From: Trueperaceae bacterium
GTDB lineage: Bacteria; Deinococcota; Deinococci; Deinococcales; Trueperaceae
NCBI GenBank assembly: GCA_011389865.1
Contig: JAABTL010000010.1
Location: 20,687 to 84,686 of the forward strand
Direction of reading: 5' to 3'
DNA: 64,000 bases
The notes beneath the pieces are model-generated. The model had not been told where the DNA came from. It saw only the letters and a list, made by a program, of their open reading frames with translations, and searched no databases. Within the stretch, counting starts at the first letter, position 1; the number at the start of each line of letters is the position of its first letter. Made by a program: the position numbers and the translations under genes. Shown in pieces: positions 1 through 64,000 of this stretch.

Positions 1-180
1 CTGCGCGACATGCTCGAGGGGCTCTACCACCGCCACACGGGTCATGCGCACGACAAGCTGCGGCGCGACATGGAGCGCGACAACTTCATGGGCCCAGAGG
101 ACGCTCTCGCCTACGGCCTGATCGATCGCGTGGTCTCGCCCAAGACGGTGGGTCGCTTCACCGGCGACGACGACGCATGA
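1..180 (+). CDS. clpP: ATP-dependent Clp protease proteolytic subunit ClpP, C-terminal fragment (5' end outside window)
   Basis: Frame 1 reads [50 protein letters not shown]..., typical ClpP C-terminus; TGA at 178-180 overlaps the clpX ATG. Confidence 0.85.
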
Positions 181-1379
181 GCGGCGCCCTGCCGACCTGC
201 GCCTTCTGCGGGCGTTCCGCGCCCGAGGTGCGCCGGCTGCTGCAGGGCGAAGGCGGCGCCCACATCTGCGACGACTGCGTCAGCCGGGCACACGAGCGCC
301 TCAAGGCGCCGGCCGCGCGGGCGAAACGGCCGCTGCGCACGCCCACCCCGCGCGAGATCAAGCGCTCGCTCGACGACCACGTCATCGAGCAGGAGTCCGC
401 CAAGCGAGCCTTGGCCGTGGCCGTCTACCAGCACGTGCGCCGACTGCAGCACCCCGAGGCCGGGCTGGTGAAGTCGAACATCCTGATGGTCGGCCCCTCC
501 GGCGTCGGCAAGACGCTCCTGGCGCAGACCCTGGCCAAGCTGCTGCAAGTGCCGTTCGCGATCGCCGATGCCACCACGCTGACCGAGGCCGGCTACGTCG
601 GCGACGACGTCGAGAACGTCGTCCTGCGCCTGCTGCAGGTGGCGGACTACGACGTGGATGCCGCCGAGCAGGGCATCGTGTACATCGACGAGATCGACAA
701 GGTCGCGCGCAAGTCCGAGGGGCCGTCGATCACCCGCGACGTGTCGGGTGAGGGCGTCCAGCAGGCGCTGCTGAAGATGATCGAGGGCACCGTCTGCCGC
801 GTGCCACCGCAGGGCGGCCGCAAGCACCCGCAACAGGAGCTGATCGCGGTCGACACCGCGAACGTGCTGTTCGTGGCCGGTGGGGCCTTCGAGGGCCTCG
901 ACGACATCGTCCGCAGGCGCGTCGCGACCACCCGGGTCGGGTTCCAACACGTCGCCGAGGACGACGACGCCACCGTGGCCGCCGCCGACGTCCTGCCTGC
1001 GGATCTGCGGGCGTTCGGGCTGATCCCCGAGCTGATCGGCCGCTTGCCGGTGGTCGCGCGCCTGCATGACCTCAGTGAGGACGCCCTGGTCGAGGTCCTC
1101 ACCAAGCCCGCGGGCGCCCTGGTGAAGCAGGCCCAGGCCCTGTTCGCGCTCGAGGGCGTCGAGCTCTCGTTCAGCGACGCCGCGTTGCGCGAGATCGCGC
1201 GCCGGGCCGCGTCCCGCGGCACCGGAGCCCGCGCCCTGCGAGCGGTGATGGAGCGCGTGCTGGAGGACCTGGTGTTCGAGCTGCCGGAGGCGGGCGTCGA
1301 GCACGTCCACATCGACGTCGGCGACCTCGACGCGCCGCTCGCTGCCCTGCAGCGCGGCCGTCGGCGGCTGAGCGCCTAA
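177..1379 (+). CDS. clpX: ATP-dependent Clp protease ATP-binding subunit ClpX
   Basis: N-terminal CxxC...CDDC zinc finger, Walker A GPSGVGKT, Walker [10 protein letters not shown], ClpX C-terminal domain. Confidence 0.95.
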
Positions 1380-1416
1380 CGCCGAACGCGACCCGCGCCG
1401 GCATCGCGCTGCGCGG

Positions 1417-2652
1417 TCAAGCCAGCGTCCGCTGCAACGCCCGCGCGAAGCGCCGGGCGGCCTCGTCGGCATCAGCCTCCGTGTGGTCGTCGCCGAAGCT
1501 GAACCGGACCGCCGAACGAGCCAGCTGTGGCGGCCAACCCATCGCCAGCAGGACCGGGCTCGGCTCGAGGCTGCCGGCCGCGCACGCCGATCCCAGGCTC
1601 GCCCAGACGCCCTCGGCATCGAGGTTCATGAGCAGGGTCTCGCCGTCTCCTCGCAGGGCGCGCACCACGACGTGCGCGTGCTTCGGGCCGCGCGGCGTCG
1701 CGGGCGGCAGCGAGGGCTCCACCCCGGGCAGGGCGACGACCGCCGCCTCGAAGCGATCGCGGACCGCGGCCACCCGCCGACCGCGCAGATCGGCCCCGGC
1801 GGCCGCCAGCTCCGCCGCCACGCCGAAGCCGACCGCGAGGGCCACGGGGCTGGTGCCCGCGCGGCGACCGCGCTCCTGCGATCCTCCCCAGGCCTGCGGT
1901 ACCAGCTCGACGCCGGCGCGAAGGACGAGCGCGCCGATCCCCTGCGGTCCGCCGGCCTTGTGGGCCGAGAGGACCAGCAGGTCGGCGTCGAGCTCGTCCC
2001 GGCGCAGCGGCTCGAGGCCGAGCGACTGCACGGCGTCGCAGAGCACGTGGACGCCGGGTCCGCGTGCGTCGTGCGAGAAAGCACGCACGACGCCTGCGAT
2101 CTCGGCCACGTCGTTGCGCGCGCCGGTCTCGTTGTTGACCCGCATCGCCGCGACGAGGAGCGTGTCGTCGCGCAGGGCGCCCAGCACCGCGTCCGGCGAT
2201 AGGCGGCCATCGGGGCCGGGCGCCAGCCAGGTCACCGGGTGCCCCCGCGCCTCGAGCTGCTCCGCCGCGCGCACGACGGCCGGGTGCTCACTGCGCCCGA
2301 CGACCAGGTGACCCGCGGGGCGCGTCGCGGTCACCCCGACCAGCGCGAGCTGGTCGGCCTCCGTCGCGCCCGACGTGAACACGACCTCCGTGGGCGCCGC
2401 CCCGACCGCCGCCGCGACGCGCTCGCGGGCGTCCTCGAGGGCGCAACGCGCTGCCCGTCCGCCGCCGTGCACGGCCGACGCGTTGGCGCCCGCGGCGCCG
2501 AGCCAGGGGAGCATGGCCTCGCGGACCTCGGGAGCCAACGGGGTGGTCGCGGCGCGGTCGAGGTCGAGGACGCGGTCCGCGTTCGCGGGGCCTGCGCTCG
2601 CGCTGCGCGCGTTCGCGGCGCCCGCGCTGGCGGCGTCGTGCGGGGGCCTCAC
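1417..2652 (-). CDS. cysteine desulfurase (IscS/NifS family, PLP aminotransferase class V)
   Basis: LDLDRAATTPLAPEVREAM, SEHPAV, SAHKAGGPQGIGAL, RAGTSPVALAVGF, GSACAAGS. Start GTG at 2652 inferred; upstream ORF extension overlaps the Rrf2 gene. Confidence 0.88.
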   Translation of the reverse strand: MRPPHDAASAGAANARSASAGPANADRVLDLDRAATTPLAPEVREAMLPWLGAAGANASAVHGGGRAARCALEDARERVAAAVGAAPTEVVFTSGATEADQLALVGVTATRPAGHLVVGRSEHPAVVRAAEQLEARGHPVTWLAPGPDGRLSPDAVLGALRDDTLLVAAMRVNNETGARNDVAEIAGVVRAFSHDARGPGVHVLCDAVQSLGLEPLRRDELDADLLVLSAHKAGGPQGIGALVLRAGVELVPQAWGGSQERGRRAGTSPVALAVGFGVAAELAAAGADLRGRRVAAVRDRFEAAVVALPGVEPSLPPATPRGPKHAHVVVRALRGDGETLLMNLDAEGVWASLGSACAAGSLEPSPVLLAMGWPPQLARSAVRFSFGDDHTEADADEAARRFARALQRTLA

Positions 2653-2656
2653 CTGC

Positions 2657-3103
2657 TCAGGTGGCCGAGAAAGAAGCCGGTAGCGGTTCGATCTGCAGCA
2701 GGTCGCGGCGGCGGACGAGGTCCGCCAGGGTGGCGGCGCCGAGCACCCGACGGACGGCATCGTCGACGTCGCGCCACAGCGGCTCGGTCGAGCACTGCCC
2801 GGTACGCTCGCAGGCGTCCTCGTCGTCGAGACAAGCCACCGGCGCGAGCGAGCCCTCGAGTGCCTCGACGACGTCGAGCGCCACGACCTGGTCCAGCGGC
2901 CTCGCGACGCGGTAGCCGCCGTGGGCGCCGCGCACGGATTCGACGAAACCGGCGCGCCGCAGGACGGCGAAGATCTGTTCGAGGTACTGCTGCGACAGCC
3001 CCTGGCGGTCGGCCACCGTCTTGAGGCTGGTCGGACGGTCGCCGCTCAGGGCGATCTCGACGAGCGCGCGCATCCCGTACTGGGCTTTGGTCGAGACCCA
3101 CAT
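2657..3103 (-). CDS. Rrf2 family transcriptional regulator, IscR-like
   Basis: MWVSTKAQYGMRALVEIAL...GLSQQYLEQIFAVLRRAGFVESVRGAHGGYRVARP; C-x6-C-x5-C (CLDDEDACERTGQC) resembling an Fe-S ligand motif; upstream of a cysteine desulfurase. Confidence 0.88.
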   Translation of the reverse strand: MWVSTKAQYGMRALVEIALSGDRPTSLKTVADRQGLSQQYLEQIFAVLRRAGFVESVRGAHGGYRVARPLDQVVALDVVEALEGSLAPVACLDDEDACERTGQCSTEPLWRDVDDAVRRVLGAATLADLVRRRDLLQIEPLPASFSAT

Positions 3104-3220
3104 CGCGCCACCTCCTCGTCGATTGGGGCCCGCGCTCGCTCGTTGCGGACGGCGGAACCCTGTCAGGAGTATACGGAAGGAACGCGGCCGGCCGCGTCGC
3201 CGCGGCACCCGCTGAGCACC

Positions 3221-3838
3221 TCAGCGAGGGACGAACTGCAAGGGGTCGAGCGCCCGCCCCTCGAAGCGCACCTCGAAGTGGAGGTGCGCGTTGGTCGACG
3301 CCCCGGTCGACCCCACCGCGCCGAGCACCGCGCCTTGTCGCACGAGGTCGCCCACGGTGACGCCGATCCGGCTGAGGTGAGCATAGCGGGTCTGCCACCC
3401 CGTCTCGTGATCGAGGTAGACCGCGTAGCCGTACGGGCCGCCCCACCCGGCGAAGACGACGCGCCCCCCGCGCGCGGCCATCACCGGCGTCCCGCTGTTC
3501 GCCACGAAATCGGTCCCGCCGTGGAAGCGGTTGCCGGCGACGGACAGGTTGCGCCACCCGAACGGCGAGCTCACCGGCCCGACGACGGGCCGGATGAACC
3601 CCTCGCCGAGCGGCTCGATCCCCCGCGCCAGGGCGGCGACCCGCGAAAGCACCCCGGCCTGTTCGGCGGCGTGACGCTGACGGACGGCGTCGGGTACCAC
3701 GCCCGCGGCCACGACACCGCCGGATGGCGGCGCCATGGCGGCGGCCGGGGCAGTCGTCCCGGCACCGCCCTGGGCCAGGGCGGTGGTGGCGGAGGCTGCC
3801 GTCAGCAGTGCGGCGACGAGGGCCGCCCGCCGGCGCAC
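3221..3838 (-). CDS. secreted M23 family metallopeptidase (LytM/peptidoglycan endopeptidase-like)
   Basis: Signal peptide, FHGGTDFVANSGTPVMAARGGRVVFAGWGGPYGYAVYLDHETGWQTRYAHLSRIGVTVGDLV...NAHLHFEVRFEG. Confidence 0.9.
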   Translation of the reverse strand: MRRRAALVAALLTAASATTALAQGGAGTTAPAAAMAPPSGGVVAAGVVPDAVRQRHAAEQAGVLSRVAALARGIEPLGEGFIRPVVGPVSSPFGWRNLSVAGNRFHGGTDFVANSGTPVMAARGGRVVFAGWGGPYGYAVYLDHETGWQTRYAHLSRIGVTVGDLVRQGAVLGAVGSTGASTNAHLHFEVRFEGRALDPLQFVPR

Positions 3839-3842
3839 GGCC

Positions 3843-5600
3843 TCACCCCTGGCCGAGCGTCGACATGAACTCCGCGTTGTCCTTCGTGCGGTTGAGGCGC
3901 GAGAGCAGCATCTCCATCGCCTCGGCCGCGTCCATGTCGCTGATGACCTTGCGCAGCAGCCACATCTTGGCGAGCACGCCCTCGGTGAGGAGCAGGTCCT
4001 CGCGCCGGGTGCCGGACTTGAGGATGTCGATGGCCGGGAAGATGCGCCGCTCCTCGAGCCGCCGCGAGAGGTGCAACTCCATGTTGCCGGTGCCCTTGAA
4101 CTCCTCGAAGATGACGTCGTCCATACGCGAGCCGGTCTCGACCAGCGCCGTCGCCAGGATCGACAGCGAGCCGCCGCCGCGGATGTTGCGGGCCGCGCCG
4201 AGGAAGCGCTTGGGCCAGTGCAGGGCGTTGGAGTCGAGGCCGCCGGAGAGCGTGCGTCCGGTGGCCGGCGTGACGAGGTTGTTCGCTCGCGCGAGGCGCG
4301 TGATCGAGTCGAGCAGGATCATCGCGTGCCCGCCATCCTCGACGATGCGCCGTGCGCGCTCGTGCACGAACTCGGCGACCCGGATGTGGTTGGCCGGCGG
4401 CTCGTCGAAGGTGCTGGCGATGACCTCCACCCCGGTGACGCTCTCGCGGAAGTCGGTGACCTCCTCGGGGCGCTCGTCGACCAGCAGCACGATGACCTTG
4501 ATGTCCGGTTCGTTGGTGACGACCGACTTGGCGATCGCCTTGAGCAGCGTCGTCTTGCCCGCCTTCGGCGGCGCGACGATGAGCCCGCGCTGCCCGCGAC
4601 CGATGGGTGCCAGCAGGTCGATGACGCGGGCCGAGAGGTCCTGCTGCCCGGTCTCGAGGGTGATCTTGTGGTCGGGGAAGGTGGGGATCAGGTCGTCGAA
4701 CTTCGGGCGCTTCGAGGCCTGGAACGGGTCGACGCCGTTGACGGCCTCGACGCGGATCAGCGTGCCGTAACGCTCGTTGTCGCGCGGCCTGCGCGCCTTG
4801 CCGAGGATCATGTCGCCCGTTCGCAGGCGGAACTGCTTGATCAGCCCGGCCGACACGATGACGCTGCGCGTGTTGTGCTGCAGCAGCGACTCCTGCAGGA
4901 AGCCGTAGCCGTCGCTGGAGATCTCGAGGTAGCCCTGCACGACGCGCAGGCCCTCGCTCTCCGCGACCCGCTCCAGGACCGCGAGGACCAGTTCGTCCTT
5001 CTCCATCGCACGGTACTCTTCGAGTCCGACCTCCTTGGCGAGCAGGTGGAGCTCGGGGAGGATCTTGCCCTGCAGGTCACGGAAGTTGAACCCGACACGG
5101 CGCTGGCCGCCGCCCCGCCGCCCGCGACGCCCGCGCTCCTCGCGGCCACCGCGATCGCCGCGATCGGAACGATCGCCGGCGTCCGCCCGCTCGCCGCGGT
5201 CGTCGTCCCGCCCGTCGGCTTCGGCACGCTCGCCGCCGTCGCGTGACGGCGCGCCGTCCGGCGAGGGCGCCGCGTCGTCCCGTGACGGCGCCGCGTCGTC
5301 GCGCGCGGTCCCGGCGCTCGACCCCTCCGCCTCGTCGCTCGGCGCCGCCTTCGCGGCCGGCGACGCCCGCTTCTTGCGCGTCTTCGCCGCCGCCTCCACC
5401 GGCTCGGCGACCTCGCTGGCGGCCTTCGGCGGGCGCCCGCGCCGCTTCGGCGTGGTGGCCTCGGCCTCCGGGGCCACCGCGGCGGCCTCGGCCTCGGGGG
5501 CGCTCGCGGCCTTGGGCGGGCGCCCGCGCCGCTTCGGCGCGACGGTCTCGGACGTGTCGGCGGTGGCCGCTTCGGGGGTCTTGCGCGTGCGTGGGCTCAT
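3843..5600 (-). CDS. rho: transcription termination factor Rho with long low-complexity N-terminal extension
   Basis: RGLIVAPPKAGKTTLLKAIA, VIVLLVDERPEEVTDF, SITRLARANN, SGGLDSNALHWPKRFLGAARN; N-terminal KRRGRPPK repeats and acidic/Arg-rich tract. Confidence 0.95.
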   Translation of the reverse strand: MSPRTRKTPEAATADTSETVAPKRRGRPPKAASAPEAEAAAVAPEAEATTPKRRGRPPKAASEVAEPVEAAAKTRKKRASPAAKAAPSDEAEGSSAGTARDDAAPSRDDAAPSPDGAPSRDGGERAEADGRDDDRGERADAGDRSDRGDRGGREERGRRGRRGGGQRRVGFNFRDLQGKILPELHLLAKEVGLEEYRAMEKDELVLAVLERVAESEGLRVVQGYLEISSDGYGFLQESLLQHNTRSVIVSAGLIKQFRLRTGDMILGKARRPRDNERYGTLIRVEAVNGVDPFQASKRPKFDDLIPTFPDHKITLETGQQDLSARVIDLLAPIGRGQRGLIVAPPKAGKTTLLKAIAKSVVTNEPDIKVIVLLVDERPEEVTDFRESVTGVEVIASTFDEPPANHIRVAEFVHERARRIVEDGGHAMILLDSITRLARANNLVTPATGRTLSGGLDSNALHWPKRFLGAARNIRGGGSLSILATALVETGSRMDDVIFEEFKGTGNMELHLSRRLEERRIFPAIDILKSGTRREDLLLTEGVLAKMWLLRKVISDMDAAEAMEMLLSRLNRTKDNAEFMSTLGQG

Positions 5601-5826
5601 GGGTCTCCTCGCAGGAGGGGCGGGACACCGACTGCGGAACGAGGTTCCGCCGAGGTCGGTCCCGGCCGTGTCGGCGCGCGTCCACCCTGGACGGGCACCT
5701 GTTGGACGGGGTCACTGGAGCGTCTGGGACGCGAGCCGCTCGATCTGGTACCGGACGTACGCCGCCACGGGGGCGTGGACACGATGCGACCGGCGGCTTC
5801 AGGCGGGATGGGGGGCAGGCGGCGTC

Positions 5827-5855
5827 TTGACGCTCCGAAGGCCGACTGCTACGGT
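5827..5855 (+). promoter_or_regulatory. candidate sigma-70-type promoter for the ileS T-box leader
   Basis: TTGACG (5827-5832), 17-bp spacer, TACGGT (5850-5855), upstream of the T-box element. Confidence 0.5.
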
Positions 5856-5935
5856 GCATCCTACACGTCGCCGCGGTGGGCTGTAAAGCCGCCGCACGGC
5901 GGCAGCGGCGCCAGCGCGCCGCGGCCTCTCAGGCG

Positions 5936-6236
5936 ACGGGCGACGACGGGAACGAGTAGGCGATCGTGAGCCCCCCCAGCGAGCCGGGGACGGTGCGAGC
6001 CCGGCGGTAGGCCGGTCGCCGAAGATCCTCCCCGAGCCAGCGTTCCGAAAGCGTGTGATGGCGGCTACGCCGCAATCGACCGCACGTAGGCGACGCCGTC
6101 CGACGCACGTCACGCGTCTGGCCCTCCCCCGCTCGCCGGTGGGGTGGCTCCGAGGGCCCGCCCGCGAGGGCGGTCCGAAGTCGGGTGGTACCGCGCCCTC
6201 CCGAGGCGCCCCGACGCGCGTGCGTGGGGCGCCTCG
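5936..6236 (+). promoter_or_regulatory. T-box riboswitch leader (tRNA-Ile-responsive) upstream of ileS
   Basis: T-box sequence GGGTGGTACCGCG at 6183-6195; AGTA K-turn-like element at 5955-5958; distal stem I pattern CGAGCCGGGGACGGTGCGAGCCCGGC; candidate Ile specifier ATC at 6025-6027 in context CGAAGATCCTCCCCGAG; perfect 10-bp hairpin GAGGCGCCCC/GGGGCGCCTC at 6203-6235. Confidence 0.88.
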
Positions 6237-6326
6237 TCGTGTCCCGCTCCGCGACGCGGCCCGCGGGCCGCGGGGTCGACCGCTCCACGCGGCGGCCGCG
6301 CCGGGACAGCGACCGAGGAGACCACC

Positions 6327-10886
<4,560 letters not shown>

Positions 10887-10893
10887 GGGCGCC

Positions 10894-12102
10894 GTGCCCA
10901 CCTTCCCCACCCTCTCCGACGCGCCGGTCGCCGGCCGGCGCGTCTTCGTCCGCGTCGACCTCAACGTCCCGATCAAGGAAGGGGTCATCCGCGACGACAC
11001 CCGCATCCGCGCCGCCGTTCCGACGCTGCAGGAGCTGCTCGACCGCGGTTGCACGCTCGTGCTCGCCACCCACCTGGGGCGTCCCAAGGGCCCGCCCGCG
11101 CCGGGGGACGACAGCGCCCGGCTCGGTCCCGTCGCCAAGCGCCTGAGCGAGCTGCTCGGTCGCGAGGTGCGCTACCTCGCCACCGACGGCCCGGGCACCC
11201 CCGAGCAGCAGGCCTTCGTGGCCGACGCGCCCGAGGGATCGGTGACGCTGCTCGAGAACACCCGCTTCGATCCGCGCGAGACGAAGAACGACCCCGCGCT
11301 CGCCCGCGTCTTCGCCGGCTACGCCGAGGCGTACGTGAACGATGCCTTCGGCTCCGCGCACCGGGCGCACGCCAGCACCGAGGGCGTCGCGCGCCTGCTG
11401 CCCTCGGCCGCCGGGCGCCTGATGGAACGCGAGCTGAGCGTGTTGGGCAAGCTGCTCGAGGCCCCCGAGCGGCCGTTCGTGGTCGTGCTCGGCGGCGCCA
11501 AGGTCTCCGACAAGATCGCGGTCATCGAGCGCCTGCTCGAGATCGCCGACGCGCTGATCGTCGGCGGCGCCATGGCCTTCACCTTCGTCAAGGCCCAGGG
11601 CGGCTCGGTCGGCGACTCGCTCGTCGAGGACGACCGCCTCGACCTCGCGCGCGCGCTGCTCGCCAAGGCGGAGGAGCGCGGCGTCCCGCTCGTGCTCCCC
11701 GCGGACGCCGTGTGCGCGGCCGAGATCGTCCCCGGCGCCGAGACCTCGGTCCACCCCGCGGGGGCCATCCCCGACGGGCTGAAGGGTCTGGACGCCGGTC
11801 CGGAGGCGATCTCCGCCTTCCGGGACGCGCTCGCCGGCGCGGCGACCGTGCTGTGGAACGGCCCCCTCGGCGTGTTCGAGGTGCCCCCCTTCGACGCGGG
11901 CACCAACGCCATCGCCGAGGCCGTCGCCTCGTCCGGCGCCATGAGCGTCATCGGTGGCGGCGACTCCGTCTCGGCCATCAAGAAGGCGGGCCTCGCCGAC
12001 CGCGTCGATCACGTGAGTACCGGCGGCGGCGCCTCGCTCGAGTTCCTCGAAGGGAAGACGCTGCCGGGCGTGGCCGTTCTCGGCCACCTCCCGTGGGCCT
12101 GA
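10894..12102 (+). CDS. pgk: phosphoglycerate kinase
   Basis: RVFVRVDLNVPIKEG, LATHLGRPKGP, VVLGGAKVSDKIAVIERLL, IGGGDSVSAIKKAGLADRVDHVSTGGGASLEFLEGKTLPG. Confidence 0.97.
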   Translation: MPTFPTLSDAPVAGRRVFVRVDLNVPIKEGVIRDDTRIRAAVPTLQELLDRGCTLVLATHLGRPKGPPAPGDDSARLGPVAKRLSELLGREVRYLATDGPGTPEQQAFVADAPEGSVTLLENTRFDPRETKNDPALARVFAGYAEAYVNDAFGSAHRAHASTEGVARLLPSAAGRLMERELSVLGKLLEAPERPFVVVLGGAKVSDKIAVIERLLEIADALIVGGAMAFTFVKAQGGSVGDSLVEDDRLDLARALLAKAEERGVPLVLPADAVCAAEIVPGAETSVHPAGAIPDGLKGLDAGPEAISAFRDALAGAATVLWNGPLGVFEVPPFDAGTNAIAEAVASSGAMSVIGGGDSVSAIKKAGLADRVDHVSTGGGASLEFLEGKTLPGVAVLGHLPWA

Positions 12103-12158
12103 CGTCCGCTCGACGGACGCTGACGCTATCGCCGGAGCTGGTGCCGGGCGGGTGGGGC

Positions 12159-12746
12159 ATGGACCCCGCCCGCCCGGTCCTCGCGAACCTCGCGGGCGAC
12201 TACACCTACCTCACCGACGGCTACTACCGCTCCCTCGACCTCGAGCAGGCGGGCGAGCAGGTCGCCCCCACGGCCGCCGAGTGCCTCGACGCCTACGTCG
12301 TGCCGATCGCGCTGGCCAAGGCCGAGCGCGCCGGCCTGCCGGTGCCTCGCTCGCAGCTCGTGACCGACCGCTTCCTGCCGCCGCCCGTCATGGCCTACCC
12401 GGTCAACCCGTTCTCCAGCCGCGGCGAGCTGCTGGCCGACGCGGCCGCCATCGAGGCGCGCCGACGCGGCCTCACCTACACCGGCAAGTACCCGGTGCTG
12501 TGCCAGGCGCTGCCCGACGACTTCCGCATCGACGTGGTGCGGGTGGTGCTCGGCGTCGCCGCGATCCCGGAGTACGCGGCGTTCGCGCGGGCGCTCTGGG
12601 AGGCGTTCCGGTTGCCCCTCATGAAGGTGCGGACGATCGTCGTCGAGGACGCCTACCTGCTCTCGGGCATCGAACCGCTGCCGCTCCGGCAACTGACGGC
12701 GGACGAGCGACGGGGCGTCGAGGAGGTCGGCACGTGGCCCGCCTAG
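12159..12746 (+). CDS. RimK-like ATP-grasp N-terminal (RLAN) domain-like protein
   Basis: LANLAGDYTYLTDGYYRSLDLEQAGEQVAPTAAECLDAYVVPIALAKAERAGLPVP...YPVNPF; stop overlaps the start of an ATP-grasp gene. Family assignment by recall of RLAN-type proteins. Confidence 0.6.
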   Translation: MDPARPVLANLAGDYTYLTDGYYRSLDLEQAGEQVAPTAAECLDAYVVPIALAKAERAGLPVPRSQLVTDRFLPPPVMAYPVNPFSSRGELLADAAAIEARRRGLTYTGKYPVLCQALPDDFRIDVVRVVLGVAAIPEYAAFARALWEAFRLPLMKVRTIVVEDAYLLSGIEPLPLRQLTADERRGVEEVGTWPA

Positions 12747-13633
12747 CCGTCTTCACCGAGCGCTACACGATCCGCTCCGCGGTCGAGCTGACGGCGCTGA
12801 CGAACTTCCGGCTGGCGGCCTTCGAGCTCGGTCACGAGCTCGACTTCGTGTTCAAGAACGAGCTGAAGTACCTCGCCCAGTACGACGCCGTGCTCATCCG
12901 CGCCCTCACCGACCCGCTCAACACCGCCTACGTGGTCGCGCGCTGGGCGGAGATGATGGGCAAGCGGGTCCTCGACACCTCCGAGTCGATCCGCGTCTGC
13001 TGCGACAAGGTCAACATGTACCGCCGCCTGCAACGCGCCGGCGTGCCGATCCCCGAGACCCGCTTCCTCGACGAGGGGCAGGTCACCGCCGCGGTGGCGG
13101 TCGGCCTCTTCGAGGAGCTGGGGACGCCGCTGGTCCTCAAGGCACCGAACTCGTCGTTCTCGGCCTACGTCGACAAGGTGACCGCACCCGAGCAGTTCGT
13201 CCAGGTCGGCAAGCGCTTCCTTCGCCGTGCCGACCGCATCGTGGTCCAGCAGTACCTCCCGTCCGCCTTCGACTGGCGCGTCATCACGCTGCACGGCAAG
13301 GTGCTCGCCGTGGTCGAGTACCGCTTCGCCACCGACCGTTGGAAGGTCATGCAGCGCGGCGCCGAGGGCGAGGCGGCGACCGTGCGGGGCGTGCCCCGCG
13401 ACGAGGCCCCGGCCGAGCTGCTGCGGGTGGCGCTCGCCGCCAGCGCGGCCGTCGACGACAGCCTGCACGGCGTCGACCTCAAGGAGATCGACGGGCAGTA
13501 CACCGTCATCGAGGTGAACGACAACCCGACGATCGCGGCCACCGAGGAGGACCAGGCCAACCCCGAGATCTACGCCGAGGTCATCCGCTACCTGGCAGAG
13601 GGGCCCGCGGCGCTCGCGCACCTCCCCGGCTGA
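12734..13633 (+). CDS. RimK-family ATP-grasp ligase
   Basis: DKVNMYRRLQRAGVPIPETRFLDE, GTPLVLKAPNSSFSAYVDKV, VVQQYLPSAFDWRVITLHGKVLAVVEYRF, VDLKEIDGQYTVIEVNDNPTI. GTG start at 12734. Confidence 0.85.
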   Translation: MARLAVFTERYTIRSAVELTALTNFRLAAFELGHELDFVFKNELKYLAQYDAVLIRALTDPLNTAYVVARWAEMMGKRVLDTSESIRVCCDKVNMYRRLQRAGVPIPETRFLDEGQVTAAVAVGLFEELGTPLVLKAPNSSFSAYVDKVTAPEQFVQVGKRFLRRADRIVVQQYLPSAFDWRVITLHGKVLAVVEYRFATDRWKVMQRGAEGEAATVRGVPRDEAPAELLRVALAASAAVDDSLHGVDLKEIDGQYTVIEVNDNPTIAATEEDQANPEIYAEVIRYLAEGPAALAHLPG

Positions 13634-14765
13634 CGCCGGCGGTCTGGCGACCGCCGCCGGGGCGCCACACGACGACCAGCGCGCGGTGTCGCGCCCGCCC
13701 GTAGCGCGCCACCTGGGCGAAGTCCGCCCGCCGCAGCGGCAGGTGGACGCCGTCGGCCCGCCGCGCGCCCTCGGGCAGGTGCGGATCGTGCACGTAGAGG
13801 TGATCGTCGTCGAAGCCGGTGGCGACCACCCAGTGCGGGATGCGCTCGGCGTAGAGCCGTGCCCCGGACACCAACACCAACGGCACGCGTCCGGCCCTGA
13901 GCTGTTCGACGACGTCGTCGGCGCCGAAATCCCCCACCCGGACGCGTCCCCCGAGCCGTGCCAGCGCCTCCACGAAGCCCTCGTGGGCGAGCTCGATCAC
14001 GCGCTTCTTCTCGCTCGACCGCACCGTGTCGAGGAACGGCGGGCCCGCCTGGTCGACCCACACCTCGGCCGCGAAGCCGCGGCGCAGGGCGGCCACCGCC
14101 AGGCCGTGGGCGCTGGTGCCGCCGTGCCCGGCGAGCATGAAGACCGTCGTCGCCTCGCGCCACAGCGCCAGCTCCTCCGCCTGCCCGAGCGGCTCGGCGT
14201 GACCCAGCGAACGCAGCGCCATCATCAGGCTGGCCGGACCGCAGGTGAAGTCGAGCGACTGCGGGTGGTAGGGGACCGCGAGCAGCTGGGCGGCGTCGGC
14301 CCGAAGCCGCTTGCGCATGCGCAGGGCGTCGCTGTGGTCCTCGTAGAAGTCGTGGGTCAACCCCACGTCCACGTAACCGAGGCGGCGGTAGAAGGCGATG
14401 GCCCGAGCGTTGTCGTCGCGCACCTCGAGCCGCACCGACACGAGACCGCGCTCGAGCGCGTGGGCCTCGACCGCCTCCATGAGCGCGCGGCCGACGCCCC
14501 GCCCCTGCCACGCGGGATCGGTGACGAGGGAGTACAGGCGCGCGGCGTGGAAGCCGCGGCGGTAGTTGACGACGGCGTCGCCCACGACGACGTCGCGGCC
14601 CGGCTCACCGCCCGCGTCGTCCCGCGCGGTCGCGACCCACACGTCGGCGGACGTCCCCTCGATGAAGCGTGCGAAGGAGGCGCGCGACAGGCGGTCGCCC
14701 GGGAACGCCGCCTCGAGCCGCACGAGCGCGTCGAGGTCGCCCCGCGTCGCGCGCCGGACGCGCAT
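13581..14765 (-). CDS. GNAT acetyltransferase fused to a C39-like (papain-fold) cysteine peptidase
   Basis: N-term GNAT: MRVRRATRGDLDALVRLEAAFPGD...WQGRGVGRALMEAVEAHA...NARAIAFYRRLGYVDVG; C-term: VPYHPQSLDFTCGPASLMMAL...HWVVATGFDDDHLYVHDP (Cys/His/Asp arrangement). Confidence 0.85.
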   Translation of the reverse strand: MRVRRATRGDLDALVRLEAAFPGDRLSRASFARFIEGTSADVWVATARDDAGGEPGRDVVVGDAVVNYRRGFHAARLYSLVTDPAWQGRGVGRALMEAVEAHALERGLVSVRLEVRDDNARAIAFYRRLGYVDVGLTHDFYEDHSDALRMRKRLRADAAQLLAVPYHPQSLDFTCGPASLMMALRSLGHAEPLGQAEELALWREATTVFMLAGHGGTSAHGLAVAALRRGFAAEVWVDQAGPPFLDTVRSSEKKRVIELAHEGFVEALARLGGRVRVGDFGADDVVEQLRAGRVPLVLVSGARLYAERIPHWVVATGFDDDHLYVHDPHLPEGARRADGVHLPLRRADFAQVARYGRARHRALVVVWRPGGGRQTAGVSRGGARAPRAPLPGSG

Positions 14766-14771
14766 CGCCCC

Positions 14772-15731
14772 TCAGTCCAGGCCCGCGAGCGCCGAGCGCA
14801 GGGCGGGGAGCACCTCGTGCAGGTCGCCGACGATGCCGTAGTCGGCGACCTTGAAGATGGGCGCGTCGCCGTCCTTGTTGACCGCCACCACGGTGCCGCT
14901 GCGGTTCATGCCGGAGAGGTGCTGGACGGCGCCCGAGACGCCCAGCGCGAAGTAGAGCTTCGGCGCGACGCTCTTGCCCGTCTGCCCCACCTGCTCGTCG
15001 TAGGGGCGCCAGCCGGCGTCCACGACGGCGCGCGTCGACGCCACCCCAGCACCGAGCTCGTCCGCGAGGCCGACCACCAGGCGCTCGAAGGACGCGGCGT
15101 CGCCCAGCCCGCGGCCGCCACAGACGACGACGTCGGCCTCCTCGAGCGCCACGCGCCCGCGCGCCGCGCTCCGGCGCTCGCCGAGCCGCGCGACGTCGTC
15201 GGCCGCGCCGAAGGCCACCGAGCGCGACGCGACGCTACCCGGCGCGTCGGCCGGGGCCGCCACCGGGTAGGCGCCGGGCTTCACGCTGACGACGACCGGC
15301 GCGACCTCCGCCCGCACCGTCAGGCTGGCGCGCGAGAGGTACGCGAGCCGCTCGGCGACGACGGCCGGGCCGTCGCGGCGGACGGCGGCGACGTCCTCGA
15401 GCAGCGCGCCGCCGAGGCGCAGCGCCAGGCGCGGGCCGACGGCCTGGCCGCTGCGGCCTGCGCCGAGCAGCACGACGTCGACGCCGAGGTCCGCGGCGAC
15501 GCTCGCGAGGGCCGTGGTGCGCCGCTCGTGGCTCGCGTGGTCCAGCGAGGCGTCGTCGACGTGGACGACGCTCGGGACGTAGGCGGCGAGCGCGTCGGCG
15601 ACCGGGGCGGCCTCGGGACCACCGAGCACCACCGCCGCGACCTCACCGCCGAGTTCGCGGGCGGCGCTGACGAGCTCGTAGGCGCCGCGACGCGGCGACC
15701 CGTGGGCGTGGTCGATGGCGATCAGGATCAT
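14772..15731 (-). CDS. etfA: electron transfer flavoprotein alpha subunit
   Basis: [11 protein letters not shown]...[74 protein letters not shown]. Confidence 0.93.
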
Positions 15732-15741
15732 GGCCGGGACC

Positions 15742-16485
15742 TCACAGGACCTTCGCCTCGTCGCGCAGGCGACGGGCGAGCTCGCTCGCGACGGTGGCGG
15801 CGTCGCCCTCGAGTCGGACGCCGCGGCGGGCTCGCGAGGGCAGGGCGGCGGCGAGGGTGACCACACGGGCGGCGACGGTGAGCGGCTGTCGTTCCAGCGG
15901 CTTGCGCTTCGCCTTCATGATGTTGGGCAGCGTCGGGTAGCGCGGCTCGTTGAGGCCCTGCTGGGTGGTCACGACGACCGGCAGCGGCGCGCGCCAGGCC
16001 TCACTGCCGTCGTCGACGTCGTGGACGGCGGCGACCTCGCGGCCCTCGAGCCGCAGTTCGGTCGTCCAGTCGCACAGCGGCCAGCCGAGGGCCTCGGCGA
16101 CGGCGGGCCCGAGCGCGGCGCTGTCCCAGTCCGCCTGCTTGCCGCCGACCCACAGCAGTTCGGCGCCGCAGGCCAGCGTCGCCTCGGAGAGCGGGCCGGC
16201 CTGAGCGAGCGGGTCGAGGTCGTCGTCGGTCTCGAGCAGGACCGCCCGGTCGGCGCCGAGCGCGAGCGCGGTGCGCAACGCGGCCTCGGACCGCGCGGGG
16301 CCGATGGCCAGCGCGACGACCTCGTCGGCGAGCCCGGCCTCCTTGAGACGGACGGCCGCCTCGACGCCGTACTCGTCCATGCCGTCGAGCGCGTAGGCGT
16401 CGTCGTCCAGTTCGATCCTGCCGGCGTCGGCGGTGAGCCGCGCTTCGGCGTCGGGGACGTGCTTGACGTAGGTCGCGATGATCAT
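15742..16485 (-). CDS. etfB: electron transfer flavoprotein beta subunit
   Basis: MIIATYVKHVPDAEARLTADAGRIELDDDAYALDGMDEYGVEAAVRLKE; adjacent to etfA. Confidence 0.93.
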   Translation of the reverse strand: MIIATYVKHVPDAEARLTADAGRIELDDDAYALDGMDEYGVEAAVRLKEAGLADEVVALAIGPARSEAALRTALALGADRAVLLETDDDLDPLAQAGPLSEATLACGAELLWVGGKQADWDSAALGPAVAEALGWPLCDWTTELRLEGREVAAVHDVDDGSEAWRAPLPVVVTTQQGLNEPRYPTLPNIMKAKRKPLERQPLTVAARVVTLAAALPSRARRGVRLEGDAATVASELARRLRDEAKVL

Positions 16486-16521
16486 CGCGGCATTATCGCA
16501 TGGGCGTCGTCTGCCCGGCCG

Positions 16522-17673
16522 TCAGCGTGCCGTCTCGCGGTGGATCTGCCGCGAGATGACCACCCGCTGGATCTCCGAGGTGCCCTCGTACAGCGTGGTC
16601 ACCCGGGCGTCGCGCAGGTAGCGCTCGACCGGGTAGTCCGCCGAGTACCCGTAGCCGCCGAACACCTGGACGGCGGCGTCGCACACGAAGACGGCCGCCT
16701 CGGAGGCGTCGAGCTTGGCCATGCTGACCTCCTTGGTCGCGCGCTCGCCGCGGTCGAGCAGCCAGGCGGCGCGGTGCGTCAGGAGCCGCGCGGCCTCGAT
16801 GCGCGTCGCCATGTCGGCCAGCTTGAAGCCGACCCCCTGGAACTCGCGGATCGGCCGGCCGAACGCCTCCCGCTCCTCCGCGTGGCGCGCGGCCGCCGCG
16901 AACGCCGCGCGAGCGATCCCGAGCGCCTGGGCCGCGATGCCCACGCGGCCGCCGTCCAGGGCGGACATCGCCATGACGAAGCCCTGTCCCTCCTCCCCGA
17001 GGCGCTGCTCCTCGGGCACGAACGCGTCGTCGAAGTCCACGCTGGTCGTGATCGCCGCATGCTGACCGAGCTTCCGCTCGGGCGCGCCGAACGACAGGCC
17101 GGGCGTGTCGCGTTCGAGCACGAAGGCGCTGATGCCGCGCGCGCCGGCCTCCGGGTCGGTCTTGGCGAGCACCAGGTAGAGATCCGCCTCGCCGCCGGAG
17201 GTGATCCAGGCCTTGCTGCCGTCCAGCCGGTAACCGCCCTCGACCCGTCGCGCGCGCGTCCGCAGTGCGGCCGCGTCGCTGCCCGCGTGCGGCTCGCTGA
17301 GGCAGAAGGCGCCGATCGCCTCGCCGGCGGCGAGGCGAGGCAGCCAGCGTTCGCGCTGGGCCTGGCTGCCGTGGGCGAGGATGAGCGACTGCGGCATGCC
17401 GTTGGTCACGCTGGCGATCGTGGCGTGGGAGGCGTCGGCGGCGGCGATCTCCTCCAGCAGGACCGCGTAGGCGAGGTACCCGAGGCCGAGCCCGCCGTAG
17501 TCCTCGGGCGTGAGGATCCCGAGCAGGCCCATCTCGCCCATCCTGCGCAGCGTCGCCCGCGGAAAGCGCGGGTCGCGGTCGAGTTCGGTGGCCACGGGCG
17601 CGATCTCCCGCTGGGCGAAGTCGCGCACGGCGCGCTGCAGCGTGCGCAGGTCGTCGGGCAGGGCGAAGTCCAT
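16522..17673 (-). CDS. acyl-CoA dehydrogenase
   Basis: MDFALPDDLRTLQRAVRDFAQREIAP...GAFCLSEPHAGSDAAALRTRA...YKSawitSGGEAD-like KAWITSGGEADLYLV...VFGGYGYSADYPVERYLRDARVTTLYEGTSEIQRVVISRQI. Confidence 0.93.
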   Translation of the reverse strand: MDFALPDDLRTLQRAVRDFAQREIAPVATELDRDPRFPRATLRRMGEMGLLGILTPEDYGGLGLGYLAYAVLLEEIAAADASHATIASVTNGMPQSLILAHGSQAQRERWLPRLAAGEAIGAFCLSEPHAGSDAAALRTRARRVEGGYRLDGSKAWITSGGEADLYLVLAKTDPEAGARGISAFVLERDTPGLSFGAPERKLGQHAAITTSVDFDDAFVPEEQRLGEEGQGFVMAMSALDGGRVGIAAQALGIARAAFAAAARHAEEREAFGRPIREFQGVGFKLADMATRIEAARLLTHRAAWLLDRGERATKEVSMAKLDASEAAVFVCDAAVQVFGGYGYSADYPVERYLRDARVTTLYEGTSEIQRVVISRQIHRETAR

Positions 17674-17735
17674 GCCGGCCTCCAGGGCGGGGAGGCTACC
17701 ACGGCCGTCGCCGCGTCCGCCCCGGCGGGGCCAGG

Positions 17736-18266
17736 TCAGCCCGCCGGGTAGAAGCTCACCTCGTGGTCGACGAGGCGTCCGCCGCGGTAGACGAACACGG
17801 CACTGAAGGTGCCGGCTCGGTCGAGCCACGGGAGGAACACGCGGTCGCCCTCCCACAGTGTCAGGTCGTGCAGTTCGTCGGTCGGGACCCACCGCAGGCT
17901 CCCCTCGGCCGGGTCGGGGCCGACCTCGCCCGACGTGCGGGTCACCAGGTAGACGAAGGCGTACCAGTCGTGCTCGCCGTCGAAGTCCGGGAAGGTGAGG
18001 ATGCCCTTGAGCTCCGCCGCCTCGACGGTCAGGCCGGACTCCTCGAACACCTCGCGGCGCATGCACTGCTCGGGCGACTCACCGGGTTCGAACTTGCCGC
18101 CGAGGCCGTTCCACTTGCCGTAGTGGGTATCGTCCGGGCGGGCGTTGCGGTGGAGCATGAGCGTGCGTTCGCCGTCGCGCACGTAGACCAACGTCGCGAG
18201 GCGCAGGCTGGCCGCCCGCGGTCGCCCGGACGCGGGGCCCAGCGGAGGAGGCGCGTCGCCGCTCAC
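17736..18266 (-). CDS. NUDIX hydrolase (8-oxo-dGTP diphosphatase-like)
   Basis: MLHRNARPDDTHYGKWNGLGGKFEPGESPEQCMRREVFEESGL (Nudix box). GTG start at 18266 inferred. Confidence 0.85.
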   Translation of the reverse strand: MSGDAPPPLGPASGRPRAASLRLATLVYVRDGERTLMLHRNARPDDTHYGKWNGLGGKFEPGESPEQCMRREVFEESGLTVEAAELKGILTFPDFDGEHDWYAFVYLVTRTSGEVGPDPAEGSLRWVPTDELHDLTLWEGDRVFLPWLDRAGTFSAVFVYRGGRLVDHEVSFYPAG

Positions 18267-18562
18267 GGCTTCGACGTCCCCTTCGTCGCGGCGTACGACG
18301 CGACCAACTCGCGGGCCAGCACCGGCGCATCGACGAGCTGCCCACCGCGCTCCGTGCGCACCCGCAGGCGCCGCAGGTCCTCGATCTCGCCACCGCGGGC
18401 CAGGTGCCGACCGAGCCAGCGGGCGGCCTCGCGCTCGTCGCCCGTCGGCGCCAGGTGCGTCGCCCGGGTCCGACCGTCCGCGGGGTCGACCAGGACCAGA
18501 CGCAGCTCCACGAGGCCCCCGCGGCGGGCGACGAACAGCTGCTCCAGCGCGTTGGGCCTCAC
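18263..18562 (-). CDS. conserved hypothetical protein (99 aa)
   Basis: ORF coupled to the NUDIX gene downstream and lysC upstream on the - strand; no family recognised. Confidence 0.55.
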   Translation of the reverse strand: MRPNALEQLFVARRGGLVELRLVLVDPADGRTRATHLAPTGDEREAARWLGRHLARGGEIEDLRRLRVRTERGGQLVDAPVLARELVASYAATKGTSKP

Positions 18563-18564
18563 CC

Positions 18565-19866
18565 TCAGGCGCTCTCGTCGCGCTCGAGCCCGAAGGCGGC
18601 GTGCACGGTGCGCAGGGCCTCGTGGGCCATCGCCACCGGGATGACGACCGACACGCGGACCTCACTCGTGGCGATCATCTCGATGTTGGCACCGGCGGCC
18701 GCGACGGCCTCGAACATGCGGCCGGCGATGCCGGGCGCCGAGCCGATCGCGACGCCGACGATGGACAGCTTGGCGACGCCGAGGTCGAGCTCGGCGCGGC
18801 CGCCCAGGCCGCTCATGAGCGGCGCCATCGCCTCCATGGCCTCCTCGGCGCGGTCGCGCGGGACGGTGAACGCCATCTGCTGGCGGCTGTCGCCGGCCCC
18901 CCGAACGCCCTGGATGATCATGTCGGCGGACACCCCGGCGTCGCCGAGCGCACCGAAGATCCGCGCGGCGGTGCCTGGCTCGTCGGGGACGCCGAGCAGG
19001 TCGATGCGGGCGTGCTCCAGGTCGAGCGCCACGCCGGTGACGGGGCGGTCGGTCTCCACGTTGGCCTCCTCTCGGGCCACCCTGCGTACGAGCGTGCCGG
19101 GTTCGAAGTTGAACGACGAGCGCACGTGCAGCGTGACGCCGTAGCGACGCCCGTACCAGACGCTGCGCGGGTGCAGCACCTGGGCGCCGAGGGCGGCGAG
19201 CTCGAGCATCTCGTCGTAGTCCACGGCCTCGAGCCGGCGGGCGCTGGGGATCAGGTGCGGATCGGTCGTGTACACGCCGTCCGTGTCCGTGAAGATCTCG
19301 CAGGTGCCGACCCCGAGCGCGGCGGCGACGGCCACGGCGGTCGTGTCGGAGCCCCCGCGACCGAGGGTGGTGACCTGGCCGCCGGCGTCCACGCCCTGGA
19401 AGCCGGCGATGACGCACACGTCCACCTCCTCGAGCGCGCGCAGCAGCGGCCCCGGGTCGACCCGCAAGATGCGGGCGGCGCCGTGCGCGCCGTCGGTGAG
19501 GAAGCCGGCCTGGGCGCCGGTGAGCGAACGGGCTCGCACGCCCAGGTGCTGGAGCGCCATCGTCAGCAGCGCGATCGACACCTGCTCGCCGGTGGCCATC
19601 AGCATGTCGAGCTCGCGTCGGTTCGGGCGCGGATGCAGCTCGCGGGCCGTGGCGATGAGCTCGTCGGTGGATCGTCCCATGGCGCTGACCGTGACGGCCA
19701 CGCGCTCGCCCGCCTCGACCACGCGCTGGATGCGGGCCGCGACCTTGCGGATGCGGTCGAGGTCGCCGACGCTGGTGCCGCCGTACTTCTGGACGCGCAC
19801 GCGCCGGGCGGGCGGCTGGGCGGAGGCGGTCGGCGAGGCGGTGGAGGCGGGAATGGCGGACCCCAT
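18565..19866 (-). CDS. lysC: aspartate kinase with C-terminal ACT domains
   Basis: VQKYGGTSVGDLDRIRKVAARI, TLGRGGSDTTAVAVAAALG, EIFTDTDGVYTTDP. Confidence 0.93.
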   Translation of the reverse strand: MGSAIPASTASPTASAQPPARRVRVQKYGGTSVGDLDRIRKVAARIQRVVEAGERVAVTVSAMGRSTDELIATARELHPRPNRRELDMLMATGEQVSIALLTMALQHLGVRARSLTGAQAGFLTDGAHGAARILRVDPGPLLRALEEVDVCVIAGFQGVDAGGQVTTLGRGGSDTTAVAVAAALGVGTCEIFTDTDGVYTTDPHLIPSARRLEAVDYDEMLELAALGAQVLHPRSVWYGRRYGVTLHVRSSFNFEPGTLVRRVAREEANVETDRPVTGVALDLEHARIDLLGVPDEPGTAARIFGALGDAGVSADMIIQGVRGAGDSRQQMAFTVPRDRAEEAMEAMAPLMSGLGGRAELDLGVAKLSIVGVAIGSAPGIAGRMFEAVAAAGANIEMIATSEVRVSVVIPVAMAHEALRTVHAAFGLERDESA

Positions 19867-19930
19867 GGGCGCGCACGTTACCAGGAGGCGGTGGCGGGCG
19901 TCCCCGCGAGACCCGTGGTAGAAAGCGGGC

Positions 19931-21307
19931 ATGGAGAATGCGAAGGTTCTGCGCGTGGCCGTCGTGGGTGCCGGTCCGTCCGGCTTCTACGCGGCCGAGT
20001 CGCTGTTGAAGCAGCGACCGGACGCGGTGATCGACCTGTTCGATCGACTGCCCGCCCCGTTCGGTCTCGTCCGCTACGGCGTCGCCCCCGACCACCAGAA
20101 GATCAAGTCGGTCACCAAGGTCTACGACCGCGTCATGGCGGACCCACGGTTGCGCTTCCGCGGCAACGTCGAGGTCGGCCGCGACCTGACGGCGGACGAC
20201 CTGCGGCGGCACTACCACGCCACCGTGTTCACCTACGGGGCGGCGCTGGATCGGCGACTCGGCATCCCCGGCGAGGACCTCGACGGCAGCATGTCCGCGA
20301 CGGACTTCGTCGCCTGGTACAACGGGCACCCGGACTTCGCCGACCTGAACCCGCGCCTCGACGGCCACACCGCGCTCGTCGTCGGCGTCGGCAACGTCGC
20401 CGTCGACGTCACGCGCGTGCTGGCCAAGACGAAGGCGGAGCTCGCCGCCTCCGACATCGCGGATGGGGCGCTGGACGCGCTGGCCGCGAGCCGGGTGCGC
20501 GACGTGGTGGTCATCGGACGTCGCGGACCCGCCGAGGCCAAGTGGAGCACCAAGGAGCTCCGCGACCTCGGCGAACTCGAGGACGCCGATCTCGTCATCG
20601 ACCCCGCGGACCTGGCGATCTCCGACGAGAGCCGGGCGGCGATCGCGGACGACGCCGTGGCGCGGCGCAACCTCGAGGTGCTCGAGGAGCTCGCCGCCCG
20701 CCCGCTGCGCGGCCTGAACCGCCGCATCCACCTGCGTTTCCTGCTCTCCCCCATCGCCATCGAACCCGATGCCAGCGGCGACCGTGTGGGGGGCGTCGTG
20801 CTCGAGCGCAACCGGCTCGAGGCGCGCGCCGACGGCTCGCTGGGCGCCAAGGGCACGGGCGTCACCGAGCGCCTGGACGCGCAACTGGTCTTCCGCTCCG
20901 TGGGCTACCGGGGCCAGGCGATGCCGGGCCTCCCCTTCGACGAGCGCTGGTCGGTCGTCCCCAACGACCACGGCCGGGTGCTGACGGCGCGCGATGGCGA
21001 GCCCGTGGCCGGCTGGTACGTCGCCGGTTGGATCAAGCGCGGGCCGACCGGCGTCATCGGCACCAACAAGGCGTGCGCGGTCGAGACGGTCACGACCCTG
21101 TTGAACGACGAGCTCCCCGAGATCGCCGCCGCCGACGCGGAGCCGGCGGCCGTCGACGCGCTGCTGGCGCGGCGCGGCGTGCAGGTCGTCGACGCCGACG
21201 GATGGCGGCGCATCGACGCCGCCGAGGCGGCCGCGGGCGCGACCGCCGGCCGGCCCCGGGTCAAGCTCTGCACGCGGGAGGCGCTGCTCGCCGCCAGCCG
21301 GGGCTGA
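19931..21307 (+). CDS. ferredoxin/adrenodoxin-type NADP+ reductase (FprA-like)
   Basis: VAVVGAGPSGFYAAESLLKQ...APFGLVRYGVAPDHQKIKSVTKVYDRV...GWYVAGWIKRGPTGVIGTNKACAVETV. Confidence 0.9.
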   Translation: MENAKVLRVAVVGAGPSGFYAAESLLKQRPDAVIDLFDRLPAPFGLVRYGVAPDHQKIKSVTKVYDRVMADPRLRFRGNVEVGRDLTADDLRRHYHATVFTYGAALDRRLGIPGEDLDGSMSATDFVAWYNGHPDFADLNPRLDGHTALVVGVGNVAVDVTRVLAKTKAELAASDIADGALDALAASRVRDVVVIGRRGPAEAKWSTKELRDLGELEDADLVIDPADLAISDESRAAIADDAVARRNLEVLEELAARPLRGLNRRIHLRFLLSPIAIEPDASGDRVGGVVLERNRLEARADGSLGAKGTGVTERLDAQLVFRSVGYRGQAMPGLPFDERWSVVPNDHGRVLTARDGEPVAGWYVAGWIKRGPTGVIGTNKACAVETVTTLLNDELPEIAAADAEPAAVDALLARRGVQVVDADGWRRIDAAEAAAGATAGRPRVKLCTREALLAASRG

Positions 21308-21472
21308 CGCCCGCCGGCAGGCCGGCCGCGGGCGAGGGAGACCCGCGCGCACCACGGCCCGGGCGCGGTCGGTGGCGCATGAGCGCGGCGTGATAGGATC
21401 GGCCGGTCTCGCGGGACCCCACCGCCAGCGCGCTGGCGGGCGGCGGGGGCACCGCCGCCGGGGAGGCCGCGC

Positions 21473-22315
21473 GTGGAGCGGATGACGCCCAAGCATGTCG
21501 ACGACCCAACGGGGATCCCTGCGGACGCCCCGCGGCCAGCTCTGCTTCGCGTCGAGGGTCTGACCAAGAGCTTCGGGGGCCTGCAGGCCGTCAATCACTG
21601 CTCCTTCGACGTGCGCGCCGGCAGCATCACGGCCCTCATCGGACCCAACGGCGCCGGGAAGACCACGGTCTTCTCGCTGATCTCCGGGTTCCTGCGCCCC
21701 GACCGGGGGCGCGTCGTGCTCGACGGCGAGGACCTCACCGGCCTGCTGCCCCACCAGGTGTTCCGTCGCGGCCTCTGCCGCACCTTCCAGATCCCGCGCG
21801 AGCACGGCAGCATGACGGTCCTCGAGAACCTCATGCTGGTCCCCCCGGACCAGCTCGGCGAGCGCTTCTGGAACCCGCTGCTCCGGCCCCGCGCCGTCCG
21901 GGCGCAGGAGCGCGCCATCCGCGAGAAGGCGCTCGAGGTGCTCGATCTGCTCACCCTGTCCCACCTGCGCGACGAGTACGCGGCGAACCTCTCCGGCGGT
22001 CAGAAGAAGCTTCTCGAGCTGGCGCGCACCCTGATGGCCGACCCACGCATCGTCCTCCTCGACGAGCCGGCCGCTGGCGTCAACCCGAGCCTGATGGCGC
22101 GCATCCGCGAGAAGATCGTGCAGCTCAACGCGGAGCGCGGCATCACCTTCCTGCTCATCGAGCACGACATCCCGCTGGTCATGGGCCTGTGCGACCCGGT
22201 CATCGTCCTCAACCAGGGGACGAAGCTGGCGGAGGGTCCGCCTGCCATCGTCCGCGGCGACCCGCGGGTGCTCGAGGCATACCTGGGGGGCCAGCATGGC
22301 GCTGTTGACGGTTGA
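21473..22315 (+). CDS. livG: branched-chain amino acid ABC transporter ATP-binding protein LivG
   Basis: LIGPNGAGKTTVFSLISGFLRPDRG, LSGGQKKLLELARTLMADPRIVLLDEPAAGVNPSL. Confidence 0.9.
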   Translation: MERMTPKHVDDPTGIPADAPRPALLRVEGLTKSFGGLQAVNHCSFDVRAGSITALIGPNGAGKTTVFSLISGFLRPDRGRVVLDGEDLTGLLPHQVFRRGLCRTFQIPREHGSMTVLENLMLVPPDQLGERFWNPLLRPRAVRAQERAIREKALEVLDLLTLSHLRDEYAANLSGGQKKLLELARTLMADPRIVLLDEPAAGVNPSLMARIREKIVQLNAERGITFLLIEHDIPLVMGLCDPVIVLNQGTKLAEGPPAIVRGDPRVLEAYLGGQHGAVDG

Positions 22316-23000
22316 GGGCCTCACCACCGGCTACGGCGAGATGGAGGTGCTGCGCTCGCTGACGCTGCGGGTGGAGCCCGGGCGCATCGTGTCGATCATC
22401 GGACCGAACGGCGCCGGCAAGTCCACCGCCATGAAGGCCGTGTTCGGGCTGCTCAAGCCCTGGCAGGGGTCGATCCGCTTCGGCGAGCGCGAGATCGGCG
22501 GCCTCTCGCCGGACCGGATCGTCCGGCTCGGCATGTGCTACGTCCCGCAGACCGACAACGTCTTCCCGTCGCTCACGGTCGAGGAGAACCTCGAGATGGG
22601 CGCGTTCGTGCTGTCCGGCTCGACGAAGGAGCGTAAGGAGCGGGTGTTCGACCTGTTCCCGCGGCTCGCCGAGCGGCGACGCCAGCGAGCCGGCAAGATG
22701 TCGGGTGGCGAGCGCCAGATGGTGGCGATGGGCCGTGCGCTCATGCTGGATCCCAAGCTCCTGCTGCTCGACGAGCCCTCGGCGGGCCTCGCGCCGCTGC
22801 TGGTCGACCTCATCTTCGAGAAGGTCCGCGACATCAACGCCTCCGGCGTCGCCGTCCTGATGGTGGAGCAGAACGCCCGCAAGTCCCTCGAGCTGGCCGA
22901 CCACGCCTACGTGCTGGTGGGCGGCAGCAACGCCATCGACGGCGCTGGCCACGACCTCCTCGGCGACCCCGAGGTCGGCCGGCTGTACCTGGGAGGCTGA
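22296..23000 (+). CDS. livF: branched-chain amino acid ABC transporter ATP-binding protein LivF
   Basis: IIGPNGAGKSTAMKAVFGLLKP, MSGGERQMVAMGRALMLDPKLLLLDEPSAGLAP. Confidence 0.9.
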   Translation: MALLTVEGLTTGYGEMEVLRSLTLRVEPGRIVSIIGPNGAGKSTAMKAVFGLLKPWQGSIRFGEREIGGLSPDRIVRLGMCYVPQTDNVFPSLTVEENLEMGAFVLSGSTKERKERVFDLFPRLAERRRQRAGKMSGGERQMVAMGRALMLDPKLLLLDEPSAGLAPLLVDLIFEKVRDINASGVAVLMVEQNARKSLELADHAYVLVGGSNAIDGAGHDLLGDPEVGRLYLGG

Positions 23001-23004
23001 CGGC

Positions 23005-24063
23005 ATGGCGAGAGTCCTCGCGCGGCGGGCGGGCGGCCCGCGACCCAGTGCGCGCCTTCGGCGCGCCATCGGCAGCCGGACGGCGCTCGTCGCGCTGCTG
23101 GCCCTGGTGCTGGTCGGGCTGTGGTGGCTGGCGGGCGCCCAGGGCGTCACCGGACAGCGGCTGTTGTCGCTCGCCGTCCGCGGCGTCATGCTGGGCGGCA
23201 TCTTGGCGCTCGGCGCCATCGGCCTGACGCTCATCTTCGGCGTCCTGCGCATCCCCAACTTCGCCCACGGTGACCTGATGACCTGGGGTGCGTACCTGGC
23301 CCTCTTCGGGCTCACGCTGCTGCCGGCCGGCCAGCCGCTGGCGCCGTTCTCCTTCGGCGCCGAGCTGCTCCTGCTCCTCGTGCTGGTCATGCCGCTGGTG
23401 GGCCTCACGGGGTACCTGCTCGACCGCCTGGTGTTTCGGCGCCTGCGGGCGCGGCGGGCGCCGTCCGTGATCCTGGCCATGGCCGCCCTCGGCGGCGCCT
23501 TCCTCCTGCGCAGCGTGATCTACCTCGGCTGGGGCGCCGACTTCCGCAACTTCTACACCGGGCGGCCGCGTCCCGCGGTCGAGTTGTTCGCCGGCATCCG
23601 CGTGCGGCCCGACCAGCTGTTCATCCTGGGGCTGGCGTTGCTGCTGATCTTCCTCCTGTACCTGCTGCTCGAGCGCAGCAAGATGGGCAAGGCCATGCGC
23701 GCCACCGCGGACAACGCGGACCTCGCGCGCATCAGCGGCATCGACACCGAGGGCGTGATTCGCTGGACCTGGCTCATCGGCGGCGGCTTGGCGGGGGCCG
23801 GCGGCGTCATGTTCGCCCTCGACACCCAGCTGCGTCCCGAGATGGGCTGGTGGCTCATGCTGCCGCTGTTCTCCTCGGTCATCCTCGGCACGATCGGCAA
23901 CGCTTACGGCGCGCTCGTGGGGGCGCTGATCATCGGCGTGGTGTGGCAGACGTCGACGGCCTTCCTGAACCCCGCGTACGGTCCCGGGGTGGCGTTCGCG
24001 GTGCTGATCCTGGTCCTCCTGTTCCGACCGCAGGGGATCTTCGGTCGGCCGGGAGGTGCCTGA
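23005..24063 (+). CDS. livH: branched-chain amino acid ABC transporter permease LivH
   Basis: Hydrophobic; GLTLIFGVLRIPNFAHGDLMTWGAYLAL typical LivH. Confidence 0.9.
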   Translation: MARVLARRAGGPRPSARLRRAIGSRTALVALLALVLVGLWWLAGAQGVTGQRLLSLAVRGVMLGGILALGAIGLTLIFGVLRIPNFAHGDLMTWGAYLALFGLTLLPAGQPLAPFSFGAELLLLLVLVMPLVGLTGYLLDRLVFRRLRARRAPSVILAMAALGGAFLLRSVIYLGWGADFRNFYTGRPRPAVELFAGIRVRPDQLFILGLALLLIFLLYLLLERSKMGKAMRATADNADLARISGIDTEGVIRWTWLIGGGLAGAGGVMFALDTQLRPEMGWWLMLPLFSSVILGTIGNAYGALVGALIIGVVWQTSTAFLNPAYGPGVAFAVLILVLLFRPQGIFGRPGGA

Positions 24064-24065
24064 CC

Positions 24066-25274
24066 ATGGGTGACGCTGCCCTCGCCAAGAGCCTGCTGCT
24101 GGCGCTGCCGCTGGCGTTCCTGGCCGCACGGGCGCTGCCCGCCCGCGTACCTTGGATCGCTCGCGCCCTGCTCGGGGCCGCGGCCGGCTGGGCCGTGGCC
24201 TTCGTGGTGGCGCTGGTGGTCCCGCCCGGCCAGATGGCGTACCTGGTTTCGTTCGCCATCGTGGGCTCCATCTACGCCGTGCTGGCGCTCGGCCTGAACG
24301 TGCAGTGGGGCTACACGGGGCTCTTCAACATCGGCATCGCCGCCTTCTTCGCGATCGGGGCGTTCACCAGCGCGCTGGTCACGACGAGCATGCCGACCGG
24401 CGCCGCCGCCGCCTTCAGCCAACAGGCGTTCGGCCTCGGCGCCCCGTTCCTGGCGGGCGTGGTGGCGGCGGGCGTGGCGGCAGGCGTGTTGGCGCTGCTG
24501 GTGGGCGGCCCGACCCTGCGGCTGCGCGAGGACTACCTGGCGATCGCCACGATCGGCATCGCGGAGCTCGTGCGGCTGGTGTTCCAGAACGAGCGCTGGC
24601 TGGCCAACGGGCCACAACCCCTGCGGGGCATCCCCCAGCCGCTGGCGTGCCTCGTGCGCGACCCCGGCTGCGGCTGGTTGCCGCCACCCCTCGCTGCCCT
24701 GTTCGATCCCCTGGCGCCGCGCGACTACCCCTACGTCTACCTCGCCATCGCCACGCTCTTCGTCATCGTCGTCTACCTCGTGCTCGAGCGCGCGATCCGC
24801 TCGCCCTGGGGCCGCGTCCTGCGCGCCGTGCGCGAGGACGAGGCCGCCGCGGCCATGGCCGGCAAGGACGTGGCCCGCGTGCGGCTGCAGGCCTTCGTGG
24901 TCGGCGCGGTCATCATGGGCCTGGGCGGGGCGCTCTACGCGCACTACATGATCGCGATCGACTACACCCACTTCGACGCGCTGTACGCCACCTTCCTCGT
25001 GTGGGTGATGCTCATGCTCGGCGGTAGCGGCAACAACCGCGGCGCCATCCTGGGCGCCTTCGCGCTGTGGGGCGTGTGGACGGGGGCGGCCTTCCTGGTC
25101 GACCTCGCCCGGCCCGTGCTGGCGGCGATCTCGAGCGACCTGCCGGCGCGCGGTCCCTACCTGCGGCTGCTCTTCATCGCCCTCCTGATGCTGTTCATCT
25201 TGCTGTACCGCCCGAAGGGACTCATCGGCGAGGAGCGCTTCGTGTCACGCGACTCGCAGGGGCGGGACGGCTGA
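24066..25274 (+). CDS. livM: branched-chain amino acid ABC transporter permease LivM
   Basis: GLNVQWGYTGLFNIGIAAFFAIGAFTSALV; YRPKGLIGEERFVSR C-terminus. Confidence 0.9.
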   Translation: MGDAALAKSLLLALPLAFLAARALPARVPWIARALLGAAAGWAVAFVVALVVPPGQMAYLVSFAIVGSIYAVLALGLNVQWGYTGLFNIGIAAFFAIGAFTSALVTTSMPTGAAAAFSQQAFGLGAPFLAGVVAAGVAAGVLALLVGGPTLRLREDYLAIATIGIAELVRLVFQNERWLANGPQPLRGIPQPLACLVRDPGCGWLPPPLAALFDPLAPRDYPYVYLAIATLFVIVVYLVLERAIRSPWGRVLRAVREDEAAAAMAGKDVARVRLQAFVVGAVIMGLGGALYAHYMIAIDYTHFDALYATFLVWVMLMLGGSGNNRGAILGAFALWGVWTGAAFLVDLARPVLAAISSDLPARGPYLRLLFIALLMLFILLYRPKGLIGEERFVSRDSQGRDG

Positions 25275-25353
25275 CCGGACGCCGCGCCGCCGTGCCGCCG
25301 CCGCGCCCTGCTGCGGCATCCGAGCCGAACGCCAGGACACCCCCGAACGGGAA

Positions 25354-25377
25354 AGGGGCCCCGGTGAAGGGGCCCCT
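25354..25377 (-). terminator. hairpin terminator between convergent livM and the SBP gene
   Basis: AGGGGCCCC-ggtgaa-GGGGCCCCT 9-bp perfect stem; on - strand followed by TTTCCCG. Confidence 0.6.
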
Positions 25378-25419
25378 CGAACGGGTGCGGCGCGACGGCC
25401 GCTCCGCGGACGGTGCGGG

Positions 25420-26715
25420 TCAGTCGTGCGGGATCTGGTCGGGGGTGCGGATCATGAGTCCCTCGATCGTGCCGCCCGCGTAGCGCCAGATCTCGACCGC
25501 GGTGATGACGTCGCCGAACTCGTCGAACACCACGTCGCCGGCCGCACCGGTGTAGGCGACGTCGGCGCCGGACGCCAGCAGGCGGAAGGCGTTCTCGAAG
25601 TCGTTCACGCCCGCGGTCTCGCCGGGCGGGTTGGCGACCAACCGCAGGTTGTCGCGCAGCACCGCGCCGCTGACCTCTACGCCGTCGACCTGAGCCTTGG
25701 CGACCGCCAGGCCGACGACCGCGACCGCGTCGTAGATGCTGTCCATGAACGGCAGCGGCGGGCGCTGCCCGTAGGCCTCCTCGAAGGCCTCGACGAAGGC
25801 GACGAAGCCGCCCCAGCTCGGGTCGGCGCCGGGCGCGGTGCCGAGACGGCCCTCGACGGCCTCGGCGCCCATCGCCTCGATGATCAGCTCGGACTTGCTG
25901 CCGTCGACGTACTGGAAGTTGGTGAAGCCGAAGAGGTCGCGAGCCTCGGTGAGGAACACCGTCGCCTGGCCCGGGTAGCTCATCACCAGGACGATCTCGG
26001 GGTCGCCGGCGAAGACCTCCTCGAGCATGGCGGCGTAGGTCGGCTGCGGCTCGTCGGGGTGCGGGACCTGGGCGGTCACGGTGCCGCCGCGGGCCTCGAA
26101 GGCCTCGGTGAACGCGTTGCTGAGGCCCTGGCCGTACGGGTTGTTGACGTACATCGTCGCCGCGCGGGTGAAGGCGTAATCCGGGACGATCTCACCGCGC
26201 GCGAGCTGGGCCGCCACGACCCCCTGCAGGGCGTCCGAGCCGATCGTGCGGAAGAGGAAGTCGTCGTCCTCCAGGATCGTCAACAGCGGCGAGGTGGCCG
26301 ACTGCGAGATCTGCAGGACGCCGGCCGGCGCCGTCACGGCCTCCGCCACCGCGACCGCCACGCCGCTGGCCAACGGACCCACGATGGCGGGCACGCCGTC
26401 GACGTCGACCAGCTTGCGCGCACGGTCGATGCCGACCGAGGCGCTGGTGGCGGCGTCCTCGAAGACCAGCTCGATGATGGGCCCGCCGAAGACCTCGGTC
26501 GCGGCGGCGTTGATGTGGGCCGCCGCCAGCTCGGCCGCGTCGCGGTGCGCCGGACCGAACTCGCCGAGCGGGCCCGTGAAGTCGAGCAGCGCCCCGATGG
26601 GCACCGCGACGGGCTGGGCGAACGCGACGGCGGACGCAGCACCGAGGGCCACCACGACCCCGAGCGCGCGGACCGCCTTCGTCCAATGGGCGGACATCAC
26701 GTCTTGCCTATTCAT
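25420..26715 (-). CDS. branched-chain amino acid ABC transporter substrate-binding protein
   Basis: Signal peptide, [37 protein letters not shown]...[15 protein letters not shown]; adjacent to livGFHM. Confidence 0.9.
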
Positions 26716-26939
26716 GCCGAACCTCCGATGTGCAGCGTGTGGGCTTCCGCGTCTCGGCCACCCGCGGGCGCCGGAGCGTGCCATACGTTAGCGGCGGTCG
26801 CGGTGCCTGTCAACGTCGGCGGCGTGCTGCGGCCATCGCGACGCGGCCCACGACCCCACCCGGGACCGTTCCGGCCACTCGCGAGCCCCCGGCCCACGAA
26901 TCTGGCCTTGCGGCGCAGCGAGCGTGTACGTTTGGCCAG

Positions 26940-26968
26940 TTGACAGCGACCATTCCGTCAGTCATGAT
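26940..26968 (+). promoter_or_regulatory. candidate glnA promoter
   Basis: TTGACA (26940-26945), 17-bp spacer, CATGAT (26963-26968), 76 nt upstream of the glnA start. Confidence 0.6.
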
Positions 26969-27044
26969 GCCCAAAGCCGATCATCGGACACGATTCGGTG
27001 CACACCACGTCAACGCAACCCACCCGCACGCCCCCGGAGGAACC

Positions 27045-28385
27045 ATGCCCATGACCCGCGCCGACGTCGCCGCCCGCCTCAAGGAGGAGAACGTCCGCTT
27101 CCTGCGGCTGCAGTTCAGCGACATCCTCGGCATGAACAAGAACGTCGAGGTGCCCACCTCGCAGTTCGACAAGGCGCTCGACGGCGAGATCATGTTCGAC
27201 GGCTCGTCGGTGCAGGGCTTCGCCCGCATCGAGGAGTCCGACATGCTCCTCAAGCCCGACTTCGACACCTTCCTGGTGTTCCCGGCGATCATCGAGGGCG
27301 ACGCCCGCGGCAAGGTCGCACGGCTGATCTGCGACATCGCGCTGCCCGACGGCACGCCGTTCGCCGGCGACCCGCGCGGCGTCCTGAAGCGCCAGGTGGA
27401 GCGGCTCAAGGCGCTCGGCTTCGACGACATGTACACCGGTCCCGAGCCCGAGTTCTTCCTCTTCCACCGCAACCCCGACGGCACCCCCACGGTGGAGACC
27501 GCCGACGCGGCCGGCTACTTCGACCTCGCCCCCGTCGACCGCGGCGAGGACGCGCGCCGCGACATGGTCAACGCGCTGGTCGAGATGGGCTTCGAGATCG
27601 AGGCCGCCCACCACGAGGTGGCGCCCGGTCAGCACGAGATCGACTTCAAGTACGACACCGCGCTGTCGACCGCCGACAACATCGCCACCTTCCGCATGGT
27701 CGTCAAGCGCATCGCGCTCAATCACGGCCTGCACGCCACCTTCATGCCCAAGCCGGTCGCCGGCATCAACGGCTCCGGGATGCACATCCACCTGTCGCTC
27801 TTCCAGGGGGGCAAGAACGCGTTCTACGACGAGAAGGCCGAGTACCAGCTGTCGCACACGGCCAAGAACTGGATCGCCGGCCTCCTCGAGCACGCCTCGG
27901 GCCTGGTGGCGATCACCAACCCGATCGTCAACAGCTACAAGCGCCTCACGCCGGGCTACGAGGCGCCGACCAACATCGCCTGGTCGGCCAGCAACCGCAG
28001 CGCCATGATCCGCGTGCCGGCGCGCCGCGGCGTGGGCACCCGCACCGAGCTGCGCATGCCCGACCCGTCGTGCAACCCGTACCTGGCGCTGGCCGCCATC
28101 CTGGCGGCCGGCCTGGACGGCATCGAGCGCAACCTGGTGCCGCCGCCCGACATCCACCGCAACATCTACCAGATGAGCGTGCGCGACCGGCGCAAGCACA
28201 AGATCCGCGAGCTGCCGGGCACCCTGCGCGATGCCCTGGTCACGCTGCAGAAGGACCGGGTCGTGCGCGAGGCGCTCGGCGAGCACATCTACACGCAGTA
28301 CATCGAGGCCAAGACGCTGGAGTTCGACGGCTACCGCATCGCCGTCCACGACTGGGAGCTCGACCACTACCTGGCCGAGTACTGA
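27045..28385 (+). CDS. glnA: glutamine synthetase type I
   Basis: [74 protein letters not shown]...; C-term [12 protein letters not shown]. Confidence 0.96.
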
Positions 28386-28389
28386 GGGT

Positions 28390-28421
28390 GTTTGGCTGGG
28401 GCATGCGTGCCCCAGCCAAAC
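28390..28421 (+). terminator. strong hairpin after glnA (terminator or 3' stabiliser), no clear U-tract
   Basis: GTTTGGCTGGGGCA-tgcg-TGCCCCAGCCAAAC, 14-bp perfect stem. Confidence 0.55.
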
Positions 28422-28441
28422 GCACGGGATACCATGACCGC

Positions 28442-28984
28442 GTGAGCGGCCACGAACAGCGCGTCCTCGGCGTCGATCCCGGGTTGGCCCACCTCGGGAT
28501 CGGCGCCGTCTTGGAGCGGGGGCGCGACGGCGAGCTGCTTCTCGCGCGCCTCGTGCGGACCCGCCCCAGCGACGAACCCGGCCTGCGCCTGGAGCAGGTG
28601 CACGCGGCGATGCTGGCCGCCATCGACGCGTCGCTCCCCGACGCGATCGCGATCGAGGGACAGTACTTCCACCGGCAGCGCGAGGCGTCGTTCAAGGTCG
28701 GGCAGGCGGTCGGCGTCGTCCTGTTGGCGGCGCACGCGCGAGGCGTGCCGGTGCATACCTACGGACCGCTCGAGGTCAAGCAGACGCTGGTCGGGAGCGG
28801 CCGGGCCGACAAGACCCAGGTCGCTTACATGGTGCGCGCGCTACTGGGACGCTCGGCCGCCGGCGGCGACGTACCGCACCACGTCTCGGACGCCCTGGCG
28901 CTGGCGCTCACCCACCTCGCGCGCCGCCGCCTCGACGCCCACGCGCCACCCGCCAAGGCGGGACGCGGGGGTGGCCGCTCCTAG
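28442..28984 (+). CDS. ruvC: crossover junction endodeoxyribonuclease RuvC
   Basis: VLGVDPGLAHLGIGAVLE, AIAIEGQYFHRQREASFKVGQAVGVVLLAA, EVKQTLVGSGRADKTQVAYMVRALLG, HHVSDALALALTHL; GTG start. Confidence 0.93.
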   Translation: MSGHEQRVLGVDPGLAHLGIGAVLERGRDGELLLARLVRTRPSDEPGLRLEQVHAAMLAAIDASLPDAIAIEGQYFHRQREASFKVGQAVGVVLLAAHARGVPVHTYGPLEVKQTLVGSGRADKTQVAYMVRALLGRSAAGGDVPHHVSDALALALTHLARRRLDAHAPPAKAGRGGGRS

Positions 28985-31900
28985 CCCTTCTTCCGACGCC
29001 TGCGTGGTCCGGCCGTGGTCCCGCCGACCGCGGCCTTCTTGCCGCCCGTCCGGCGGCCGGCCGTCGCTCGCTTCGCCTTGCGACCCCGCGCGTCCCGCGG
29101 CTTCCCGACGGCGCGAGCGTCGGTCGCCTCGGTGCCCGCGGCGTCGTCGAGCAGGATCGACCAGCGGTAGCCGCTGGCGCGCATGCGCGCCGTCCAGCGC
29201 CGCCGCCACGCCGAGAGGGCCCGCGCGGGGCCTGCGCCCGGGCGTCGCCGTCGACCCGCGGCCCACATCACGGCGAGCCAGCGCTCGAAGCCTTCCTGCC
29301 GGAACCATCGGACGCCGCCGTGCTCGTGCACGTCCAGCAGCCGCAGCAGCGCGGGCGCGGCGGCCATCGTCGCCGCCAGGGCCGCGTCGTCGGGCCACGG
29401 ATCGGCGGGCGAGGGCAGCGTCGCGATCGTCGCACTGGCCGCCGCCGCCCAGGCGCTGGCGTCCGCGATGCCTGCGGCCGCGAGGTCGCGCACGACGGTC
29501 CGCCCGATGCGGGTCCGCGCCCAGGCACCGCGCGCGTCGGGCAGGTGCGCGGCCGCGTGCACGTAGGCCGATGCCATGGCGGCCGGCCGGCCGACCGTCG
29601 CCTCGAGGCGCGCATCGCCGCCCTTGGGCGCGGGCGGGGGGGCGGGCGTCGCGGGCGTCTCCAGGGCAGCGACCCAGTCGGCCCAGGCCGACGACGCGTC
29701 GCCGCCCTCGCGCCAGGCCGCCACCAGGCGCGTCAACGCCTCGTGGGTACCGGCGAAGCGCAGGTCGTCGAGGGCGTCCTCCAGCGACGGCACGCCTCGC
29801 CCGCGGAGGGACGTGTGGAGGGCCCCGAGAACGCCGTCGTGATCCACCCATTCGCGCACGTCGACGTACACGCGCGCCTCGTAACCGTCGAGCGCGACGC
29901 GCCAGCCGTCGCGCAGCACGTCCTCCGAGCGCCACAGGTAACTCAGCCCGCGGACGAGGTCGTGGGCCGCGACGAAACGCGCCTCGCCGCCCGCCAGCCC
30001 GAGCGCGTCGCCGACGCGATCGCGGTGCGGCGCGGCGCCGGGTCGCGCGACCTGCGGCACGCTCTCGCGCAGCACGCCGTTCGAGCGCGCGTAGCGGTGG
30101 TTGACGAGCACCAGCGTGGTGGCGTCGCCCACGCGGTTGGCGTAGGCGTAGACGTCCTCGTTCGGCTCACCGTCGTCGGCGATCAGGTCGAAGAAGCGGA
30201 AACCGTCGACCTCGGCGAACTGCCAGCGGCGATGCAACACCGGCACCAGCTCGCGCTCGTGGCGGCCGACCAACGCCTCGTCGGGCTGCTCTCCCCACTT
30301 CGCGCGCCGGAACTCCATCCCGTACTTCTCGCGGAAGCCCTCGAACTGACCGTGACCGAACATCGGCAGGCCCGGCATCGTCGCCAACAGCGTCGCCACC
30401 GCGAAGTAGCGATCGCCGTCACCGAACTGGACGCGGGCGGTCTCCTCGTCGGGGTTGTTCATGAAGTTGACGTAGCGCTGCAGGATGCGCGGATCGAAGG
30501 CCAGCACCTCCTTGACGAGGCTTCGGTAACCGGCGTTGTCCTGCTGCCGCATCATGTGCATGAAGGCGCTGTTGTAGACGCGGTGCATGCCCAGGGTACG
30601 GACGAAGTAGCCCTCCATCATCCAGAAGGCCTCGGCCAGCAACAGGGTGTCGGGCACTTCGACCGCGACCCGATCGACGACCTCGCGCCAGAACTCTCGC
30701 GGCATCGCGCGCTCGAAGTCCTCGTCGGTCAGCGCGCCGTAGCGCCCGCGCGAGGGGACGCCGCCGCCCTCGCCCGGGGCCGGGTACCACAGCCGCCGCA
30801 CGTGCCGTTTCGCCAGCGTCATGGCGGCGTCGAAGCGGATGATCGGCGAGCGACGTGCGACGTCGAGGATCGTCTGGATCACGGCCTCGCGCACGCCCGC
30901 GTCGAGGTAATCGAGCTGGGCGGTGTCGTTCCAGGGCATGGCGGTGCCGTCGTTGCCGTGGAAGATGTAGCGCGTCTGGCCCGTCGCGCGATCCTTGCGC
31001 TCGAACACCACCGCGGCGTCGGTCCCGTCGTAGTAGTGGTCCTCGATGCGGATCTCCACCCGCGGGTCGCTGCTGAGGTCGGCGCCGCCGAAGCGGTAGC
31101 CCGGGAACGGCGGGTGATCGACCTGGACGAAGCGCTCGGGGTGTTCGACGACCCAGCGCCCATCGATGCCGACGTGGTTCGGCACCATGTCGGTCGCCAT
31201 CCGGATGCCGCGCGCGGCGGCGCGCGCCTTGAGGTCGGCGAAGCCGGCTTCGCCCCCGAGTTCGTGGGCGATGGCGTAGTCGTAGAGCGCGTAGGCCGAC
31301 GCCAGCGCGTCGGGCTGGCCGCGCAGTTGCTTGATCCGGCGCGACGCCTCGCTGCGCTGCCACACGCCGATCAGCCACAGCGAGTTGAAGCCGCGCCGCG
31401 CCAGCCGGTCGAGCTCGGCGTCCGGGACCTGGTCGAGCCGCTCGATCGCGCGGCCGTGCTCGCTGGAGAGCTGGTCGAGCCACACGTAGGTGCTCTTGGC
31501 GACCATGACCACCCGCGGCATCCACGCGCCGTCGGGGCTGAAGCGCTCCGCCTCGCCGTCGCCGCCACGGAGCGACCAGGCGGACGGCGCCGGCGGCGGG
31601 CCCGGCGGCCCCCCGCGGACGACGTCGGCCTCGCGGATCGTGGCGATCGCTTCGAGCAACTGATCGAGCAGCGTCCGGAAGGCGTCGCCGAGCAGCGGCC
31701 CCCAGGCGTCGCGCACGAAGCGCAGCTGGCCCGCGAGGTCGTCGGGGTGGGCGCGCGCCGGCTCGAGCAGCAGGTCGAAGAGGGAGGTCGAGCGCCGCCC
31801 AGGCAGGCCGGGCAGATCGGCGAAGTGGCCGCGCAGGGCATCGATCAGGGCGTCGTACGGCACCTGGGTCGCCAGCGGCCTCACGTCGATCAGCGGGCGG

Positions 31901-32415
31901 GCGGCCCGCAACGCGGGGTTCGCGTTCGCGAGGAAGCAGGTCCAGGCCTCCTCGAGGGCTACCTGGCGACCGGGAACACCGTCGACCTCACGCTGGAGGG
32001 CGACCTCGGGCGGCGCCCCGGCGTCGACGTCGGGCGGCGGGTAGCGCCGGACGAAGGCCCTCAGCGTCTCCGCGACGCCCTCGTCGCCCAACCAACTGCG
32101 TGCGCGCCGCTCCGCCTCGCCCAGGGCGCGCGGGTCGACGAGTTCGAGGTAGCGGGCGATGACCAGATGGTAGACCTCTTCGAGCAGCGCCCCGGCGACC
32201 AGGTCGGCCGCGCGCAGCGGTGGGTCGCCCGGCGCGGCGGTGGCGGCGAGGCGTGCGGCGACCTTCGCCGCGCGCACGTGGTCGGCGAGCAACACGTCGC
32301 CACGCAGCGTCACCCAGGCGGCTTCGACGCCGACCCGGCGGCGGGCATCGGCTGCCACGTGGAACGCGCGGGCGGGGCCACGGACGGGCCAGGGGGTCGC
32401 GAAACGGATCGTCAC
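28981..32415 (-). CDS. large glycoside hydrolase family 13 (alpha-amylase family) protein with basic C-terminal tail
   Basis: GFNSLWLIGVW, RGIRMATDMVPNHVGIDGRW, PIIRFDAAMTLAKRHVRRLWYP, TLLLAEAFWMMEG, NNPDEETARVQFG; tail RGRKAKRATAGRRTGGKKAAVGGTTAGPRRRRKKG. Confidence 0.85.
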   Translation of the reverse strand: MTIRFATPWPVRGPARAFHVAADARRRVGVEAAWVTLRGDVLLADHVRAAKVAARLAATAAPGDPPLRAADLVAGALLEEVYHLVIARYLELVDPRALGEAERRARSWLGDEGVAETLRAFVRRYPPPDVDAGAPPEVALQREVDGVPGRQVALEEAWTCFLANANPALRAARPLIDVRPLATQVPYDALIDALRGHFADLPGLPGRRSTSLFDLLLEPARAHPDDLAGQLRFVRDAWGPLLGDAFRTLLDQLLEAIATIREADVVRGGPPGPPPAPSAWSLRGGDGEAERFSPDGAWMPRVVMVAKSTYVWLDQLSSEHGRAIERLDQVPDAELDRLARRGFNSLWLIGVWQRSEASRRIKQLRGQPDALASAYALYDYAIAHELGGEAGFADLKARAAARGIRMATDMVPNHVGIDGRWVVEHPERFVQVDHPPFPGYRFGGADLSSDPRVEIRIEDHYYDGTDAAVVFERKDRATGQTRYIFHGNDGTAMPWNDTAQLDYLDAGVREAVIQTILDVARRSPIIRFDAAMTLAKRHVRRLWYPAPGEGGGVPSRGRYGALTDEDFERAMPREFWREVVDRVAVEVPDTLLLAEAFWMMEGYFVRTLGMHRVYNSAFMHMMRQQDNAGYRSLVKEVLAFDPRILQRYVNFMNNPDEETARVQFGDGDRYFAVATLLATMPGLPMFGHGQFEGFREKYGMEFRRAKWGEQPDEALVGRHERELVPVLHRRWQFAEVDGFRFFDLIADDGEPNEDVYAYANRVGDATTLVLVNHRYARSNGVLRESVPQVARPGAAPHRDRVGDALGLAGGEARFVAAHDLVRGLSYLWRSEDVLRDGWRVALDGYEARVYVDVREWVDHDGVLGALHTSLRGRGVPSLEDALDDLRFAGTHEALTRLVAAWREGGDASSAWADWVAALETPATPAPPPAPKGGDARLEATVGRPAAMASAYVHAAAHLPDARGAWARTRIGRTVVRDLAAAGIADASAWAAAASATIATLPSPADPWPDDAALAATMAAAPALLRLLDVHEHGGVRWFRQEGFERWLAVMWAAGRRRRPGAGPARALSAWRRRWTARMRASGYRWSILLDDAAGTEATDARAVGKPRDARGRKAKRATAGRRTGGKKAAVGGTTAGPRRRRKKG

Positions 32416-32554
32416 GGGATACCTCGTACCGTCAAGCTAACACGGGCATGCCGCCATCCCCGACCGATCCGACGGCGACCCCGTCCGACACCCGTCGGCC
32501 GACGCCCGTCTGCGCCCCACGAGCAGTTAGGATGACCCGGCAGGAGGAGGCCGC

Positions 32555-34204
32555 ATGCAGCAAGCCCCCGGCGACGTCGTGCTGTACGAGTTGTACGTCC
32601 GCGCCTTCCGCGACGCCAGCGGCGACGGCCATGGTGACCTTCGCGGCGTCATCGAGAAGCTCGACCACGTCGCGTCGCTCGGCGTCGACGTGCTGTGGCT
32701 GCTGCCGATCTCGCCCTCGCCCCTGCTCGACGACGGCTACGACGTCTCGGATTTCCGAGGCGTCCACCCCGACTACGGCTCGCTCGACGACCTGCGCGAG
32801 CTGATCGACGCCGCACACGCCCGTGGGCTGCGGGTGATCACCGACCTGGTGCTCAACCACACCAGCGCGGACCACCCGTGGTTCCAGGCGTCGCGCCGTC
32901 GCGAGGGCGGCAAGGACGGCTGGTACGTGTGGACCGACGACCCGACCACCTACGCCGGCACGCGGATCATCTTCACCGACAGCGAGACCTCGAACTGGAC
33001 CTTCGACGAGGCCCGCGGCCAGTACTATTGGCACCGCTTCTTCCACCACCAGCCCGATCTCAACTACGACCACCCCGAGGTGCGGGCCGAGATGCTCGAC
33101 CTCGTGCGCTTCTGGCTCGAGTTCGGCGTCGACGGCTTCCGGCTCGACGCCATCCCCTACCTGTACGAGCGCGAGGGCACGATCAACGAGAACCTGCCCG
33201 AGACCCACGGCTTCCTGCGCGAGGTGCGGCGTCTGGTCGACGAGGTCAAGCCGGGCGCCTTCCTCCTCGGTGAGGTCAACCAGTGGCCCGAGGACACGAT
33301 GCCGTACTTCGGTGACGGCAGCGACGAGATCCCCTACCTGTTCCACTTCCCCGTGATGCCCAGGCTCTACCGGGCGCTGGCGGAGGGCAGCGTCGCCGGC
33401 ATCCGCTGGATCCTGGAGCGCACGCCGCTGCCGCCCGACGGCTGCAGTTGGGTCGTCTTCCTGCGCAACCACGACGAGTTGACGCTGGAGATGGTGACCG
33501 ACGACGAACGCAGCCTGATGTACGCCGCGTACGCCCCCGACCCACGGATGCGCCTCAACGTCGGCATCCGTCGTCGGCTCGCGCCGCTGCTGGGGTTCGA
33601 CCGGGCTCGCATCGAGCTGATGCACGCGCTGCTGATGACGCTGCCGGGCGCTCCGATCCTCTACTACGGCGACGAGCTCGGCCTGGGCGACGACATCGCC
33701 CTGCCAGATCGGCACGGCGTGCGCACCCCGATGCCGTGGAACGACGGACCACAGGCCGGCTTCAGCGACCACCCGGCCCCCTACCTGCCGCCGGTCGACC
33801 ACCCGCAGGGCGGTTGGCGCACGGTCAACGTCGCGGCGCAGGAGGCCGACCCCGACAGCCTGCTCCACTGGGTTCGGCGGCTGGTGCGCACACGCCGTTC
33901 GCTCACGGCGATCGGCGCTGGTCGCTTCGGTCTGCTCGACGCAGGTGACGACCGCCTGTGCGTGTTCGCGCACGACGCGGGCCCGGGAAGCCACGTGGTC
34001 GCCGTCCACAACCTCAGTGCCGAGGCGGTCACGCTCGACCTGCGCCTCGAGCGCGTGGGCCACTGGCGCCGGGTACTCGCCGGCGGCAGCGTCGGCCCGG
34101 ACGAGGTGTCGTCGCCACCCACCGACGACGGGACGCGGCTGCCGGTGCGCCTGGAGCCGTACGGCTACGCCTGGTGGTCGCACGCCGGGGGATGGGCGTC
34201 GTGA
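32555..34204 (+). CDS. treS: trehalose synthase / GH13 maltose glucosylmutase-like
   Basis: VVLYELYVRAFRDASGDGHGDLRGVIEKLDHVASLGVDVLWLLPISPSPLLDDGYDVSDF, VITDLVLNHTSADHPWFQASRR, GVDGFRLDAIPYLYEREGT, LRNHDELTLEMV. Confidence 0.88.
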   Translation: MQQAPGDVVLYELYVRAFRDASGDGHGDLRGVIEKLDHVASLGVDVLWLLPISPSPLLDDGYDVSDFRGVHPDYGSLDDLRELIDAAHARGLRVITDLVLNHTSADHPWFQASRRREGGKDGWYVWTDDPTTYAGTRIIFTDSETSNWTFDEARGQYYWHRFFHHQPDLNYDHPEVRAEMLDLVRFWLEFGVDGFRLDAIPYLYEREGTINENLPETHGFLREVRRLVDEVKPGAFLLGEVNQWPEDTMPYFGDGSDEIPYLFHFPVMPRLYRALAEGSVAGIRWILERTPLPPDGCSWVVFLRNHDELTLEMVTDDERSLMYAAYAPDPRMRLNVGIRRRLAPLLGFDRARIELMHALLMTLPGAPILYYGDELGLGDDIALPDRHGVRTPMPWNDGPQAGFSDHPAPYLPPVDHPQGGWRTVNVAAQEADPDSLLHWVRRLVRTRRSLTAIGAGRFGLLDAGDDRLCVFAHDAGPGSHVVAVHNLSAEAVTLDLRLERVGHWRRVLAGGSVGPDEVSSPPTDDGTRLPVRLEPYGYAWWSHAGGWAS

Positions 34205-35094
34205 AACGCGCCATGCGCTGGGGTCTCGCGCTCCTGATGGCGTCGCTCGGCGCCTGCACGAGCGACCTGGCGGTGCCCACCGAGCCGCTGCGCCTCCTGC
34301 GGACGGACTGGGCCGTCGCGTACGTCGGGGAGTCGTTCGACGGCGCCCTGCGGCCCACGGGTGGCCTGCGACCGTACCGCTTCGAGGTCGCCGACGGCGA
34401 GCTCCCCCCGGGCATGAGCCTGGCGGCCGGGCGCCTGGTCGGCACGCCGACCGAGGTGGGCCGCTTCGCCTTCACGGTCCAGGTGCGCGACGGCAACCTC
34501 TCGCAGGCCCTGCAGCAGGTGGAGTTCGACGTGCGGCCGCTGCCGGACCCCGTGGTGCGTGTCGACGCCCCGCGGACCGAGCTGCGATCGGACGTCCCGC
34601 TCGTCGTCCGGGTCGAGGACGCCCGCGGCTGGCGCGGGGCGCGCATCTCACTGACCTGGGACGCCGAGGCGTTCGCGCTGGTGACCCCACCGTCCCCCGC
34701 CGACGCGCGACTGGCCGTGTTCCACGAGTCCGGTGACGGGTTCCTGTGGATCGACGCGGCGGTGCTCGGCGCGCCGCGCAACGGCGAGTTCGACCTGGGG
34801 CGCTTCAGCCTCCGCCCGCTCGAGCCTCCGGCGCAACTCTCCCTGCGGCTGACGGCCGTGTCGCGCTACAGCGGCGGCGACCACCTCGTCGAGCGCAGCG
34901 AGGGGGTGGCGCCACCGCGGCCCGCGCCCGCGCCGCCAGGTGAGCCGGTCGACGGCGACGAGGACGCGGCGCCAGCGACCGGGGAAGGGGGCCAGGCGGC
35001 ACCGTCGGCGGACGAGGACGCGCCGCCGCCCGCGGACGAAGACGCGCCGCCGCCCGCGGATGGCGACCCGGACGAGGACGAGGAGACTCCATGA
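34192..35094 (+). CDS. lipoprotein with putative-Ig (He_PIG-like) domain and cohesin-like domain; acidic/Pro C-terminal repeats
   Basis: Lipobox LMASLGAC; SFDGALRPTGGLRPYRFEVADGELPPGMSLAAGRLVGTPTEVGRFAFTVQVRD; cohesin-like ARISLTWDAEAFALVTPP...GDGFLWIDAAVLGAPRNGEFDLGRFSLRPL; DEDAPPPA repeats. Confidence 0.7.
   Translation: MGVVKRAMRWGLALLMASLGACTSDLAVPTEPLRLLRTDWAVAYVGESFDGALRPTGGLRPYRFEVADGELPPGMSLAAGRLVGTPTEVGRFAFTVQVRDGNLSQALQQVEFDVRPLPDPVVRVDAPRTELRSDVPLVVRVEDARGWRGARISLTWDAEAFALVTPPSPADARLAVFHESGDGFLWIDAAVLGAPRNGEFDLGRFSLRPLEPPAQLSLRLTAVSRYSGGDHLVERSEGVAPPRPAPAPPGEPVDGDEDAAPATGEGGQAAPSADEDAPPPADEDAPPPADGDPDEDEETP
35010..35064 (+). repeat. short in-frame tandem repeat (24-bp unit, about 2.3 copies) encoding DEDAPPPA
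   Basis: gcggacgaggacgcgccgccgcccgcggacgaagacgcgccgccgcccgcggat. Confidence 0.8.
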
Positions 35095-35738
35095 AGCGTC
35101 ACCCGAGCGTCCCACCGGCCGCACGTGACGGCCGCCGCTGGCGCGCCCTGCGCCCGCGCCGCTGGCTGGCCGTGGCGCTCGTCGCGTTCACGGCCACCGC
35201 CGCGTCCGCCGGCTTCGTCGCGCTCGACCTCTCCCAGCGCCTGGCGGCGGCCGAGAGCGTCGCGGTCGGCGTGATCGGCGACGTCGACGTCGTCGTCCGC
35301 GACGGCGAACCGTGGACCCTGGTGACGATGGAGGTCGAGCGCTGGTGGGTGGCGGCTGGCGCTCGGGTCGCTGGCGACGCAGCGGAAGACGCCGACGCGG
35401 CGGCCGAGGCCGCGCTACCGGGTTCCCTCACCGCCGCGTTCTGGGGGGGGCGTGCGCCCGGCGCACCGCCCCTGCAGGTCGCTGGCGTCCCGACCTTCGC
35501 GCCGGGCGAGCGCGTGCTGTGGCTCTTGCGCGCCGCGGACGACGGGCTCGGCGCCCCGACGGTGGGCGTGACCCAGGGCGTGTGGCGCTGGGCCGCGGGT
35601 GCCTGGCGTGGTGACGACGGCTCGAGCCTCGGCGTCGACGACGACGGTGGCCTGGCCCTGGACGGGCAGGCGGTGCCGGACGAGGTGCTGTTCGCCGCCC
35701 TGGACGCGGCCCTCGACGACCTGGAGGCGCAGCCGTGA
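35091..35738 (+). CDS. secreted/membrane-anchored protein resembling companions of matrixin proteases
   Basis: N-terminal TM/signal; SVAVGVIGDVDVVVRDGEPWTLVTMEVERWW...FWGGRAPGAPPLQVAGVPTFAPGERVLWLLRAADDGLGAPTVGVTQGVWRW; ATGA overlap with the upstream gene. Confidence 0.6.
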   Translation: MKRHPSVPPAARDGRRWRALRPRRWLAVALVAFTATAASAGFVALDLSQRLAAAESVAVGVIGDVDVVVRDGEPWTLVTMEVERWWVAAGARVAGDAAEDADAAAEAALPGSLTAAFWGGRAPGAPPLQVAGVPTFAPGERVLWLLRAADDGLGAPTVGVTQGVWRWAAGAWRGDDGSSLGVDDDGGLALDGQAVPDEVLFAALDAALDDLEAQP

Positions 35739-36388
35739 GCGCCCACCGGCTTCGCTCGCGCCTGGCCTCGACGGTCGCGGCCGTCGCGCTGGCGGCATCG
35801 CTGAGCGGCGCGCTGGCGCTCGAGATCACGGTCGAACCGCCCGACGGCGAGCTGGCCGCCGCGGTCGAGGCCGCGGTGGACGACTGGCGCGCCGCGGGCG
35901 TGGACGTCGACGCCATCGACGCCGCGGTGGTGGTGCGCACTGGCGTGGGCGAGCGCTTCGGGCCCGACGTGACCGCGTGGGTCGTCCTGCGCGGTGGCGC
36001 CGACGATTCCGACCGCGGTTTCGAGATCCTGGTCGCGCCCGCTGCGCGATCTCTGCGCGCGGCCCTGATCCCGGCGCTGGGCGTCGTCCTCGGAGGCACG
36101 CTGGGCCGCGGGGCGCTCGACCCGGTGCTCGACCCCACCGGGCCCCGGCGTCCGACGCCGGCGGACGGGCTGGCGCTCACCGAGCGCCTGAGTGCCCTCC
36201 CCGGCGACCTCAACCGCGACGGCCGCGTCGACTTCGAGGACCTGCTGCTCATGGCCGAGGCCTTCGGGCGCCGGGGCGTCAACCTACCGGCCGACCTCGA
36301 CGGCGACGGCGTCGTCGACGCGGCCGATCTCGATCTCCTGCGGGAGGGTTACGCCTTCGACCCCCCGAACCCGACCGGCACCCGTTGA
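35735..36388 (+). CDS. secreted matrixin-like protein with degenerate active site and C-terminal dockerin type I-like repeats
   Basis: Signal peptide; SLRAALIPALGVVLGGTLGRGALDPVLDP aligns by eye to xxxHELGHxLG...MNP with catalytic residues absent; GDLNRDGRVDFEDLLLMAEAFGRRGVNLPADLDGDGVVDAADLDLLREGY = two EF-hand-like dockerin repeats. Confidence 0.65.
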   Translation: MSAHRLRSRLASTVAAVALAASLSGALALEITVEPPDGELAAAVEAAVDDWRAAGVDVDAIDAAVVVRTGVGERFGPDVTAWVVLRGGADDSDRGFEILVAPAARSLRAALIPALGVVLGGTLGRGALDPVLDPTGPRRPTPADGLALTERLSALPGDLNRDGRVDFEDLLLMAEAFGRRGVNLPADLDGDGVVDAADLDLLREGYAFDPPNPTGTR

Positions 36389-36438
36389 CGCCAAGGCGTC
36401 GTGAACGGGTCGCGGGCACGCCGCCAGGCTTCGCTGGA

Positions 36439-36732
36439 TCAGGGCAGCTCGGCGATCGCCCGCATGAGCTCGACGTCGCGCTCCGTGACCGCGTCACCCG
36501 CGTCGTGCGTCACGAGGCGCAACGAGACCTCGCGGTAGACCCAGCGCAGCTCGGGGTGGTGGCCCTGGCCCTCCGCCAACGCGCCGACCGCGGCGATGAA
36601 GCCCACGGCCGCCGCCGCGCTCGGCAGGCGGCGCTTCAACGCCAGCGCCCCATCGTCCGCGAGCGTCCAACCGGGGCACGCCGCTAGCGCAGCGGCGATC
36701 GCCGCGTCGTCCAACACTTTGCTGCCAGCCAC
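36439..36732 (-). CDS. pterin-4a-carbinolamine dehydratase
   Basis: CPGWTLADDGALALKRRLPSAAAAVGFIAAVGALAEGQGHHPELRWVYREVSLRLVTHDAGDAVTERDVELM. Confidence 0.88.
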   Translation of the reverse strand: MAGSKVLDDAAIAAALAACPGWTLADDGALALKRRLPSAAAAVGFIAAVGALAEGQGHHPELRWVYREVSLRLVTHDAGDAVTERDVELMRAIAELP

Positions 36733-36736
36733 GTCC

Positions 36737-38626
36737 TCAGCTCCTCCTGCCGCGAAGCGCGCGGCCACGCAAGAAGACCAGGGCGACGTCGTCCTCGCCA
36801 CGGGCGGCGACGAGCACGCCGCCGGGCACCGACTCGACCATCGTCTCGGTGAACGAACCGACCACCCGCCCCGGCAACATGACGACGACCTGCTCGCGCC
36901 CCGTCTTGGAGCGCGGGCGGTAGCGGCGCACGGTGAGCTTGAGCGTGCCGAGGTCGGCGGTCGTCGGCTCGTCGCTCAGCGTGTAGACCGCGCCCTCCGC
37001 GTCGTCCTCGCGCTCGAAGAGACCGGTCAGGTCGCCCGGATCGGCCGACAGCGCCGTCAGGATGCGCTGCACCACGCCGTGCATGAGGTGCTCGTCCAGC
37101 GCGGTACCGGCCGCCGCCGCGGCGCCCTGCAGCAGCCCCTCGACGGCCACGCGCCGGTTCGGCGACCTGGCGGTCACGGTGCCGGCGCGCGCGATCGCAC
37201 GGCCGACGACGTTCTCGTCGACGCCCCCCGCGACGCCCGCGACGAACGACAGGACCTCGACCAGGGTCGGGTGCCGATCGTGACTCAGCACGTAGGCCTG
37301 CACCAGCGCCTCCGAGAGACGCGTGGCCAACCCCCGCCCCCCGTCCGCCCAACGCAGATGCAGGTAGTCGCCCTCGCGGTCCACGCGCAGCTCTCCCCGA
37401 CCGACCTGGATCGTCGCCCGACGAGAGAGCGGGTGGGCCCGCTCATCGACGAACAGCGTGCGACTCTCACCGGTACCCATCACCGCCACCTCGTGGCCAC
37501 CCAGCGTGAAGCGGACCGGCGACGACATGTTCAGCGTCAGTGCGTCCGCGTCGTGCGGAACGCGCTCCCAGCGCAGCGCGGGCAGGCGACCGAGCAAGAC
37601 GCCGCCGCCGAGGCGGGGCGGCGCGGCGGAGCCACCGACGCGCGCCGGCAGGAGCCGCTGCAGCCGCTCGAACAGCGCCTGGACCGCATCGAGGTTGCGC
37701 GCCACGTCGCGCTGAAACGTCGCTCGCGACTGGCGCTCGAACGCCAGGGCCTCGCTCAGGCGGGCCTCGATGTCGCGCCGCAACGCGGCCCGCTGGGCCT
37801 CCGGGAGACGCTCCTTGCTGACCTCCTGCATGGCCGTCCGCAACTCCTTCGTCGAGGGGCCGCGCCGCACGATCGGCGTGAGCTTGCCGGCGTACGGGTC
37901 CTTCGCGACGATGGTCATGGCCTGCCGCGCGAACGGGAGCGCCTGGGCCTCCGGCACCTCGAGCCGCGGCAGCGGCGAATCGGGCCCGCCGATCGTCAGG
38001 ATCAACTGGACGAGGTCGCGCCCGATCTCGGCCAGGCTGTCGAGGTCGGACAGCGAGACGAGCGCGTCGTCGGGCTCCGCCAACGGCTCCACCACGCGGA
38101 AACCACGCAGCGTCGGATCGAGGACGGTGTCGCGCTGCTCGGCGTGGCGCCGCAGGTTGCGCAGCATCGTGTAGATCAGCCGCGGCGTCAGCCGGTCGCG
38201 CTCGGCGCGCCAAGCGGCACCGAAGCGGGCCATGGCCTCGTCGATCTCGTCGCGCCACACGCGCTCGGCGAGGCGCTGCAGCACGAGTTGCTCCTCACGC
38301 TCGTCGTGGCTCAACTCGACCGCGGCTGCACCGGTGTCGAGGATCCCGTCGTTCTCGGCCACCGAGCCGTCGTCGATCCGCAGCGCGTCGAGCGTGGCCA
38401 CCCGCGACGGCGACCTCTGTGGCTGCAACTGGGCGAGGGCGTTCAGGCGCCGCGACACCGAGACGAAGCGGGCCCGATCGTCCGTTCCGAGCGACGCCAG
38501 GCCCTGCTCGATCGCACGCCTCAACTCCCACAGGTCCACCAGGCCGCCACGCACCGGCTGCTGTCGCTCCAGCGCGTCGACCTTGTACTCCAGGAGTTCG
38601 AGCGCGACGGGCTCCAGGCGGACCAT
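36737..38626 (-). CDS. uncharacterised conserved-looking protein (629 aa)
   Basis: Long ORF MVRLEPVALELLEYKVDALERQQPVRGGLVDLWELRRAIEQGL... with typical codon structure, between pterin dehydratase and ferredoxin genes; no family recognised. Confidence 0.75.
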   Translation of the reverse strand: MVRLEPVALELLEYKVDALERQQPVRGGLVDLWELRRAIEQGLASLGTDDRARFVSVSRRLNALAQLQPQRSPSRVATLDALRIDDGSVAENDGILDTGAAAVELSHDEREEQLVLQRLAERVWRDEIDEAMARFGAAWRAERDRLTPRLIYTMLRNLRRHAEQRDTVLDPTLRGFRVVEPLAEPDDALVSLSDLDSLAEIGRDLVQLILTIGGPDSPLPRLEVPEAQALPFARQAMTIVAKDPYAGKLTPIVRRGPSTKELRTAMQEVSKERLPEAQRAALRRDIEARLSEALAFERQSRATFQRDVARNLDAVQALFERLQRLLPARVGGSAAPPRLGGGVLLGRLPALRWERVPHDADALTLNMSSPVRFTLGGHEVAVMGTGESRTLFVDERAHPLSRRATIQVGRGELRVDREGDYLHLRWADGGRGLATRLSEALVQAYVLSHDRHPTLVEVLSFVAGVAGGVDENVVGRAIARAGTVTARSPNRRVAVEGLLQGAAAAAGTALDEHLMHGVVQRILTALSADPGDLTGLFEREDDAEGAVYTLSDEPTTADLGTLKLTVRRYRPRSKTGREQVVVMLPGRVVGSFTETMVESVPGGVLVAARGEDDVALVFLRGRALRGRRS

Positions 38627-38752
38627 GCCGCAGCGTATCCGCCCCACCCCAGCGGGTTGGTGAAGTCCATCGCAGGGGTCGTCGCACGACGTCGATGGGA
38701 ACTGCGGTCCGTGGCTGCCTTGGCCCCCGGACCCGTCCCCCACACATGACCC

Positions 38753-38781
38753 TTGACGGTTCCGCCGGCCTCGGCCATGAT
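38753..38781 (+). promoter_or_regulatory. candidate ferredoxin promoter
   Basis: TTGACG (38753-38758), 17-bp spacer, CATGAT (38776-38781). Confidence 0.55.
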
Positions 38782-38862
38782 GCCCTCGTGCGCGCAGTTC
38801 CCGCGCGCCCGGCTCGCACCGCGGCGACCGAGAGGCCGCCAGGCGATCAGGAAGGAAACCAC

Positions 38863-39099
38863 GTGCCCCACATCATCGCGGAACCCTGCATCGGCGTGAA
38901 GGACCAAGCTTGCGTCGACGTGTGCCCCGTCGAGTGCATCTACGAGGCCGACGACCAGTTCTACATCCACCCCGAGGAGTGCATCGACTGCGGCGCCTGC
39001 ATCCCCGCCTGCCCCGTGGACGCGATCTTCGTCGAGGAGGACGTGCCCGCCGAGTGGGCCTCGTTCATCAAGAAGAACTACGAGCTGTCGGGCCTCTGA
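38863..39099 (+). CDS. 7Fe ferredoxin (3Fe-4S/4Fe-4S)
   Basis: MPHIIAEPCIGVKDQACVDVCPVECIYEADDQFYIHPEECIDCGACIPACPVDAIFVEEDVPAEW. Confidence 0.95.
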   Translation: MPHIIAEPCIGVKDQACVDVCPVECIYEADDQFYIHPEECIDCGACIPACPVDAIFVEEDVPAEWASFIKKNYELSGL

Positions 39100-39182
39100 A
39101 GTAGCCCCACGGATCGACGACGCCCGGTCTCGCGGCGAGTCCGCGGACCGCGGCGTCGGGTCGTGTCAGCGGTCGGGCCGGG

Positions 39183-40298
39183 TCACCTCGCGGCGGCGAG
39201 CTGACGCAGGACACCACCGAGCACGGCGATCGAGCGATCGAGCTCGTCGAGCGCCAACCGCTCGACGGGCGTGTGATCGAGCGCGGCGTCGCCGGGACCG
39301 TAGGCGACCGTGTCGCCGCTCCACGCCGGCGCGACGACGTTCCAGTCGGACGTGCCGGTCTTGACCCGGGGCGCCGGCACCCCGCCCGCTGCACGGATGG
39401 CCGCGCGGAAGGCGCGCGCGAGGCGCCCGTCACGCTGCGCGCGGACGGCCACCGCGCCGTCGTCCGTCGTCCAGCTCAGTCCCGGCCCCAGGTCGACGGT
39501 CGCGAGCGCGGCGCGCAACGCGTCCGGCGACCAGGCGGGCGGCAGACGCCAGTCGAGCACGGCCTCCGCCCGCTCGGTCATGCCGTCGTGGCTCGAGGCG
39601 AGCGACGTCAACGCGACCTGCAGCCTGTCGAACAGGCGCGCCTCCGCCCCGTCGACCGCGGCCGGCGCCGCCTCGGCAGCCCAGGCCCGCACGCGCGACC
39701 AGGCCGCGACGAGCGCCTCGCAGGCGGTCGCCTCGTCCCTCGCGGCGTGCGCGGCGGGCCGCTCGGCACGCAAGTGCAGCCGCAGGTGCCCCTTGTAGCC
39801 GAGGGTGAGCCCGTCCCAGCCGCTGGGCTCGCCGACGATCAGCAGGTGCGGACGTGGGTAGGCCAGCACGGCGTGACGCGCGCCGCGGCTGCCCGGAGCC
39901 TCCTCCCCCACCGCGCCGACGAAGCGGAGCTCCAGGGCTTCCCGCACGTCGGCGCCGGCCCGCGCCAGGGCCGCCGCCAGCGCCACCGCCGGTCCCTTGG
40001 CGTCGACCGTCCCGCGGCCGTGCAGGATGCCGTCCTCCACGCGCACGGGCGGCCCGCCCGGGAACGTGTCGAGGTGCCCGAGCAGCGTCACCCGCAGCGC
40101 CCCGCGACCGGCGACCGCGACGGCGTTGCCCGCCTCGTCGACGAAGGCCTCGTCGGCGTGGGGCGCCAACGCGGCGACGAACCTCGCGGAGACGGCCGCC
40201 TCCGCGCCGCTGGGGCTCGGCAGCCGCACCACCTCCTCCAACAGGGCGCGCGCGCCGGCGTCGCCCAGCAGGTTCGCGGCGCCGGCGCCGCGCGTCAC
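39183..40298 (-). CDS. lysK: [LysW]-lysine hydrolase LysK
   Basis: LPSPSGAEAAVSARFVAAL, LLGHLDTFPGGPPVRVEDGILHGRGTVDAKGPAVALAAAL, GAVGEEAPGSRGARH, LLIVGEPSGWDGLTLGYKGHLRL; in lys cluster. Confidence 0.88.
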   Translation of the reverse strand: MTRGAGAANLLGDAGARALLEEVVRLPSPSGAEAAVSARFVAALAPHADEAFVDEAGNAVAVAGRGALRVTLLGHLDTFPGGPPVRVEDGILHGRGTVDAKGPAVALAAALARAGADVREALELRFVGAVGEEAPGSRGARHAVLAYPRPHLLIVGEPSGWDGLTLGYKGHLRLHLRAERPAAHAARDEATACEALVAAWSRVRAWAAEAAPAAVDGAEARLFDRLQVALTSLASSHDGMTERAEAVLDWRLPPAWSPDALRAALATVDLGPGLSWTTDDGAVAVRAQRDGRLARAFRAAIRAAGGVPAPRVKTGTSDWNVVAPAWSGDTVAYGPGDAALDHTPVERLALDELDRSIAVLGGVLRQLAAAR

Positions 40299-41500
40299 CG
40301 CCGCAGCACGCGACCGAAGGCGGCGAGCGCCTCGTCGACCTCGTCCTCGCCGATCACGAGCGGCGGCACGAAGCGGATGACGCTGGCGCCGGCGTTGATC
40401 AGCAGGAGGCCCTCGTCGCGTAACGCGGCGATCACGGGAGCGGCCTTCTCCTTGAGCTCGACGCCGAGCATGAGGCCGAGGCCACGGACCTCCCGCACGC
40501 GCGGGCTGCCGAGGGCCTCGATGCCCTCGCGGAAGCGCCGGCCCATCCGCTCCGCGTGCGCCATGAGGTCGCGCGCCTCGATCTCCTCGAGGACCGCCAG
40601 GCCGGCGGCCGCGGCCAGCGGGTTGCCCCCGAAGGTCGTGCCGTGCCCGCCGGCGGGCATCGCGGCGGCGACGGCATCGGTCATCGCCAGCGCGCCGATC
40701 GGCACGCCGCCGGCGAGGCCCTTCGCCAGCGTGACGAGGTCGGGCACGACCCCGGCATGCTCGCTGGCGAGGAAGCGCCCGGTGCGACCGACGCCGCACT
40801 GGATCTCGTCGAACGCCAGCAGCGCGCCGCGCTCGTCGGCGAGCTCGCGTGCCCGCCGCAGGTAGGCGGCGCTGGCGGGGTGCACCCCGCCCTCGCCCTG
40901 CACCGGCTCCAGCCAGATCATCGCCGTGTCGTCGCCGACGGCGGCGTCGAGCTCGTCGAGGTCGTCGTAGCGCACGAAGTCGACCGGGACGGACAGCGGC
41001 TCGAAGGGCTCGCGGTACTTGACCTCCCAGGTCATCGCGAGCGCGCCGAGCGTCCTGCCGGCGAAGCCGCGCTTGGCGGCGACCACCCGGCGCCGCCCGG
41101 TGGCCACCCGGGACCACTTGAGCGCCGCCTCGTTGACCTCGGCCCCGGAGTTGGCCAGGAAGACGCGTGACAGCGGCGCGGGCAGGTGTTCGAAGAGCTT
41201 GTCGACGAACGCCGTCCGGACGTCGTTGCCGAGGTTCTGCGGGCAGACGATCAGCCGCCGCGCCTGGGCGGCGATCGCGTCCGCCAGGCGGGCGTTGCCG
41301 TGCCCCACGCTGGCGACCGCGATGCCCGCCATGCCGTCGAGGTAGCGGCGGCCGTCGGCGTCGAACAGGCGCGCGCCCTCGCCGCGCACGAAGACCACGT
41401 CGGGCGACCACAGGCCGGGGGCGTGCGCGGCGGCGCGGGCGAGGACATCGGCCGTGCTGGGGAACTCGGGGGCGGCGGCTGCGAAGGTGGCGTCGTTCAT
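40295..41500 (-). CDS. lysJ: [LysW]-aminoadipate semialdehyde aminotransferase LysJ
   Basis: Class III aminotransferase: LFDADGRRYLDGMAGIAVASVGHGNARL, FLANSGAEVNEAALKWSR, LLAFDEIQCGVGRTGRFLA, TLAKGLAGGVPIGAL. Confidence 0.9.
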   Translation of the reverse strand: MNDATFAAAAPEFPSTADVLARAAAHAPGLWSPDVVFVRGEGARLFDADGRRYLDGMAGIAVASVGHGNARLADAIAAQARRLIVCPQNLGNDVRTAFVDKLFEHLPAPLSRVFLANSGAEVNEAALKWSRVATGRRRVVAAKRGFAGRTLGALAMTWEVKYREPFEPLSVPVDFVRYDDLDELDAAVGDDTAMIWLEPVQGEGGVHPASAAYLRRARELADERGALLAFDEIQCGVGRTGRFLASEHAGVVPDLVTLAKGLAGGVPIGALAMTDAVAAAMPAGGHGTTFGGNPLAAAAGLAVLEEIEARDLMAHAERMGRRFREGIEALGSPRVREVRGLGLMLGVELKEKAAPVIAALRDEGLLLINAGASVIRFVPPLVIGEDEVDEALAAFGRVLRR

Positions 41501-41523
41501 GCGGGCTCCTCGGGGATCGGACG

Positions 41524-42327
41524 TCAGGCGACCACGGTACCGTGCCCCGCGAGCGCGCGGCGGAGCGGCGCCGGGCACCGCCCGTCCGCCAGGACCGCCC
41601 GGGCGACCCCGCCGGCGACCGCGGCGGCGGCGCCCTCCAGCTTCTTCCTCATGCGGCCCTGGGCCCACGCCAGCGCGTCGTCGACGTCGGCGATCGCGAC
41701 CCGCGGGACGAGGCTGGCCTCGTCCGGGAAGTCGCGCAGCAACCCGGGGACGTTGGACAGCAGCACCAGCGCGTCGGCCGCCAGCGCGACGGCGATCGCC
41801 GAGGCGGCCCGGTCACCGTCCACGTTGACCGCCGCGCCCTCGTGCGAGGCGGCCAGCGGCGCGATGACCGGCAGGAAACCGGCGCCGAGGAGCAGCCGCA
41901 GCAGCCCCGCGTCGACCCGCTCGACGGCGCCGGTGTGGTCGTCGCGCAGGACGACCGTCTTGCCCCGCTCGACGCTGCGGACGCTGCGCTTGTGGCGCGC
42001 CTCGATCAGGCGTCCGTCCAGGCCCGAGAGCCCGAGCGCCGGCACCCCCCGCGACTGCAGACGCTCGACCCACGCCTTGTTGACGCCACCGGCGACCGCC
42101 ATCGTGAACGCCTCGAGGGTCGCCCGGTCGGTGTAGCGGCTCGTGTGCCCGCTGGGGCTGGTGACGAAGCGCGGCGGCACCCCCAGCGCCTCACCGAGCC
42201 GGGTCGCGGCAGCACCGCCACCGTGGACCAGCACGAGCCGGACCCCTTCGGCCCAGTGGGCGGCCACGTCGTCGGCGATGGCGTCGTGATCGAGGCCCTC
42301 GGCGCCCCCCAGCTTGACGACGATCAC
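41524..42327 (-). CDS. lysZ: [LysW]-aminoadipate kinase LysZ
   Basis: VIVVKLGGAEG, VRLVLVHGGGAAATRLGEALGVPPRFVTSPSGHTSRYTDRATLEAF, NVDGDRAASAIAVALAADALVLLSNVPGLL, GRMRKKLEGA; GTG start. Confidence 0.9.
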   Translation of the reverse strand: MIVVKLGGAEGLDHDAIADDVAAHWAEGVRLVLVHGGGAAATRLGEALGVPPRFVTSPSGHTSRYTDRATLEAFTMAVAGGVNKAWVERLQSRGVPALGLSGLDGRLIEARHKRSVRSVERGKTVVLRDDHTGAVERVDAGLLRLLLGAGFLPVIAPLAASHEGAAVNVDGDRAASAIAVALAADALVLLSNVPGLLRDFPDEASLVPRVAIADVDDALAWAQGRMRKKLEGAAAAVAGGVARAVLADGRCPAPLRRALAGHGTVVA

Positions 42328-43613
42328 GCGGACGCCTCCGCCGCGGCCGCCCGCCACACGGCGCGCGCGGCGCGGTCGAGGCCGGTCGGCAGCTCGACCG
42401 CCGCGACGTCGAGGTAGCGCAAGAAGCGCGCCAGGCCGGCGACCAGAGCGTCTCGCTCGCGCGCCTCGCGCGAGCGAGGCGCGCGCGAGCGAGACGCGCG
42501 CGAGCGAGGCGACCGCCCGCCGGGCGCGGGCGCCTCCCACCACCAGCCGTCGACGCGGAGTCGCGGCGTCACCCCGGCCAGCCGGCGACCGTCGAAGCGC
42601 GCCACGAAGCGCTCGCCGACGATCAGCGGGACGACGTAGTAGCCCCAGCGGCGGCGCGGGGCGGGCTTGTAGACCTCCCACACGTAGTCGAAGCCGAAGA
42701 GGTCGGCGAGCGCGCGGCGGTCCCACATGAGGTTGTCCAGCGGCCCCAGGACGCGCGCCGGGCCGGCGGCGGAGGTGGCGAGACGCCCCGCGGGCGACAG
42801 GCCCGGCGGCGCCAGGTAGGCGTCGCCCTCGACCTCCCACGCCCGAAGCGCGCCCTCGGCGAGGAGCGCGTCGATCGCGCCGGCGCGGGTGGCGGCGTCG
42901 ACGGGCAGCGACCAGAGCGCGGCCGGGGCCCGCTGGCGCAGCAGGCCGGCTGCCTGCACCCGCCGCCGGACCAGGCGACGCACGGCGTCCGCGTCGTCCA
43001 GCGGCGGCGCCGACCACACCGCGGGCGGCAGCACCCGCTCGGGCAGGTCGTAGACGTGGCGCCCGCGCTCGCGGTCGCGCGTGACCAGCCTCCCCGTGTC
43101 CCACAGGGCGCGCAGTAGGTGCTTGACGAGCCGCGGCCCGTACCACGAGCCGCGCAGTTCCGGGCGCGGCGCGTCGTCGAAGCCGAGCGCCGAGGCGGGA
43201 CCGTCATGGCCGATCCGCGCCAGCACGCCGGCGACCGCGTCGGGGTGACGCTCGAGCAACGGCCGCCAGCGCTCGGCGTGGTGGCGGTGGTAGAGCGCGC
43301 GCGCGGGCCAGTCGACGGCCAGCGTGAGGCAGGCCTGCTTGTCCCAGGCGTCGAGCCAGGTGCGGTCGCGGTACGCGGGCCCCTGCCAGTCGTCGATGCG
43401 GTAGCCGTCGACCCGCGCCTGCAGCACGAGGTCGTGGTTGCGGCCCATCGGGGCGAGCGGGTCGACCTGGACGCTGCCGAGCCGCACGGCGACGTCGTTC
43501 AGCGGTGCCCGGGCGAGTTGGTGGCGCAGCAGCGCCCGGCGGGCGTCGGACCGCGAGACGCGCAGGGGCGCCGGCGCGGCGTGGGCGCCGCCCGCTTCGT
43601 GGGGAGCGCTCAC
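42324..43613 (-). CDS. YcaQ/AlkZ-like winged-helix DNA glycosylase family protein
   Basis: SRSDARRALLRHQLARAP...LGSVQVDPLAPMGRNHDLVLQARVDGY (QxD), WYGPRLVKHLLRALWDTGRLV, GPLDNLMWDRRALADLFGFDYVWEVYKPAPRRRWGYYVVPLIVGERFVARFD. Confidence 0.82.
   Translation of the reverse strand: MSAPHEAGGAHAAPAPLRVSRSDARRALLRHQLARAPLNDVAVRLGSVQVDPLAPMGRNHDLVLQARVDGYRIDDWQGPAYRDRTWLDAWDKQACLTLAVDWPARALYHRHHAERWRPLLERHPDAVAGVLARIGHDGPASALGFDDAPRPELRGSWYGPRLVKHLLRALWDTGRLVTRDRERGRHVYDLPERVLPPAVWSAPPLDDADAVRRLVRRRVQAAGLLRQRAPAALWSLPVDAATRAGAIDALLAEGALRAWEVEGDAYLAPPGLSPAGRLATSAAGPARVLGPLDNLMWDRRALADLFGFDYVWEVYKPAPRRRWGYYVVPLIVGERFVARFDGRRLAGVTPRLRVDGWWWEAPAPGGRSPRSRASRSRAPRSREARERDALVAGLARFLRYLDVAAVELPTGLDRAARAVWRAAAAEASA
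42448..42510. repeat. palindromic plus 15-bp tandem repeat insertion inside the YcaQ-like CDS
   Basis: gcgtctcgctcgcgcgcctcgc (42448-42469) pairs with gcgaggcgcgcgcgagcgagacgc (42474-42497, one 2-nt bulge); gcgcgcgagcgag[a/g]c repeated at 42481-42495 and 42496-42510. Confidence 0.9.
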
Positions 43614-44665
43614 GGGAACAGACCAGGGAACCCCAGGCCTTCGCCCTCGTCCCAACCGAGGGCGACGTTGAGCGCCTGCAGCGCGTGGCCGGACGTCCCC
43701 TTGACCAGGTTGTCGATGGCGCTCATCACCACCAGCCTTCCGCTGTCCGGGTCGAGCGCGAAGCCCAGGTCGCACCAGTTGCTGCCGTCGAGCACCCGTG
43801 GATCTGGCACCCGGTGCACGCCGCGGCGGGCGGCGACGAGCCGCACGAAGCGCGCGTCGCCGTAGGCCTCCTCGAGCGCGGCGCGCACGTCGCCCTCGCC
43901 GCTGCCGTCGTGGAGCCAGGCGTGCACGGTGACCAGCACGCCGCGGACGCGTTCGATCGCGGTGGCGGTGACGTGCGCCTCGACGCCCGGGAACGCCTGC
44001 AGGACCTCCGCCGTGTGCCGGTGCCGCACCGGCTGGTAGGTGCGCACGACGCCGGCGCGCACGGGGTGGTGACCCGCCGCGGTCGGCGCGTGGCCCGCGG
44101 CCGAGGAGCCCACCTTGGCCTCGATGAGCACCTCGCGGCGCGCCAGGAGCCCGCCCCGCACGAGCGGCAACAGCGCCAGCACGGTGGCGGTGGCGATGCA
44201 GCCGGCGCCGGCCAGGCGCGTCGCGCCCGGCAGGCGCGGCCCGCCGGGGGCAACGCGGTCGAGCTCCGGGTTGGCGTAGACGAACGAGGGCAGGAGCTCC
44301 GGGCGTGCGTGCGGGGTCCCGTACCAGCGCGCGTAGGCCTCCGGGTCGCGCAGCCGGAAGTCGGCCGACAGGTCGACCAGGACGCCCGCCAGCGGGAGCA
44401 GGTCGTCGACCCGCTGGGCGAGCTCGCCGTGGGGCAAGGCCGCCACGACGACGTCCGCGGGCCGCAAGCCCGCGAGGGGCTCGAAGCGCAGCCGGGTCAC
44501 GCCGCGGAGGTTCGGGTGGACGAGGGCGACGGGCTCGCCCGCGTGCCGCTCGCTGGTGACCTGGACGACGTCGAGGCGCGGGTGCCCCAGCGCCAGGCGC
44601 AGGAACTCGCCGCCGGCGAAGCCGCTGCCGCCGACGATCGCGACGGTGCGCACGGCGTCGCTCAC
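43610..44665 (-). CDS. lysY: [LysW]-aminoadipate 6-phosphate reductase LysY (ArgC-like)
   Basis: VAIVGGSGFAGGEFLRLALGHPRLDVVQVTSERHAGEPVALVHPNLRGVTRLRF, VDLSADFRLRDPEAYARWYGTPHARPELL, GAGCIATATVLAL. Confidence 0.92.
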   Translation of the reverse strand: MSDAVRTVAIVGGSGFAGGEFLRLALGHPRLDVVQVTSERHAGEPVALVHPNLRGVTRLRFEPLAGLRPADVVVAALPHGELAQRVDDLLPLAGVLVDLSADFRLRDPEAYARWYGTPHARPELLPSFVYANPELDRVAPGGPRLPGATRLAGAGCIATATVLALLPLVRGGLLARREVLIEAKVGSSAAGHAPTAAGHHPVRAGVVRTYQPVRHRHTAEVLQAFPGVEAHVTATAIERVRGVLVTVHAWLHDGSGEGDVRAALEEAYGDARFVRLVAARRGVHRVPDPRVLDGSNWCDLGFALDPDSGRLVVMSAIDNLVKGTSGHALQALNVALGWDEGEGLGFPGLFP

Positions 44666-44669
44666 GCGC

Positions 44670-45626
44670 TCAGCCTACCGCGGGCGCGGGGCTCGCCGGC
44701 GGCCGCCACGGCGCCCAGGCGTCGGCGTCGGCCGGGCCTAGGGCCTCGGCGTCGGCCGGATCGCTGCGAGCCACGGACGCCAACCCCAGCACGAACTGCA
44801 CCACCTCGCCCGGGATGTCGACCCCGGTGGTGTCGATCGAGTTGCGGAACTCCATCGTGTGGTTCACCTCGACGACGAGCAGGCCACGGTCGCTCTCCAC
44901 CAGGTCGACCGCCAGCACGCCGCCGCCGACCGCGCGAGCGGCGCGCAGCGCGATCTCGGACAGCCCGTCGTCGACCGGGCACGCACGCGCGACGCCGCCG
45001 CGGGCCGTGTTGGTGATCCAGTGGTCGCTCTCGCGGTAGATCGCGGCCACCACCCGGTCGCCCACGACGAAGGCGCGGATGTCGCGCCCGGGCTTCTCTA
45101 CGTGCTCCTGCAGGTAGATGACGCGATGGGCCGGGCCCCCGAGCACCTCCTTGTGCTCGAGCACCGCCGCGACCGCGTCCGCGTCGGACAGCCGGCTGAC
45201 CATCCGCCCCCAGGAGCCGACGACGGGCTTGAGGACGATGGGGTAGCCGAGCTCCTCGCAGCGCTCCAGGGCCTCCTCCGTGCCGAACGCGACCACGGTG
45301 CGCGGCGTCGGCACGCCGGCGGCGGCCAGGATCGCGCTGGTGGCGAGCTTGTCGCCACACGTGTCGATCACCTCCGGTCGGTTGAGGACGACGCTGCCCG
45401 CCGCGGCGTACAGCCGCGCGAGCGCCAGGCCGCGCGCCTGCGACGTGCAGCGCTCGAGCACGACGTCGTAGCGCCGCACGGGAGCCGCCCCGAGGTCGAA
45501 GGCCAGCCGGGGCGCGTAGAGCCGGTCGACGGCGACGCCCGCGGCCCCGAACGCCTCGAACAGCAGCCGCTCCTCTGGGCGGAGGCGGTCGTACGCGACG
45601 GCGATGCGCGGCTGCGTCGGGCTCAT
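44670..45626 (-). CDS. lysX: alpha-aminoadipate--LysW ligase LysX
   Basis: [120 protein letters not shown]. Confidence 0.93.
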
Positions 45627-45793
45627 TCGCCCCAGTCCTCGTCCTCCATGGGCGCGGGCTCGAAGCGCAGCGGCTCGAGCGACACCACCTCGAGCTCGAC
45701 GCCGTCGTCGCTGACGACGAGCTCGCCGAGCTCGAGGGCGGTGGGGTCGACGTCGACGGTGCCGTGCGGGGTGCGGACGGTGGTGGTGGGCAT
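45623..45793 (-). CDS. lysW: amino-carrier protein LysW (56 aa), cysteine-less variant; not in the supplied ORF track
   Basis: Own translation of - strand: [57 protein letters not shown]-terminal EDWGE; ATGA overlap with lysX. Confidence 0.88.
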
Positions 45794-45836
45794 GGGGTCC
45801 TCCGAGGGCCGGTCGCGGCGCTTTCATTTCTAAAGT

Positions 45837-45880
45837 CGATGCTGGATCGTCCGAGGTCGCCCAACGGACGCGCAGCATCG
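45837..45880. promoter_or_regulatory. inverted repeat overlapping the lysW -10 region (operator candidate)
   Basis: CGATGCTG (45837-45844) ... CAGCATCG (45873-45880), nested GTCCG/CGGAC. Confidence 0.4.
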
Positions 45881-45906
45881 TAGGTGCTCACCAGGCCACC
45901 TGTCAA
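45877..45906 (-). promoter_or_regulatory. candidate promoter of the lysW operon
   Basis: - strand TTGACA (45906-45901), 18-bp spacer, TACGAT (45882-45877), followed by leader and GGAGG upstream of lysW. Confidence 0.55.
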
Positions 45907-46070
45907 ATCGCGTCGCACATCGTCCCGGACGCCACTCTCTCGTCCCTTGAGCGTCGCCGTCGATGCGCTCGCGAGCCGCGCGCCCCTCCGCCGTTCCCGG
46001 TGCCCGATCCACCCGCCACCTTCGTTTCCTAAGCGCGCGCCGTCGGTCGGGCGCGCGGTACGCTCGCCCG

Positions 46071-47099
46071 ATGCGGGCGAGCCTCCTCCACTGGTACGAC
46101 CGGTCGGCGCGCCCCCTCCCCTGGCGGCGCGAGCCCCGCGACCCCTACCTCACGTGGGTCGTGGAGACGATGTCGCAGCAGACCCGCATCGAGACCGTCG
46201 TCGCGCGCCTGCCGGGCTTCCTGGCGCGGTTCCCCGACGTTGGGCGCCTGGCGGCCGCCGACCCGGGCGAGGTGCTCGCCGCCTGGTCTGGTCTCGGCTA
46301 CTACCGGCGGGCCCGCGCCCTGCACGCCGCCGCCAGGGTCATCGCGCACGACCTCGACGGTCGCTGGCCGAGCGACGTCGCGGGCTGGCTGCGCCTGCCC
46401 GGCGTGGGCCCCTACACCGCGGCCGCGGTGGCAGCGCAGGCTCTCGGGATCGCTACGATCGCGGTCGACGGCAACGTGCGGCGCGTGGGCGCCCGCCTGC
46501 TGGGCCTGCGCGAGCCGACCGACGCCGATGTGCGGCGCGGGCTCGCCGAGCTGCTGCTGGTGCCAGGGGCGGGGTCGTCCGCGACCCCGGTCGCGGGCGC
46601 CGCCGACGACCCCGCCCGCGTGGCCGAGGCGCTGGTCGAGCTGGGCGCCGTCGTCTGCACGCCGCGGCGGCCCCGCTGCGACGACTGCCCGCTGCGGTCC
46701 GGCTGCGCCGCGGCAGCGGCCGGCGATCCGACGCGCTTCCCCGCCCCGCGCCGGCGCCCGCGCGTCCAGCCGCTGACGCTCCACGCCTGGTGGGTCACCC
46801 GAGCCGGCGAGGACGGCCGCGACCGCATGGCGCTCGAACGGCGCCCGGAGGACGGCCTCTGGGCCGGGCTCCACGGGCCGCCGTGGCGCACCGAAGCGCC
46901 CGCGGTCGGCACCCGCGTGGCCTCCTTCCGCCATTTGCTGACGCACCGGCGCATCGAGGCGATCGTCTGGCGGACGCCGACCCCGCCGGCGGACGCCGAG
47001 GTCGCCTGGTACCGCCGCGACGAGGCCCTCGCCCTCGGCCTGGCCCGGATCGATCGCCGCGCTCTGGCCTGCCTCGACGGGCATGGGGCGTTAGGCTGA
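46071..47099 (+). CDS. mutY: A/G-specific adenine glycosylase MutY
   Basis: LPWRREPRDPYLTWVVETMSQQTRIETV, GLGYYRRARALHAAA, LPGVGPYTAAAVAAQALG, VDGNVRRVGARL, CTPRRPRCDDCPLRSGC Fe-S ligands. Confidence 0.92.
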   Translation: MRASLLHWYDRSARPLPWRREPRDPYLTWVVETMSQQTRIETVVARLPGFLARFPDVGRLAAADPGEVLAAWSGLGYYRRARALHAAARVIAHDLDGRWPSDVAGWLRLPGVGPYTAAAVAAQALGIATIAVDGNVRRVGARLLGLREPTDADVRRGLAELLLVPGAGSSATPVAGAADDPARVAEALVELGAVVCTPRRPRCDDCPLRSGCAAAAAGDPTRFPAPRRRPRVQPLTLHAWWVTRAGEDGRDRMALERRPEDGLWAGLHGPPWRTEAPAVGTRVASFRHLLTHRRIEAIVWRTPTPPADAEVAWYRRDEALALGLARIDRRALACLDGHGALG

Positions 47100-47104
47100 C
47101 GGGG

Positions 47105-47527
47105 ATGCAGTTGCGCGTGCGTTTCGCCGAGACCGACCAGATGCGGATCGCCCATCACGCCGCGCACGTGGTGTGGCTCGAGGCCGCGCGCGTCGAGTGG
47201 CTGCGCGAACGCGGCCTGCGCTACCGCGACCTGGAGGACGAGGGCGTGTCTCTCGCGGTGGCCGGCCTCTCCGTCCAGTACCGCGCCGCCGCCCGCTTCG
47301 ACGACCTGCTCGACATCGACGTGCGGCTCCTGGAGGCCCGCTCCCGGCGCCTGCGCTTCGGGTACCGGATCGAGCGCGTCGACGGCGCCGACCGCGCCAC
47401 GCTGGCCCTCGCCGAGACGCGCCACGTGCCGACGGACGCGAGCGGCCGCGCCGTTCGCCTACCCGGCGAATGGCTGACGGCCATGCGGGGCTGGCTGGAG
47501 CCGGGGCCCGCCGCGCCCGACGTCTGA
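47105..47527 (+). CDS. acyl-CoA thioesterase (YbgC/4HBT hotdog fold)
   Basis: LRVRFAETDQMRIAHHAAHVVWLEAARVEWLRERGLRYRDLEDEGV. Confidence 0.88.
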   Translation: MQLRVRFAETDQMRIAHHAAHVVWLEAARVEWLRERGLRYRDLEDEGVSLAVAGLSVQYRAAARFDDLLDIDVRLLEARSRRLRFGYRIERVDGADRATLALAETRHVPTDASGRAVRLPGEWLTAMRGWLEPGPAAPDV

Positions 47528-47674
47528 CGCCGCCGTCGCGGGGCCGCGACGACGGGCTCGCAGCGCGGCCCCCCCGACGGGTCACCAGCGCAAGCCCGCC
47601 CCGCCCGGCCGCCCGGCGCACCCGTGCTACGCTCACCCAACGCCGACGGGCCGCGCCCGTGCACCGAGGGACCC

Positions 47675-49162
47675 ATGACGATGACCGCCGAACGGACCGC
47701 GACCTCCGCGCAGAGCAAGATCCTCTCTCAGGCCCTGACCTTCGACGACGTGCTGCTGGTGCCGCGGCGTTCCGCCGTGCTGCCCAAGGACGTCGCCCTG
47801 GACGCCCGCTTCAGCCGTCGCCTGGCGCTGCGCATCCCGATCGTGTCGGCGGCCATGGACACGGTCACCGAGACGCAGATGGCGATCGCCATGGCGCGCC
47901 AGGGCGGCATCGGCGTCGTGCACAAGAAGATGAGCGTCGACGCCCAGGCCGACACGGTGCGCAAGGTCAAGCGCTCCGAGTCGGGCATGATCGTCGATCC
48001 GATCACGCTGCCCCCCACGGCGACCATCGGCGACGCCGAGCGGCTGATGGGCGAGTACCGCATCTCGGGCGTGCCGATCGTAGATGGCGACCAGCGCCTG
48101 CTCGGCATCCTGACGAACCGCGACCTGCGCTTCGAGGACGACATGAGCCGCAGCGTCAGCGAACTGATGACGAAGGATGGGCTGATCACGGTCCCGAACG
48201 GCACCACGCTCGAGGAGGCCCGCGAGATCCTCCGTGGTCACAAGGTCGAGAAGCTGCTGGTGGTCGACGAGGCCTTCCGGCTCACCGGCCTGATCACGAT
48301 CAAGGACATCACCAAGAAGCTCGCGTACCCCAACGCCGCCAAGGACGAGCTCGGCCGCCTGCGGGTGGCCGCGGCGGTGGGCGTCAGTCACGACCTGGCC
48401 GACCGTGCCCGCGCCCTCGTCGAGGCCGGGGTCGACGCGCTCGTGCTCGACAGCGCCCACGGCCACAGCGAGGGCATCCTCGACGCCCTCGCTTTCCTGA
48501 AGTCCAGCTTCGACGTGGACGTGGTGGCGGGCAACGTCGGCACCGCCGAGGCCGCCCGCGACCTCATCGCGCTCGGGGCCGACGCCGTCAAGGTGGGCAT
48601 CGGCCCCGGGTCGATCTGCACGACGCGGGTGGTGACGGGCGTCGGCATGCCCCAGCTCTCGGCGATCATGGCGGTCGCCGAGGTGACCGAGGCGGCAGGG
48701 GTCCCGCTGATCGCCGACGGCGGCATCAAGCAGACGGGCGACATCGCCAAGGCGATCGCGGCCGGCGCCGACTCGGTGATGATCGGTTCCATGCTGGCGG
48801 GCACCAGCGAGGCGCCGGGCGAGAACCTCCTGCGCGACGGTCGCCGTTACAAGGCCTACCGCGGGATGGGTAGCCTGGGCGCCATGGCGGGCGGCTCCGC
48901 CGACCGCTACTTCCAGGAGGACGCCAAGAAGCTCGTACCGGAGGGCGTCGAGGGCATGGTCGCCTACAAGGGGCCGGTCGAGGACGTGCTCTTCCAGATG
49001 ATCGGTGGTCTGCGCAGCTCCATGGGCTACTGCGGCGCGGCGACCCTCGGCGAGCTGCAGCGCGACGCGCGCTTCGTGACGATCACGCAGGCGAGCCTGA
49101 TCGAGGGGCACCCGCACGACATCACGATCACCCAGGACGCGCCCAACTACTCCGTGCGTTAG
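47675..49162 (+). CDS. guaB: inosine-5'-monophosphate dehydrogenase
   Basis: [52 protein letters not shown] domains, [39 protein letters not shown]. Confidence 0.97.
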
Positions 49163-49209
49163 GAGCAGGCACCTGCGCCGCACGCGCGGACTCGCCGCCA
49201 GGTTCCGGT

Positions 49210-50799
49210 TCAGAACGTCAGGACGTGGTCGCCCTCGGGCGGAAGCTCGAGGAAGCCGTCGCGCACGGCGTCGACACCCAGCGTGAGGAAGAACGTGAAG
49301 GGGCTCAGGACGCGCTCCTGGAGGCCGCCGTTGGGCCGTAGGTGGGCCTCGAGCCGCCGGAACTGGCCGCGCAGCTCGTCATCGCGTCGCGCCAACGCGT
49401 GCGAGGCCTTCTCGCGCAGCGTGACGAGGGTGCGGTCGAGGTGCCGGCGCCCGTTGCGCACGCTGCGCTCGAGCGTCGGATCGATGCCGCGCACCCGCTC
49501 GATCAGCTCGCCCGCCTCCCGCTCGACCACCGCCAGCGCCGAGCCGAAGGCGTCCGCGTGACCGTGCAGCGCGAGGGCCAGGTCGCAGTGGGCGCGTCGA
49601 GGATCGCGTTGTACCTCGCGCCAGTCGAGCCCGTGGCGCTCGAGGATCCGCCGCACGGGCGGCTGCAGCACCGTCACCGAGGCACGTGGCCAGATGAGCG
49701 GCATCGCGACGCCGTGCTGCTCGTACACGTCACGCAACTGCGCAAGGTAGCGCAGTTCGCCGGGGCCGACCACGAAGACGGCGCTGGGCAGGACGGCGTC
49801 CTGCAGCACCGGTCGCAGCCCCGCGGCCGGGGTGACGGCGGTGGGGTCGTGGTCGAGCCAGGCCTTCAGCTCCTGCAGCGGAACGTGGGCGTGGCCGACG
49901 CGCCAACCGTCGCCGTCGCGCCGCAGCAGCTCGCGCGCGTGTCCCCGCGGGCGCTCGACGAACAGGTTCGAGGCGCCCTCGCCGCGCCCGAGCTGCGCCG
50001 ACCAGCCGCGGGCCTCGAGCCGCGCGCCGCCGTACCGGACGTGGTCGGCGGAGACCTCGGGGTCGTCGAGCTCGCGGTCGAGAAGGGGCCGCCACAGGCG
50101 CGCGACCTCGGGGTCGAGCGGGTCGAGGACGAGCATGCCTTGGTCGCCGAGCAGCGCGGTGATGAGCCGCGCGAAGGCGTCGCTCCAGCGCGGCGCGCCG
50201 TCCGCGGCGTCCGCGAGCAGCGCAGCCACGTCGCCCAAGTGCGGCCCGCCGTGCCCGTCCGCCAGGTCGATGGCGCGCAGGTGGCCGAGGGCGGCCTCGA
50301 TCCAGGCGGGGTCGAGGGCCGCGCGGCCGACCGCTGGGCCCGACCGCAACGGCAGGTGCAATCGGTGCAGGCGCTCGTCGCGCCCCAGCACCCAGGCGTG
50401 GTCCATCTCGGCGACGTCGTGATCCTGCGTCGCCATCCAGAAGACCGGCACCACCGGGCGGTCCGGCGCGTCGAGGCGCTGCGCGAGCCTCACGGCGGTC
50501 ACCGCCTTGGAGAGGGTGTAGGTGGGCCCCAGCAGCCAGCCGACCTGCTGGCCCGTGACCACGACGCGCGAGTCGGGGTGCGCCAGCCGCTCCAGCGCCT
50601 CGCGCTGCGCGGGCCGCGCGCCCCAACGCTCGGCGCCTGCCCGCAGCGCCGCCACCAGCGCCGGCCGGTCGACCGGCCTAGGGTTCGCCAGCGCGCCCTC
50701 CAGGTCGTCCACCGGTCGCCGGAAGTGCTCGGCCAGGTCGCCGGCCCGGTACGCCTCGAGGAAGGACCGCGTCGCCGGGGGGTGAGCTGATGGGGGCAC
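49210..50799 (-). CDS. bshC: bacillithiol biosynthesis cysteine-adding enzyme BshC
   Basis: RVVVTGQQVGWLLGPTYTLSKAVTAVRLAQ, VPVFWMATQDHDVAEMDHAWVL, LPSAVFVVGPGELRYLAQLRDVYEQHGVAMPLIWPRASVTVL. Confidence 0.9.
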   Translation of the reverse strand: MPPSAHPPATRSFLEAYRAGDLAEHFRRPVDDLEGALANPRPVDRPALVAALRAGAERWGARPAQREALERLAHPDSRVVVTGQQVGWLLGPTYTLSKAVTAVRLAQRLDAPDRPVVPVFWMATQDHDVAEMDHAWVLGRDERLHRLHLPLRSGPAVGRAALDPAWIEAALGHLRAIDLADGHGGPHLGDVAALLADAADGAPRWSDAFARLITALLGDQGMLVLDPLDPEVARLWRPLLDRELDDPEVSADHVRYGGARLEARGWSAQLGRGEGASNLFVERPRGHARELLRRDGDGWRVGHAHVPLQELKAWLDHDPTAVTPAAGLRPVLQDAVLPSAVFVVGPGELRYLAQLRDVYEQHGVAMPLIWPRASVTVLQPPVRRILERHGLDWREVQRDPRRAHCDLALALHGHADAFGSALAVVEREAGELIERVRGIDPTLERSVRNGRRHLDRTLVTLREKASHALARRDDELRGQFRRLEAHLRPNGGLQERVLSPFTFFLTLGVDAVRDGFLELPPEGDHVLTF

Positions 50800-50846
50800 G
50801 CGCCAATCTACCGCCCCGGGGGCCGCCCCGGCCGTCGCCCGCTTTG

Positions 50847-50886
50847 CGTGCGCCGGCGCGGCGGCGCGCCGCCGCGCCGGCGCACG
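50847..50886. promoter_or_regulatory. 40-bp perfect palindrome in the bshC/wecG divergent intergenic region
   Basis: CGTGCGCCGGCGCGGCGGCG|CGCCGCCGCGCCGGCGCACG (each half is the exact reverse complement of the other). Confidence 0.9.
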
Positions 50887-50905
50887 TGGTAGCCTCGCGC
50901 CGCCC

Positions 50906-51709
50906 ATGCCGCGTTCCGACCCGTCCGGCTCCGACCCGCCGCCCCCCGCGGCCGCGTCGGCCGTCGAGCCGATCCCCTGGCCGGCGGCCCTGCCGGCACC
51001 CCGCGACGTCCTCGGGCACGCCGTCCACCCCATCGACCTCGACGGCGCCGCCGACCTCGTCCTGCGGGCCAGCCGCGGCACGACGCCGCGACTCGTCGTC
51101 ACCCTGAACCCGGAGATCGTGGTGCGTGCCCGGAGCGAGGCGCGCCTGCGCGCCGCCCTCGAGCGCGCGGACCTCACGGTCGCCGACGGGATCGGCCTGC
51201 TGTGGGCGGCGCGCCGCGCCGGCCTGCGGCTCCCGGGACGCGTGCCCGGCGTGGAGCTGGCGACCGCCTGCCTGACCCGCGGTGGCGGGGAGCTGAGCGT
51301 CTACTTCCTCGGCGGCCGGCCCGGCGTGGCCGAGGCCGCGGCCGAGGAGGCCCGCCGGCGCTGGGGGACGCGGGTGGCCGGCACCCGCGACGGGTACTTC
51401 GACCACGAGCGCGACGGCGCAGCCGTCGCGAACGAGGTCGGCCGCTCCGGGGCGCAGCTGCTGCTCGCGGGGCTCGGCGAGCGCCAGGAGGTCTTCCTCG
51501 ACGCGCACCGCGACGCGCTCGCCGTCGGCGCCATGATCGGCGTCGGCGGCACGCTCGACGTGCTCGCCGGCGTGGCCCGGCGGACGCCTGCGTGGACGCG
51601 ACGCTGGGGTGTGGAGTGGGCCTGGCGGGTCGGCTTCGATCCGCGTCGCTGGCACCGCGTGCCGCGGCTGCTGCGCTTCGTGGGCCTCGCGTTGCGCCGT
51701 CGGGGCTGA
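50906..51709 (+). CDS. WecG/TagA/CpsF family glycosyltransferase
   Basis: VTLNPEIVVRARSEARLRAALERADLTVADGIGLLWAARRAGLRLPGRVPGVEL, VYFLGGRPGVAEAAAEEARRRW, LLLAGLGERQEVFL, MIGVGGTLDVLAGVARRTPAW. Confidence 0.93.
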   Translation: MPRSDPSGSDPPPPAAASAVEPIPWPAALPAPRDVLGHAVHPIDLDGAADLVLRASRGTTPRLVVTLNPEIVVRARSEARLRAALERADLTVADGIGLLWAARRAGLRLPGRVPGVELATACLTRGGGELSVYFLGGRPGVAEAAAEEARRRWGTRVAGTRDGYFDHERDGAAVANEVGRSGAQLLLAGLGERQEVFLDAHRDALAVGAMIGVGGTLDVLAGVARRTPAWTRRWGVEWAWRVGFDPRRWHRVPRLLRFVGLALRRRG

Positions 51710-51730
51710 GGCTCGGGACCGCCGCCGAGC

Positions 51731-53194
<1,464 letters not shown>

Positions 53195-53205
53195 GGGATC
53201 GGGCC

Positions 53206-55517
<2,312 letters not shown>

Positions 55518-55521
<4 letters not shown>

Positions 55522-56216
55522 GCCGACACCCCCGCCGCTCGGGCGAAGGCGCGCAAGAGCGGCACGCCGTCCTCGCCGCCCAGCAGGGCCTCGGCGGCGC
55601 GCTCCGGGTGCGGCATCATGCCGAGCACGTTGCCGCGGCCGCCCACGATGCCGGCGATGTCGCGCATCGCCCCGTTCGGGTTCCCGTCCGGGTCGGCGGC
55701 GGGCAGGTAGCGCAGCACGACGCGGCCCTCGGCCTCGAGCGCGTCGAGGGTGGCGTCGTCGGCGACGTAGCGTCCGTCGTGGTGCGCGACGGGTAGGCGG
55801 AGCCGCTGCCCGCGGCGCAGGCCGGCGAGCAGCGGGTGGTCGTCCCGCTGGACCTCGACGGTCACCGTGCGGCAGACGAACGCGAGTCCCTCGTTGCGCG
55901 CCAGCGCGCCCGGGAGCATGCCCGCCTCCGTCAGCACCTGGAAGCCGTTGCAGATCCCCAGGACCGGTCCCCCCCGCTCGGCGAACGCGCGCACGGCGTG
56001 CATCACCGGGCTCTGCGCCGCCAGGGCGCCCGACCGGAGGTAGTCGCCGTAGCTGAACCCACCGGGGACCAGGACGCCACCCGCGCCGCCGAGGTCGCTG
56101 TCCGCGTGCCACACGAAGCGGACGTCGGCGCCGGTGACACGCTCGAGGGCGTGGCGGGCGTCGTCGTCGCAGTTCGATCCGGGGAAGCGCAGGACGGCGA
56201 GATGGGGCATGGGCAC
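55518..56216 (-). CDS. purQ: phosphoribosylformylglycinamidine synthase subunit PurQ
   Basis: LAVLRFPGSNCDDDARHALERVTGADVRFVWHAD, LVPGGFSYGDYLRSGALAAQSPVMHAVRAFAERGGPVLGICNGFQVLTEAGMLPGAL. Confidence 0.95.
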
Positions 56217-56398
56217 AGGGTGGGCGGCCGCAGGGCCGCGCGTACCGCGTCAATCTAGCATGCCCGTGGCTGCGGCCGCCGACGCCGTCGCGACGCCAGC
56301 GGCAGTCACGGCCGGGTACGCCGCGGGCCGCGACCGGCCCGGGCGGCGGCGTTCTGGTATCATCTCGATTCGACCGGGCGCGCCGCCCGGCGGCCCCT

Positions 56399-56482
56399 GC
56401 CGGGGTGGCGGAACGGTAGACGCAGTCGACTCAAAATCGACCGGGGCAACCCGTGCGGGTTCGACTCCCGCCCTCGGCACCA
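56399..56482 (+). tRNA. tRNA-Leu (anticodon CAA), CCA encoded
   Basis: GCCGGGG acceptor pairing CCTCGGC, anticodon stem GTCGA-CTCAAAA-TCGAC, long variable arm, T arm GCGGGTTCGACTCCCGC, ACCA 3' end. Confidence 0.93.
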
Positions 56483-56523
56483 TCCGACACGCTGCGCCCG
56501 ACGGCGCCTTCTGAGGAGTCCCC

Positions 56524-56760
56524 ATGTTGTTCTGGCTGGTCCTGATCCCCTTCGTCCTCATCTCGCTGCTGCTCACGCTGGTCATCCTCATGCAGGAGCC
56601 CAAGCAGGCGGGCCTCGGCGAGGGCCTCGGCGGCGGGGGCGGTGGCGGCATCGACTTCGGCACCCGCGGCGGCACCGCCGGTGGCCTGCAGCGCGTCACC
56701 ATCTACCTCGGCGTCACCTGGGGCGCGCTGGCCCTCTTGCTGCAGGTCGTACCCCGCTAG
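56524..56760 (+). CDS. secG: preprotein translocase subunit SecG
   Basis: LLLTLVILMQEPKQAGLGEGLGGGGGGGIDFGTRGGTAGGLQRVTIYLGVTWGALALLL. Confidence 0.88.
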   Translation: MLFWLVLIPFVLISLLLTLVILMQEPKQAGLGEGLGGGGGGGIDFGTRGGTAGGLQRVTIYLGVTWGALALLLQVVPR

Positions 56761-56842
56761 GGGTACGACACGCGTACCCCGCTAGGGGTACGACACGCGT
56801 ACCCCGCTAGGGGTACGACACGCGTACCCCGCTAGGGGTACG
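56748..56842. repeat. four tandem copies of a 25-bp hairpin-forming unit, first copy overlapping the secG stop codon
   Basis: CGTACCCCgctaGGGGTACG at 56748-56767, 56773-56792, 56798-56817, 56823-56842; units joined by 'acacg'. Confidence 0.97.
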
Positions 56843-56872
56843 ACGCGCGCGCGTACGCTCGACCCGACGAAA

Positions 56873-56906
56873 CGCCGCGGGCTGCCCTTCTGTGCAGCCC
56901 GCGGCG
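56873..56906 (-). terminator. intrinsic terminator for the - strand small membrane protein gene
   Basis: CGCCGCGGGCTGC/GCAGCCCGCGGCG 13-bp stem; on - strand followed by TTTCGTCG. Confidence 0.6.
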
Positions 56907-56930
56907 ATGGCGTCGAGGTAGCGCTCGCGG

Positions 56931-57137
56931 CTACCGCTGCGGCCGGATGTGGTCGAGGATCCCGACCAGGGCCACCAGGAGTCCCACGAACGACACGCCG
57001 TAACCGAAGAAGTTCAGGAAGTACGTCCTGGGCACATGGCCCAGCACGATGAGGAAGAGGAGAAGCCAGCCGCCGAACGCCATGAGGCCGCCGGTCCACA
57101 TCATCTTCGTCGAACGCATCAAGCCGACCACCTCCAT
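56931..57137 (-). CDS. small two-TM membrane protein
   Basis: MEVVGLMRSTKMMWTGGLMAFGGWLLLFLIVLGHVPRTYFLNFFGYGVSFVGLLVALVGILDHIRPQR. Confidence 0.65.
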   Translation of the reverse strand: MEVVGLMRSTKMMWTGGLMAFGGWLLLFLIVLGHVPRTYFLNFFGYGVSFVGLLVALVGILDHIRPQR

Positions 57138-57182
57138 GAGTTCGGAGTCGCTACCGAGCCTCGCCCGCCGACCCGCATGCTA

Positions 57183-58190
57183 TCAAGCCTCCTCGCTGTC
57201 CCGGTAGAGGAAGCAGGCCGTCCAATGGTCCGGCCGCGGGAGGTAGTGTGGCGGGTCCTCGACGTCGCAGATGCCCGGCATGTGGTGCGGGCAGCGCGGA
57301 TGGTAGCGACAGCCCGGCGGCGGGTTGATCAGGCTGGGCGGCTCCCCCGCCGGCACCTTCTTCATGTGGGTGGCGTTCACCGGGTCCGGGTCCGAGATGG
57401 CCTCGAGCAGCGCCTGGGTGTACGGGTGGCTGGGGTGATGGACCAGGTCGCGCACGAGAGCGTGCTCGATCAGCTTGCCGCCGTACATCACGAAGATGCG
57501 CTCCGAGAAGTAGCGGACGGTGGAGAGGTCGTGGGTGATGTAGATGACGCCGATTCCGTGGGTCTCCTGCAGCTTGCGCAGGATCTGCAGGATCTCCACC
57601 CGCACCGACGCGTCCAGCATCGACACCGGCTCGTCGGCCAGGATCAGCTTGGGGTTGAGGATCATGGCGCGGGCGATCACCAGGCGCTGCTGCTGTCCGC
57701 CCGAGAGCATGTGGGGGAACTTGTGGAGGATGTCTTCGATCGGCGTGAGCTTCACCTCGGTGAGCACCGTGCGGATGCGCTCGTCGCGCTCGGCCTTGTC
57801 GGCCACGCCGTTGATGATCAGCGGCTCCTCGAGGATGCGTTGCGCCGGCATGAACGGCGGCAGGGCCCCGTAGGGGTCCTGCTGCACGTAGCCGATCTGC
57901 GACCGGTACCACTTGAGGGTGGCGGCGTCGAAGTCGCTGATGTCGCGCCCGTTGAAGACGACCGTGCCCTCGGTGGGCGGGTGGATGCCCAGCAGCGTCT
58001 TGACCAGCGTGCTCTTGCCGCAGCCCGACTCGCCGACGACGGCGACCGCCTCGCCCTGGGCCAGCTGGAAGCTGATCCCGTCGACCGCCCGGACGGTGCC
58101 GGCCTTGAGGAAGCCGAAGCGCCGCAGCTCGAAGTGGGTGCGCAGCCCGCGGACGTCGAGCAGGGGGCCGTTGGCCGGGGTGTCACTCAT
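57183..58190 (-). CDS. peptide-type ABC transporter ATP-binding protein (DppF/OppF-like)
   Basis: VVGESGCGKSTLVKTLLGIHPPTEG, LSGGQQQRLVIARAMILNPKLILADEPVSMLDASVR, INPPPGCRYHPRCPHHM. Confidence 0.92.
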   Translation of the reverse strand: MSDTPANGPLLDVRGLRTHFELRRFGFLKAGTVRAVDGISFQLAQGEAVAVVGESGCGKSTLVKTLLGIHPPTEGTVVFNGRDISDFDAATLKWYRSQIGYVQQDPYGALPPFMPAQRILEEPLIINGVADKAERDERIRTVLTEVKLTPIEDILHKFPHMLSGGQQQRLVIARAMILNPKLILADEPVSMLDASVRVEILQILRKLQETHGIGVIYITHDLSTVRYFSERIFVMYGGKLIEHALVRDLVHHPSHPYTQALLEAISDPDPVNATHMKKVPAGEPPSLINPPPGCRYHPRCPHHMPGICDVEDPPHYLPRPDHWTACFLYRDSEEA

Positions 58191-59154
58191 GGAGCCAGCA
58201 CCTCACCTTGCGGCCGTCGTCCGTGTCGAACATCGGCGGGGCCTCGTCGCACTTCTCGAAGCGCATCGGGCAGCGCTCCTTGAAGCGGCAGCCCGTCGGG
58301 GGGTTGATGAGGCTCGGCGGCTGACCGGGGATGAACGACAGCTCCCGGTCCTCGTGCAGCGTCGGCACGCTGGCCATGAGCATCTTGGAGTACGGGTGCA
58401 GCGGCTCGAGGTAGAAGCGACCCGCGTCGCTCCACTCGACCATCTCGCCGGCGTACATCACGGCCGCGTCGTCGGCGATCTCACTGGAGGTCGCGATGTC
58501 GTGGGTGATGAGGATGAAGCTGGTCTTGACCTCCGACTTGACGCGCTTGAGGAGGTTCATCACGTTGGCCTGCGTGAGCACGTCCAGCGCGGAGGTCGGC
58601 TCGTCGAGCAGGACGAGGTCGGGCTCCATCACGAGGGCCATGGCGATGGCCACCCGCTGGCGCATGCCGCCCGAGAGCTCGAACGGGTAGCGGTCGAGGA
58701 AATCGGTCGGCAGGCCGACCATCTTGAAGCCCTCGCGCGCCTTGTCGTCGGCCTCCGCCTTGCTGCGGGCGCGACGGTGGAGGATCAGCGGTTCGTAGAT
58801 CTGCTCGCCGATCTTGATGACCGGGTTGAGGGTGTTCATCGCCGCCTGCGGCACGAAGCCGAGCCGGATCCAGCGCACCTCCTTGCGGAAGCGCTCGTCG
58901 CTGAAGCGCATGATGTCGTCGTCGCCGAGCCGCACCACGCCGTCGTAGGCATCGATGTTGCGCGGCAGCAGGCGCAGCAGCGCCTTGGACAGCGAGCTCT
59001 TGCCGCAGCCGGACTCGCCGACGACGACCACCGAGCGGTTGCGCGGGAGGTCGAGGTCGACCCGGTCCACGGCCTGCAGGACGCCCTTGGTGGTGCGGTA
59101 GTAGAGCCGCAGGCCGCGGACCTCGAGGAGTCGATCGTGGTCCGCCACGATCAC
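58183..59154 (-). CDS. peptide-type ABC transporter ATP-binding protein (DppD/OppD-like)
   Basis: VVVGESGCGKSSLSKALLRLLP, LSGGMRQRVAIAMALVMEPDLVLLDEPTSALDVLTQ, INPPTGCRFKERCPMRF; GTG start inferred. Confidence 0.9.
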   Translation of the reverse strand: MIVADHDRLLEVRGLRLYYRTTKGVLQAVDRVDLDLPRNRSVVVVGESGCGKSSLSKALLRLLPRNIDAYDGVVRLGDDDIMRFSDERFRKEVRWIRLGFVPQAAMNTLNPVIKIGEQIYEPLILHRRARSKAEADDKAREGFKMVGLPTDFLDRYPFELSGGMRQRVAIAMALVMEPDLVLLDEPTSALDVLTQANVMNLLKRVKSEVKTSFILITHDIATSSEIADDAAVMYAGEMVEWSDAGRFYLEPLHPYSKMLMASVPTLHEDRELSFIPGQPPSLINPPTGCRFKERCPMRFEKCDEAPPMFDTDDGRKVRCWLHE

Positions 59155-60491
59155 ACGTCCCTCAGGCGCGGGTTGAACACGCGGTCGAGCGCGAAGCCCA
59201 CGAGGGCGAAGCCGAAACCCGTCACCAAGAGGAGCCCCGCGGGCTGGAGCACCCAGAAGTAGTGCCCACGGAACAGCGCGCCGTTGGCCTGGGCGTCGTT
59301 GATGACCTTGCCCCAGGTCGGCAGCACCGGGTCGCCGAGCCCGAGGACGGCCAGCGAGGCCTCCAGGAACACGTAGGTGGGCACGGCCGAGACGAAGGCG
59401 GGCACCAGCACCGGGATGATCCGCGGGATCATGTAGCGGACGATGATGCGCATGTTCCCGGCGCCGTAGGCGCGCGCCGCCTCGATGTAGGGCGCCTGCT
59501 TGATCTGCAGGAAGATCGCGCGGTAGGTCTTGATCCCAGCGCTGAAGATCCCGAGCAGCACGACGACCACCAAGAGCACCCAGATGCTGCGCGAGTAGAA
59601 CGTCCCCACCATGATGAGGATGGGCAGGAACGGCAGGATGATGTTGACCTCCGTGATGCGCTGGATGGCGGCGTCGATCCAGCCGCCGTACCACACGCCC
59701 ATGGCCGCGATGAACATCGTCGTCACGATGGTGCCGACGGCGGCGAGCAGGCCGAAGGCCAGGGCGATCGGCGCCCCCCACAGCAGCGCCACGCCGAGGT
59801 CGCGGCGCCGGTGATCGGTGCCCGCCCAGCCGTGGACCCGGCCGTAGACGACCAGGCGCGCGTCCAGGTCGGCGGCCTCCTCGAACAGCAGGCCCTCGAC
59901 GCGCAGGCGGTACTCGCCCTTGAGCGAGCGGCTGGGGTCGTCGGGGTCCGCGAAGAGGCCGACCTCGGGCGGCAGGCCGTTGAGGCGCCGCTCCAGTCGC
60001 GACTCCTGCGAGACGCGGAACGCCTCGCTAGGCCGCAGCGTCAGGTTGCCCAGCCGGACCTCGCGGCCGTCGGGCGTGGTCCACGTCATCGTCACGTTGG
60101 GGCGGCTCTCGGCGAAGGCGGCGGTGAAGAAGAGGGTGACCTCCTGGGGGAAGCCGTCGAAGCGGTAGTCGATGGCGAAGTCGATGACGACCTCGTCGAG
60201 GTCGTCGTCGAGGGACTGGCGCGTCTTGAGCCCGGGCTCGACGGCCGAGTCGATCCTGATCGTGGTCGGCCGGTTGATGCCGGGCAACCAGTTGACCCAG
60301 GCCGGCGGCACGGTGCGCGGGTTGTCGCTCCACACGTCCTCGCCGCCGCGCCACAGGCGCACGGCCTCGTCGTACGGGATGGCGATCACCGCGAAGAGCG
60401 CGAAGAGCACCATGCCGAGGACGATGGCCAGCCCGGCGATCGCGGACGGGAACTGCAGCAGGGTGCCGAAGAGACGGCGGACGGCGGTCAC
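59151..60491 (-). CDS. peptide-type ABC transporter permease (DppC-like) with large extracytoplasmic insertion
   Basis: N-term TM, about 190-residue soluble-looking insert (IRIDSAVEPGLKTRQSLDDDLDEVVIDFAIDYRFDGFPQEVTLFFTAAFAESRPNVTMTW...), then DLGVALLWGAPIALAFGLLAAV...RAYGAGNMRIIVRYMIPRIIPVLV EAA loop. Confidence 0.88.
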   Translation of the reverse strand: MTAVRRLFGTLLQFPSAIAGLAIVLGMVLFALFAVIAIPYDEAVRLWRGGEDVWSDNPRTVPPAWVNWLPGINRPTTIRIDSAVEPGLKTRQSLDDDLDEVVIDFAIDYRFDGFPQEVTLFFTAAFAESRPNVTMTWTTPDGREVRLGNLTLRPSEAFRVSQESRLERRLNGLPPEVGLFADPDDPSRSLKGEYRLRVEGLLFEEAADLDARLVVYGRVHGWAGTDHRRRDLGVALLWGAPIALAFGLLAAVGTIVTTMFIAAMGVWYGGWIDAAIQRITEVNIILPFLPILIMVGTFYSRSIWVLLVVVVLLGIFSAGIKTYRAIFLQIKQAPYIEAARAYGAGNMRIIVRYMIPRIIPVLVPAFVSAVPTYVFLEASLAVLGLGDPVLPTWGKVINDAQANGALFRGHYFWVLQPAGLLLVTGFGFALVGFALDRVFNPRLRDV

Positions 60492-61630
60492 AGCGCACCG
60501 CCCACGTCGAGCTTCACGCGGGGGTCGACGATCGCGTACACGAAGTCGAGGAGGAACACCGTGACGGCCAACAGGTAGGCGTAGATGACGGTGGTGGCCA
60601 CGATGATGGGCACGTCGGTCACGGTGATCGCGCCGAACAGCGTGCGGCCCAGGCCGGGCCAGTTGAACACCGTCTCGGTGATGATCGCGCCGCTCCACAG
60701 CGTGATGATGAGGAACGCGAACTGGGTGACGATGTTGGGCAGCGTCGGCCGCAGGACGTAACGACGCTCGATGGCCTGCGACGTCAGACCCTTGGCCTTG
60801 GCCATCTCCACGTAGTCCTCGCTGGCGAAGATGAGGAAGAAGGTCCGATACGAGTAGATACTGAGGAACACCGCGCTGATGACGATCGCGGTCACCGGCA
60901 GCACCAGGTGCTTGAGCAGGCTAAGCGCGTAGTCGATCGGGTCGGGCGGCGGCGGCGAGGCGACCATGCCCCCGAAGGGCATCACCCCCAACACCGCGGA
61001 GAAGATGAGGATCAGGAAGATGCCGTAGAACCACGACGGCGCGGCCGAGGTCGGCGCCAGGGCGATCACCAGCCGGTCCAGCCAGCCGCCGTAGCGGCGG
61101 GACAGGACGAGGCCGCCGAGCAGCGCGATGAAGAAGAGCAGCAGCTGCCCGGTGGCGAAGAGCAGCAGCGTCGGGCCCAGGCGCTCGAGGATGATGAGCC
61201 GAACCTCGCGTGAGCCGCTGTCGCTGGAGAGGAACTCGGAGCGTCCCAGGTCGAGGGTCAGCGCGCTGCCGAGGTACGCGAAGCTGCGCAGCAGGAACGG
61301 TCGGTTGAGGCCGAGGCGCTCCTCCTGGATCGCGATCAGGCTCTCCATGAACTCGAGGCGCTCCGCCGGCGGGAGCCGCCGGAGTTCGGGGTCCATGCCG
61401 ACGGCCAGCGAGACGTTCTCGCGGATCGTGCTGCGGCGGAGCTCGTCGACGTAGCCGCCCATGTTGGCGATCATGATCGTCAGGTAGACGCCCACCACCA
61501 CCGTCAGGAACAGCGCCAGCAGGCGGACGAGCGTGAAGCGCGTCACCCGCGCGAGCGATCCCGACGCGCCGCGAGGCCGTCGCGGGGCGACGCCGCCCGT
61601 GCCCGCCAGGGGCGCCGACGCGTCAGCCAT
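60488..61630 (-). CDS. peptide-type ABC transporter permease (DppB-like)
   Basis: TLVRLLALFLTVVVGVYLTIMIANMGG...LGPTLLLFATGQLLLFFIALLGG...YRTFFLIFASEDYVEMAKAKGLTSQAIERRYVLRPTLPNIVTQFAFLI. Confidence 0.88.
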   Translation of the reverse strand: MADASAPLAGTGGVAPRRPRGASGSLARVTRFTLVRLLALFLTVVVGVYLTIMIANMGGYVDELRRSTIRENVSLAVGMDPELRRLPPAERLEFMESLIAIQEERLGLNRPFLLRSFAYLGSALTLDLGRSEFLSSDSGSREVRLIILERLGPTLLLFATGQLLLFFIALLGGLVLSRRYGGWLDRLVIALAPTSAAPSWFYGIFLILIFSAVLGVMPFGGMVASPPPPDPIDYALSLLKHLVLPVTAIVISAVFLSIYSYRTFFLIFASEDYVEMAKAKGLTSQAIERRYVLRPTLPNIVTQFAFLIITLWSGAIITETVFNWPGLGRTLFGAITVTDVPIIVATTVIYAYLLAVTVFLLDFVYAIVDPRVKLDVGGAL

Positions 61631-61890
61631 CGAGCGCCTCGCGCCTTCCTCCGTGCTGGCGGCCGGACCCGGCGCTACGGTCCCCCTCGCACCCGGGACC
61701 GGCGGGCATGCGCGCCCGGAACCCACACTCGTTGTACATCATGCTCCCATCTCGGCGTACGCCATGGTCGCGCCAACGCATGAGAGCCGTTCGCGCGGAA
61801 TGCGAATGTCGATGCCTGAGTCACGCCTCCGCCCCACCCGCCAGGCGGGGCGGCGCGGCGACCGCCACGGCTCGGCCATCACGATACATG

Positions 61891-61953
61891 GCCGTGGCGC
61901 GGTGGGGGTTTCCCACCGCGCCACGGCACCGGGGCGGCCGCTGGGGCCGCCCC
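61891..61953 (-). terminator. two tandem GC-rich hairpins between the SBP gene and the downstream permease genes
   Basis: GCCGTGGCGCGGTGGG/CCCACCGCGCCACGGC 16-bp stem (61891-61927) and GGGGCGGCC/GGCCGCCCC (61931-61953). Confidence 0.65.
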
Positions 61954-61964
61954 AGGCCCATGCG

Positions 61965-64000
61965 TCAGCGAACCGTGACGAACTCCAGGGAGTCGAAGGC
62001 GGGCAGCGCCACGACGTTGGAGCTCACGGCGACCTCGAGGCGGTTCGAGCCGACCTCCAGCGCGCCGGTCACGTCGGCGCCCAGGTCGAACTCGTACAGG
62101 CCCTCGGCCACCAGCGTCGCGTTGCCGGTCGTCGCGAGCGCACCGGTGCCGTCGAAGACGAGGTACTTGACCTGGTCGACGTCGGCGGACGGGTAGGCCT
62201 CGTCGGCGAAGCTCACGAAGACCTCGAACGTCGCCGCCTCGCCGATGGTGACGCGCGCGGGGCCGTCGACCTCGACCTCGGCGACCCGGGCCACGCCGAA
62301 GTCGGCCCAGCGGTCGGCGCGATCGGGGTAGTTGGGGTTGCGGTTGAGCTGCACCACCGACTCGGTCGGGAAGGCGCGATCCAGGTAGAAGACGCCGGAG
62401 CCGACCCAGTAGTGGCCCTGCTGGTCCTTCCAGGCGGCCAGGTTGTCGTAGCGCGCCGCGACCTCGCCGTCGGCGAGGTAAGGGGCCATGGCGTCCGCGT
62501 AGGGCACGAAGCCGGACGCCGTCGCCTGCGCGAGGTAGCGGTCGAGGATGGCGATCGTGGGGCCGGCGATGTAACTGATCTGCTCGACCTCGAGCTCGTC
62601 GGACTTCGCCGAGCTGAACGCGAAGGCGTCCTCGGACTCGCCCAGGATGCCGATGGCCAGCTTGTGCCACGGGCCGGGGCCGAAGGCGTAGGTCGGGAAC
62701 CAGGGGGTGATCGACTGCTCGGCGTCGAGCTGGTAGAGGTCGGAGTAGGTCTCGATGACCAGCGGGTCGACGCTGATGATCTTCACGCCGCGGAACGAGG
62801 AGAGGAACGAGGTCAGGGTCGGCGCCGCGGCCGCGTCGTAGATGAAGCTGTCCTCGTTGCCGCGGTCGAAGGTGAGGATCATGCCCAGGACGAAGTCGGC
62901 GGCCGAGATCGGGCTACCGTCGTGCCAGGTGACGCTGGTGTACATGTCGGCCGGGTAGTAGACCGTGCTCTTGCGCAGGGCGGTGACGCCCTCGGGGTAC
63001 TTCTCGCCGACGGTGATCCAGCGCTGCTCGGCCGCGTCCCAATCGGCCCAGGCGTCGGCCGGCACGGCGATCTCGGGCGCGGTCGAAAGCGTGACCCAGT
63101 CGTAGGTGCTGCCGACCGGCAGGTCGTCGCGCACGACGACGTCGGCGCGCTCGATGCGGTGCGGCCGGTTCAGGCCGGTGTACGGGTCGGCGATCACGCC
63201 GTAGTCCTGCGTCGCGCGGATCAGCGACTGGTCGAAGATCCAGTTGCTGCCGTCGATCGGGTTCCACGGGTTCGTCAGCATGGAGGGCTGCGCGATGTCG
63301 ACGCGTCCGCCGATCTCGTCGCCGCGGCGGATCGTCAGGGCCCAGAACGGCGTCCCCGGGATGCCCGCGAAGAGGTCGCCCGCCAGCGCGATCTCGGCGC
63401 GCTTCGGGTAGATCGACAGGCGGTCGACCAGCCACAGGCGCACGCTGTCCTCCAAGGAGAGGCGCAGCGCCTTCGTGATCATCTCGTCGCGCTGGTCGAG
63501 CGTGGTGAACTCGTTGTTGTCGAGGGCCTGCGCGACCTCGTAGAACTCCGGGTCGTTGACGTACGCCTGCCACAGCGGGGAGGCGAGGCCCGTGTCGGTG
63601 TAGAAGAAGGCGAAGTTGGTGCCCAGGTCGCGCGGGATCACGGTCGTGATCCAGCCGCCCGTGTAGATGTGGAAGAGACCGTCGCCCGGGTTGCCGTTGA
63701 TCCAGATCGGGCTGGCCTCGGCCGCCGTGCGCAGGTTCTGCTCGGTCTGGAAGCCGATCGCCTCGAGCTGCGTGGCGACGTAGTTGCCGATCTCGACGCG
63801 CTCGGGACTGTCGCTGCGGACCAGCAGCTTGATGACGACGGGCGCGCCGTCGTAGTTCCACACGCCGCCGACCTTGGTCGCGCCCAGCCGCTCCATCTCC
63901 TCGGAGATGACGGCCTCGGCCCTGTCGAGGTCGTAGGCGTACTCGAGCTCGAGCGCGCGGATGACGTCGATGTAGCGGGCGTAATCCGAGGCGGCCGAGT
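61965..64000 (-). CDS. peptide-type ABC transporter substrate-binding protein (SBP_bac_5-like), N-terminus outside window, C-terminal Ig-like domain
   Basis: Reads through to window edge; ...VTWHDGSPISAADFVLGMILTFDRG..., FPTESVVQLNRNPNYPDRADRW; C-terminal VARVAEVEVDGPARVTIGEAATFEVFVSF...VTVR beta-sandwich-like. Confidence 0.85.
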   Translation of the reverse strand, partial: SAASDYARYIDVIRALELEYAYDLDRAEAVISEEMERLGATKVGGVWNYDGAPVVIKLLVRSDSPERVEIGNYVATQLEAIGFQTEQNLRTAAEASPIWINGNPGDGLFHIYTGGWITTVIPRDLGTNFAFFYTDTGLASPLWQAYVNDPEFYEVAQALDNNEFTTLDQRDEMITKALRLSLEDSVRLWLVDRLSIYPKRAEIALAGDLFAGIPGTPFWALTIRRGDEIGGRVDIAQPSMLTNPWNPIDGSNWIFDQSLIRATQDYGVIADPYTGLNRPHRIERADVVVRDDLPVGSTYDWVTLSTAPEIAVPADAWADWDAAEQRWITVGEKYPEGVTALRKSTVYYPADMYTSVTWHDGSPISAADFVLGMILTFDRGNEDSFIYDAAAAPTLTSFLSSFRGVKIISVDPLVIETYSDLYQLDAEQSITPWFPTYAFGPGPWHKLAIGILGESEDAFAFSSAKSDELEVEQISYIAGPTIAILDRYLAQATASGFVPYADAMAPYLADGEVAARYDNLAAWKDQQGHYWVGSGVFYLDRAFPTESVVQLNRNPNYPDRADRWADFGVARVAEVEVDGPARVTIGEAATFEVFVSFADEAYPSADVDQVKYLVFDGTGALATTGNATLVAEGLYEFDLGADVTGALEVGSNRLEVAVSSNVVALPAFDSLEFVTVR

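Follow-up and report, generated by a model that had tools for sequence, protein, structure and literature searches.

Can the amino-group carrier protein LysW, known as a zinc-ribbon protein, do its work without a single zinc-binding cysteine? The question is raised by a short reading frame in a stretch of 64,000 nucleotides from a Trueperaceae bacterium (contig JAABTL010000010.1, positions 20,687 to 84,686), referred to below as the window. The frame occupies positions 45623-45793 of the minus strand, begins with ATG and encodes 56 residues, none of which is cysteine, exactly as it had been quoted in the initial annotation.

The lysW gene and its lysine cluster

The identification as LysW, proposed earlier from the letters of the sequence, was borne out by profile and structure searches. 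The protein scores 58 bits with the TIGR01206 lysW equivalog model, above the cut-off of 53.2, which is exceeded by most, not all, of the other cysteine-free LysW proteins of the Truepera family. It reaches 30.5 bits with PF21344 (Zn_ribbon_LysW; cut-off 27), and its best solved relative is the LysW of T. thermophilus (3wwl, E 3.2e-11). The C-terminal EDWGE, with its acceptor Glu, is present, and is invariant across the three kinds of LysW described below (the cysteine type and two cysteine-free types, I and II). The four ligand cysteines in two knuckles, which mark the structural class of PF21344, are found neither in the window protein nor in 26 family members.

The gene is the first of a cluster transcribed from the minus strand, composed as follows.

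45799-45803, minus strand: ribosome-binding site GGAGG, 5 nt upstream of the lysW ATG
45623-45793, minus strand: lysW, amino-group carrier protein without cysteine; turn 1 T8-P9-H10-G11, turn 2 S28-D29-D30-G31, C-terminal EDWGE
44670-45626, minus strand: lysX, alpha-aminoadipate-LysW ligase (TIGR02144, 348 bits, cut-off 275.6)
43610-44665, minus strand: lysY/argC-type reductase of the LysW pathway (TIGR01850, 325.7 bits, cut-off 233.6), called lysY from its position in the operon
42324-43595 (approximate start), minus strand: AlkZ-like DNA glycosylase-family gene between lysY and lysZ (PF06224, 132.5 bits)
41524-42327, minus strand: lysZ, [LysW]-aminoadipate kinase, GTG start (NF010659, 394.8 bits, cut-off 223)
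40295-41500, minus strand: lysJ, [LysW]-aminoadipate semialdehyde/acetylornithine-type transaminase, assigned by TIGR00707 (412.3, cut-off 410); its NF042418 score, 456 bits, lies below the strict LysJ cut-off of 700
39183-40298, minus strand: lysK, [LysW]-lysine hydrolase (NF003367, 374.4 bits, cut-off 363)

All five client enzymes (LysX, Y, Z, J and K) are thus encoded on the same strand, in agreement with the initial annotation, with the AlkZ-like gene interposed; this gene probably lies outside the LysW pathway, and is seen in part of the Truepera family only. The lysW stop and the lysX start share an ATGA, and the GGAGG motif recurs at the same place in close relatives. In every locus where both were found, lysX is the neighbour of lysW. 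Divergent from the cluster, on the plus strand, is an ORF at 45963-47099, judged from sequence to be a MutY-like adenine glycosylase.

Distribution and copy number

The phylum-wide search covered 111 genomes of Deinococcota, 39 of which, including the window genome, belong to the Truepera family. Among the 32 LysW sequences extracted from this family, 27 are free of cysteine (type I), while the remaining 5 keep the CxxC...CxxC arrangement with four cysteines. The trait spans many genera, always with the same precise turns, and is found in Truepera radiovictrix, whose finished chromosome is a single contig of 3,260,398 bases. The alignment of orthologues across Deinococcota, proposed with the initial annotation, thus revealed a family-wide trait and, in addition, a second cysteine-free form, neither of which had been seen from the window.

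The window genome is a draft (67 contigs, 97% complete), in which an error of sequencing, assembly or frame might mask the cysteines, or from which a canonical LysW serving the pathway might have escaped notice; both possibilities had been raised at the outset. A search of the whole assembly to E 10 returned no second LysW, nor did a search with the cysteine-free LysW of a relative return a further one, and the tandem zinc-ribbon companion described below is absent as well. An error is excluded because 27 genomes, one of them a finished chromosome, share the cysteine-free state; no in-frame cysteine was found upstream of the cysteine-free lysW ORFs. These data refute the explanation by error or by a second copy, save for the 3% of the genome outside the assembly, and leave it with a negligible probability.

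The number of origins of type I was approached by two trees. In the rpoB tree, the 20 other type I genomes are separated from T. radiovictrix and its sister, a single clade being neither shown nor rejected (p-AU 0.166). The LysX tree is poorly resolved; its row L105 is labelled type I solely because the LysW is cut at a contig end, and the corresponding genome, G003, has the cysteine type (L101).

Some members of the Truepera family carry neither lysW nor lysX, and one of them, G089, has dapB instead, as could be expected if the pathway were being lost and lysW were a decaying gene with eroded cysteines. Against this, the coupling of the two genes is strict: every genome with a complete LysX also has LysW, and wherever LysW is missing, a true LysX is missing too, or LysX is cut at a contig end. 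Moreover, the same turns recur over many genera, EDWGE is intact and the gene is under purifying selection (see below). Furthermore, a search of two lysW-bearing genomes, G108 and the window genome itself (G000), returned no dapB, so that no complete diaminopimelate route is available as a backup. Decay is therefore very improbable.

A lysA-like gene was observed outside the window, at G000:C13:37032-38198 (293 bits, just under the cut-off). In G089, dapB and lysA are located at C60:28754-29533 and C121:2076-3212, which suggests that the aminoadipate route has been replaced by the diaminopimelate route in this genome; a pathway exchange of this sort has been reported for Deinococcus proteolyticus (PMC3356886).

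Replacement of the zinc knuckles

The initial annotation had read the two CxxC positions as TPHG-like and SDDG. The replacement of the cysteines is confirmed; that the knuckles are shortened too had been missed. Column-by-column alignment shows that in type I C-P-E-C-G at the first knuckle is replaced by T-P-[YHFQ]-G and that, at the second knuckle, C-[DE]-x-C-G has given way to [ST]-D-[DE]-G; both have lost one residue. T8, P9, G11 and D29 do not vary among the 22 type I sequences that were aligned, and the position of H10 is occupied by Y in 14, H in 6, Q in 1 and F in 1. Outside the knuckles, the residues held in common with cysteine-bearing LysW are kept (LGE, ExE and the AP-x-E-x-EDWGE tail), and 14 alignment columns, including LGE, ExE and EDWGE, are invariant across type I, type II and the cysteine type. 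The strong negative charge is preserved, with mean net values of -14.2 in type I, -14.5 in type II and -14.9 in the cysteine type. Pairwise dN/dS ranges between 0.2 and 0.54 in all ten pairs compared within the genus, values obtained on a small protein with few sites, and shows, at the level of coding sequence, purifying selection on type I lysW.

The AlphaFold model of the window protein, built from these sequences (pLDDT 87.9), contains five strands, the tail being less certain, and folds into two hairpins with turns at the former knuckle sites. The six best PDB matches of the type I model are all LysW chains (probability 0.98-1.00), some of them uncomplexed and others solved together with LysZ, LysY or LysX/ArgX. 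The match is moderate, with TM scores of 0.61-0.67 by query length and E values from 1e-3 to 0.2. In models of this kind, which do not treat metals, the LysW fold is shown to be kept in type I.

Enzymes of the pathway are known to read the globular domain of LysW and its acidic charge. A passage of a review (PMC9303977) describes the same mode of reading by LysW enzymes. The window protein is very probably a true LysW orthologue that works as an amino-group carrier and has a globular domain which folds without zinc. In such a carrier, alpha-aminoadipate would be held on the C-terminal Glu of EDWGE, and LysX, Z, Y, J and K would convert it, still bound to LysW, to lysine. The two-hairpin domain would fold zinc-free, each knuckle (CPxCG, CxxCG) being substituted by a four-residue turn (TPxG, [ST]D[DE]G), and the conserved surface (LGE, ExEV and the acidic tail) would be retained. 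The earlier prediction that a zinc-free carrier is functional is thus supported, zinc-free being deduced from the absence of every one of the four ligands: the protein would bind no metal, would be stable and active, and the product would be lysine.

Alternatively, the metal might have been changed rather than lost, the functional carrier binding it by oxygen or His ligands (for example Asp, Thr or His) in the new turns. Both turns are rich in Asp, Glu and Thr, and in type I there is hardly any variation in TPxG and [ST]D[DE]G; in type II, N, D, D, E and T are invariant. However, H10, the sole His, is replaced by Y, F or Q in the majority of relatives, both turns are one residue shorter, unlike a preserved four-ligand cage, and tight turns commonly have sequences such as TPxG and [ST]D[DE]G. 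Ligation by the new turns is accordingly an improbable reading, even if it is the strongest competitor of the zinc-free carrier.

The second cysteine-free form and comparison with known systems

In type II LysW the knuckles have kept their full length and read NPE[ST]G and DDETG, in a protein of 57 residues without cysteine; N, D, D, E and T are invariant in its turns. It was found in a second family of Deinococcales (G006, G007 and G008, all MAGs) and in four Thermaceae genomes, including Meiothermus granaticius. Of the four Thermaceae genomes, G023 is presumably Meiothermus silvanus. The gene is in single copy, directly before lysX, and the type II model superimposes on 5eio_C with a TM score of 0.94 and an rmsd of 0.8 A, closer than the type I model. 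Since the knuckle solutions differ, and since types I and II fall in separate clades of the rpoB tree, each also holding cysteine-bearing lineages, at least two independent losses are the simplest reading, and type II looks, by sequence, like a loss independent from type I. No type II LysW was found in plasmid and viral collections, and the scan of named genomes returned no Deinococcus species among its matches. Genes for lysW of 57 residues are given for three Deinococcus species in the D. deserti paper (PMC2669436); this is the length of type II, and they are known here by length only.

M. granaticius offers a natural exchange of one carrier for the other. Its cysteine-free LysW lies beside a LysX which shares 98.6-98.9% identity with the LysX of two Meiothermus genomes of the cysteine-bearing kind. 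At the DNA level, identity to the cysteine-bearing Meiothermus is about 93-100% over most of lysX and about 76-91% in the 5' part of lysU, and falls to about 48-78% from the 3' end of lysU through lysW. The LysW of M. granaticius shares 95% identity with that of G034, a Thermaceae genome with a separately branching LysX. Judging from these identities, a patch spanning lysU(3')-orfE-lysW was likely swapped by recombination. The presence of a near-identical LysX beside either kind of carrier argues against zinc itself being the feature that the enzyme recognises, and both pairings presumably work.

Throughout other families of Deinococcota (L080, L002, L066, L065 and others), a gene was observed just before lysW; in L080 it spans roughly -566 to -224 relative to the stop codon of lysW. 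It encodes a protein of 90-112 residues, with two tandem LysW-like zinc ribbons, eight cysteines and no EDWGE tail; a search of the Truepera family returned no such protein. Because its position is conserved, a role in the LysW pathway is suggested.

The loss of cysteines might also be one part of a lineage-wide trend towards zinc sparing or thiol avoidance, not specific to LysW. T. radiovictrix is described in a published account (PMC3072082) as a radiation-resistant organism of alkaline habitats, and DksA, L31 and L36 have zinc-free paralogues in other organisms. Against such a trend, ribosomal protein L36, which commonly serves as a marker of zinc saving and is the one zinc protein used for this test in the Truepera family, has retained its cysteines in each of the 30 members that yielded it, so that the LysW loss is not a blanket zinc-saving response. 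Similarly, the tandem zinc-ribbon protein encoded upstream of type II lysW keeps all eight cysteines in the loci examined. A general trend is thus very unlikely, and the zinc-free carrier remains the preferred explanation.

A broader proposal, offered tentatively and carrying much less confidence, is that zinc may be dispensable for the carrier function of LysW, that it may have been lost by two routes, that type II may have been recombined into Meiothermus operons, and that the ancestral zinc may have had a separate role. If so, the ancestral site could have served stability at high temperature, or could have tied lysine production to zinc or to the redox state. LysW is the model amino-group carrier, and natural zinc-free versions would separate enzyme recognition from the holding of the fold. 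They would offer reconstitution and NMR work compact carriers free of both thiols and metal, together with a swap experiment that nature has already set up. Annotation or zinc-proteome counts based on cysteines will mis-score these proteins.

The carrier system itself is known, and the cysteine-free LysW is a variant of a known carrier. No description of such a variant was found in a literature search of limited journal coverage, and the solved LysW relatives returned by the searches are all of the cysteine-bearing kind. LysW of T. thermophilus (3wwl, 3wwn, 5eio) resembles the window protein in the lysW-lysX order, the ELGE and ELEVV core, the EDWGE tail and, by model, the fold; the window protein differs in having no cysteine and in both knuckles being one residue shorter (TPxG, [ST]D[DE]G). 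Type II (M. granaticius, other Thermaceae and three Deinococcales MAGs) is, like type I, cysteine-free, in single copy and located before lysX, but with its full-length knuckles, N/D and S/T in place of Cys, and 57 residues, it is a separate sequence solution. Archaeal LysW/ArgW can serve both lysine and arginine synthesis. Its representatives from Sulfolobus (3vpb) and Thermococcus (5k2m) share the fold, by structure match, and the EDWGE tail with the window protein; unlike it, they form a zinc ribbon with cysteines. The exchange of a zinc-binding protein for a zinc-free version has precedents in DksA2 and in alternative L31/L36 (PMC9213440, PMC13343924). These, however, are extra copies made under zinc starvation, whereas the cysteine-free LysW is the only copy.
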